IMG/VR virus record: IMGVR_UViG_3300021976_000047
Coordinates: 1 to 33,666 of that record
Origin: a virus
Strand: one strand, 5' to 3'
Length of the DNA: 33,666 nucleotides
Shown here: one piece after another, positions 1 through 33,666 of the stretch
Layout: the number at the start of each line of letters is the position of its first letter
Position numbering within the stretch: position 1 is the stretch's first letter
Notes under the pieces: model-generated
Database searches by the model: none
What the model was told of the DNA's origin: nothing
Seen by the model: the letters and a program-made list of their open reading frames with translations, nothing else
Program-made: the position numbers and the translations under genes

Positions 1-126
1 CCGCGTGCAGACCCTGGCTCGTCGACTCCTCGGCGTGAAGCCGATTCGAATCCCTGCGGAGACCCTCGCGGAGGTGAACACGTCGTGAGCGAGTACGAGC
101 CGTACGAAACGCCGTGGGGATGGCGT
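1..126. repeat. Terminal direct repeat, left copy (circular contig overlap)
   Basis: Bases 1-126 are identical to 33536-33661. The repeat begins inside the repA 3' end and runs into repB, so it sits within coding sequence and shows no end-like features. Its length is close to a common assembly k-mer, so it most likely marks a circular or circularly permuted molecule of about 33,535 bp, not a true phage terminal repeat. The five bases after the match differ between copies, which looks like a ragged contig end. Confidence 0.93.
2..88 (+). CDS. repA: RepA C-terminal end (duplicate of the 3' end of the gene at 32478)
   Basis: This is the last 28 codons and stop of the replication protein gene, present here only because the contig overlaps itself. 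The reading frame and bases are identical to 33537-33623. It is not a separate gene. Confidence 0.9.
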   Translation, partial: RVQTLARRLLGVKPIRIPAETLAEVNTS

Positions 127-363
127 CGGAAGAAGAACCCGTTGACTACGACCTCGGTTCAAAAGACTGCGGTGAAGGTTGCTGTCATCCACCGGATGGG
201 TAACAACGGCTGGAAGCCTCAGGAGATCGCCGACCTGCTGGACATCACTGAGGCGACGGTCATCCGCTGGTGGCACAACGACCACCCGTACGACGAGGAT
301 TGGTCCCAGGGGATGCGATACCTCTATCGGAAGTACATGGAGAAAATCGAGGAGAAGCTGTGA
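85..363 (+). CDS. repB: RepB-like helix-turn-helix replication/DNA-binding protein
   Basis: A 92-residue protein starting at a GTG that overlaps the repA stop (GTGA), so its translation is coupled to RepA. Residues about 43-62 form a clear helix-turn-helix (WKPQEIADLLDITEATVIRW). The N-terminus is basic and the C-terminus is a charged helix. In pAL5000-type plasmids of Rhodococcus, Mycobacterium and Brevibacterium, repA is followed by an overlapping small repB of similar size and fold whose product binds the origin. Position, size and fold match, so I infer the same role here. It could instead be a general regulator. The name rests on synteny, not on sequence identity that I could measure. 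Confidence 0.68.
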   Translation: MSEYEPYETPWGWRRKKNPLTTTSVQKTAVKVAVIHRMGNNGWKPQEIADLLDITEATVIRWWHNDHPYDEDWSQGMRYLYRKYMEKIEEKL

Positions 364-512
364 CCGATCGAGAACTGACCCCGGAGCAGGCTCGACTGCG
401 GGAAATGGCCGAGGAAGCCAAGGAGCGCCTCGCTGCTCCAGGGCGTACCGCGTTGGCTCGAATCGCTGAGCGGAACCGCGCCCGGCGTGAGCGTGGGGAC
501 ATCGTCTCGTGA
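360..512 (+). CDS. Small charged helical protein, unknown function
   Basis: A 50-residue protein starting at GTG 360, which overlaps the preceding stop (GTGA). The next gene starts inside its own stop, so it sits in a tightly coupled string. The sequence is almost entirely charged and helix-forming (Glu, Arg and Ala rich; ELTPEQARLREMAEEAKERL), with a basic C-terminus (RNRARRERG). An upstream ATG in this frame at 270 would overlap repB by about 90 bases and has no ribosome binding site, so it was rejected. I do not recognise a family. A role with RepA/RepB is possible from position only. Confidence 0.62.
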   Translation: MTDRELTPEQARLREMAEEAKERLAAPGRTALARIAERNRARRERGDIVS

Positions 513-727
513 CCACCGAGAGATTCACCAACACCCAGCTGATCCAGATCCTCCGGCTGACCATGGACCGGCGACCGCTGAGCTACATCACTCAGGAGAC
601 CGGGCTCACCACCGCAGAGGTGCGCCACGCTCAGGTAGTCGTGCGGAAGATGATGGCCAACGGACTCTCAAAAGATTCAGCCCAACTTGTGACGCAGACA
701 CTTGACACAGACCCAGCTGAAGTGTGA
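509..727 (+). CDS. Small helix-turn-helix-like protein
   Basis: A 72-residue protein with a GTG start overlapping the previous stop. Residues about 8-45 look like a compact helix-turn-helix (ILRLTMDRRPLSYITQETGL, then TTAEVRHAQVVVRKM). The C-terminal tail is acidic. Its last codons overlap the promoter of the next gene (702-731), so expression of the two may interfere. Codons 54-57 read TCA AAA GAT TCA and carry a copy of the A-rich dispersed motif. Specific function unknown. Confidence 0.68.
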   Translation: MTTERFTNTQLIQILRLTMDRRPLSYITQETGLTTAEVRHAQVVVRKMMANGLSKDSAQLVTQTLDTDPAEV

Positions 728-731
728 CAAT
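702..731 (+). promoter_or_regulatory. Promoter for the leaderless regulator gene at 738
   Basis: A perfect -35 TTGACA at 702-707 and a -10-like GACAAT at 726-731 are separated by 18 bases. The -10 ends six bases before ATG 738, which puts the transcription start at or next to the start codon. That fits a leaderless mRNA, common in actinobacteria. There is no Shine-Dalgarno sequence ahead of 738. The -35 overlaps a GACACA operator half-site (704-709). Confidence 0.62.
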
Positions 732-745
732 GTGTCTATGACACA
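731..745. promoter_or_regulatory. Operator: TGTGTC-TAT-GACACA on the start codon
   Basis: A perfect 6-bp-arm inverted repeat (TGTGTC 731-736, GACACA 740-745) is centred on the ATG at 738. Half-sites GACAC lie upstream at 697 and 704 and GACACA downstream at 785. Binding here would block transcription initiation, which suggests autoregulation by the encoded protein or control by another phage repressor. Confidence 0.65.
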
Positions 746-1280
746 GAACGCGGAGCAGAAGGCCAAGAGTGTGTTGGCCAAGCTGACACAACACACCAGC
801 CCCGAGACCTACGCCAAGGACCTGGGAATCTCAGTCGGATCTATTAGGACCACCGTCCGCCGCGCAGCCACCCACCTCGGTGTCGAGGTTCCGAAGCTCC
901 CCTGGTCACCCTTCGCGTCTCCTCGGTCCACCGCAGCGGTCCAGGACGGGGTCTCCGAGGACACGTTCAAAAGATTCGCCACCGCGATGGTCACCCAGAT
1001 CAAGGACCTGAAGTCCCAGGTTGAATCCCTCCGCGCAGAGGTCGACACGCTGAAGGCAAACCCCGACCACCAGGACCCGGCAGCAACCGCTCCGGTCAGC
1101 GATCCGGTCCTGAAGAAGTTCGGACTCACCGCAGCCGGGTTCAAGCCCGCCACCTCCTACGCTCACCCGGACGCGGAGGTCGATCCCGACGATGAGGACG
1201 GCGAGTACCTCCCCTTGGACGGGGAACGACTGACCGATGAGCAGCTGGCCGAGCAGATGCTGCAGGACCTGCTGAAGTAG
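738..1280 (+). CDS. Candidate phage regulator: N-terminal helix-turn-helix, coiled coil, acidic tail
   Basis: A 180-residue protein. Residues about 19-48 look like a helix-turn-helix (TSPETYAKDLGISVGSIRTT). Residues about 85-112 form a coiled coil (IKDLKSQVESLRAEVDTLKA), which would support dimers. The C-terminus is strongly acidic (DAEVDPDDEDGEY). I chose ATG 738 over the in-frame ATG at 702, because 702 lies inside the -35 and because a promoter places the transcript start at 738. The operator centred on this ATG fits self-repression. This makes it my first candidate for the protein that reads the TGTGTC/GACACA sites, but that link is inference. It carries the A-rich motif at 966-978 using rare AAA and AGA codons. 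Confidence 0.72.
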   Translation: MTQNAEQKAKSVLAKLTQHTSPETYAKDLGISVGSIRTTVRRAATHLGVEVPKLPWSPFASPRSTAAVQDGVSEDTFKRFATAMVTQIKDLKSQVESLRAEVDTLKANPDHQDPAATAPVSDPVLKKFGLTAAGFKPATSYAHPDAEVDPDDEDGEYLPLDGERLTDEQLAEQMLQDLLK

Positions 1281-1342
1281 CCCAGAAACGTCACCGCGAT
1301 GGTCCACACTGGATCTGTCACCCCAACAAGGAGGATCGCCTC

Positions 1343-1552
1343 ATGAGCGACGACACCCGCCCCGCAGAGGGCACCCCGGAGAAGACCGACCAGGAGTTCA
1401 CCCCCGAACTCCAGGACGCGGTCGGAGACGGGAAGAAGGAACAGCCGGGCGCTGACGGCGCTCCGTTGAACGAGGACTACGACCACAACCCGGAGCAGGG
1501 TGAGGACGACCCCGACGAAGATCCGGGACAGATCCCCGGTCGCGGGGAGTGA
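1343..1552 (+). CDS. Small acidic Pro/Asp/Glu-rich protein, unknown function
   Basis: A 69-residue protein with a strong ribosome binding site (AAGGAGG at 1329-1335). The composition is low-complexity and very acidic (NPEQGEDDPDEDPGQIPG), probably disordered, with no recognisable domain. It ends eight bases before the endolysin start, and its 3' end carries the endolysin ribosome binding site, so the two are probably co-transcribed. Confidence 0.7.
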   Translation: MSDDTRPAEGTPEKTDQEFTPELQDAVGDGKKEQPGADGAPLNEDYDHNPEQGEDDPDEDPGQIPGRGE

Positions 1553-1559
1553 CTCGACG

Positions 1560-2279
1560 ATGAGCAAAGCGTCAGCGTTGAAGACCCTGGGGTCGGTGAA
1601 GTCGGCCACCCGGAGCAAGGCCGACGAGGTCTGGGACTACCTGCACGGCAAGGGGTACGACCTGACGCGTCTCTGGGGGATGGGTTCGTCCGGTAGCGAG
1701 CACCCGACCGGCCGCGCGATCGACTTCATGATCACCGGTAAGGGGCTCGGCCAGAAGGCCGGAGATCTCCTCGCCGCGTATCTCTGGGCCAACCGCAAGC
1801 GGCTCCAGATCAAGTGGCTGATCTGGGACCGGCACATCCGCTCCACCTCGCCCGGCAAGTCCGGTAACTGGGAGCCCTACAGCGGTGCCTCCACGCACGA
1901 GGATCACGTCCACGCGTTCTTCGGTGAGGGCTCTTACGTCAAGCCTCCGACCAGCGGCGGTGGGTCCGGCTCGGCCAAGCCCAAGGTCTCCCTGAAGGCC
2001 GTCACGGCCGCAGCCAAGGCCGATCCTCGCCGTCCGCAGGGTGGAACCACCTCCGGTGCGTCCGACGACGTGAAGCTGGTCGAGAAGGCGTTGGTCAAGC
2101 TGAAGCTGATGAACTCGCGGTACGCGGGAGATGGCTCCTTCGGCACGATCACCCTCAAGGCGTACGCATCCTGGCAGCGACGGTGCGGCTTCTCCGCCAA
2201 GGACGCGGACGGTCTGCCGGGTGAGGCCTCCCTCAAGAAGCTCGGCTCGGAGTCGGGATTGTTCACCGTCACCAGCTGA
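1560..2279 (+). CDS. Endolysin: M15-like peptidase plus C-terminal peptidoglycan-binding-like domain
   Basis: A 239-residue cell-wall hydrolase expected to cut peptide cross-links at the end of infection. The N-terminal domain (about 1-125) has metal-ligand motifs of the M15/VanY-like group: SEHPTGRAIDFM (H48, D55) and HEDHVHAFF (H116 or H118). A Gly/Ser linker (131-140) leads to a C-terminal segment (about 165-230) resembling a peptidoglycan-binding repeat (DDVKLVEKALVKLKL; GDGSFGTITLKAYASWQ). ATG 1560 follows GGGGAG at 1544-1549. An upstream in-frame start at 1500 overlaps the preceding gene and lacks the domain's natural start. There is no signal peptide, so it needs a holin. The likely holins lie about 25 kb away. 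Confidence 0.86.
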   Translation: MSKASALKTLGSVKSATRSKADEVWDYLHGKGYDLTRLWGMGSSGSEHPTGRAIDFMITGKGLGQKAGDLLAAYLWANRKRLQIKWLIWDRHIRSTSPGKSGNWEPYSGASTHEDHVHAFFGEGSYVKPPTSGGGSGSAKPKVSLKAVTAAAKADPRRPQGGTTSGASDDVKLVEKALVKLKLMNSRYAGDGSFGTITLKAYASWQRRCGFSAKDADGLPGEASLKKLGSESGLFTVTS

Positions 2280-2304
2280 ATCCACCCATAAGATCCAACA
2301 GAGG

Positions 2305-2331
2305 CCCCTGGGATTTCGACCCTCCCAGGGG
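2305..2331 (+). terminator. Rho-independent-type terminator after the endolysin
   Basis: A perfect 9-bp stem (CCCCTGGGA 2305-2313, TCCCAGGGG 2323-2331) has a 9-base loop and is followed by TTTCCTCTT. It lies 26 bases after the endolysin stop and before the next promoter, so it separates two transcription units. Confidence 0.8.
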
Positions 2332-2338
2332 TTTCCTC

Positions 2339-2368
2339 TTGTGTCAGACACCCCTGAACTGTTAAACT
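2339..2368 (+). promoter_or_regulatory. Operator-overlapped promoter for a leaderless gene
   Basis: A -35-like TTGTGT (2339-2344) and a -10 TAAACT (2363-2368) are 18 bases apart. The -10 ends six bases before ATG 2375, and there is no Shine-Dalgarno sequence, so the transcript is probably leaderless. The -35 is covered by an inverted repeat TGTGTC-A-GACAC (2340-2351), the same operator family as at 731 and 32142. Confidence 0.62.
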
Positions 2369-2374
2369 ATCCCC

Positions 2375-2683
2375 ATGAACGACACCACCGAGGAGAACAC
2401 CCAGGAAGTCACTGGTGTGCCCGGTGTCGCCCCCCTCTCCGCAGTGAAGGCCCGGCAGAAGCTGGGTAAGGACCGCCGCGCCCAGGTTCATCTCCTCCTG
2501 CAGGACCGGTCCCTCGCCGCAGCAGAGGTCGCCTTCGTTCTGGGGATCACCCTCCCGGCTGCGCATCAGCTCATCTACCGAACGCGGAAGTTCTACGGAA
2601 TGAGTCCCCGCGCTGAGTCCACCACCGACGATGTCGGGTACGTGCCGGATGCTCTAAAAGATCAGATCGAAGGGACATCGTGA
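2375..2683 (+). CDS. Small DNA-binding-like (helix-turn-helix) protein
   Basis: A 102-residue protein, probably translated from a leaderless mRNA. Residues about 38-78 look like a helix-turn-helix of the sigma-region-4 type (RRAQVHLLLQDRSLAAAEVA, then LGITLPAAHQLIYRTRKFYG). The N-terminal 25 residues are acidic and probably disordered. It is the first gene of an operon of overlapping small genes (2375-3929) behind an operator-controlled promoter. It could be a late-gene activator or a second repressor, a guess from context. Near its end CTA AAA GAT CAG carries the A-rich dispersed motif. Confidence 0.7.
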   Translation: MNDTTEENTQEVTGVPGVAPLSAVKARQKLGKDRRAQVHLLLQDRSLAAAEVAFVLGITLPAAHQLIYRTRKFYGMSPRAESTTDDVGYVPDALKDQIEGTS

Positions 2684-3081
2684 TGACTGACACCGAACCG
2701 CAGGTCGAGTACTCCGAGAGGTACCTCTCCCAGATCGCCTACTCCAACTACCTGGTCCAGGCCCTGGGGAAGAAGTACGGGTCCGAGACCGACAGCGAGA
2801 TGATCAAGTCCAACCTCGGCCAGTTCGCCACCGAGCACAACCTCAAGCCCGAGCAGGCCGTCCTCGCCTACGTCTACGCGACCCACCTGCTGCACGAGCC
2901 GAAGTACCTCACCCTCCCTGGCCCGTTCCAGATTCAGGTCACTGTTCTCGCTCGACGGCTCACCCAGAAGGCGAACCAGGACCACCAGATCGCCAAGATC
3001 CTGGAGATCATGACCCTGTTCGCCCTGGTCAACCTCCCGCAGGAGTACTTCCCGCAGATCAATCCCGAGGACGATGTCTGA
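2683..3081 (+). CDS. Hypothetical helical protein
   Basis: A 132-residue protein. ATG 2683 overlaps the previous stop (TGATG) and lies seven bases after GAAGGGA; a GTG three bases earlier is the alternative start. The sequence is mostly helical, with a Leu/Ala-rich middle (KPEQAVLAYVYATHLLHEPK) and a hydrophobic helix near the C-terminus (IAKILEIMTLFALVNLPQEY), but no clear transmembrane or catalytic motif. I do not recognise the family. The leader CAGATCGAAGGGACA matches the leaders of three leftward genes. Confidence 0.66.
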   Translation: MTDTEPQVEYSERYLSQIAYSNYLVQALGKKYGSETDSEMIKSNLGQFATEHNLKPEQAVLAYVYATHLLHEPKYLTLPGPFQIQVTVLARRLTQKANQDHQIAKILEIMTLFALVNLPQEYFPQINPEDDV

Positions 3082-3251
3082 TGCCCGACATCCGCAGGAC
3101 GATCTACATCGAAGACGAGACCTGGGACCAACTGGACAAGGTGGCCCTCCGGCGACGGGTCTCCCCCTACGCAGTGATTCAGGCTCTGATCGAGGGATGG
3201 ATCAAGGCCAACGCTGACAAGCCGTGGCCCCGCCAGATGGATGACAACTGA
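3081..3251 (+). CDS. Ribbon-helix-helix DNA-binding protein
   Basis: A 56-residue protein whose ATG overlaps the previous stop and whose stop overlaps the next ATG. Residues 5-45 fit the Arc/CopG ribbon-helix-helix pattern: a short basic beta strand (RRTIYIEDETWDQLDKVALR), then helix-turn-helix (RRVSPYAVIQALIEGWIKAN). Such dimers act as repressors, plasmid copy-number regulators (CopG) or centromere-binding partition proteins. In a replicon with RepA but no visible ParA, a copy-control or regulatory role is plausible, but unproven. Confidence 0.72.
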   Translation: MPDIRRTIYIEDETWDQLDKVALRRRVSPYAVIQALIEGWIKANADKPWPRQMDDN

Positions 3252-3469
3252 TGTCGGTCGCACCAGAGTCCACGAGGTTCGTCAACTGCAAGAAGTGCGA
3301 CTTCTTCCGTCGAGGCTTCGACCGACGACCCGAGAATCCCTGCACCGAGGGAGACCACGACCTGGAGCTGGTCATGTACACGATCATGTTCCAGATCTCG
3401 ATCGATGACGCCAACGTCGAAGCGATCCGCCTGAAGGACCAGTACGAGGCGGAGAGGAGCATCCGATGA
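3251..3469 (+). CDS. Small Cys-containing (zinc-ribbon-like) protein
   Basis: A 72-residue protein whose ATG overlaps the preceding stop. It has CKKC near residues 13-16 and a further Cys and His (NPCTEGDHDLEL), a pattern that could bind one zinc. The C-terminal half is helical and acidic. It is the first of three consecutive small Cys/His-rich genes joined by overlaps. No family recognised. Confidence 0.66.
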   Translation: MSVAPESTRFVNCKKCDFFRRGFDRRPENPCTEGDHDLELVMYTIMFQISIDDANVEAIRLKDQYEAERSIR

Positions 3470-3696
3470 GCACCTCGGTCGAGCCGGACATGTGGCCGCA
3501 GTACCGACCGCACCCTGTTCAGGTGGCGTGTGTCTTCCCCGGATGTGACCAGACCGGCGACCGGCACGTCCACTCGTTCTGGTCGGTCGACCCCACCTGC
3601 GACGACTGCACCTGGATCGACATCCACTCCTACACCCAGGCTGAGCCAGTCCTCCGGCAGCTCGACACGCCCTGCCTCAAGCACAGAGCCCACTGA
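3466..3696 (+). CDS. Small Cys/His-rich protein, possible zinc binder
   Basis: A 76-residue protein whose ATGA overlaps the end of the preceding gene. It has two Cys-containing halves: CVFPGCDQTGDRHVH and CDDC, plus a late CLKHRAH. The spacing could bind one or two zinc ions and resembles small actinophage Cys-rich proteins of unknown role. It overlaps the next gene by one base. Function unknown. Confidence 0.64.
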   Translation: MSTSVEPDMWPQYRPHPVQVACVFPGCDQTGDRHVHSFWSVDPTCDDCTWIDIHSYTQAEPVLRQLDTPCLKHRAH

Positions 3697-3929
3697 TGAC
3701 CGCCTTAAAAGATCGGCTAGAATCCCTCGTCCAGGAGTGGGACCACACCGAGTTCAAGCGCACCGACGAGGAGCACGAGTGGGTCTGCACCCACTGCCGA
3801 CGTTTCACCTTCGGCAAAGCCCGATGGCCCTGCGCCTCCCAGCGCTACTCCGACAAGCTCCTCCTCACCATCGACCCAGCCCTCTGGACCCCACTCTCGA
3901 AAGATCAGAACGAGATGGACGACAACTGA
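3696..3929 (+). CDS. Small CxxC protein, last gene of the early operon
   Basis: A 77-residue protein. Residues about 27-47 carry CTHC and a later Cys (RWPCASQRY), which suggests a treble-clef-like zinc site. Its second to fifth codons read ACC GCC TTA AAA; TTA is very rare in this genome and is part of an A-rich motif copy (3704-3715). A variant copy (TCGAAAGATCAG) lies near its end. It finishes just before the late control region. Confidence 0.62.
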   Translation: MTALKDRLESLVQEWDHTEFKRTDEEHEWVCTHCRRFTFGKARWPCASQRYSDKLLLTIDPALWTPLSKDQNEMDDN

Positions 3930-3951
3930 TCAGGTAGATGGACTGATCGGT

Positions 3952-3979
3952 TATCCTGTGTGTCAACAACAGACACACA
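3952..3979 (+). promoter_or_regulatory. Late control promoter-like -10 with operator (8-bp arms)
   Basis: A -10-like TATCCT (3952-3957) runs into TGTGTGTC (3957-3964), AACAACA and GACACACA (3972-3979), an inverted repeat with perfect 8-bp arms. The predicted start of transcription falls inside the operator, so binding would shut off the operon starting with terS. No good -35 is visible, so the promoter may need an activator. A similar TTATCCT precedes the scaffold gene at 8110-8116. Confidence 0.6.
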
Positions 3980-3989
3980 GCCACAAGCG

Positions 3990-4040
3990 GAGGAGGTTCA
4001 CATGGTCACACCAGGCCAGCGGTCGGATGTGAACCTCCTC
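3990..4040 (+). promoter_or_regulatory. 14-bp perfect hairpin hiding the ribosome binding site ahead of terS
   Basis: The arms GAGGAGGTTCACAT (3990-4003) and ATGTGAACCTCCTC (4027-4040) are perfectly complementary, with a 23-base loop. The left arm contains AGGAGG (3991-3996) and the first two bases of ATG 4002, so in RNA it would block initiation of the leader peptide. As DNA it could be a terminase recognition site, since it lies just ahead of terS. The repeat itself is certain; its role is inferred. Confidence 0.75.
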
Positions 4041-4082
4041 TTCCGCTCCTCTGAGGTTCAGGAACTGAGAGTTCCTCGATGA
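4002..4082 (+). CDS. 26-aa leader peptide coupled to terS
   Basis: A short reading frame with an ideal ribosome binding site (AGGAGG, five bases before ATG) encodes 26 residues beginning MVTPGQRSDVNLLF. Its stop overlaps the terS start (ATGA at 4079-4082). terS itself has only a weak GAGAG upstream, inside a small hairpin, so it may depend on translation of this peptide. The start lies inside the 14-bp hairpin, and the peptide spans the alternative pairings. This layout is typical of translational coupling or attenuation. Confidence 0.55.
   Translation: MVTPGQRSDVNLLFRSSEVQELRVPR
4030..4076 (+). promoter_or_regulatory. Alternative pairing segment and small hairpin before terS
   Basis: TGAACCTC (4030-4037, part of the right arm of the 14-bp hairpin) can also pair with GAGGTTCA at 4053-4060, a second copy of the left-arm sequence. 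The two pairings exclude each other. AGGAACT (4060-4066) and AGTTCCT (4070-4076) form a further 7-bp hairpin ending two bases before terS ATG. Seen as DNA, these are three copies of GAGGTTCA (3993, 4030 inverted, 4053). Confidence 0.55.
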
Positions 4083-4621
4083 CCACCAACGCGGTAGGGA
4101 CCTACCAGGGTCGAACCTCCAGAGACCGCCTCCGTGAAGGCGAGATGATCCTGCGGGACAAGAACGCCGGAGCCACCACCACCCAGCTGATGGACCGGTA
4201 CGGGATCTCCCAGGCCACGGTGTTCCGTCGGCTCAAGGAAGCTCTCGATGCCCGGCTAGCCATCACAGTCGATGAGTACCGCGAAGCCCAGGACGAGGTC
4301 CTGGACAACCTGATGGCCCGGCACGAGACCTCACTCCTCCAGCTCGACAGTCTCATCACCCAGGCCGCTGGACGAACCCCAACGGGCGGTGTCCACAGCG
4401 ACGAGACCTTGGAGCGGATTCAGAAGCTCATCCTCCAGAAGACCAAGGTCTATGACTCGATCCTGCAGGTGCAGAACCGCAGGGCCCGGCTCCACGGGAC
4501 CGACCGACCGCAGCAGGTCGATGTCACGGTGACCCAGACCGACCAGCGGGACCTCGAACTCCAGGAGCTGATCCGCGAAGCACGGGCCAAGGCCCAGCTC
4601 GGCCAGGAGGCGAAGGCATGA
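4079..4621 (+). CDS. terS: Terminase small subunit
   Basis: A 180-residue DNA-recognition subunit of the packaging motor. Residues about 15-55 hold a helix-turn-helix (MDRYGISQATVFRRLKEALD), followed by a long helical, coiled-coil-like oligomerisation region (about 60-150) and a charged C-terminus, the usual small-terminase plan. It lies 440 bases ahead of the large subunit with two small genes between. The ATG overlaps the leader peptide stop. The assignment rests on fold pattern and position, since small terminases diverge strongly. Confidence 0.78.
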   Translation: MTTNAVGTYQGRTSRDRLREGEMILRDKNAGATTTQLMDRYGISQATVFRRLKEALDARLAITVDEYREAQDEVLDNLMARHETSLLQLDSLITQAAGRTPTGGVHSDETLERIQKLILQKTKVYDSILQVQNRRARLHGTDRPQQVDVTVTQTDQRDLELQELIREARAKAQLGQEAKA

Positions 4622-4716
4622 CCCTCGATGACTTGATCCGAATTCTCCGCAGCATCGTCAAGCCCATCCTCGACACGAAGAAGCTCAAGAAGAGCGACTT
4701 CACCTTGGCGAACTGA
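4618..4716 (+). CDS. 32-aa basic peptide between terminase genes
   Basis: The ATG overlaps the terS stop (ATGA at 4618-4621), and the stop overlaps the next gene's ATG (TGATG at 4714-4718). It encodes 32 residues, an amphipathic helix rich in Lys (IRILRSIVKPILDTKKLKKS). Coupling on both sides and the absence of any gap support a real gene. Function unknown; position suggests a packaging accessory. Confidence 0.58.
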   Translation: MTLDDLIRILRSIVKPILDTKKLKKSDFTLAN

Positions 4717-5075
4717 TGACGGCGCTTGAGGTGGAGCCGACAGACCGTGCGAAGTCGATGGCGATGAACGCACTGCGGAGACTCTCCACCACCGAGGTCG
4801 AAGGACTGGGGATCGCCCTGGAGAAGCTGGCCGTGGTCGAGATGCACATGATCTCCTCCCTCCCCCAGCTCCGTGCCGCAGCCACCAAGGAGCGCGCCCT
4901 CCGCGCAGCCAAAGGGCTTCCTCCCGAAGGACCCTTCACCATGGCGACCCGAGAGATCTACCAGCTGATCCACGCGGTGACCGAGGCGATCGAGCAGACC
5001 AACCAGGCCACCATCACCGGCAAGGTCCCGCGCCGTAAGTCATCACGTCGAGGACCAGGCGATGCTGCCGCGTGA
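4716..5075 (+). CDS. Hypothetical protein between terS and terL
   Basis: A 119-residue protein that is mostly alpha-helical with an Ala-rich middle and ends in a basic tail (GKVPRRKSSRRGPGDAAA). It is coupled to the gene before it and overlaps terL by 14 bases. It carries no catalytic motif that I can see. The basic tail could contact DNA or the terminase. Family not recognised. Confidence 0.68.
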   Translation: MTALEVEPTDRAKSMAMNALRRLSTTEVEGLGIALEKLAVVEMHMISSLPQLRAAATKERALRAAKGLPPEGPFTMATREIYQLIHAVTEAIEQTNQATITGKVPRRKSSRRGPGDAAA

Positions 5076-6576
5076 GCTGGAGACCTACTTCAGCTACCTC
5101 CCCGAAGGCTGGGAGAACTCCCCGGTAGGTCGCCGGACCGCCTGTGAAGAAGATCCCCTCGCCTGGGCGTTCGTCTACATGCGGTCCCACCTGAAGCTGC
5201 AGGACACCGACATCATCAGCTTCGCCGAGATCCACTCCGAGTGGGCCCGCTACGCCAAGAGCTGGATGAACCCGGCCACGATCCCCTCCGCTCACCGCGA
5301 CGTGTTCATCGCCCCGCGTGGCTGCGGCAAGTCGACCTGGTTCTTCCTCCTGCTCCCGCTCTGGGCTGCCTGCTATGGCTACGTCAAGTTCGCAGCCGCG
5401 TTCGCCCACCGCGCTGAGCAGGCCGAGCAACACCTGATGACGTTCAAGGCCGAGCTGGAGCGCAACGAACTCCTCCGCAACGACTTCCCCGAGCTGTGCA
5501 CCCCCGCCACCCGACCACGCGGTAGCACCATCGCCGACAACCGCGCCATGCTGCAGACCTCCTCCGGGTTCGTCTTCGCCGCACGCGGTGTTGACTCCGG
5601 AAACCTCGGCCTCAAGGTAGGTAACCTCCGTCCCGACCTGATCATCTGCGACGACATCGAGCCCGACGAGTCCAGCTACTCCCCGTACCAGGCGACGAAG
5701 CGGCTCAGCACCCTTAACGACGCAGTCCTGCAGCTCAACGTGTTCGCCCGTGTGGTCTGGGTTGGCACCGTCACCATGGCTGGGTCCTTGATCCACCAGC
5801 TCTCCCGATCCGTGAATAGCACTGAGGAGCCGGAGGATTGGATCAGAGACGAGCGATGGGCCGTCCACTACTCTCCGGCCATCCTGGTCAACGACGACGG
5901 CTCAGAACGCAGCCTGTGGCCGGAGAAGTGGTCCATCGATTTCCTCCACTCGATCCGGCACACCACCAGCTACGCCAAGAACTACGCCAACCTCCCGGTC
6001 AGCCGCGACGGCGCGTACTGGACCCCGGACCAGATCATCACAGTGCCCGCACCGGACCACTTCAGCCTGACCATGCTGAGCATCGACCCTGCGGTCACCA
6101 CCAAGACCACCTCCGACTTCACCGGCATTGCCCTCCTCGGGTGGGACAAGCCGACCAACAAGGTCTACGTCCGCGCCGTGTGGAAGGTGAAGCTCAGCGG
6201 GATGAAGCTCAAGGCCAAGGTCGCCGAGATCCTCGGCCTCTACCCCGAGATCGGTGTTCTGCTGTGTGAGACCAACCAGGGCGGGGATCTGTGGCAGGGG
6301 CTGTTCGGCAGCCTCCCGGTCCGCTACCTCGGTCTACCGCAGTCGGTGAAGAAGGAAGTGCGCGGTGGCATCCTGCACACCGGATACCAGAAGCGGCAGG
6401 TCCTCCACACAGCTGCGTTCCCGGAGCTGGAGACCGAACTCCTCGCCTTCCCCCACGGGCTGAACGACGACCTGACCGACGCGGTCGGCTCTGGCTACAA
6501 CTGGCTGTGCGACCCGACCGGCAAGCGGAAGAGCGTCTCCCGGTTCCGCGCCACCTCCCGGTCCTATGCCGAATGA
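5062..6576 (+). CDS. terL: Terminase large subunit
   Basis: A 504-residue packaging motor with an ATPase and a nuclease domain. Walker A is APRGCGKST (residues 84-92) and Walker B LIICDDIEPDE (193-203). The C-terminal RNase H-like nuclease shows the expected acidic residues: D342 (LSIDPA), E403 (LLCETNQGGD) and the HGLNDDLTDAV motif (D470, D473). All are intact and the length is normal. The start lies 14 bases inside the upstream gene. It cuts concatemers and pumps DNA through the portal encoded next. I cannot tell cos from headful packaging from the sequence. Confidence 0.95.
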   Translation: MLPRELETYFSYLPEGWENSPVGRRTACEEDPLAWAFVYMRSHLKLQDTDIISFAEIHSEWARYAKSWMNPATIPSAHRDVFIAPRGCGKSTWFFLLLPLWAACYGYVKFAAAFAHRAEQAEQHLMTFKAELERNELLRNDFPELCTPATRPRGSTIADNRAMLQTSSGFVFAARGVDSGNLGLKVGNLRPDLIICDDIEPDESSYSPYQATKRLSTLNDAVLQLNVFARVVWVGTVTMAGSLIHQLSRSVNSTEEPEDWIRDERWAVHYSPAILVNDDGSERSLWPEKWSIDFLHSIRHTTSYAKNYANLPVSRDGAYWTPDQIITVPAPDHFSLTMLSIDPAVTTKTTSDFTGIALLGWDKPTNKVYVRAVWKVKLSGMKLKAKVAEILGLYPEIGVLLCETNQGGDLWQGLFGSLPVRYLGLPQSVKKEVRGGILHTGYQKRQVLHTAAFPELETELLAFPHGLNDDLTDAVGSGYNWLCDPTGKRKSVSRFRATSRSYAE

Positions 6577-6586
6577 CACCGACAAG

Positions 6587-6619
6587 CTGACACGTCAGAC
6601 ACAGCTCCGCCCGTAAACT
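6587..6619 (+). promoter_or_regulatory. Possible promoter/operator ahead of the portal gene
   Basis: The gap between terL and portal contains CTGAC-AC-GTCAG (6587-6598), then GACACAG (6598-6604), then a -10-like TAAACT (6614-6619) identical to the one at 2363. The upstream CTGACA is 21 bases away, too far for an ideal -35. The GACAC half-sites match the operator family. An internal late promoter is possible but not sure. Confidence 0.4.
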
Positions 6620-6651
6620 GAGGACACGGCTTCAAACGGAAGGTGCCCAGC

Positions 6652-8100
6652 ATGTCGCTGAAGGGATCGATCAAGGCCCTCGTCGCGGCCCGCCCCGCCT
6701 ACGACGAAGCCAAGGCGTTCTTCGAGGGAGAGGTCGACGAGGTCATTGCTTCCCAGAAGCTGCGGAAGCTTCTTGGCGACCAAGGCAAGCACTTCCGCGT
6801 GAACCACGCCCGCACCCCGGTCGACGTGATGCTGGAGCGGACCGAGATCACCGCGATCACCTCGGAGAACGACAACGCCCGCACCGTCTGCAACCAGGCG
6901 TGGGAGGACAACCAGCTGGGCCTGGAGGCCAAGGACATCCACCGCCGCGCTTACGAGTTCGGCGACGCCTACCTGATCGGGTGGAGCGACGAGGAACTCC
7001 CAGGCGGGGTCAGCTTCTACGCCCACGACCCACAGGAAGTGCGAGTCTTTTACGACCCTCAGCGGCCACGGGTGAAGTCCCACGCCATCCACACCTGGCT
7101 GATGGACTCCCCGACCGATGAGTCCGGTGGCTCCTACCGCGTTAACGTCTACTACCCGGATCGGGTCGAGCAGTACATCTCGGCCAACGAGGTCACCCGC
7201 CCCGACGGATCGAAGATCAAGTCGATCCAGGAGTGCGAGTGGGGCTACTACGTCACTGAGGACTCCGACGAGCAGGGAGTGGTTGAGAACCCGTGGGGTG
7301 TGATCCCGGTGTTCCACTTCCGCACCGATCGTCCGTACGGCCGTCCTGAGCACAAGGACGCCTACGGCCCGCAGAACATCATCAACAAGACCTGGACCAC
7401 CTTGATGGGATCAGTGGACTACCACGGGTTCCCGCAGCGCTACATCCAGACCGACGACGCTGTCAACGCGGCCCCGGAGAACCTCACCCCGGACCAGGCA
7501 ATGAACGGCGACGCCACGCCTGACGCCCAGAGTGACTTCGACCCGGCCTATCTGACGCCGACCGGACCGTCAGAGCTGTGGCTCCTGTCCGGGAAGAACA
7601 TCAAGGTCGGTGAGTTTGACCCACCGGAGGCGAAGCCCCTGCTGGACGTGATCGAGTCGGCGCTGAAGCAGATGTCCAGCGTCACCGACATCCCGGCTGC
7701 ACGGTTCGACCGGTCCGGCGACACCCCGTCAGGGGAGTCCTACCGGATGCAGGACGCCCCACTGAACAACAAGGTCACCGACCGAGAAGCGCAGTTCTCG
7801 GTGACCTGGCGCGAGGCCCTGCAGTTCGTCCTCCTCGTCAACGACGTGGATGCGATCGCCGACGTGGTCTGGGCTCCTCCGGCCGACTACACCGACCACG
7901 ACTCGTGGGAGACGGCGAACGAGCAGATCGACGCGGGTGTCCCCGCAGCTCAGGTCCTGCGGGAGCGGGCCTACCGCCAGGAGGACATCGAGAAGTGGGG
8001 AGTCACCGAGCAGTCGGCCCGCACTGACGACTCCCCGGTCCGTGTCACCCAGCCGGAGACACGTGACACGTCCGGTGCGAACTTGCCTGCTAACGCCTGA
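6652..8100 (+). CDS. Portal protein
   Basis: A 482-residue protein that would form the dodecameric ring through which DNA is packaged and to which the neck attaches. Size, place directly after terL, and the pattern (VDVMLERTEITAITSENDNA; a glycine-poor alpha/beta middle; acidic-helical C-terminal clip region) fit the SPP1 gp6-like portals of actinophages. ATG 6652 lies eight bases after GGAAGG (6638-6643). An in-frame GTG at 6643 is part of that ribosome binding site and was not chosen. Near its 3' end GTGTCACC...GACACGTGACACG contains several operator half-sites. Confidence 0.88.
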   Translation: MSLKGSIKALVAARPAYDEAKAFFEGEVDEVIASQKLRKLLGDQGKHFRVNHARTPVDVMLERTEITAITSENDNARTVCNQAWEDNQLGLEAKDIHRRAYEFGDAYLIGWSDEELPGGVSFYAHDPQEVRVFYDPQRPRVKSHAIHTWLMDSPTDESGGSYRVNVYYPDRVEQYISANEVTRPDGSKIKSIQECEWGYYVTEDSDEQGVVENPWGVIPVFHFRTDRPYGRPEHKDAYGPQNIINKTWTTLMGSVDYHGFPQRYIQTDDAVNAAPENLTPDQAMNGDATPDAQSDFDPAYLTPTGPSELWLLSGKNIKVGEFDPPEAKPLLDVIESALKQMSSVTDIPAARFDRSGDTPSGESYRMQDAPLNNKVTDREAQFSVTWREALQFVLLVNDVDAIADVVWAPPADYTDHDSWETANEQIDAGVPAAQVLRERAYRQEDIEKWGVTEQSARTDDSPVRVTQPETRDTSGANLPANA

Positions 8101-8110
8101 CTTCTCGCCT

Positions 8111-8131
8111 TATCCTGGGAGTGACAGTCAC
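8111..8131 (+). promoter_or_regulatory. Possible internal promoter/operator before the scaffold gene
   Basis: TATCCT (8111-8116), preceded by T as at 3951, is followed by the inverted repeat GTGAC-A-GTCAC (8121-8131). The spacing to this arm resembles the layout at 3952-3979. No -35 is evident. It may boost capsid and scaffold expression, or be another repressor site. Confidence 0.35.
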
Positions 8132-8151
8132 AATGTCCCAGGAGGACCTAG

Positions 8152-8745
8152 ATGTCAGATCAGACCCAGGTGGTCGACGCCAACACCGCTTCTGTCGAGG
8201 AAGTCAACGCAGCTCTCGGGCTGGGAGATGTGTCACAGCAGGACGACACAGACACTTCGACGGAGGAGCAGGACACCGATCAGGACGAAGGCCAGGAGCC
8301 CAAGTTCGAGAACCTTCCCAAGCACTACCAGGACGAGATCCTGAAGCTACGGCGTGAGAACGCGGCAGCTCGGGTGAAGGTCCGGGAGGTGCGCAAGGGG
8401 ACTCAGGTCAAGGTGGACACCGAAACGGTGGAGGCAGCGCGGGAGCAGGCACGGAGCGAAGCCCGACTCGAATACGGGATGAAGCTGGCCGCAGCGGAGG
8501 TTCGCGCCTCCCTCACCAGCGTGATCCCCGAGGATCGGGTCGAGGACGTAATGGACGAACTGAACCTCACCCGGTACGTGGATGAGGAAGGCGAAGTCGA
8601 TCTCGACGCCGTGAAGCTCCTGAAGGAGAAGTACCAGGCTCTGCTTGGCCAGAAGCGCAAGCCCAAGGTCAACACCGCCGCAACCAGCTCGACCTCGGCG
8701 AAGACCCCCAAGCAGGACTTCGCTGACCTGTTGAACACCCTCTGA
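8152..8745 (+). CDS. Capsid scaffolding protein
   Basis: A 197-residue protein with a strong ribosome binding site (GGAGG eight bases before ATG). It has an acidic, disordered N-terminus (about 25-60), long charged helices (about 60-125) and a short C-terminal segment ending in KQDFADLLNTL. This composition, size and place between portal and major capsid are typical of scaffolds. The scaffold would guide procapsid assembly and then leave. The N-terminal region encodes TGTGTC...GACACA (8229-8250), one of the intragenic operator-like sites, within DVSQQDDTDT. Confidence 0.8.
   Translation: MSDQTQVVDANTASVEEVNAALGLGDVSQQDDTDTSTEEQDTDQDEGQEPKFENLPKHYQDEILKLRRENAAARVKVREVRKGTQVKVDTETVEAAREQARSEARLEYGMKLAAAEVRASLTSVIPEDRVEDVMDELNLTRYVDEEGEVDLDAVKLLKEKYQALLGQKRKPKVNTAATSSTSAKTPKQDFADLLNTL
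8229..8250. promoter_or_regulatory. Intragenic operator-like site (TGTGTC-N10-GACACA)
   Basis: TGTGTC at 8229-8234 and GACACA at 8245-8250, followed at once by a second GACAC. It lies inside the scaffold gene about 80 bases after its start and uses the rare Thr codon ACA. Confidence 0.4.
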
Positions 8746-8765
8746 TCTTCTGAAAGGGGCCCATC

Positions 8766-9668
8766 GTGGTCGCCATCAACATCAACCGAGGTACCTCCGG
8801 GGTAAGCCTCCCGACCTCGGTGTCCGGCCAGATCTGGGCCCGGACCATCCAGCAGTCCGCCGTGATGCAGGCTGCGACTCAGGTTCCGCTGCCGGGTAAC
8901 GGCACGACCGTCCCGATGATCACGGCGAACGCCACCGCCTCCTGGACCGCTGAGTCCGAGGAGAAGGCGATCTCCCGTCCGACCATCGCCAACAAGGTCC
9001 TGCGCGGATACACCCTCTCGGTGATCGTGCCGGTCTCGAACCAGTTCCGCCGTGACGCCGGTCCGCTGTACGACCACCTGGTCGAGCGTCTCCCGGAGGC
9101 CCTGGCCCTGAAGTTCGACAACACCGTGTTCGGTGTGACCGCCGCTCCTGGCTCCGACTTCGACACCCTGGCCACTGCGCCGTCGGTGACCGTCGACGCC
9201 ACGAATACCCTGGCGGACCTCGGTGCGGCCTACAACGCGGTCGCGGCCAACGGTGGGGACCTGACTGCCTGGCTCGTCAGCCCGGCGCTGTACGGCCTCC
9301 TGTTCACCTCCACCGATGCGTTCGGCCACCAGATCTTCGTTCCCGGTGGTGCGACCGACAACCAGCTCGGAACTGTCCTTGGCGCTCCGGTCTACAAGTC
9401 CCGCGCTGGCTTCATCGTCGACGCGGGTGACGACGCCGGTGACGACACGGGCGTGGCCGGTGACTTCAAGGGCTCGGCTCTCTGGGGCCAGGTCGAGGGC
9501 GTGGACATCTCCATCGCGGAGCAGGCGACCCTGAACGACGGTGGCACTCTGATCCACCTGTGGCAGCGCAACATGTTCGCGGTGCGTGCCGAGATCGAGG
9601 TTGGGTTCCGCGTGCGGAGCGTCAACGACTTCGTCCGCATCACCGACGGCACGGTCGATGTCGGCTGA
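8766..9668 (+). CDS. Major capsid protein (HK97 fold)
   Basis: A 300-residue shell protein. It follows the scaffold directly and has the features of actinophage HK97-type capsids without an N-terminal delta domain: an early QVPLPGNGTTVPMITANATA strand region, a central spine-helix segment (YDHLVERLPEALALKFDNTV) and a long A-domain. The GTG start at 8766 follows GAAAGGGG with a spacing of eight bases. Codon use is strongly biased to C/G-ending codons, as expected for the most abundant virion protein. Confidence 0.9.
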   Translation: MVAININRGTSGVSLPTSVSGQIWARTIQQSAVMQAATQVPLPGNGTTVPMITANATASWTAESEEKAISRPTIANKVLRGYTLSVIVPVSNQFRRDAGPLYDHLVERLPEALALKFDNTVFGVTAAPGSDFDTLATAPSVTVDATNTLADLGAAYNAVAANGGDLTAWLVSPALYGLLFTSTDAFGHQIFVPGGATDNQLGTVLGAPVYKSRAGFIVDAGDDAGDDTGVAGDFKGSALWGQVEGVDISIAEQATLNDGGTLIHLWQRNMFAVRAEIEVGFRVRSVNDFVRITDGTVDVG

Positions 9669-9687
9669 TCTCAGCTGACTACCTGAT

Positions 9688-9719
9688 GGGGCCCAGTGAG
9701 ATCACCTCTCCTGGGCCCC
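9688..9719 (+). terminator. Hairpin after the capsid gene, possible attenuator
   Basis: A perfect 9-bp stem (GGGGCCCAG 9688-9696, CTGGGCCCC 9711-9719) with a 14-base loop lies 19 bases after the capsid stop. There is no T-run, so it may lower downstream transcription or protect the capsid mRNA end and may not be a full stop. Confidence 0.55.
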
Positions 9720-9760
9720 TGTGGGCGATCTGAGACCTTCTAGCGAACGGAGCCACACCC

Positions 9761-10207
9761 ATGGCCCTCCTGGTCACCGTCGAGGACGTAGAGGATGTCC
9801 TGGGCTACGAGGTGGAGGAGTCCGCCATCACCAAGGCCCAGTTCCAGATCGGGAGCTACCTGGGTCTGGGCCTCGCCGACGACGAGGTGACTGACGAACT
9901 CGTCGCCTCCGACCTGGCCAACCTGAAGAACGCCATCATCTGGCAGGTCGACTTCAACAAGAACTCTCCTGACGCCTCGACCCGTGACCCTGCGGTCCAG
10001 TCGGCGTCCACCAACGGTGTGTCTGTGTCTTACCGTGCGGGAGACACAGACCAGATCCTCATGCTCGGTTCGATGGCCATGCGATGCATCAATCTTTTGA
10101 GCTGGAACCGGGCTGGTGTCAGAATCCGCCGGGCCAAGATGCGACGGGTCGACGACTGTGAGCGTCCTGACCCCTGGGTCACCCTCTCCCGTGGCGGGTC
10201 CCTCTGA
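9761..10207 (+). CDS. Head-tail adaptor (connector) protein
   Basis: A 148-residue protein. The N-terminal helical pattern (VTVEDVEDVLGYEVEESAIT) and later ANLKNAIIWQVDF match the gp6/gp15-type connectors that sit under the portal. It is the first gene after the capsid, the usual place. The 3' half carries a 10-bp-arm inverted repeat (10021-10051) and a reverse-strand copy of the A-rich motif (10091-10101), both made with rare codons. Confidence 0.76.
   Translation: MALLVTVEDVEDVLGYEVEESAITKAQFQIGSYLGLGLADDEVTDELVASDLANLKNAIIWQVDFNKNSPDASTRDPAVQSASTNGVSVSYRAGDTDQILMLGSMAMRCINLLSWNRAGVRIRRAKMRRVDDCERPDPWVTLSRGGSL
10021..10051. promoter_or_regulatory. Intragenic operator-like inverted repeat, 10-bp arms
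   Basis: GTCTGTGTCT (10021-10030) and AGACACAGAC (10042-10051) are perfect complements with an 11-base spacer. A further TGTGTC at 10018-10023 overlaps the left arm. This has the longest arms of the TGTGTC/GACACA family and lies inside the connector gene. Confidence 0.55.
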
Positions 10208-10548
10208 TGTCCATCCCGGTCTCCACCACCACGGTCACGGTGAAGCGACCCACGACCGACCCTGGAACCCAGGACCCGTGGGAGACCCCCGCTGGAACCA
10301 GCACTCTCGCCACCGGAATCCGCGCGGTGATCTCTCCCTCCAGCGGTAGCTCCGGCGCTCCGGGCGACACCGAGGTGGTGGAGTTCAAGCTGGTCTCTGA
10401 TCCGACCGACATCGACTACCTCGACCAGATCGTCGACGAGTTCGACGACAAGGTCTACGAGGTGGTTTGGGCGATCACCACCCCAGGCATCGCCGGGCTG
10501 GGACACACTGCTGCTGGACTGAAGCGGTCCACAGGACTTGGAAGCTGA
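10207..10548 (+). CDS. Head-closure / neck protein
   Basis: A 113-residue protein whose ATG overlaps the preceding stop (TGATG). The beta-rich sequence (STTTVTVKRP; LATGIRAVISPSSGSSGAPG; DEFDDKVYEVVWAITTPG) and its place as second gene after the capsid connector fit the small head-tail stoppers that close the portal channel after packaging. Family identity is inferred from order and beta content. Confidence 0.65.
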   Translation: MSIPVSTTTVTVKRPTTDPGTQDPWETPAGTSTLATGIRAVISPSSGSSGAPGDTEVVEFKLVSDPTDIDYLDQIVDEFDDKVYEVVWAITTPGIAGLGHTAAGLKRSTGLGS

Positions 10549-10562
10549 GAGAGGAAACCGAA

Positions 10563-10802
10563 ATGCAGCGCACTTTCACCGTCACCCACCCAGGCCGGAC
10601 CACTGCCCCGGAGAGAGACATGCTCTACTCCCTGCGCGTCGTGCTGGAGCGGGAGGGACTCGTCCTGGTCGGAGACCCGAAGGTCCTCGCCTCCGAGAAC
10701 ACGGGCGGGGTATCCACCAAGTACACCGTCGAGTTCGAGTCGCGGAAGTCGAAGCCGGGCGACGACACCGAGGACGACACGGCCCCGGACGACGGCGAGT
10801 AA
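10563..10802 (+). CDS. Small head-tail joining region protein
   Basis: A 79-residue protein from ATG 10563, preceded by GAGAGGAAA. A longer in-frame start at 10467 lies inside the previous gene and reads as shadow sequence. It has a mixed alpha/beta core (DMLYSLRVVLEREGLVLVGD) and a very acidic tail (PGDDTEDDTAPDDGE). It is commonly found in this spot in actinophages but has no assigned role. Confidence 0.66.
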   Translation: MQRTFTVTHPGRTTAPERDMLYSLRVVLEREGLVLVGDPKVLASENTGGVSTKYTVEFESRKSKPGDDTEDDTAPDDGE

Positions 10803-10808
10803 CCAGCC

Positions 10809-11096
10809 ATGGGACGGGTGACGGTTGACCTCAAGGCGATCCAGGATCTGGCCCGCTCCCCCGAGGTCAAGCAGGCGCTGTTGAAGGCCGCTGAGGCCGC
10901 AGCCAGCCGCGCCCGTGAACTCGTCCCCGTCGACACCGGAGAACTGCGGGACTCCATCTACGCGGAGGAGACTGAGGAAGGTGCCCGGTTCGGAGCGACC
11001 GCAGACCACGCGGCCCACGTGGAGTTCGGCACCTGGAAGATGGCCGCGCAGCCGTTCCTCCGCCCGGCCGTTGACGCGATGAAGAGGGTGCAGTGA
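10809..11096 (+). CDS. HK97 gp10-like tail completion protein
   Basis: A 95-residue protein with the family's hallmark central segment (ARELVPVDTGELRDSIYAEE) followed by the end motif (HAAHVEFGTWKMAAQPFLRP). These features place it in the HK97 gp10-like family, which sits at the head-tail joint or tail terminator end. The start lies six bases after the previous stop. Its stop overlaps the next start. Confidence 0.85.
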   Translation: MGRVTVDLKAIQDLARSPEVKQALLKAAEAAASRARELVPVDTGELRDSIYAEETEEGARFGATADHAAHVEFGTWKMAAQPFLRPAVDAMKRVQ

Positions 11097-11500
11097 TGGC
11101 GAAGTTTGTGGACGTGGAGGGAAGCCTCCGCACCTGGGCCCGCAACCACCCACTGCTGACCCCTCTCCTCGCTGGCCGCGTCTTCTTCGGAGTTCCCGCA
11201 GCCAGCCCCGTCCTACCTCTGGTGACCGTCGCCCGGATCGGTGGTGGACCTCAGCCAGGAGAAGCCCCACTGGAGGACGTGCGGATCACCTTCGAGGTCT
11301 GGGCCAAGGGCAAGGAGGACGCCACCGAGGTGATGACCAACCTCGTCGAGGCTCTCTTCGACATGCGCAACGACACCCTCCCCGGCGACACTCACGGCTA
11401 CAGCGCGCAGGACGTGAACGTGCTGTGGCAACCGGACAACACGGCGAAGCTGGCGCGGTACATCGTCGACTGCGCAGTGACCGTGCGAAGTTCGACCTGA
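11096..11500 (+). CDS. Tail terminator protein
   Basis: A 134-residue protein. ATG 11096 overlaps the preceding stop (TGATG); a GTG three bases earlier is possible. The alpha-beta pattern, with an early WARNHPLLTPLLAGRVFFGV and a central LPLVTVARIGGGPQPGEAPL, fits the tail terminator/minor tail U-like proteins that cap the tail tube. Position just before the tail-tube gene agrees. Confidence 0.75.
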   Translation: MAKFVDVEGSLRTWARNHPLLTPLLAGRVFFGVPAASPVLPLVTVARIGGGPQPGEAPLEDVRITFEVWAKGKEDATEVMTNLVEALFDMRNDTLPGDTHGYSAQDVNVLWQPDNTAKLARYIVDCAVTVRSST

Positions 11501-11641
11501 TCGCAAGATCCGGACCTTAGACTTGGGACCAGACATACGGAACGGCAAACGACTGTCGGACCGAGCTGGACCAGGAACCTCGGCAAGAGCCGGGATTTCA
11601 GATATCGCCCCAGGTGTGGGCAGAGATAGAGAGGCACCAGT

Positions 11642-12184
11642 ATGTCCGACGCCTTCAACGTCAAGGTTGGTCCCGGCAAGCTCTACATCGCTGAGCTGGG
11701 GACCGACGAGCCTGTTGACCTCACCACCGTCTGGGATGCCGAATGGATTGCGGCAGGATGGACCGATGAGGGTCACACCTTCACCCAGAGCCCGTCCGTT
11801 GACCCGATCGAGGTCGCGGAGCTGAAGAGCCCGGTGAAGTACTACACCGGTTCCATCGAGTATTCCCTGGAGTTCGCGCTGGCCGAAATTACAGCGCGAA
11901 ATTTGCAGATCGCTTTGAACGGCGGAACCATCACCACGGGCACCGGCATCAAGACCTTCCAGCCTCCGGCCGGTAACGCTGAGGCGGTCCGGATCATGAT
12001 CGGTTGGGAGTCCGACTCCGCCGACGAGCGCTGGGTCTTCCGCAAGTGCTTCCAGTCCGGTGACTCCGCAATCGCCCGCCAGAAGGGCCCGGCCAAGGCC
12101 ACCATCCCGATGACCTTCAACCTGGAGATCCCGTCCGGTGTGACGCTCCCGTGGAAGGGCATCATCAAGGACCTGCCTGCCTGA
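11642..12184 (+). CDS. Major tail tube protein
   Basis: A 180-residue protein that should polymerise into the siphovirus tail tube. The beta-rich sequence opens with DAFNVKVGPGKLYIAELGTD and contains the typical TVWDAEWIAAGWTDEGHTFT turn region and a C-terminal strand (ATIPMTFNLEIPSGVTLPWK). The 141 bases before it hold no gene that I can support; a GAGATAGAGAGGC purine stretch serves as the ribosome binding region. It is followed by the chaperone pair, as in lambda-like tails. Confidence 0.87.
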   Translation: MSDAFNVKVGPGKLYIAELGTDEPVDLTTVWDAEWIAAGWTDEGHTFTQSPSVDPIEVAELKSPVKYYTGSIEYSLEFALAEITARNLQIALNGGTITTGTGIKTFQPPAGNAEAVRIMIGWESDSADERWVFRKCFQSGDSAIARQKGPAKATIPMTFNLEIPSGVTLPWKGIIKDLPA

Positions 12185-12221
12185 TCCTGACCCCCAACCG
12201 ACATCGAACTAGGGACAAACG

Positions 12222-12761
12222 ATGACCGAGAACGGACAGGTCCAGGTGGAAACTCCGATGACCTACCAGCCTTACCCCGGATACCCGACCGAGCCCGTCG
12301 GGCCTGTGGCCATGCCTGAGGTCCGAGGACCTGCCGCTGTAACGCCGCAGGAGCCCGCTCAGGCTCCTGTCACCACTCTGGCCGTACCTGAGCCAGACCC
12401 CGCTCCTGAGGACGTGGAGGACGCCTTCGACGGCGCTTACATGACCTTCGGCGAGGGAGACGACGAGGTCCGGTTCAAGGCCGCGAAGTTCGCCCCGGAG
12501 TGGCGCTTCTTCCCTCTCGCCTCGGCGATGAAGAAGGGCGACAACTTCGGTTCGATGGCTGCGGTCTATGACCTGGTGATGGCACTGGTCCTGGAGGACG
12601 AGCGGGAGCGGCTGAACGACTTCCTGGCCGAGCACCACGAGCACGCTCAGCTGGAGGCCCTTCTCGACACGGTGATGGAGACGGCCAAGAAGATCACCGG
12701 CCGTTCTTTCGGCGGATCGTCCGGCTCCTCCACATCTACTTCGACTCCGAAGCAGAAGTGA
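12222..12761 (+). CDS. Tail assembly chaperone (upstream frame)
   Basis: A 179-residue protein, the equivalent of lambda gpG. It has a Pro-rich disordered N-terminus (about 10-65), then a folded helical domain (about 75-160; RFFPLASAMKKGDNFGSMAA) and a Ser/Thr-rich end (GGSSGSSTSTSTPKQK). It lies between tube and tape measure. The next gene begins at a GTGA overlap and lies in the -1 frame, so a longer fusion may be made by frameshifting near 12704-12712. Confidence 0.82.
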   Translation: MTENGQVQVETPMTYQPYPGYPTEPVGPVAMPEVRGPAAVTPQEPAQAPVTTLAVPEPDPAPEDVEDAFDGAYMTFGEGDDEVRFKAAKFAPEWRFFPLASAMKKGDNFGSMAAVYDLVMALVLEDERERLNDFLAEHHEHAQLEALLDTVMETAKKITGRSFGGSSGSSTSTSTPKQK

Positions 12762-13012
12762 ACGGGCGTCTCGTCCTCGCTGGTTACGGACGGGACTTGC
12801 CCAGCGGGCGATATGCGCTGGTGAGGAGCATCGGGTTGTTCCTCTTCACCGACGCGGTCTACGCCTTGGTGGTTGAGGGGATGGACAGGGAGCAGCGGGA
12901 AACGTTCGACGCCGATGTCGGTGACGACCGGACCATCAAGGAGGTCCGGAAGGCTGCTGAGATGAAGCGGCGGTTCGAACTCAGCCAGATGAGTGGCGTC
13001 ACGTTCGTGTGA
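12758..13012 (+). CDS. Tail assembly chaperone extension (-1 frame; GT-like)
   Basis: An 84-residue reading frame starting at a GTG that overlaps the stop of the previous gene. The -1 frame stays open upstream to at least 12701 and reads FRRIVRLLHIYFDSEAEVNG into this gene. Its first part (NGRLVLAGYGRDLPSGRYAL) resembles the GT-type extensions of other actinophage chaperones. I therefore prefer a -1 frameshift fusion over independent initiation. No classical X XXY YYZ slippery site is present; TTCTTTCGG (12704-12712) is the best candidate. Confidence 0.75.
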   Translation: MNGRLVLAGYGRDLPSGRYALVRSIGLFLFTDAVYALVVEGMDREQRETFDADVGDDRTIKEVRKAAEMKRRFELSQMSGVTFV

Positions 13013-13029
13013 GTGGAGGAGGGTAGGAC

Positions 13030-16000
13030 ATGGCAGGGATCTCCCAGCAGTTCATCGACGTTCTGCCCGAGATGTCGGGGTTCGCCCCGCAGCTCCGCAG
13101 GGGCTTGGACACCGCGAAGTCCCGCGCTGACTTCCAGATCTCCCCCACGGTCGACACCAAGAAGATGCTCAGCGGTGTGGGTCGCGGTGCGATGAACGCG
13201 GGAAAGACCGGAGGCAAGCTCTTCGGTGACACGTTCAAGGGCGCGGTCGGCAAGATCGCTCTCGGAACCTTCCTCGGCAACGCCCTCACGGGAGGCGTCA
13301 AGGCTGGGATGTCCGGCCTGAAGAAGCTCCTCTCCGACTCCTTCGCCGAAGCCGCTGAATCGATCGAGGTCGGCAAGAAGACCGAGCAGCTGATCAAGAC
13401 CACCGGCAAGGCCGCGAACCTCAGCGCGGCCCAGGTCGGCAAGCTGGCTGAGTCCATCAGCGCCAAGACCGCAGTGGACGATGAGGCGATCCAGTCCGGA
13501 GCGAACCTGCTGCTGACGTTCAAGATGGTCCGTAACGAGGTCGGCAAGGGCAACAACGTCTTCGACCGCGCTACCCAGGCTGCGGTGGACCTGGCTGCGA
13601 CTGGGTTCGGCTCCATCGAGGGCAACTCAAAAATGCTCGGCAAGGCTTTGCAGGACCCGCTCAAGGGTCTCGCCGCGTTGTCGAAGGCTGGGGTCACCTT
13701 CACCGAGGGCCAGAAGAAGCAGATCAAGGCGATGGTCGAGTCCGGCGATCTGCTCGGTGCTCAAAAGATCATTTTGGACGAGCTGGAAGGCCAGGTCGGA
13801 GGAGTCGCCGCAGCCTCCGCGTCCAACGTCAAGAAGATGCAGGTCTCCTGGGGAAACCTGAAGGAGCAGCTCGGCACTGCGCTGATGCCCGCCTTCGAGT
13901 CCCTCGCCGGGGTCATCAACAAGCACGTGTTCCCTGCGATGAGCAAGGCGATCGAGAAGACCGAGAAGCTGAAGCCGGTCTTCGACAACACCTCCGACGC
14001 GATCACGATCTTTGCCAACGTCTGGACCGGTAAGGGATCAGGCGACCTGACGCGGGACCCACCGTGGATGGACCGGGCAATCGACATCGCGGAGAAGACC
14101 CGCAACGCCTACGACACCTTGGCCTCGGGTGTCTCCAAGTCGTTCAAGACGATCGGCGCGGCCGGAGCGCTCTTGGGTGGCGGGAAATTCACCAAGGAGA
14201 TTGGCGAGGCCCTCGGGGTGAAGGGGAACTCCCCCGTCGTCAAGGGCATCCTCGGTATCCGGAAGTTCTTCGTGGATGCTTTCGGCAACATTGACTTCGA
14301 GAAGGTCAAGACTGACCTGAAGCGGGTGGTCGACGGACTCCAGCCGATCCTGGCCCCGATCGGACGAATCGTCTCCTCCGCGTTCGCTGCCCTGAACGGG
14401 TTGAAGGAGACCGTCCTCACCAACGTCGCAGACCTGGTCGAGGAGCATGGGCCGAAGATCGCCCAGTTCTTCAAGGACATCGAGCCCGGCATCTCCAAGC
14501 TGGTGACCGGGATCGGTGACTTCGGCGAGAAGGCTGCGCCCGTCATCAAGGGCATCATCGACGAGATCCTCAGCGCCCTGGAGCGCAACGGCCCCCAGAT
14601 CAACAGCATGCTCACCTCGCTCGGCAGCATCTTCGAGAACCTGGGCAAGGTCATGGAGAAGGTCGGCCCGGTCATCGCTCCGATCATCGGCAAGGTCCTC
14701 GACACTGCGATCGGTCTGGCTGACGCTGCGCTGAAGGTCATCGACGGGATCTTCACCTCGATCACGGGCTTGTTCTCCGGTGACCAGAAGCAGATCAACG
14801 CTGGCCTGGACAAGGTCTTCGAGGGAATCGGTAAGTGGTGGGAGACCAACCAGGAGCTGAACAAGAGCATCTTCTTCAACATCGCGGCGTCGGTGTTCGG
14901 CATCCCCTACGAGGACCTGGAGAAGGCGAAGAAGGCGGTTGACAGTAACTTCGCCTACCTCGGTGGGTCGGCTTCGAAGTCCCTGGAGGACGGGTTCAAG
15001 TCGATCGGCGGTGACCCCAAGGCTTCGACTCAGGTGAATCTTTCGAACATCGTGGCCAAGGCTCTCGCCATCGGCGGTGGAACCATCGCCGGAAACGTGT
15101 CGAACATGAAGAAGAACTTCGATACGGGCTGGGCCACGATCTCCGGAGCGACCGGCCGTGCCTGGGACACCATCAAGTCCACGATCTCCAATCGGTTCAG
15201 CGAGGCTAAGACCAATGTGTCGAACACACTCGGCACGATCGGTGCGACTGTCTCTCAGCACTGGGAAGGTCTGAAGACCAACACCTCCAACGCCTGGGGG
15301 ACGGTCAAGGCGACCGCTACCAGTCGGTTCAACGAGGCGCGGACCAACATCTCCAACACCGCCGGGACCATCGGCGCGACCGTGGCCAACAAGTGGGAGG
15401 GGCTGAAGACCAACACCTCGAACACGTGGAACACCATCAAGTCCACGGCTGCGACGAAGTGGAACGAACTCAAGACCACGGCCAGCAACAAGTTCGGCGA
15501 GATCAAGACCACCATCACCGGGATCTGGGACAGCCTGAAGACCTCGGTCTCCCGCGCCACCTCCGCGATGGGTAAGGCCATCGGTGACGCCTTCAACAAG
15601 ATCAAGGGAGCTGCTGCCACCCCGATCAATTTCGTGATCGGAACCGTCTGGAATGACGGCCTCCGCAAGATGATCAACTCGATCCCCGGAGTCCCCGACT
15701 TCGACCCCGCGCCGACTATCAAGGGCTACGCCCAGGGAGGCGTCCTCCCCGGTTGGAGCCCCGGCAAGGACATCCACCAGTTCACCTCCGCGACCGGTGG
15801 CCGACTGGCCCTGTCCGGTGGCGAGGCGATCATGCGGCCGGAGTTCACCCGTGCGATCGGTGGAGCCTCCGGCGTAGCCGCACTCAACGCCGCAGCTCGT
15901 AAGGGCGGTGGAGCGGCCGTAGCGGCTCTCCTGGGCAGTCAGAACCACGCGGAGGGTGGGCTGGTCAGCTTTAAGGGCGGTCGGTTCACCAGCCCGTTCG

Positions 16001-16770
16001 CAGCTGCCCTGCAGGCGGTGGCCAAGAAGGTCGCCTTCAGCATCTTCCAGGGTGGCTGGCGTCCCGCCACCTCCTACTCGGGAACGTCCCACCAGGGCGA
16101 CGCGGTCGACGCTGGACCGGTCTCGGCCAAGCTCGTCCGGACGATGCGCGACTACGGAGTCGCAGCGTGGGATCGAACGAATATGGGCGCGTGGGCACCC
16201 CACGTTCACGGCGTCCCGGTCAACGGCAAGGTCGGTACCGCACTCGGGTCGGCCAAGTGGCAGGCCAGCGATTACCTCAACGGTGGTAACGGTTTGAACG
16301 GCCGCGACAACGGTGCTGGTTCCGGATACCGCCCCGGAGTCACCCCCGCAGGAGACTTCCTCGGTGGGTTCGCCGACGTGTTCACCAAGCTGCCCGGCCA
16401 GTTCGACGACTTGAAGAAGAACCTCGACTCCATGTCCAACTCCGAGTGGGGAACGATCGCCCGGCAGGCCATCACCCAGCCGATCCGTGACGCTCGGAAC
16501 TGGATCAACGAGAAGATCCCTGGACCTGGACCGCTGCCTGGATTCGCCAGCGGCGGTATCGCCACCAAGGGCGGACTCGCCTCGGTCGGTGAGCGCGGCA
16601 AGGAGACCGTCATGCTCCCCACCGGCTCGGTCACCTACCCGAACGGCCGTGTCGAGATGCAGATCTCGAACTGGGAAGAGGGCAAGGGCTGGTTCGAGAT
16701 GAAGACGCGGGATCAGATCAACCAGAATGAGGCGTTCAACGGTGTGATGAATCGACAGGGAGCCAACTGA
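13030..16770 (+). CDS. Tape measure protein with built-in M15-like peptidase domain
   Basis: A 1246-residue protein that sets tail length and enters the cell wall at infection. It has a strong ribosome binding site (GGAGGAGGG). The N-terminus is Gly/Ala-rich and helical, and the middle is a long coiled or amphipathic region with three 44-residue repeats (728-859). Residues about 1000-1070 form a compact peptidase domain with GTSHQGDAVD (H1021, D1027) and WAPHVHGVPV (H1058, H1060), plus YGVAAWDRTN (1042-1051). This is the actinobacterial D,D-peptidase M15-like pattern and all ligands look intact. It would help the tail cross peptidoglycan. The C-terminus (GFASGGIATKGGLASVGERG) is typical of siphovirus tape measures. 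Confidence 0.92.
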   Translation: MAGISQQFIDVLPEMSGFAPQLRRGLDTAKSRADFQISPTVDTKKMLSGVGRGAMNAGKTGGKLFGDTFKGAVGKIALGTFLGNALTGGVKAGMSGLKKLLSDSFAEAAESIEVGKKTEQLIKTTGKAANLSAAQVGKLAESISAKTAVDDEAIQSGANLLLTFKMVRNEVGKGNNVFDRATQAAVDLAATGFGSIEGNSKMLGKALQDPLKGLAALSKAGVTFTEGQKKQIKAMVESGDLLGAQKIILDELEGQVGGVAAASASNVKKMQVSWGNLKEQLGTALMPAFESLAGVINKHVFPAMSKAIEKTEKLKPVFDNTSDAITIFANVWTGKGSGDLTRDPPWMDRAIDIAEKTRNAYDTLASGVSKSFKTIGAAGALLGGGKFTKEIGEALGVKGNSPVVKGILGIRKFFVDAFGNIDFEKVKTDLKRVVDGLQPILAPIGRIVSSAFAALNGLKETVLTNVADLVEEHGPKIAQFFKDIEPGISKLVTGIGDFGEKAAPVIKGIIDEILSALERNGPQINSMLTSLGSIFENLGKVMEKVGPVIAPIIGKVLDTAIGLADAALKVIDGIFTSITGLFSGDQKQINAGLDKVFEGIGKWWETNQELNKSIFFNIAASVFGIPYEDLEKAKKAVDSNFAYLGGSASKSLEDGFKSIGGDPKASTQVNLSNIVAKALAIGGGTIAGNVSNMKKNFDTGWATISGATGRAWDTIKSTISNRFSEAKTNVSNTLGTIGATVSQHWEGLKTNTSNAWGTVKATATSRFNEARTNISNTAGTIGATVANKWEGLKTNTSNTWNTIKSTAATKWNELKTTASNKFGEIKTTITGIWDSLKTSVSRATSAMGKAIGDAFNKIKGAAATPINFVIGTVWNDGLRKMINSIPGVPDFDPAPTIKGYAQGGVLPGWSPGKDIHQFTSATGGRLALSGGEAIMRPEFTRAIGGASGVAALNAAARKGGGAAVAALLGSQNHAEGGLVSFKGGRFTSPFAAALQAVAKKVAFSIFQGGWRPATSYSGTSHQGDAVDAGPVSAKLVRTMRDYGVAAWDRTNMGAWAPHVHGVPVNGKVGTALGSAKWQASDYLNGGNGLNGRDNGAGSGYRPGVTPAGDFLGGFADVFTKLPGQFDDLKKNLDSMSNSEWGTIARQAITQPIRDARNWINEKIPGPGPLPGFASGGIATKGGLASVGERGKETVMLPTGSVTYPNGRVEMQISNWEEGKGWFEMKTRDQINQNEAFNGVMNRQGAN
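15211..15606 (+). repeat. Three 132-bp (44-residue) repeats in the tape measure gene
   Basis: Units start at 15211, 15343 and 15475, exactly 132 bases apart, and encode the series TNVSNTLGTIGATVSQHWEG, TNISNTAGTIGATVANKWEG and a diverged TTASNKFGEIKTT. The first two are about 70% alike by eye and share the order WEGLKTNTSN. Each unit is four 11-residue turns long. Unit gain or loss would change tail length. Confidence 0.85.
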
Positions 16771-18650
16771 TGGGTACCGGTCGCATCATCAACTTCCTGG
16801 ACACCCATGTCGGTCAGGACCAGCCGCTCACGAACTACAACGCGGGTGGCTCGATGTACATCCGCAACTGGAGCGGCTCCGCGCGGCTGGGCTTCCTCTA
16901 CTGCAACCGCCCAGTCCCACTCGGGGTCACTGTGACCAAGGCCGAGCTGCACTTCTTCGGCTACGCCAAGACGGTCTCCGGGTCGGTCACGATGTACCTG
17001 AAGCGGTTGAAGCAGACCGTCACCTTCTCCAAGCTGAACTGGAACAACCGCCCCACTGCGTTCTACACCACCACGGAGAGGTCGGCCACCAAGTCCGGGA
17101 CCTACCCGGATCAGACCGAGTGGATCGTCAACGTCATGTCCGACGTGCAGACCATCGCCGACGGGAACGCCTGGTACGGGTGGCAGCTTCGGACGAACTG
17201 GGCCACCACCACGTGGAACCCCCGGTTCATGGCCGCGAACCACCCCAACCCCGACCTGCGGCCGTTCCTGGTAGTGGAGTGGTCCGACGCCCCTGACACC
17301 CCGACTCAGCTGTCCCCGTCCAGCGGGAACGTCATCTCCACCCCGGAGCCGATCCTGCGGTTCGACTACACCGATGTGTCAGGTGACACAGAGATCGCGG
17401 CGGTCCAGGTCCAGATCGACACCAACGCCCTCTTCTCCAGCCCCGACTACGACTCGGGTGTGGAGCCGGTCGACGGACCGCAGTGGGACCTCACGGACGA
17501 ATCTTTTACGGCTACCGAGGACACGCTCTACTACTGGCGGGTGAAGGTCCAGGACGGAGCCGGTCTCTGGTCCGGCTGGTCGGCCGCAGCCAGTTTCGTC
17601 TACAAGCCGCTTCCTGTCGTCACCATCGACTCTCCCGCTGAGGACCCGAACGATTTCGTGGATGAGCCGACCCCGGCGATCCTCTGGACCACCACGGGAA
17701 CCCAGGAGTCCTACCAGCTGGGCCTGTACCGGTACGACAGCGCGGGAAAGGCGTTCCTGGTTGACTCCCGCCCCCGCACGGTCTCCGCCACGGGTGACGG
17801 GTACCGCGTACCGGCCGGGGCGATCACGGTGAAGAACGCCACCTACCGGGTCGACGTGCGGATCTACGACGGTGAGGACCGCGAGGCCATCCCGAACGGA
17901 CCCGCCTACACCCAGGTGTCCCGGTTCTTCACCTACCAGTACAGCGCCCTCACGGCCCCTGTGACGAACCTGGAGGGCGCGGGCAATGATCCCTACCCTG
18001 GAGTCGTTTTGGAGTGGGACAGGGCCACCTTCCCCGATTCCTGGGCCATTGAGCGGGACGGAATCGTCATCGCCACCGGTCTCGACCCGGATGACGACAC
18101 CTTCGTCAGCGGAATCCACCACCAGTGGACCGATCGCACCCCGACCAAGGGCAGGGCCCACACCTACTCGGTGCAGGCGATCTCGGAGAACAAGGCCTCC
18201 GCGTCCAACCCGACCGTGGTGGTGACCAACGACATCGTCGGCACCTGGGTGATGGACGGAACCGACGGCGGACCAACGGTTCTGCTCGTACAGGACAAGG
18301 GCCGGACCATGCTGTTCGAGGAGCAGTCGGCCACCTACGCCCCGCTCGGAGCCACCAAGGTCTCACTGGTCACCCAGGGCCTGCGCGGATACACCGGAGA
18401 GATCCAAGGCGAGCTGCACTCCTCGGTCCTGGGTACCTCCGAGACGGCGACCCAGTGGCGGGACCTGATGCTCACCCTGAAGTCCTACGCGGGCCAGATC
18501 GTCTACCTGTTCATCCAGGACATGACCATCCCGGTGGTGCTGCAGAACGTCCAGGTCTACCGCAAGCCACAGCCGGATCTGATCTACGCGGTCAGCTTCA
18601 CCTTCCACCAGCAGGGGGACTTGAACTTCACTCCTCGTCTGGGAGGTTGA
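16770..18650 (+). CDS. Minor tail protein, multi-domain (DNRLRE-like and fibronectin-type)
   Basis: A 626-residue protein whose ATG overlaps the tape measure stop. Residues about 1-165 look like a DNRLRE/carbohydrate-binding-like beta sandwich (VTVTKAELHFFGYAKTVSGS; WIVNVMSDVQTIADG). Residues about 175-480 contain at least two fibronectin type III-like segments (TPTQLSPSSGNVISTPEPIL; LYYWRVKVQDGAGLWSGWSA). The final ~140 residues are a separate beta-rich distal-tail-like domain. It probably forms the tail tip next to the tape measure and helps contact the cell surface. An intragenic operator-like site lies at 17375-17390. Confidence 0.82.
   Translation: MGTGRIINFLDTHVGQDQPLTNYNAGGSMYIRNWSGSARLGFLYCNRPVPLGVTVTKAELHFFGYAKTVSGSVTMYLKRLKQTVTFSKLNWNNRPTAFYTTTERSATKSGTYPDQTEWIVNVMSDVQTIADGNAWYGWQLRTNWATTTWNPRFMAANHPNPDLRPFLVVEWSDAPDTPTQLSPSSGNVISTPEPILRFDYTDVSGDTEIAAVQVQIDTNALFSSPDYDSGVEPVDGPQWDLTDESFTATEDTLYYWRVKVQDGAGLWSGWSAAASFVYKPLPVVTIDSPAEDPNDFVDEPTPAILWTTTGTQESYQLGLYRYDSAGKAFLVDSRPRTVSATGDGYRVPAGAITVKNATYRVDVRIYDGEDREAIPNGPAYTQVSRFFTYQYSALTAPVTNLEGAGNDPYPGVVLEWDRATFPDSWAIERDGIVIATGLDPDDDTFVSGIHHQWTDRTPTKGRAHTYSVQAISENKASASNPTVVVTNDIVGTWVMDGTDGGPTVLLVQDKGRTMLFEEQSATYAPLGATKVSLVTQGLRGYTGEIQGELHSSVLGTSETATQWRDLMLTLKSYAGQIVYLFIQDMTIPVVLQNVQVYRKPQPDLIYAVSFTFHQQGDLNFTPRLGG
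17375..17390. promoter_or_regulatory. Intragenic operator-like site (TGTGTC-AGGT-GACACA)
   Basis: A perfect 6-bp-arm repeat with a 4-base spacer lies inside the minor tail gene, using the rare codon ACA. The spacing is the same as at 19616-19631. Confidence 0.5.
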
Positions 18651-18653
18651 GCC

Positions 18654-19805
18654 GTGAAGAGTCTTGGGCTCACCGCTGCTGACCAGAAGCTGTTCACCTC
18701 TGGCCTGCTCGGCAACCACAGCCTGGAGATCCAGGTCGAGATCCTCAACCGTGGCCACGTGATCCTGTCCGACATCTCCACCATGCTGATGGGCGGTCAG
18801 GTCAATGTGTCCGCCACTGCGGAGGTGACCCGGTCTGCCAGCCTGGAGCTGAAGGACCCGGCGCACCTGCTCAGCTTCGACACCAACAGCCCGCAGGACG
18901 CGGCGATGTTCATGGACCGGATGATTCGGGTGAGCTACCGCGTCCTGTCCTACGACCACCTGAACCGCTGGGTGACCATCCCGATCTTCACCGGGCCGAT
19001 CACCAAGATGAACCGATCCGGGATCATGGTTAACGTCGAATGCATGGGCAAGGAGCACTACGCCAAGAAGCCAGCGTGGCGGAACAAGAACTACGCCATC
19101 GGAACCCTCCGCACTTCGATCGTGCGGGAGCTGCTGGTCAACGTCGGCGAGACCAAGTTCTCCATCGAGGCCTGGGACAAGCGCACCGCCAACAACTACG
19201 GCGTGACCCGCGAGACCGACGTGTGGACCCTGGCTAAAAGAATGGCCGCAGGTCGCCTCCTCTACTACGACGGGGCGGGCACCCTGGTGATGCGCGCTGC
19301 TCTGGCGCGGTCGGTGTTCACCTTCGGAACCGGCGACGGTGGCGCGATCCTGAACGATCCCCAGATCGACTACTCCAGCGACAGCGTCAAGAACATCGTC
19401 TGGGTGATCGGTGGAATCCCCAAGGGTGCGAAGTACCCGGTGCAGTACACCGCCTACGCCGACCGCAACCACCCGATGTCGGCACAGAAGCTGGGCTGGA
19501 ACGAGTCGGCCTGGCATCTACCGGAGAAGATCGAGGACCCGGACCTGCTCTCGGTGTCCGACTGCAAGGAGCGAGCCGACGCCGAGCTGACCCGGCTCCT
19601 GCGGATGTATGTGAATGTGTCGTTTGACACAATCCCCATTCCGCACCTGGAGTGCCTCGACGCCTGCACCTTGTCCCTGGATGGGCTGTCGATCGTGTTC
19701 GGCCTGGATGACTTCTCCATCCCGCTCAAGGTCGGCGACTCGATGACTATCGGGTTTAACGAGATGAGATCGGCCAATGTGACAAAGATCCGGCGGAAGA
19801 AGTGA
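18654..19805 (+). CDS. Minor tail protein (tail-hub/baseplate type)
   Basis: A 383-residue protein from a GTG three bases after the previous stop. The pattern resembles siphovirus tail-hub proteins of the gp27/gp37 type: an N-terminal sandwich (VNVSATAEVTRSASLELKDP), then a long mixed region with GPITKMNRSGIMVNVECMG and a C-terminal barrel (LSIVFGLDDFSIPLKVGDSM). It is third after the tape measure, the usual place for the hub. Assignment is by position and pattern. Confidence 0.75.
   Translation: MKSLGLTAADQKLFTSGLLGNHSLEIQVEILNRGHVILSDISTMLMGGQVNVSATAEVTRSASLELKDPAHLLSFDTNSPQDAAMFMDRMIRVSYRVLSYDHLNRWVTIPIFTGPITKMNRSGIMVNVECMGKEHYAKKPAWRNKNYAIGTLRTSIVRELLVNVGETKFSIEAWDKRTANNYGVTRETDVWTLAKRMAAGRLLYYDGAGTLVMRAALARSVFTFGTGDGGAILNDPQIDYSSDSVKNIVWVIGGIPKGAKYPVQYTAYADRNHPMSAQKLGWNESAWHLPEKIEDPDLLSVSDCKERADAELTRLLRMYVNVSFDTIPIPHLECLDACTLSLDGLSIVFGLDDFSIPLKVGDSMTIGFNEMRSANVTKIRRKK
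19616..19631. promoter_or_regulatory. Intragenic operator-like site (TGTGTC-GTTT-GACACA)
   Basis: A perfect 6-bp-arm repeat with a 4-base spacer near the end of the tail-hub gene. It encodes NVSFDT with rare ACA. Confidence 0.5.
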
Positions 19806-19810
19806 AGTGT

Positions 19811-20296
19811 CTACCGGCTCTGACGGATCTTCCGGCAGGCCTTGCACCATCGGTAGCCCGTAGCCTGAGTGATTCCTGTGTTCTCCGAGGTGAACTCGTG
19901 CCCCCATTTGCAGTGGGTCTTGTTGGCGTTGTGGTGGGTGCCGTGAGTGATCGCGTCCCTCGTGTTCTCCAAGCGGGTCCCGTATCTGAGGTTGCCAGCT
20001 TCGTTGTCCAGGGAGTCTCCGTTGATGTGACGAGTCTCCCGACCTTCGGAGGGTCCAAGGAAGGCCAGGGCTACCAGTTGGTGAACCCGACGCGGCCGGA
20101 ACCTTCCTGTGTCGTCGGAGATGTTGACCTGGTACCTCTGGAATCCTGTGCGATGGGTTTGGATGCTCTGCTTCAGGATTCGCTCTTGGACTCTCCCGTT
20201 CCGGCCGTCGGAGTAGTGAACGTCTCGCCCCCTGCTACGGATCTGGCCGTCGGAGGAGGCTTCGTAGTTGCTGAATCCTGGGATCGTCTTCCACAT
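19811..20296 (-). CDS. HNH homing endonuclease (NUMOD4 + HNH), antisense within the tail region
   Basis: A protein of about 161 residues read against the tail genes. The start region MWKTIPGFSNYEASSDGQIR is a NUMOD4 module. The HNH core follows (VHQLVALAFLGPSEGRETRH, then INGDSLDNEAGNLRYGTR), and the end (HHNANKTHCKWGHEFTSENT; WCKACRK) carries a Cys pair. A -10-like TACACT ends seven bases before the chosen ATG, with no Shine-Dalgarno sequence, so it may be leaderless. A start 24 bases upstream (20320) is also possible. It is a free-standing selfish element placed between two tail genes. The second copy of this family is at 30279. Confidence 0.85.
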   Translation of the reverse strand: MWKTIPGFSNYEASSDGQIRSRGRDVHYSDGRNGRVQERILKQSIQTHRTGFQRYQVNISDDTGRFRPRRVHQLVALAFLGPSEGRETRHINGDSLDNEAGNLRYGTRLENTRDAITHGTHHNANKTHCKWGHEFTSENTGITQATGYRWCKACRKIRQSR

Positions 20297-20394
20297 AATC
20301 CTCAGTGTATCCGTCTTCATGTTCTGCAGGAAGAAGTGATGATCAGGGATACTGGGACCACGGCCGTGAAGGATCAGAGAGGTGGGAACCGCGC

Positions 20395-23300
20395 ATGCTG
20401 ACGGGCAAAGTCCTCGACGTGTCGACACACCCAGCTGGGTCCCTGGTCGCGGAGGAGTACAACCCGTCCCTGCCCGACACTCTCGCGGTCTACGAGGTCT
20501 ACGACTTCAGCCCTGACGGCGGGACCTTGCGGATCGGTGAGCAGACCTTCGACTACCTCACCGTGGACTACGACCTGTCCACCATCACCATCTCGCCCGA
20601 CCAGAACTTCGGCGGGCAGCAGATCGACACCCAGGTCCTGGTCGAGCCGTACGCCGAGACCAAGATGGCCCTGGTCGACCTGAACGATGAGGGTGACGGA
20701 CTTCCGGTTACCGTTACGCACTCGCTCTCCGCGCTCCTGTCCGACGGCCAGCGGGACCCGGACAACATGGAGACCATCACCATCGAGGAGACCTCCCCCG
20801 GTCTCTGGGTCGCGGTCGACATCCTGGACCAGAAGCCGCAGCTCACGACGCCCGTCCTGGACATCTCCCTGACCGACGGGCTCCCCCCTACCGGGAGTCC
20901 CACCCCGACCGTGATCGGCGGTCTGGGGGTCATCCACGCCCGTTGGCCGGGACTGGAGAACGCGGACCCGGTCACCTATGACGTGCACATCAGCGACGAC
21001 CCTGGATTCGCCCCCGTCACCCAGGAAGCGGTTGTTCCCGGAGACCCCACGGTCGATGACCCGTTCGACACCTTGACCGAATGGGACACTCCGGTCGACC
21101 TCGCTCCAATCACCAACCTTCAGAAGCGCCCGAACCCGTCGTCGGGCGGAACCTCTGACTGGTACATCTTGGAAGCCAACGGGTCGGCTATCGAGGACGC
21201 CAGTACCGAGACCTACCAGGCCACCGGTGGGCCAGGTCCTGTGGCCCCTTGGAAACGTGCAGAGCGGATCGGCACCCCTGTTGTCGAAGCTGACTCTCAC
21301 GAGTACAAGCTCATGGCTAGTGGACTTTCGACGTACAAGTACGCCGATGTCGTCCCCGGTGTGAACTACACCTTCTCGATCTGGTTCAAGAGTTCGGTGA
21401 CCGGTCCTGTCGGGATCTACGGGAACTACTACACCGACAGCACGGGGACCGGAGCGTCTACCTTCAGCAGTGGGGTGTCGGCGTTCAACTACACCGTCGC
21501 CGAGACGTGGCAGAGGTTCGAATACACCGCCACCGCTCCTGCGTTGAAGACCGCTGCTGAGTTCAGCCTCCGTCTGGACGAAGACTTGTTCGTGCAGACC
21601 ACGGGGGACTACATCGGCTGGGCTATGGCCACGGTCCTGCCGACCACGGTCGCAGCCACCATCGATCTGGACACCGACTTCATCAACGGCGCGGTGACCG
21701 ACACCTCCGAGTTTGACTACGCCTGGACTGGCACGGCTAACAGCTCCACTTCCACTCGGACGCCGGTCATGCCCGTCAACGGAATCGATCTGCACGACGG
21801 CGCGGTCACCCTCAGCTTGATCCCGCCTGCGGTGGAGAACCTCCTCTGGGACTCTATTCCGATCGGCGGTAGTGACTGGGCGTTCTCGGCCACTGCGGGA
21901 GAGTACGGCGACGGGTTCAACACCGGGACTGGCGCGGGATACGGGGACCCCGGTCCCACCCTGTCGGGAACTCAGGTCGACAACTGGTTCCACACCGAGT
22001 TCTACCCAGGCAACCCCAACGTCTGGGAGTGGGTCGGCACGCCGTCGGAGACCCACTGGAACGACATCGCGGTCCAGCCGGACACCGACTACACCGCCTC
22101 GATCTGGTTCCGGCATCACACCGCCCCTGCTCCGGGTGAGGACCCGGTCTACGGATCGGTTGGCTTCTTCGACTCCGAAGGCTCCCTGATCGGAGGGTTC
22201 CAGTACTCCCCTGACGAGTATCAGGGCGACGCAGACACCTGGTACCGCGCACAGGTCACCGCGACCAGCCCTTCCAACGCTGCGTACGCACGGGTCTACG
22301 GCTGGGTGCAGATCGGTGACATGCCGCTGACCTCCACCTGTGTGGTCGACTTCACCGCCTACTCGCTGCACGAGACCTCCTCCATGAGGGATCTCGATCT
22401 GGACACTGAGCTGGTCTACGGTGACTTCCCCGCTACCGCTACCCACCTGCTTCAGTGGTCGGGTGCGGCGAACTCCTCGTCCTCACTGCGGAAGATCCTC
22501 GCCCCGTTCGAGGATGTTCAGCTGGAGCGGATCAACCCGTTCGATCTGACCAACGCGGTCGCCACCTACACGGTGAACTTCGCAGGGATGGCTGGTGACG
22601 AGGCCCACGCCTCGGTGACCTTCGGCACCACGGGCAACACCATCCAGCTGGACGCCTACGGCGACCGCCTGGTGGGCGTCTACAACGAGATCTCCAACGA
22701 GATGGCCGACCTGAACGCGGCGTCGATCTCGGCGATCCGGGTGTGGCATGACCAGGTCTACTCCGCGCTGGTCCTGGAGGTTTCCCCTGACGGCCTGTCC
22801 TGGACCGAGGCGGTGCGCGGCCCGAGCGCCAGCTTCAACCTCGCCGTTATGGACACGTCAGTCTGGCTCGTCCCCGGCGAGACCGACATCAGCCACGACT
22901 CGACCAACTCCGTCACCCACTTCACGGTCGCCCCGCTCACCGTCCAGACCACCTTGGCCGTCTCCACCGAGTCCACCTCGGTCACGATCAAGTCCCTCCC
23001 CGACGGGTCGCCGTTGCAGTACGGGGTGACCTACTACGTCAAGCTCATCGCCCGTGACGCCGACGGGTCGGCTGACCCCGGTGGTGAAGGTTCCGCCGCT
23101 CCGGTTCAGGTCACCACGCCCGATGTCGCGGCCAACTTCATCTATGGCAACACGATCGTGGCCAACCAGCTCATCGGCGGGGAGATCCAGTCCGACCTGA
23201 TCCTGAGCGGGAACATCAAGACCGCGACCTCAGGTGCCCGTGTCGCCCTGGGCCCGTTTGGCCTGACCGTCTACGACTCGGCTGGTGTACCGACCACCCT

Positions 23301-26300
23301 GCTGGGCTCCAACGGAGTGAGCACCTTCCGTGGTCAGGCAGAGATCTCCAACCTGACTGTGACCGGTGGGATGGCGATCCGGGGAACGTCCAACGAGTTG
23401 GCCAAGGGTGCAACCCTCCTCCTCGGTGCGGCGATCTCGGCGTCCCCGAACAGCCCGACCGTGGTGGTCGACTACGAGACCTCCAACACCTGGGCCGCTG
23501 TCGCCGGAATGGTCACCCCGACCTACCGCTCGATCCAGAAGCTGACCAGCGACTGGCTCCTCGCCCTGCGCTCCGGAACCTCCTACCGCGCCTGCCAGTT
23601 CAACGCCGACGGAACCCTCGACCGGGTGCACGGCGGGACGTACGGCGATGGGCTGGATCTGGTGAACGCGGTCCAGATCAACAACACTGGACCGGTCTAT
23701 GCGATGGGGACCAATGGCCGGATCTATCGGCTCCCGTACACGGACAGCGTCGCAGGAGCCACCAGGGACCTCTTCTGGGACTTCGCAGCGGGCAACCCTG
23801 GGGGAATCACCACCTCGGGCACTGTGGCCTTCACGGGCGGATACGCCTCCCTCACGGCCAACGCCGGATCTGATGCCGAGTTCCGGACCACCACGGCGAT
23901 GAACCTGCGCGGGAAGCAGGTGTCGGCCAAGGTCACCCCGCCGATCGCGGTGCTGGCCGGTGGTCAGAAGATTGAGATGCGGCTGGAGTACGACTCCACC
24001 GTCTGGGCCACCGCGTACGTAGAGCGCGCGCTGTCGGGTTCGACCCCGATCAACCGGCTCTACTTCACCACCAACAGCTCCAGCGGGTCGGGAGTGGACT
24101 ACACCACTTCGATGGCCTACTGGCGGATCGCTGAGTCCAACGGATCGTTCCAGCTCTACACGTCCAGTGACGGCATCACCTACACCCTCCGCCTCACCCG
24201 TGGTCACAGTTTCAGCACCGCGCAGCTTGCCTCCACCGATGTGGTGTTCCGGGAGGAGAACGGCGGAACTGAGCTGATTTCGAATACCAGCTTCGAGACC
24301 AGCTTCACGGGTTGGACGAAGTTCCTGAATGAGGCGTGGACCGACTACCCACGGTTCGACTACCAGCGGGTCACCGATCAGGCCTACGACGGCACCTACT
24401 CGGCACGGGTGTACGCCAACCAGAACGCCTTCGGTGGTGACCTCGTCGGCCTGCGGTTCTCCGACACCAGCCTGATTCCTCAGGTGGCCGGATCTTCTTA
24501 CCAGGTCAGTTTCAAGGCCCGAGCTTCCGCCTCGGGGCGAGTGGCCAAGAACGGCTGGGCTCGCTTCGACGCGAACAAGAACTACCTCGGATTCACATGG
24601 GGTGGTGCTGGTTACACCGGGATCACCATTCCAACCGCATCCTGGGGAACGCTGACCGACACCTACACCAGCTCTGACAGCACCGGGTACTTCACCCCGG
24701 TCCTGCTGGTGGGTCCGACTGCGAATGTCACAAGCGGAACCACCATCGCTTACCTGGACGACACTTCTCTCATCGTCACCGGCTCCGCCACAGCTCTGGT
24801 GACCCGCATCGACGATGTCGCGGTGGAGTGGGGACCGTCGGACTTCGGCACCACCTTCACCCGAAAGGATGCCTCCAACGCCCCCGCACTGGGAACGGAC
24901 GGGACCGACCTCCTTGTGTCTGAGTACGACACAGTCAACAACAAGGTGGTCATCTACAAGGTCGACCCCCGCAGCCCTGGTGTCATCACCTCCACCCTGA
25001 CCTCGGGGACCCACGCCGACTTCGCCGCGACCCGTCCGCTGATCCGGGTGGACTACGGATCTTTTGACCTTGGTGCGTCCCGCTACCTGGTCTACGGGTC
25101 GAACGGTTCTCCGATCGCCATGGCCTTCTCGGTGTCGGGATCGACCCTGACCTATCAGCCGACCCAGAACTTTCCTCTTGCCGGTCTGGCCGGTGGTGCC
25201 TACGACGGGACCCAGTTCTGGTCGCTGAACACCGACGGTGTGATGAGCAAGCACACCGGCATCGTCTGGACCGACTCCTCCGCGTGGACCAAGACCTGGT
25301 TCGGTGCGTCGTCCTGGTACGACGGGAACGCGACCGGAGGAACGCACGAGACCACCGCCAGCCCACGGGCCAGCTTCAGCATGAAGAAGCGGGCGCGGTA
25401 CACCGTCACGTCCACCGCGATCCCGGACGAGGGCGGTACGGACGACCCCGATCGGATCAGGGTCTACCTGGCCAGCGGCCTGGCCACCACTCTGTACCTC
25501 CAGGGGACCTCGGCCGACGGGGTGAACTCGCTCGTCCTGACCTCGGCCACGTTCTCCGGCACGTCGGCACCGGTCAGCTCCAACTTCCCGAACGCAATCC
25601 CTGGCCAGATCAAGAATGATTCCTCCAGCCTGCTGATCTCGGGCCTGGGGACGATCAAGGGGACCACGGTCGAGGCGACCACCCACGTCACCACGCCGCT
25701 CTACAAGGGCTACGAGGGCGGTGCTGCGTCGGTCCTGGCCGATCCCTACCTGAGCCTGATGATGGACTGGGAGGTCGTCGCCACAGGTGGCGGAATCCTG
25801 GTCGGGAATGGAACGGGAGTCAGCTGGTCTCAGCGGATCATGCTGATGGGTGCGGGTCGCCATGCGACCTACGTCCCGGCCGGGTACTTCCAGATCGACA
25901 TGCCTGCCAACGGCACGGTGATCACGCGGTACAACGCGGTCGCGGGAGTCAGTGACACGGTGACAGTGGCTTCCGGAGTCATCCCGCTGAGCACCTGGTC
26001 GACTCTCTACTACGTCGTCCCGTTCGGAGCGACCAGCACCTCGCTCCCAGCCAACTTCCGGATCGTCAACTACACCGCCGGTAACGACTTCACCACGCCG
26101 TGGAACTGGATTCCGATCGTCACCCGCAACGGCGGTACCTCGGGAGACTCTGAGGCTGCGACCTTCGGAACTCACCGCTGGATCGGTGGCCGCTACACCA
26201 CGGTCAATCCGAAGATCAACAACACCTTCCCGCTGGGGACCCAGCATGATGTCGACACCGCCGCTGCGGCTGACGTAGGTCTCTCGGTGACGGTGGCTGT

Positions 26301-26679
26301 GTCGGGCCCGTCAGATGTCTACCAGGTGACGATCTGCATGGACATCCAGCGTTCGAGCGTCCAGACGAACGTATCTCCAGACCCACTGATCTTCGTCGGT
26401 CGGTTGGTGGTGGACGGAGTCACCCAGACGGCTCAGATCATCTGCCGTCAGCCGATCGTCAGTCTGCGGGGCACCTACTCCCAGGTCTACACGGTCACTG
26501 GACTTGCGGCTGGTAACCGGGACTTCAAGCTGCAGCGGTCGATTTCGGGGACCACGGTCACTGGTGGTGGTGACGGCAACGGCACGGGAACCTCCTGGAA
26601 CGGCACCTCAGGCAAGCTTTTGTACCAGTACCGGATCAACTCGATTCACACCAACATCCAGATCACTCAGCAGATCTAA
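20395..26679 (+). CDS. Very large tail fibre / receptor-binding protein
   Basis: A 2094-residue protein. ATG 20395 follows AGAGGTGGG; an earlier in-frame start at 20305 lies in the antisense HNH gene and was rejected. The N-terminal ~160 residues would attach to the tail. A fibronectin-type segment (~165-210) follows, then at least three carbohydrate-binding jelly-roll-like modules (~240-432, ~482-680, ~1293-1465), each with a signature like VVPGVNYTFSIWFK or QPDTDYTASIWFR. Around 905-1010 is a tail-fibre hinge (LTVTGGMAIRGTSN). The C-terminal ~100 residues are a Gly-rich beta domain (TVTGGGDGNGTGTSWNG). It is likely the host-range determinant and covers 19% of the genome. Confidence 0.85.
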   Translation: MLTGKVLDVSTHPAGSLVAEEYNPSLPDTLAVYEVYDFSPDGGTLRIGEQTFDYLTVDYDLSTITISPDQNFGGQQIDTQVLVEPYAETKMALVDLNDEGDGLPVTVTHSLSALLSDGQRDPDNMETITIEETSPGLWVAVDILDQKPQLTTPVLDISLTDGLPPTGSPTPTVIGGLGVIHARWPGLENADPVTYDVHISDDPGFAPVTQEAVVPGDPTVDDPFDTLTEWDTPVDLAPITNLQKRPNPSSGGTSDWYILEANGSAIEDASTETYQATGGPGPVAPWKRAERIGTPVVEADSHEYKLMASGLSTYKYADVVPGVNYTFSIWFKSSVTGPVGIYGNYYTDSTGTGASTFSSGVSAFNYTVAETWQRFEYTATAPALKTAAEFSLRLDEDLFVQTTGDYIGWAMATVLPTTVAATIDLDTDFINGAVTDTSEFDYAWTGTANSSTSTRTPVMPVNGIDLHDGAVTLSLIPPAVENLLWDSIPIGGSDWAFSATAGEYGDGFNTGTGAGYGDPGPTLSGTQVDNWFHTEFYPGNPNVWEWVGTPSETHWNDIAVQPDTDYTASIWFRHHTAPAPGEDPVYGSVGFFDSEGSLIGGFQYSPDEYQGDADTWYRAQVTATSPSNAAYARVYGWVQIGDMPLTSTCVVDFTAYSLHETSSMRDLDLDTELVYGDFPATATHLLQWSGAANSSSSLRKILAPFEDVQLERINPFDLTNAVATYTVNFAGMAGDEAHASVTFGTTGNTIQLDAYGDRLVGVYNEISNEMADLNAASISAIRVWHDQVYSALVLEVSPDGLSWTEAVRGPSASFNLAVMDTSVWLVPGETDISHDSTNSVTHFTVAPLTVQTTLAVSTESTSVTIKSLPDGSPLQYGVTYYVKLIARDADGSADPGGEGSAAPVQVTTPDVAANFIYGNTIVANQLIGGEIQSDLILSGNIKTATSGARVALGPFGLTVYDSAGVPTTLLGSNGVSTFRGQAEISNLTVTGGMAIRGTSNELAKGATLLLGAAISASPNSPTVVVDYETSNTWAAVAGMVTPTYRSIQKLTSDWLLALRSGTSYRACQFNADGTLDRVHGGTYGDGLDLVNAVQINNTGPVYAMGTNGRIYRLPYTDSVAGATRDLFWDFAAGNPGGITTSGTVAFTGGYASLTANAGSDAEFRTTTAMNLRGKQVSAKVTPPIAVLAGGQKIEMRLEYDSTVWATAYVERALSGSTPINRLYFTTNSSSGSGVDYTTSMAYWRIAESNGSFQLYTSSDGITYTLRLTRGHSFSTAQLASTDVVFREENGGTELISNTSFETSFTGWTKFLNEAWTDYPRFDYQRVTDQAYDGTYSARVYANQNAFGGDLVGLRFSDTSLIPQVAGSSYQVSFKARASASGRVAKNGWARFDANKNYLGFTWGGAGYTGITIPTASWGTLTDTYTSSDSTGYFTPVLLVGPTANVTSGTTIAYLDDTSLIVTGSATALVTRIDDVAVEWGPSDFGTTFTRKDASNAPALGTDGTDLLVSEYDTVNNKVVIYKVDPRSPGVITSTLTSGTHADFAATRPLIRVDYGSFDLGASRYLVYGSNGSPIAMAFSVSGSTLTYQPTQNFPLAGLAGGAYDGTQFWSLNTDGVMSKHTGIVWTDSSAWTKTWFGASSWYDGNATGGTHETTASPRASFSMKKRARYTVTSTAIPDEGGTDDPDRIRVYLASGLATTLYLQGTSADGVNSLVLTSATFSGTSAPVSSNFPNAIPGQIKNDSSSLLISGLGTIKGTTVEATTHVTTPLYKGYEGGAASVLADPYLSLMMDWEVVATGGGILVGNGTGVSWSQRIMLMGAGRHATYVPAGYFQIDMPANGTVITRYNAVAGVSDTVTVASGVIPLSTWSTLYYVVPFGATSTSLPANFRIVNYTAGNDFTTPWNWIPIVTRNGGTSGDSEAATFGTHRWIGGRYTTVNPKINNTFPLGTQHDVDTAAAADVGLSVTVAVSGPSDVYQVTICMDIQRSSVQTNVSPDPLIFVGRLVVDGVTQTAQIICRQPIVSLRGTYSQVYTVTGLAAGNRDFKLQRSISGTTVTGGGDGNGTGTSWNGTSGKLLYQYRINSIHTNIQITQQI
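20419..20428. promoter_or_regulatory. Operator-like palindrome GTGTCGACAC
   Basis: A perfect 10-bp palindrome made of GTGTC and GACAC half-sites with no spacer lies 25 bases into the large fibre gene. It is in the operator family, but has a different spacing. Confidence 0.35.
24915..24933. promoter_or_regulatory. Intragenic operator-like site (TGTGTC-N7-GACACA)
   Basis: A perfect 6-bp-arm repeat with a 7-base spacer, the same spacing as the operator ahead of terS (3957-3979). It lies in the fibre gene and uses rare ACA. Confidence 0.5.
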
Positions 26680-26760
26680 ACCCGAAAGGATCTTGGAACC
26701 GGTCTCACAAACGGCATGTGATCATGGTTGAAGCGTCAATGGTCAAGGTGGGAGACATCG

Positions 26761-27087
26761 ATGGGTGAATTTGGAGTGCTGCTCCAGAGCTTCGGCCCTC
26801 AGATCAGCTTCTTCGGTCTGGTGGTCGGAGGATTCTTTCTGGTGTTCCGTGGCCTCCTCATCCCGAAGATCACCCTGGACAGTCTGACCACCCAGTGGGA
26901 GATGCGGCTCCAGGAGCGCGAGAGGGAAGTGGCTGCGTGGAAGACCGCGCACGACAAGTCAGAGATCGCGCGGGAAGAGATCCAGTCCTCTCTGCAGGAG
27001 GTCTTGGAGCAGCAGCGCACTGTGGTGCGGCTTGTGCAATCGTTGCCGGGGGTTCAGATCCCGACGAACGGTGGTGGGCAGACGTGA
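26761..27087 (+). CDS. Small membrane protein with coiled coil
   Basis: A 108-residue protein from ATG 26761, preceded by AGGTGGGAG; an earlier in-frame start at 26728 has no ribosome binding site. Residues about 12-33 form one membrane segment (ISFFGLVVGGFFLVFRGLLI), followed by a charged coiled coil (about 40-92; MRLQEREREVAAWKTAHDKS). It opens the lysis-like cluster after the fibre. It could be a holin partner, spanin-like factor or tail accessory. Single-membrane topology argues against a classical holin. Confidence 0.66.
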   Translation: MGEFGVLLQSFGPQISFFGLVVGGFFLVFRGLLIPKITLDSLTTQWEMRLQEREREVAAWKTAHDKSEIAREEIQSSLQEVLEQQRTVVRLVQSLPGVQIPTNGGGQT

Positions 27088-27335
27088 CCGTACTCCAGAA
27101 GCTCTGGGACTGGTTGGCCAAGAAGAATCAGAACCTCCCTGAGGCGGAAGGCCGCGCCTCCACCCTGCCCGAAGCGCAGGCCGCTCAGCGCCGTGCAGAG
27201 GACACCCAGAACTGGATCAGGAGCAAGGCTCCCGAGGCCCGTGAGGTGGCGGAGCAGATGCGGCAGCTCCGTGAGTCGAACCACTTTGGACTTCGCCTGG
27301 AGCGTGCTTTCCAGTTGAAGGAAGATCGACGATGA
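27084..27335 (+). CDS. Small charged helical protein
   Basis: An 83-residue protein from GTG 27084 overlapping the preceding stop (GTGA). It is helical with an amphipathic start (VLQKLWDWLAKKNQNLPEAE) and a charged middle rich in Ala, Glu and Arg. There is no membrane segment. An upstream in-frame ATG at 26895 reads shadow sequence of the previous gene. Function unknown; co-expressed with membrane proteins. Confidence 0.62.
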   Translation: MTVLQKLWDWLAKKNQNLPEAEGRASTLPEAQAAQRRAEDTQNWIRSKAPEAREVAEQMRQLRESNHFGLRLERAFQLKEDRR

Positions 27336-27394
27336 GGAGCCAGACCAGTCAGCGCCAGGAGCGCGTATTCCAACTCAGAGGGCGGGCAACATGA
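27332..27394 (+). CDS. 20-aa basic peptide, possible coupling ORF
   Basis: ATG 27332 overlaps the preceding stop (ATGA), and the stop at 27392-27394 overlaps the next ATG. It encodes 20 residues rich in Gln and Arg (MRSQTSQRQERVFQLRGRAT). It closes an otherwise unread 55-base gap and could carry ribosomes to the holin-like gene. It may be a translational linker only. Confidence 0.4.
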   Translation: MRSQTSQRQERVFQLRGRAT

Positions 27395-27768
27395 TCTTGG
27401 AAGACTTCCTGCAGACGATGGGTGACGGAGCGCTCCTGGTGGCGACCCCTGCGGTGATCGCCTTCACCATCCGCTACGGGATCTGGTCGTACTGGAGGGA
27501 GACCGCGCCCGGTCGCGCTGTGTTCTGGCTGTCGGCCGCGCTGTCCTCACTGGTAGTGCTGGTCGTCTGGGCGGTGATCGATCGGCTGATGGGGTGGGAC
27601 ACGAGCTTCGTCCGCGACTTCTACCGCGTGTTCGCCTACGGGTTCACCATGGTGTGCTGCTGGCGGTTGCTGATCACCCTGCTGAAGATCCAGGAAGAGG
27701 GACGCAAGAATCGGAAGGCAAGGCTTCGTCTGAACCAGGAGCAGGACCAAACGGAAGGGTCGAAATGA
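27391..27768 (+). CDS. Holin-like membrane protein (three membrane segments)
   Basis: A 125-residue protein with hydrophobic segments at about 11-28 (DGALLVATPAVIAFTIRY), 43-62 (FWLSAALSSLVVLVVWAVID) and 77-97 (FRVFAYGFTMVCCW-type), and a basic cytoplasmic tail (EEGRKNRKARLRLNQEQDQT). This topology and its place at the end of the late operon, paired with another membrane gene, fit a holin. The partner endolysin is far away at 1560. Confidence 0.7.
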   Translation: MILEDFLQTMGDGALLVATPAVIAFTIRYGIWSYWRETAPGRAVFWLSAALSSLVVLVVWAVIDRLMGWDTSFVRDFYRVFAYGFTMVCCWRLLITLLKIQEEGRKNRKARLRLNQEQDQTEGSK

Positions 27769-28058
27769 GTGAATCTCCTGAGGTTGTTCCCACCGAGGTA
27801 GTCGTCCCGGCGGAGACCGTCGCCGGTACCGCGAAGGACGCCCGCAACCGTGCGGTACGGACCTTCCTGCAGAACCTCGCGGTGGACGTGGTGGTCGCCC
27901 TCCTCCTGGTGATCTATCCGGTCGTCAGCGGCGCTCAGGACCTCTCGCAGGTCCAGTGGGGACTCCTGGCCGCGTCGGTCCTCAAGACCCTCGTGGTGAC
28001 CGTTCTGAGCTTCCTGATGAGGTTCTTCAAGCTGTCCCCGAAGACCACCACGGTCTGA
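27765..28058 (+). CDS. Holin-like membrane protein (two membrane segments)
   Basis: A 97-residue protein whose ATGA overlaps the previous stop, with AGGGT as ribosome binding site. It has an acidic N-terminal third, then two membrane helices: about 38-55 (LAVDVVVALLLVIYPVVSG) and 65-88 (LLAASVLKTLVVTVLSFLMR), ending in a short basic tail. The size and two-helix hairpin match class II holins. Two adjacent candidates are common in actinophages, and one may be an antiholin. Confidence 0.75.
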   Translation: MSESPEVVPTEVVVPAETVAGTAKDARNRAVRTFLQNLAVDVVVALLLVIYPVVSGAQDLSQVQWGLLAASVLKTLVVTVLSFLMRFFKLSPKTTTV

Positions 28059-28075
28059 CCCACAGAGGAGGACTG

Positions 28076-28285
28076 ATGTTCGGACCGAAGTCTCGAAAGT
28101 CTCCTGACCCTGAGGAGACCGGTGTGGCCGATATCCAGCTCGGGGTGCAGGGCGGTCTGGTGCTGGTTGTGATGTCGGATTCCCAGGGGAACGCGGTGAC
28201 TGGTGCGTTCTCCCCAGAGCAGGCTCAGAACCTGGGAGAGAACCTGTTCCGGCTCGGCCGGACGGTGGCTATTCCAGTAGCCTAA
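28076..28285 (+). CDS. Small conserved-type actinophage protein, unknown function
   Basis: A 69-residue protein with an excellent ribosome binding site (GAGGAGGACTG before ATG 28076). It has a basic start (MFGPKSRKSPDPEE) and a small beta-rich core (VADIQLGVQGGLVLVVMSDS) ending in a helix. It is the last gene of the rightward late operon, seven bases before a strong terminator. Not recognised. Confidence 0.68.
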   Translation: MFGPKSRKSPDPEETGVADIQLGVQGGLVLVVMSDSQGNAVTGAFSPEQAQNLGENLFRLGRTVAIPVA

Positions 28286-28291
28286 AAGACG

Positions 28292-28344
28292 GAAACCCCG
28301 CACATGTCACAGGTCGTCCCACCTAGATCCGTGTGCGGGGTTTC
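28292..28344. terminator. Bidirectional terminator between convergent operons
   Basis: A perfect 13-bp stem (GAAACCCCGCACA 28292-28304, TGTGCGGGGTTTC 28332-28344) has a 27-base loop. It is followed by TCTTTG on the plus strand and, on the minus strand, by a T-run (CTTTT). It separates the late operon (ends 28285) from the leftward operon (ends 28354) and can serve both. Confidence 0.9.
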
Positions 28345-28353
28345 TCTTTGTCC

Positions 28354-28626
28354 TCAAGCAGTCTGATCTTCTTCCAACACCTCGGACTCAGCCTCGGCGA
28401 CAGGCTCCTCAGGCTCTGCGGTGGAGTCGTCGATCACCTGCCGCAGTGCATCACCATTGAGACCCAGCTTGACTCCCTCACCGAAGAAGACCGAGAGCTT
28501 CTGGAACAGGACCTCGTCGCGGAAGGCGCTGAGTCGATCGACCAGATCCTCCGGGGCGTCTCGGTCCTCCAGGTAGGAGACCACCGAGTTCAGCCAATCG
28601 AGGTCGAAGAGAGGTTCAGAGTTCAT
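28354..28626 (-). CDS. Small acidic protein, last gene of the leftward operon
   Basis: About 90 residues beginning MNSEPLFDLDWLNSVVSYLE. The start region offers several close codons (ATG 28626, a GTG and ATGs just upstream) behind GGAGG; I chose 28626. It overlaps the preceding gene by 11 bases. A helical core is followed by an acidic tail (EPEEPVAEAESEVLEEDQ). No known domain. Confidence 0.62.
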   Translation of the reverse strand: MNSEPLFDLDWLNSVVSYLEDRDAPEDLVDRLSAFRDEVLFQKLSVFFGEGVKLGLNGDALRQVIDDSTAEPEEPVAEAESEVLEEDQTA

Positions 28627-29137
28627 GGCCACCATCATCCTCCAGAAGAGTCGGCTGCGGGACCAGCCCGGCCGGGAAGTCGTCGTGGTCCTTCCAGATC
28701 TGGGCGATCGTGAGGATGGTCCAGCGATGGATCTCACCGAGGTCGCCGTCGCTCCACGCTTCGGCCTGGTCGGTGATGCTGGTCAGGCCCTGGACCAGGT
28801 TCCAGTAGAACCCCACCCACGGCTCCAGGTCCTCGCGGCCCTCGATGTGCACGATCTGGTGCGCCTCCGCGTCGGCCTCCTCGGAGAGTTCGTCCAGTCG
28901 GGCGTCGATGAACTTCACCAGCGCGGTGATGTCCAGATCCTTCAGGTTGGGAGGCCGGGTGAAGTGGCTCCGGTCCCACGCGGCGATCCCGTGCTTGCGG
29001 CAGGCGTCGACCAGCTTGTTCATGTGAGTCTCCTCGGGGTTGATGTAGAGCGGGAGTCCAGCGTGGGAGGAGCCGACCAGGCCGTGCGGGGTGTAGTTAC
29101 CTTGGCCGGATTCGTAGAAGCCCTGAGCGCGGTTCAC
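28616..29137 (-). CDS. Peptidase-like (apparently inactive) domain protein in the leftward operon
   Basis: A 173-residue protein. Its N-terminal ~60 residues follow the actinobacterial M15-like D,D-peptidase pattern seen in the tape measure: SGQGNYT, SSHAG (H25), and KLVDACRKHGIAAWDRSHF (41-59) next to the tape measure's KLVRTMRDYGVAAWDRTN. The second ligand (D in GxxVD) is replaced by LPLYI, and the HVH triad by RPPN, so it should not bind zinc. There is no signal peptide. The remaining ~110 residues are acidic and helical. It overlaps the lipoprotein gene by four bases. A decoy or immunity role is speculative. Confidence 0.68.
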   Translation of the reverse strand: MNRAQGFYESGQGNYTPHGLVGSSHAGLPLYINPEETHMNKLVDACRKHGIAAWDRSHFTRPPNLKDLDITALVKFIDARLDELSEEADAEAHQIVHIEGREDLEPWVGFYWNLVQGLTSITDQAEAWSDGDLGEIHRWTILTIAQIWKDHDDFPAGLVPQPTLLEDDGGHEL

Positions 29138-29745
29138 TGGAACAGCCCCGAGATCATGGCCATGTCGCCACTCAGGTCGGGGACGAACTCAACCGCCAGA
29201 TACTTCAGCTCGTCGCCTTCGATGAACCAGGTGAACATGACCTGCTCGGACTCACCGGGCTTGAGGGTGACCCCACCGAAGATCTCGTTGTCCTCCTCGG
29301 CGATCGATCCCCGCGTCCCGGTGGCGCGGTACCAGGTCTCGAAGTCGTTCCACTTCTTGGTCCCGTTGTTGGTCACCTTGAAGGTGGCGTTCACCCGGAC
29401 CTTCGCATCGACCCCTTCGAGCTTGGTCACGTCCTCGACCGTCAGGGTGATCCCGTTGCAGAACTGGATCGGGCTGTCCGGAACCGTCTCCTTGAACTCG
29501 GCCGGGTCCTTCTTCCCGCACTTCACGGGCGGTGGCCCCTCCTGTGACACCTTCTGGGTGGGCTCCTCCGCAGGAGTGGCACTGGGAGCCTCAGCAGGGG
29601 CGCTAGGGCTGGATGGGACGGTAGAGGGGTAGGTCTGGGTGGGTTCTCCGGCTGTCACGGGGGCGCAGGCGGTCAAAAAGAACGACGCTGCCACCATCAG
29701 GATCAGAGCGGCGACCATGAGGATGGTCTTGAGTCGAGTGCTCAT
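29134..29745 (-). CDS. Secreted lipoprotein, candidate superinfection exclusion factor
   Basis: A 203-residue protein from ATG 29745 (TGATG overlap with the previous gene). It has a typical signal peptide (MSTRLKTILMVAALILMVAA) and lipobox LTAC, so the mature protein would be anchored in the membrane. A Pro/Ser/Ala-rich spacer (about 32-65) leads to a beta-rich domain with DUF4352-like features (VRVNATFKVTNNGTKKWNDF; LKPGESEQVMFTWFIEGDEL) and a Cys pair (VKCGKKD, QFCNG). Surface lipoproteins in prophage operons often block related phages. The operon's position argues for expression in the prophage state, but neither is shown. Confidence 0.8.
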   Translation of the reverse strand: MSTRLKTILMVAALILMVAASFFLTACAPVTAGEPTQTYPSTVPSSPSAPAEAPSATPAEEPTQKVSQEGPPPVKCGKKDPAEFKETVPDSPIQFCNGITLTVEDVTKLEGVDAKVRVNATFKVTNNGTKKWNDFETWYRATGTRGSIAEEDNEIFGGVTLKPGESEQVMFTWFIEGDELKYLAVEFVPDLSGDMAMISGLFQ

Positions 29746-30038
29746 CAGAACCGATCCCACCCTCGCTCAGCGACGATGCGGAGGGTCTCAGGAGCCATCC
29801 CCAGTTCCTCACCGAGGTCGATCCACTCCTCCAGCTTCCGCTTCTCCTGGACTCTGATGACCTTCTTCAGCGCCTTGACCAGGTCGCTCTCGGTCTCCCC
29901 GTGCCGATGGAGGAAGTCGAGGCAGGCGCGGCTTCCGCTCAGGCTCATCACCCGAGAGATCGTTTCGACCTGGCTCTTGGTCAGCGGGAGGGTGGTGCGG
30001 AGCTGGTCCATCATCGCGGTGAAGTCCCAGTCACTCAT
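29745..30038 (-). CDS. Hypothetical helical protein
   Basis: A 97-residue protein coupled to both neighbours by overlapping starts and stops. It is helical with a regular spacing of Leu (MDQLRTTLPLTKSQVETISR; LVKALKKVIRVQEKRKLEEW). It resembles small regulator-like proteins but lacks a clear recognition helix. No family recognised. Confidence 0.64.
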   Translation of the reverse strand: MSDWDFTAMMDQLRTTLPLTKSQVETISRVMSLSGSRACLDFLHRHGETESDLVKALKKVIRVQEKRKLEEWIDLGEELGMAPETLRIVAERGWDRF

Positions 30039-30247
30039 CGGAAGACTCCCGCCACGAAGGCGAGCATCGGGATGACGACCGCGAGTCCGAGGACCAGGCC
30101 GAGGAGTCCGCCCTTGACGGTGTCGGCGTCGATCCGGTGACGGACCGGCGAGGTGTACTGCGGTACGGGGATGGCGTTGGCGCGGAAGCTGCCGACTGGC
30201 ATCGAGGGCAGCGCCCTGGAGAAGTCGGGTCCGGGGTGGTTGGTCAT
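30035..30247 (-). CDS. Small single-pass membrane protein
   Basis: A 70-residue protein with a Pro-rich soluble N-terminus and a C-terminal membrane helix (about 45-67; KGGLLGLVLGLAVVIPMLAF). The leader AGATCTGAAGGGAC ahead of ATG 30247 is shared with three other genes here. It sits upstream of a lipoprotein in the same operon, so it may act at the cell envelope. Confidence 0.7.
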   Translation of the reverse strand: MTNHPGPDFSRALPSMPVGSFRANAIPVPQYTSPVRHRIDADTVKGGLLGLVLGLAVVIPMLAFVAGVFR

Positions 30248-30278
30248 TGAAGTGTCCCTTCAGATCTGAATTGGAAAT

Positions 30279-30788
30279 CTACGCGGCCAGTGCCTTGTTG
30301 CGGTAGTACCGCGCCCGCTGGTCTTCGCGGTGGCAGGTTCGGCACTGACGCTTATTGCCTTGCCACCGGGTGTTCTCCTCGGAGTACGGGTGCTGCTGCG
30401 GGCAGTGGGTTTTGTTGGCCCAGAAGTTCGTCCCATGCCGCAGCTTGTCCTGCTCGTTCTCCGACTGGGTTCCCCAGGCGAGGTTCCCGGCGCGGTTGTT
30501 CTTCTTGTCGCCGTCCAGGTGCCGTGCCATCAGACCCTCTGGACGTGTCCCCGCGAACGCGGTCAGCACCAGCAGGTGCACGTTGACCGTGGTCATCCGG
30601 GAGTCGGTGTAGAGATTCACCCTCATGTATCCCTGGTGGTCGCGGTTGGACTGAGCTACCAGCGTGTCCTGCGGGGACCGCCATCGAGGGAGGCTGCGGA
30701 CTCGTCCGAGGTTGCTCACCGCGTAGAGGCCCTCCCAACCGCGCGCTGGCTTCCAGGTCTCGCCGGGGAGGTTGCGGGTGAAGTTCAT
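30279..30788 (-). CDS. HNH homing endonuclease (NUMOD4 + HNH), in the leftward operon
   Basis: A 169-residue protein from ATG 30788 (GGGAGC five bases upstream; ATGA overlap with the gene before it). The N-terminal NUMOD4 module (WKPARGWEGLYAVSNLGRVR) is followed by the HNH core (VHLLVLTAFAGTRPEGLMAR, then HLDGDKKNNRAGNLAWGTQS) and a Cys-containing tail (NKTHCPQQHPYSEENTRWQG; CRTCHRED). It is the same family as the gene at 19811, but here lies in the operon's own direction. Upstream in-frame sequence to 30998 is shadow. Confidence 0.85.
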   Translation of the reverse strand: MNFTRNLPGETWKPARGWEGLYAVSNLGRVRSLPRWRSPQDTLVAQSNRDHQGYMRVNLYTDSRMTTVNVHLLVLTAFAGTRPEGLMARHLDGDKKNNRAGNLAWGTQSENEQDKLRHGTNFWANKTHCPQQHPYSEENTRWQGNKRQCRTCHREDQRARYYRNKALAA

Positions 30789-30895
30789 GAGTAGCTCCCG
30801 TTCAGGATGATGAGGATGGCCATCGCCACTGCGGTAAGGCCACAGACCGCCAGCCAGATGCTGGCCTTGACGCGGTAGGTCTGGGAGGGAGTCAC
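30785..30895 (-). CDS. 36-aa single-pass membrane peptide
   Basis: GTG 30895 overlaps the stop of the gene before it (GTGA), and its stop overlaps the HNH ATG (ATGA). It encodes 36 residues with one hydrophobic helix (VKASIWLAVCGLTAVAMAIL). Tight coupling on both sides and the clear membrane segment support a real gene. Function unknown. Confidence 0.6.
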   Translation of the reverse strand: MTPSQTYRVKASIWLAVCGLTAVAMAILIILNGSYS

Positions 30896-31092
30896 TTCGA
30901 AACCTCCCGCGCCACCGAGGCGATGATCGCCATATCGATCTGGTCGAGCTTGCTGAGGTACTCCCTGGTCTGGGCCAGAGCCGCGTACGGGTCATCACTG
31001 ACCACGGCGCGGAGGCTGAGTTCCAGGAGGGTGGTGAGGTCCTGCTGCGGGGTCTCCTCCTCGGAGTCCTCCATGCATGGATCGGTGTTCAT
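30892..31092 (-). CDS. Small acidic helical protein, first gene of a leftward operon
   Basis: A 66-residue protein starting at ATG 31092, 11 bases after GAAAGGGA in the shared leader. It has an acidic start (CMEDSEEETPQQDLTTLLEL) and helical remainder (SKLDQIDMAIIASVAREVSK). It follows the promoter at 31138-31167. No domain recognised. Confidence 0.64.
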   Translation of the reverse strand: MNTDPCMEDSEEETPQQDLTTLLELSLRAVVSDDPYAALAQTREYLSKLDQIDMAIIASVAREVSK

Positions 31093-31137
31093 CGAAGTCC
31101 CTTTCGATCTGCAGCCACGTCCCTGGTTGATGTCTCT

Positions 31138-31167
31138 ACTTTAACACATCACCTACCTAAGATGCAA
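31138..31167 (-). promoter_or_regulatory. Leftward promoter P2 for the 31092-28354 operon
   Basis: On the minus strand, TTGCAT (31167-31162) and TAAAGT (31143-31138) are 18 bases apart. The sequence TGATGTGTTAA lies across the -10 and is also present in the leftward promoter at 32084, so the two are probably controlled alike. Confidence 0.65.
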
Positions 31168-31186
31168 GTAGGTCCCCAGAACTTCT

Positions 31187-32038
31187 CTACTCCAGTTCCC
31201 GCAGGAGGTCTTCCAGCCAAGAATCGAGGTTCTGCGGCTTGGATGCCGAGGCAGGAACGTCCTCTGGAACGGGCTGTGCGGCGATCTGAGGGACTTCCAC
31301 GGTTGGAGGGTCCACTGGTACCGCCTCGACCTCCGCAGTCGCCACAGGAGCGGGACGCTGGTAGGCGACCTTGTCGTTCTCGTGGAAGCTGCGGTTGGTT
31401 TCGACGGTGTGCTCGAAGGTGGGCTTCTCGAACTTCACGAAGAGGTACTTGGCGTCCCGCTCGACCGTGGTGACCGTCCACCACTCGTAGATGGCCTTAC
31501 TGCCCTCGTGCCGGGCGATGGACCGCACGCGGTCGCCTACCTGAACCTCGGAGGCGTATCCGGTGAGGTGATCCTCTTCGACCTCCAGCGCGGTGATGAC
31601 CTTACGAGCTGGCCTAGCCATCCGTCGGGGGTGAGCGGCGCGGTATTCAGCCGAGCGGATCTTCTGCTCCTCGGCCCGTGCTCGCTTCTCCTCCGCCAGC
31701 TTCTCCTTCATCTCCTCGACCGAGGTGGCGTACGGGGCGTCACCGCCCAGCTCGGACTGCTCCCGAATCCAGGTGCGGATCACGCGGTTGATCCAGTTCA
31801 TGGTCACGTTGAACTTGGTGACGGTGGGGAAGGACCTTTCACGGATCTCAAGATCCCACTTGGCGTCTTCGTCCTCGAAGTAGTCGGTGGTGAGGTGCAG
31901 GGTGTAGTGCTTCCCGGCCCAGGTGTCGTACACCTCAGCCTTGAATCCCGTCTGGGTCCCCTGCCAGTTCACCGCAGGCTCCCAGGTCCAGGAGTAGTTC
32001 TCCCGCCAGGTCTCCTCGCGGGTCTTGGTGGTGCTCAT
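31187..32038 (-). CDS. Unknown protein, first leftward gene
   Basis: A 283-residue protein from ATG 32038, behind GAAGGGA in the shared leader; a start seven codons upstream is less likely. The N-terminal half is a mixed alpha/beta fold rich in Trp (ENYSWTWEPAVNWQGTQTGF). Then come a charged helix (about 115-150; KEKLAEEKRARAEEQKIRSA), a short beta domain (about 160-215; VGDRVRSIARHEGSKAIYEW) and an acidic Pro-rich C-terminus. It is the only gene of promoter P1. I do not recognise it, but its place makes it a candidate lysogeny gene. Confidence 0.72.
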   Translation of the reverse strand: MSTTKTREETWRENYSWTWEPAVNWQGTQTGFKAEVYDTWAGKHYTLHLTTDYFEDEDAKWDLEIRERSFPTVTKFNVTMNWINRVIRTWIREQSELGGDAPYATSVEEMKEKLAEEKRARAEEQKIRSAEYRAAHPRRMARPARKVITALEVEEDHLTGYASEVQVGDRVRSIARHEGSKAIYEWWTVTTVERDAKYLFVKFEKPTFEHTVETNRSFHENDKVAYQRPAPVATAEVEAVPVDPPTVEVPQIAAQPVPEDVPASASKPQNLDSWLEDLLRELE

Positions 32039-32083
32039 CTGGTGTCCCTTCAGATCCAACCCTCTTGGTCGGGCTGTAGGACT

Positions 32084-32112
32084 AGATTAACACATCAGTA
32101 GACACCATGCAA
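32084..32112 (-). promoter_or_regulatory. Leftward promoter P1 for the 32038-31187 gene
   Basis: On the minus strand, TTGCAT (32112-32107) and TAATCT (32089-32084) are 17 bases apart, a good sigma-70-type promoter. TGATGTGTTAA just before and into the -10 is shared with P2. An operator (32142-32156) lies 30 bases upstream. Confidence 0.7.
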
Positions 32113-32141
32113 CCCTGGTACCCATAGAGATATGTGTTACT

Positions 32142-32156
32142 TGTGTCACAGACACA
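32142..32156. promoter_or_regulatory. Operator in the divergent control region (TGTGTC-ACA-GACACA)
   Basis: A perfect 6-bp-arm repeat with a 3-base spacer, the same spacing as the operator at 731-745. It lies between leftward promoter P1 and the rightward replication genes, so it could act on both. Confidence 0.65.
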
Positions 32157-32179
32157 CTACTCAGGGGAGGGGCTCAATC

Positions 32180-32257
32180 GTGAGCACAGGGAGTGTAGGT
32201 CCCTACCCCCTCCAGGTTCTGGAACTCAGCGAGGCTGAGCTTGACTGGTGCGGGTGA
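32180..32257 (+). CDS. 25-aa possible leader peptide upstream of repA
   Basis: GTG 32180 follows GGGGAGGGG with a spacing of seven bases and encodes 25 residues (MSTGSVGPYPLQVLELSEAE...). The strong ribosome binding site is the main support. It lies just after the operator at 32142. It has no recognised family and may not be translated to any effect. Confidence 0.35.
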   Translation: MSTGSVGPYPLQVLELSEAELDWCG

Positions 32258-32340
32258 ACCACACCACGTCTTCACCGCGCCGACGACCGTCTACCCAAGG
32301 ACCTCTCAGGTCGTTCGATATGACGAACGCGGTGACGTTG
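32258..32340. other. Candidate replication origin region
   Basis: This gene-free stretch upstream of repA holds the inverted repeats GACCT-CTC-AGGTC (32300-32312) and CGTTCG-ATATGA-CGAACG (32312-32329), end to end. In pAL5000-type plasmids the RepB-bound origin lies near repA, as I recall upstream of it. These repeats are therefore the best origin or RepB-site candidates, but I see no iterons. Confidence 0.4.
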
Positions 32341-32367
32341 CGCACTGCACCGGTAGGATCGTAGACT
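32338..32367 (+). promoter_or_regulatory. Promoter for repA
   Basis: TTGCGC (32338-32343) and TAGACT (32362-32367) are 18 bases apart. The predicted start (near 32374) is at the foot of the large hairpin at 32377, about 100 bases before the repA GTG. Confidence 0.55.
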
Positions 32368-32376
32368 GATCGTGCT

Positions 32377-32462
32377 CAGTGGGATGAGCGGTGGAACGCC
32401 CCCCAGGTTTGATCACCTGGGGGCCACCAATCTCCCGGAGCCAGAACTGAATCATCCCACTG
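32377..32462 (+). ncRNA. Large three-tier stem-loop in the repA leader
   Basis: Three nested perfect stems: CAGTGGGATGA / TCATCCCACTG (32377-32387 with 32452-32462), GGTGG / CCACC (32390-32394 with 32424-32428), and CCCCCAGGT / ACCTGGGGG (32400-32408 with 32415-32423). The structure fills the 5' leader between promoter and gene; the weak repA ribosome binding region (GGAAGCAGG) begins at its last base. It may control RepA level, and so copy number, or act in replication. The type is listed as ncRNA because the structure is RNA-like; it is probably cis-acting. Confidence 0.6.
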
Positions 32463-32477
32463 GAAGCAGGTACTCAA

Positions 32478-33623
32478 GTGCAGGTCACCTTCGATCGAGA
32501 CCCACGGTCTCTCGAATCCGACACAGACATCTTCCTCAAGCACTTCCACACCCCTAGTCGTCTTCAGGTCGCCTCTCAGGTCCCCGGAGCGAAGGCTCTG
32601 AAGTTCTACTGGGTCCGCCCGTGCGAGGTCGTCTTCTTCGCCTGGATCGTGGTGAACAATCCGACCTACTTCAACCACATGGTCTTCGACCTCGACGGGG
32701 GACGGGTCAACGCTTTGGAGCGGCTCCAGAGGTTCATCGACCGCACCGGGATCTCCGGCACCGCAGTCCTGTCACCGAACGGGTTGCACTTCTGGGTCCG
32801 GATCGATCCGGTCTACCGCAGGCACTCGTCCTCGGTGGATTACTACTGGGCGGTCTGGGACAACATCAACCGCGTGCTGCAGGGCGACCTCGGCTACAGC
32901 GGGCACAGCGCCCGGAACCCGGAGTACGGCGACGCGGTGCGATACGAAGGCTGGGACCGCGTCTACGGGCTCGGGGAGCTTAAGCAGGCTCTGGGCTCGG
33001 AGTGGGAGTCCTCGAACTTCCTGACGAGGGTCAAGCGGTTCGAGGGTGGTGGTCTGGGTCGAAACCCCGCTCTCTACAGCGCGGTCCACGGGAAGGTCAA
33101 GGAGACCAACGATCTCGACCAGGTCATCCAGTTGGCGAGAGACCTGGCCCCGGAGTTCCTCAAGGATGGGAAGCCCCTCCCCGACGCGGAGGTCCGGGCG
33201 ATCGCCTTGTCGGTCTACCGCCGTCGCGGTCAGGGCGGGTACGGCGCGGAGACTCTCGCCCGGTTCGGTCGCAAAGGTGGGAAGAAGAACTCCGAGGCGC
33301 AGCGGGAGCAGCGGGAGAAGTCCATCGGGGTGGTCAACGCGGACCGGTCGGTGAAGTCCCAGAGCCGGGCGTCTGAGGCTCACCAACTTCGTCGCCGGGG
33401 ATTGACCCTGCGGAAGGTCGCGGAGGCCTTGAGCGTGAGCCTGGCGACGGTGAAGCGGTACCTGAGCACCGCAGTCCGCGTGTTGCTGGACCTGAACCCG
33501 GCGAACCGCAAGCCTAGGAACACCGGCCCCACCGACCGCGTGCAGACCCTGGCTCGTCGACTCCTCGGCGTGAAGCCGATTCGAATCCCTGCGGAGACCC
33601 TCGCGGAGGTGAACACGTCGTGA
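32478..33623 (+). CDS. repA: RepA: plasmid-type replication primase
   Basis: A 381-residue replication initiator of the ColE2/pAL5000 'Replicase' type. The primase core (about 1-165) shows VFDLDGG (D71, D73), SPNGLHFWVRID (H104) and GHSARNPEYGD (143-152), the usual acidic and 'RNP' motifs. Residues about 195-250 match a PriCT-like helical region (VIQLARDLAPEFLKDGKPLP). Residues about 307-330 form a helix-turn-helix (GLTLRKVAEALSVSLATVKR) for origin binding. GTG 32478 is the first start behind the structured leader. It should open the origin by laying a primer, with host polymerase and helicase doing the rest. RepB follows with a GTGA overlap. Confidence 0.86.
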   Translation: MQVTFDRDPRSLESDTDIFLKHFHTPSRLQVASQVPGAKALKFYWVRPCEVVFFAWIVVNNPTYFNHMVFDLDGGRVNALERLQRFIDRTGISGTAVLSPNGLHFWVRIDPVYRRHSSSVDYYWAVWDNINRVLQGDLGYSGHSARNPEYGDAVRYEGWDRVYGLGELKQALGSEWESSNFLTRVKRFEGGGLGRNPALYSAVHGKVKETNDLDQVIQLARDLAPEFLKDGKPLPDAEVRAIALSVYRRRGQGGYGAETLARFGRKGGKKNSEAQREQREKSIGVVNADRSVKSQSRASEAHQLRRRGLTLRKVAEALSVSLATVKRYLSTAVRVLLDLNPANRKPRNTGPTDRVQTLARRLLGVKPIRIPAETLAEVNTS

Positions 33624-33661
33624 GCGAGTACGAGCCGTACGAAACGCCGTGGGGATGGCGT
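33536..33661. repeat. Terminal direct repeat, right copy
   Basis: Identical to bases 1-126. See the left copy. Confidence 0.93.
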
Positions 33662-33666
33662 TCCGA
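33620..33666 (+). CDS. repB: RepB-like protein, 5' end only (duplicate of the gene at 85)
   Basis: The first 14 codons match the gene at 85; then the window ends, with the last five bases differing. It is cut by the contig end and is not a second gene. Confidence 0.88.
   Translation, partial: MSEYEPYETPWGWRS

Follow-up and report, generated by a model that had tools for sequence, protein, structure and literature searches.

Several phage genes are known in which the ribosome-binding site is hidden in RNA structure. In the RNA phage MS2, a strong stem hides the SD sequence of the maturation gene in the finished RNA and the protein is translated from nascent RNA, a specific folding intermediate having been shown by experiment (PMC6071253). 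In phage T4, the genes e, soc, 49 and I-TevI have the SD and/or the AUG locked in an RNA helix, and late promoters start RNA inside the hairpin, with the result that the 5′ arm is dropped (PMC3014915). Among actinobacteriophages, the SAS and ESAS elements of Cluster K mycobacteriophages are inverted repeats with a variable spacer that lie near translation starts, the ESAS recurring at many genes (PMC3203893), and Cluster O mycobacteriophages carry 34 copies of a 17-bp palindrome, TGTTCGG-N3-CCGAACA, with a fixed 3-nt spacer (PMC4351075). Here we describe a leader ahead of a small terminase gene that belongs by its predicted fold to the general class of occluding hairpins, in that both an SD and most of a start codon lie in a stable stem.

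The DNA analysed is an IMG/VR virus record, and the window (the whole stretch of 33,666 nt) holds one genome. The ends of the contig overlap, the first 126 bases (1-126) being repeated at 33536-33661, and the genome therefore closes to a circle of 33,535 bp; odd bases at the contig's very end probably hid this circularity from the end classification, which reads 'linear'. The phage is unclassified and of actinobacterial type, with recognisable head and packaging genes (TerS, TerL, portal and capsid). A replication gene of plasmid type (Replicase family, 32478-33620) spans the circle join, and no integrase was recognised when the ORF list was read by eye; the phage may persist as a plasmid.

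The leader occupies a gap between a 77-aa ORF (3696-3929) and terS (Table 1). Near its left end is a TATCCT box that the consensus promoter scan did not pick up and for which a convincing −35 was not found, so that this promoter is putative. Elsewhere in the window, CAGACAC-N11-TAAACT occurs with identical spacing at 2338-2366, upstream of the gene at 2375, and at 6590-6622, upstream of the portal gene, and is a possible promoter type common to those two genes.

Table 1. Sequence features of the leader and the terminase module.
Feature	Position	Strand	Basis
Widest intergenic gap (149 nt) among the array of rightward genes that precedes the tail genes	3930..4078	+	Hand-made gene list
Candidate −10 box, TATCCT	3952..3957	+	Read from sequence
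Perfect 9-bp inverted repeat CTGTGTGTC-N7-GACACACAG, a TGTGTC-N-GACACA member	3956..3980	.	Repeat search; RNA hairpin −12.9 kcal/mol
Complete stem-loop, the 14-bp stem being prolonged outward by 6 bp beyond a 3-nt bulge; −32.2 kcal/mol	3986..4047	+	Predicted folding
Stem left arm, holding the SD AGGAGG (3991-3996) and the AU of the leader AUG	3990..4003	+	Inverted-repeat search
26-codon leader ORF, MVTPGQRSDVNLLFRSSEVQELRVPR	4002..4082	+	ORF list; codon usage
Stem right arm, within the leader ORF	4027..4040	+	Inverted-repeat search
GAGGTTCA, third GAGGTTC copy; may pair with 4030-4037 (8 bp, −8.8 kcal/mol)	4053..4060	+	Predicted pairing
7-bp hairpin, 4060-4066/4070-4076, −6.6 kcal/mol, ending two nt before the terS ATG	4060..4076	+	Predicted folding
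terS, small terminase subunit, N-terminal helix-turn-helix	4079..4621	+	phrog_645; Zuko TerS is the best named match
32-aa ORF with its own AGGAGG and an ATGA overlap with terS	4618..4716	+	Sequence
119-aa ORF, overlapping the preceding stop (TGATG) and terL	4716..5075	+	ORF list
terL, large terminase subunit; 46-51% identity to the closest relatives, most of them Streptomyces prophages	5062..6576	+	Homology search

The first-pass annotation had described a perfect 14-bp hairpin in this gap that hides an AGGAGG and a start codon, and our analysis bears this out. The arms (3990-4003/4027-4040) pair perfectly across a 23-nt loop, and the left arm runs from one base 5′ of the AGGAGG through the U of the AUG, leaving the third base of the ATG (4002-4004) outside. 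All other perfect inverted repeats of the genome are shorter, and of 60 dinucleotide shuffles of its whole sequence one produced a perfect repeat of 14 bp or more. The complete stem-loop has a folding z-score of −4.28. Its folding energy alone is ordinary for so GC-rich a genome, at least 15 other 62-nt places being equal or stronger, and what is unusual is the perfect complementarity and its placement on the SD and AUG, not the stability. Beyond this leader, no SD inside a perfect stem of more than 8 bp was found in 1.14 Mb of related phage DNA among 867 SD-start hits, in which overlapping SD forms are counted separately and distinct sites are fewer. Within the window, no Rfam family matched at its gathering score. 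The start itself looks genuine, because AGGAGG-N4-9-ATG occurs at six sites on the + strand and the five others each open a gene-like ORF, of 32 to 1246 aa. The 14-bp repeat is a real, unusual and probably functional element.

The 26-aa leader ORF and its ATGA overlap with terS (4079-4082), by which its TGA stop overlaps the terS start codon, had likewise been read correctly. Its coding score (LLR −4.9) falls in the range of off-frame sequence and under the lowest value for any in-frame window of 26 codons in the gene set used. With such non-coding-like codon usage the leader ORF resembles a device for ribosome entry more than a gene for a peptide, and pairing accounts better than coding for the right arm, which lies within the ORF; on the same grounds we reject the idea that the 26-aa product is a genuine small protein. 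It had also been said that terS lacks a good ribosome site of its own. The SD of terS is indeed weak (−6.2 kcal/mol, where strong sites reach about −12), but weak SDs abound in this genome and the property is ordinary rather than distinctive. The stop/start overlap and the want of a strong SD at terS are both what translational coupling calls for. Downstream, the terminase module is a chain of overlapping genes, consisting of terS, the 32-aa ORF, the 119-aa ORF and terL, and the sealed start stands at the head of this chain.

Predicted folding argues against one part of the earlier interpretation, namely that mutually exclusive hairpins form a two-state switch. The alternative 8-bp pairing (4030-4037/4053-4060) and the 7-bp hairpin do exist. 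The former, however, is about 23 kcal/mol weaker than the 14-bp stem (−8.8 versus −32.2 kcal/mol) and is consequently too weak to compete unless something else holds the left arm. The 7-bp hairpin, said to end at the terS ATG, stops two nucleotides short of it and is by our estimate about at chance level for a stretch of such length. A perfect 9-bp hairpin that had been overlooked (3956-3980) and the 7-bp hairpin fold together with the 14-bp stem, and are not exclusive with it. Opening the leader initiation region is predicted to cost 25.5 kcal/mol, which ranks second from the top among 32 starts. When growth of the RNA was simulated, the cost of opening the SD remained near 2 kcal/mol until about position 4030 and was about 15 by 4042, the right arm having been added. 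Since the cost is low until the right arm is made, a ribosome would have roughly 40 nt of transcription in which to bind.

We propose that the element acts as a translational gate to the terminase module, namely an RBS-occluding stem that keeps terminase translation low, and we put the probability of this reading at roughly 0.55. The sole strong ribosome site before terS (AGGAGG-N5-AUG, 3991-4004) is at the same time the left arm of the stem, and the finished transcript would barely allow initiation. On nascent RNA, a ribosome could initiate before the right arm appears. It would then translate through the stem, thereby opening it, stop at the ATGA and restart on terS, and the overlapping ORFs further downstream would carry the coupling toward terL. 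The peptide would probably be irrelevant, the leader ORF serving as a delivery device. Two outcomes would follow: (i) a low terminase yield relative to the capsid proteins, limited per transcript; and (ii) silence of terS on old or read-through transcripts. This scheme supposes that the RNA folds in the cell as drawn, that the leader is translated and that terS depends on it, and we infer that the stem is opened kinetically rather than by a protein or by RNase III. Several observations count against the gate. The evidence comes from a single genome, GC-rich DNA elsewhere in it folds as stably, and the 32-aa ORF has a strong SD of its own, which makes a second entrance to the chain through which terL could be reached without the gate.

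A more speculative extension, which we offer tentatively and do not expect to hold in full, is that a kinetic lock sets the dose of the packaging motor. The leader would be coding-neutral and would feed the chain of overlapping terminase genes, its SD would be sealed seconds after synthesis, each transcript would allow few rounds of terminase translation, and the lock might be tied to the adjoining TGTGTC-N-GACACA dyads.

The scarcity of terminase relative to capsid proteins in tailed phages is usually explained by promoters and weak ribosome sites. If the gate is true, it would be a simple and testable form of terminase dose control in a tailed phage, outside the RNA phages and T4. The element is compact, at about 100 nt, and might be put to use in actinobacterial expression as a translation element of fixed, low output. 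The first-pass annotation went too far in holding that such a device is not known from any described phage, because SD occlusion is established for T4 e, soc, 49 and I-TevI and for the MS2 maturation gene. The idea of SD occlusion is thus familiar; its use ahead of terminase genes seems new. A literature search by title, abstract and full text, with many journals outside its coverage, found no SD-sequestering hairpin at a small terminase gene.

Close relatives of this locus were found neither by TerS or portal nor by the hairpin as a DNA pattern or the leader as DNA, and none of the relatives found by capsid protein had a TerS match; the searches may omit the records nearest to the window's own genome, and the statement that there is no relative is limited accordingly. 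No TerL match found exceeds 51% identity, and the named TerL relatives are Streptomyces phages, Microbacterium phages and the satellites MiniFlayer and MulchRoom. Streptomyces prophages found by TerL have TerS homologues, and upstream of their terS genes no matching hairpin was found. They carry instead a conserved motif, CCTACGATTCAAAGGT, upstream of terS, and a variant form of it directly after terL. The motif CCTWCGATTCAAAGGT brackets the terminase genes, with one copy shortly before terS and another shortly after terL, ahead of the portal gene, at L008:4299 and L008:6559, at L012:4092 and L012:6558, and at other Streptomyces prophage loci. Within the window, an 8-mer is the only leader motif common to terS and portal.

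The best named TerS matches, Zuko and KimJongPhill, have a perfect hairpin of 11-12 bp between a promoter-like TTGACA-N17-TACCAT and the terS SD. In KimJongPhill (L098:3770-3830) and Zuko (L101:3400-3470), the promoter overlaps the left arm of the hairpin and the right arm adjoins the SD, which is the layout of the T4 gene e barrier. The long hairpin is absent from three of the five distinct sequences of this group, the three being metagenomic relatives that have kept the promoter. Judged from these sequences, a hairpin in this position is a recurring feature without being an ancestral element that has been conserved. The hairpins of Zuko and KimJongPhill favour the gate, and the lack of one in the three relatives and in the Streptomyces prophages counts against it.

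The 14-bp inverted repeat of the window might function at the DNA level and not as RNA, and two explanations of this kind have to be weighed. The first is a packaging (pac) site, in which GAGGTTC copies and the inverted repeat are putative TerS-bound DNA sites near the first terminase cut. Three copies of the repeat had already been seen and are present, and a fourth that had been missed (GAACCTCC, at 4113 inside terS) brings GAGGTTC to four copies within 130 bp; two copies beyond the hairpin arms, as close to a stem arm as these are, occur at 0.8% of random positions. In MiniFlayer and MulchRoom, which have related TerL proteins, the direct terminal repeat, and with it the packaged DNA, begins 167 and 33 bp upstream of terS, and by this analogy the location would suit a packaging site. 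There are repeated DNA motifs ahead of terS in the Streptomyces prophage relatives, and circularity of the contig is the expectation for headful packaging. The TerS proteins of MiniFlayer and MulchRoom are, however, not detectably similar to that of the window and their ends are without a comparable repeat, and a pac site leaves unexplained why one arm lies on a strong SD-AUG whose reading frame ends at a stop overlapping the start of terS. We consider a packaging site an unlikely explanation of the element. Unligated cohesive ends at the hairpin were rejected, the assembly being gapless through the region.

The second explanation is transcriptional control, in which the 9-bp and 14-bp repeats would be operators through which a phage regulator acts on the packaging-gene promoter. 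The 9-bp repeat lies directly after the TATCCT box and belongs to a dispersed family, TGTGTC-N(3-13)-GACACA, with copies at 731, 3959, 8229, 10024, 17375, 19616, 24915 and 32142, within and between genes. On the + strand, TGTGTC occurs 15 times and GACACA 14 times, and they form eight ordered pairs within 14 nt where 0.097 are expected (the maximum in 20,000 trials was 3). In the reverse order, GACACA followed by TGTGTC, the genome has no pair within 14 nt; its next-best hexamer dyad has three copies, and the TGTGTC-N-GACACA dyad is absent from 1.13 Mb of relatives. Copies inside genes have a common codon phase, which we attribute to codon preference; the pairing is not so explained. The family has the appearance of a set of binding sites or hairpins particular to this phage. 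By reading of the ORF list, the genes upstream include several for small predicted DNA-binding proteins, and the Streptomyces relatives have their conserved motif before both terS and portal. The 14-bp repeat, by contrast, is not one of these dyads and does not recur as a pair of arms elsewhere in the genome, and arms that are 23 nt apart and coincide with an SD-AUG would be atypical of an operator. We regard the 9-bp repeat as a likely operator and the 14-bp repeat as a less likely one; as an account of both together, transcriptional control seems improbable.

It is considerably more doubtful that the hairpin is a transcription attenuator or terminator that stops upstream read-through before terS. 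A similar geometry is found between convergent genes at 28292-28344, where a perfect 13-bp stem, closing a loop of 27 nt and followed by a T-rich tail, is a likely terminator. That stem, however, is followed by TTTCTCTTT, whereas the stem before terS is followed by TTCCGCTCC, which has no T tract, and the consensus terminator scan, which covers loops of 3-8 nt, found none here. A trp-type transcription attenuator is rejected on the same sequence, which has no U tract after the stem. The earlier suggestion of attenuation or a translational switch survives in part: an SD-hiding hairpin on a leader coupled to terS fits, but attenuation is not supported, as no U-tract terminator was found and the leader SD is sealed. 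Finally, a barrier of the T4 gene e type, in which the stem forms only in read-through RNA and a promoter inside the hairpin gives translatable RNA, fits the layout of KimJongPhill and Zuko (TTGACA-N17-TACCAT over the left arm, SD adjoining the right arm) but is very improbable here, since the window SD belongs to the left arm: a transcript that includes the leader SD must include the right arm too, and one begun within the loop would be without that SD.

With the translational gate as the preferred reading, the leader can be set beside the known systems. The dispersed dyads, in and between genes, resemble the Cluster O palindromes; the spacers here vary from 3 to 13 nt and the copies number eight, and the comparison concerns the 9-bp repeat, not the 14-bp gate. 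Cluster K SAS and ESAS resemble the gate as actinobacteriophage inverted repeats near a translation start, but the gate is single copy, and the 13-mer of the SAS, GGGATAGGAGCCC, has no match in the window within two mismatches, while matches with three mismatches are at chance level. In erm leaders, a short leader ORF and hairpins precede the regulated gene, the leader SD is open and a second SD is sealed. The likeness is confined to the short leader ORF and the hairpins, because here the leader SD itself is sealed; with the leader start among the two highest opening costs, an erm-type translational attenuator is rejected. In contrast to T4 e, soc, 49 and I-TevI, the SD of the leader is part of the 5′ arm, so that RNA without this arm would not retain the SD, and there is no evident promoter inside the hairpin. 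The MS2 maturation (A) leader differs in that the gated start here belongs to a leader ORF coupled to terS, and the gate is a predicted one. With the MS2 leader it would share an SD hidden in the finished RNA, an expected translation from nascent RNA, and a product that is a low-copy virion-assembly protein. On paper, we suggest, the element works most like MS2.

Follow-up and report, generated by a model that had tools for sequence, protein, structure and literature searches.

Replicons of the ColE2 type (class C theta) have a small origin with a primer RNA (AGA), recognized by Rep, that lies downstream of or within rep, and mutations in the rep leader alter their copy number and incompatibility. 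Replicons of the pAL5000 type carry repA followed by an overlapping repB, which encodes a small DNA-binding protein. In ColE2, an antisense RNA that is complementary to the 5′ leader of rep controls the replicon (PMC5304414). Incompatibility of the Pseudomonas relatives is set by a portable stem-loop module of 175 to 194 nt upstream of rep, whose third stem-loop carries a putative antisense promoter (PMC5304414). For mycobacteriophage RepA replicons, the origin has been proposed to lie in repA or just upstream of it (PMC7157519).

The window analyzed here is the whole of IMG/VR virus record IMGVR_UViG_3300021976_000047 (33,666 nt). Its ends overlap, with bases 1 to 126 identical to bases 33536 to 33661 and the last five bases different, which indicates a circular genome of about 33,535 bases; the record is nevertheless not classed with those that have end repeats. 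A rightward gene run begins with repA and proceeds through a gene for a 92-aa helix-turn-helix (HTH) protein to the lysis, packaging, head, and tail genes, wherein the last of these are followed by a 13-bp stem with a T-rich tail (nucleotides 28292 to 28344). This stem lies between converging operons and is likely a bidirectional terminator. The leftward run, which includes a NUMOD4/HNH endonuclease gene (30279 to 30998), starts at 32038, and nucleotides 32039 to 32477 are a divergent control region between the two runs. The kin of the terminase are found in Streptomyces and Microbacterium phages, which points to a host that is likely actinobacterial.

Features of the repA region and related sites in the 33,666-nt window
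Feature	Coordinates	Strand	Basis
Tiered hairpin, 86 nt; stems of 11, 5, and 9 bp; hexaloop UUGAUC	32377..32462	+	Folding, stem search, random genomes
RBS-like AGCAGG and repA GTG start codon, directly after the hairpin	32463..32480	+	Sequence; codon use of the first 31 codons
repA, encoding a ColE2/pAL5000-class Rep (Pfam Replicase; helix-turn-helix at the C terminus)	32478..33623	+	Pfam, protein searches
Gene for 92-aa HTH protein, placed like repB; its GTG overlaps the stop codon of repA where the contig ends join	85..363	+	Gene layout, protein scans
Additional inverted repeats 5′ of the hairpin, e.g., 32172-32185, 32211-32223, 32225-32239, 32272-32335, 32312-32329	32160..32376	.	Folding, repeat search
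Gene at the head of the leftward operon, oriented away from repA	31187..32038	-	Gene calls, codon use
Palindrome TGTGTCACAGACACA, copy of the repeated site in the divergent repA control region	32142..32156	.	Palindrome counts
TGTGTC-N(3-20)-GACACA sites, spacers vary	731-745, 3959-3977, 8229-8250, 10018-10048, 17375-17390, 19616-19631, 24915-24933, 32142-32156		Palindrome counts

RepA matches the Pfam Replicase family (PF03090) above the curated cutoff and, as judged from its protein matches, is a ColE2-class Rep. Its relatives are plasmid Reps of the ColE2 and pAL5000 classes, with 25 to 33% identity over the aligned part; pairwise alignment with the pCASE1 Rep gives 35%, known Reps reach about 35% at most, and one match confined to 115 C-terminal residues reaches 39%. 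The coding signal from codon use begins with the first codon of repA, which supports the GTG at 32478. This phage genome lacks close relatives. No relatives of RepA were found among 50,697 phage records. Sister phages identified by the capsid protein comprise 47 loci, and the Replicase family was absent from the 28 of these records that were searched by a procedure that works on this genome and on plasmid controls; in the four sisters compared, little is common beyond the capsid gene. The 92-aa HTH protein matches no plasmid protein in sequence, RepB included. The predicted structure of RepA (mean pLDDT of 48.7) is too poor for use, and hemocyanin matches in a PDB search were ignored because they are summed weak repeats.

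The hairpin immediately upstream of repA is real. A sequence-only reading of this DNA had described stems of 11, 5, and 9 bp over 86 nt, and these are confirmed as an outer stem (32377 to 32387 paired with 32452 to 32462), a middle stem (32390 to 32394 with 32424 to 32428), and an inner stem (32400 to 32408 with 32415 to 32423). The minimum free energy (MFE) of the structure is −43.4 kcal/mol (z of −4.27), and no shuffled sequence folds equally well. The three tiers are not perfectly nested, as had been claimed, because a 5-nt bulge separates the inner and middle stems and a 2 × 23 internal loop separates the middle and outer stems. As also claimed, the ribosome region starts at the last paired base, wherein AGCAGG and the GTG codon follow directly.

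By plain MFE, the hairpin falls merely within the lowest 3% of 100-nt windows in this GC-rich genome. However, no other perfect stem of 11 bp or more in the genome nests one of 9 bp or more. Such nesting occurred in none of 20 random genomes and, counted anywhere, in 7 of 1500 first-order random genomes. The fold is also stable to the choice of assumed transcript ends: with starts at 32374, 32366, 32157, or 32092, the outer stem forms with a probability of 0.66 to 0.97 and the inner stem with a probability of 0.96. The hairpin region gave no Rfam match above the gathering score, and no terminator-like site (a G+C-rich stem and then a T-run) is present in nucleotides 32040 to 32700. A leader peptide ORF (32372/32384 to 32557) was rejected, given that it lacks a coding signal and scores like a false frame. 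Just within the repA coding sequence is a second hairpin, TTCGA-TC-GAGACC..GGTCTC-TCGAA (32490 to 32516), whose GATCGA is a candidate for pairing with the 86-nt hairpin through the UUGAUC loop of the latter.

The sequence-only reading had the hairpin filling the repA leader. Rather, inverted repeats extend upstream to approximately nucleotide 32160, and together with the hairpin, which stands last in the series, they form a block with about 300 nt of structured sequence. These repeats are equally strong as DNA, which argues against an RNA control module. Folded with DNA parameters, the 321 nt from 32160 to 32480 yield z values of −4.9 on one strand and −5.2 on the other, such that the block is as significant on both strands as it is under RNA parameters. 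The inverted repeats in 32160 to 32462 could therefore be a DNA element of a replication origin that binds RepA, the small HTH protein, or both, or that extrudes or unwinds, with RNA folding being incidental. We judge this explanation to be on the unlikely side. The block is the divergent intergenic control region between two operons, it is followed by a repA-HTH gene pair as in pCASE1 and pBLA8, and its location agrees with that proposed for mycobacteriophage RepA origins (PMC7157519). However, the block has no iterons or repeated binding motif beyond two weak repeats, GC skew marks no origin there, and the RepB-like protein is without a sequence match to plasmid RepB. Moreover, asymmetric tiers and a hexaloop in a structure ending exactly at the RBS are features that suit an RNA.

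With RNA parameters, nucleotides 32160 to 32480 give a z of −5.2 for the minus strand versus −2.5 for the plus strand. The centroid of the minus-strand fold is near the MFE structure, and 150-nt minus-strand windows starting at 32130 to 32190 have z values of −3.2 to −4.3 where those of the plus strand are about −1. These observations are what would be expected if the minus strand of the block encoded a structured noncoding RNA, or the leftward operon's 5′ leader, with the hairpin as its 5′ domain. However, better folding of the minus strand is general in this genome, where the strand difference at the block stands at the 35th percentile. A difference so ordinary does not tell which strand matters, which also favors an origin acting as DNA. 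For this reason, a minus-strand RNA was dropped as the favorite, a position it had owed to the z of −5.2. Given also that no Rfam match and no promoter above chance were found for it, we consider such an RNA highly improbable.

No consensus promoter was found around the hairpin, and relaxed promoter matches on either strand are at or below the number in shuffled sequences. Thus, the transcript start that had been placed at the hairpin foot is not confirmed. The best promoter-like site on the minus strand (32456, with a transcription start near 32444) would place an RNA start within the hairpin and is at chance level.

Our preferred interpretation, which we hold tentatively and with somewhat less than even confidence, is that the repA 5′ UTR contains a replication control module of the plasmid type, which works like the ColE2 rep leader or the Pseudomonas REx-C module and of which the hairpin is the stem-loop closest to rep. 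We draw this likeness because the layout matches in its strong leader structure, its position by rep, and the class of the Rep, all of which can be read directly from the sequence. The beyond-chance structure in a noncoding leader, ending at the RBS, favors such a module. In the proposed mechanism, the leader of the repA mRNA would fold as a strong stem-loop ending just before the ribosome site, and its exposed loop would be the binding target of an opposite-strand RNA or of some other factor. This binding would alter ribosome access to repA, which would set the amount of Rep and hence the number of genome copies. We thereby infer that the hairpin may act as RNA, that an antisense RNA may exist, and that copy number may be set in this manner. 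Because the RBS adjoins the hairpin rather than lying within it, an effect on translation is not obvious. The earlier proposal of ColE2-type copy-number control via the rep leader is made plausible in its outline by the PF03090 Rep, the Col156-like tiered leader, and the analogy with published systems; no promoter above chance was found for its putative antisense component.

A leader structure of this kind might also serve a passive or cis-acting role without antisense RNA, either as a stabilizer of the long repA-to-virion mRNA or as an attenuator or terminator that limits read-through into repA. Other strong hairpins without T-runs, at 9687 to 9720 (z of −4.5) and at 3990 to 4040 (z of −3.6), suggest that this phage commonly makes structured mRNA. 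However, no T-run follows the stem upstream of repA, unlike the terminator at 28292 to 28344, and the position at the foot of the rep RBS matches the ColE2 layout. We therefore regard a passive or cis-acting role as rather unlikely. The first of these other hairpins is G+C-rich and is located directly 3′ of the major capsid gene.

The control module that we favor can be examined further by comparing the 110 nt that precede the start codons of 31 Reps, including this RepA. The leaders of the Col156 ColE2-type plasmid (z of −3.9), this genome (−3.4), and a Moraxella ColE2-type plasmid (−2.9) stand out among the 31. Besides this genome, structured leaders (z of about −3 or lower) were found only in gammaproteobacterial ColE2-type plasmids among the approximately 30 compared. 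For one gammaproteobacterial plasmid, from Cobetia, the leader is structured with the annotated start but not with the longest-ORF start. The leaders of actinobacterial Rep relatives (pB264, pCASE1, and others) are without such structure. Searches of phages, plasmids, viral contigs, and genomes with the leader DNA, the 92-aa HTH protein, and RepA, whole or in fragments, yielded no homologous leader close enough for covariation analysis, and the 23 genome relatives are at most 33% identical, with leaders that cannot be aligned.

Control of repA may also involve a dispersed DNA site. The palindrome TGTGTC-N(3-8)-GACACA occurs six times versus 0.02 expected, and none of 100 shuffled genomes has as many; when spacers of up to 20 are allowed, there are nine occurrences versus 0.07 expected. 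All other 6-bp hairpin stems recur at most twice in the genome. Three of the listed copies are in promoter-like or control regions, and five are inside genes. The copy at 731 to 745 is at a consensus-like promoter (TTGACA at 702; read by eye), and that at 3959 to 3977 is just before the terminase genes. The sites look like dispersed operators of one regulator, as with repressor sites (stoperators), and they may matter more than the hairpin for repA control. Just downstream of one palindrome and upstream of the terminase genes is the 3990 to 4040 hairpin, a 14-bp perfect stem (GAGGAGGTTCACAT/ATGTGAACCTCCTC) that in its predicted fold would hide the RBS GGAGGAGG and its ATG.

The suggestion that the hairpin is a switch between prophage and lytic growth finds no backing, as no integrase, partition gene (ParA/ParB), or recognized repressor was found among the proteins scanned, and such a switch is speculation. 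The same proteins include no parA or parB product of the kind carried by an extrachromosomal RepA prophage with parABS. Since many small proteins of this genome are without any match, lysogeny is neither shown nor excluded. A broader scenario, which we consider possible but doubtful, is that a phage, probably actinobacterial, took over a ColE2-class plasmid replicon for its own replication, with a rep-leader RNA module that sets copy number while the phage infects or persists in the manner of a plasmid. Should RepA indeed be controlled by the leader, plasmid-type RNA copy-number control would be built into a phage genome, as part of a compact replicon from a new branch of Reps. This arrangement would raise the question of how a phage reconciles its need for many genome copies with a copy-limiting device.

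Among known systems, cluster A mycobacteriophages with RepA or RNA-based prophage origins resemble this genome in having a plasmid-type phage origin beside a rep gene or a noncoding RNA, but they have parABS, which was not found here, and the available part of their description includes no such leader hairpin (PMC7157519). The pAL5000-type actinobacterial plasmids pCASE1, pBLA8, and pB264 share the RepA family, and the first two also have a small overlapping HTH gene downstream of repA. However, the repA leaders of pB264 and pCASE1 are not structured beyond chance, and the HTH protein of this genome is not recognizably related to those of such plasmids. The REx-C module (Pseudomonas RepA-PFP/RepJ) differs in length, at 175 to 194 nt versus about 300 nt, and no coding leader peptide is present here. 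Like the phage block, it has several stem-loops upstream of rep, of which the last is complex and adjoins rep, in a single control region, a likeness of layout rather than of recognizable sequence kinship (PMC5304414). Relative to ColE2-type replicons (the Col156 plasmid p1618-3 and the ColE2 RNAI/rep leader), the locus resides in a phage genome, its Rep is about 27% identical, no antisense promoter is detectable, and its leader sequence is unrelated. Nonetheless, it shares with them a Replicase-family Rep and, with the Col156 plasmid, a rep leader in which a strong tiered stem-loop lies a short distance before the start codon.
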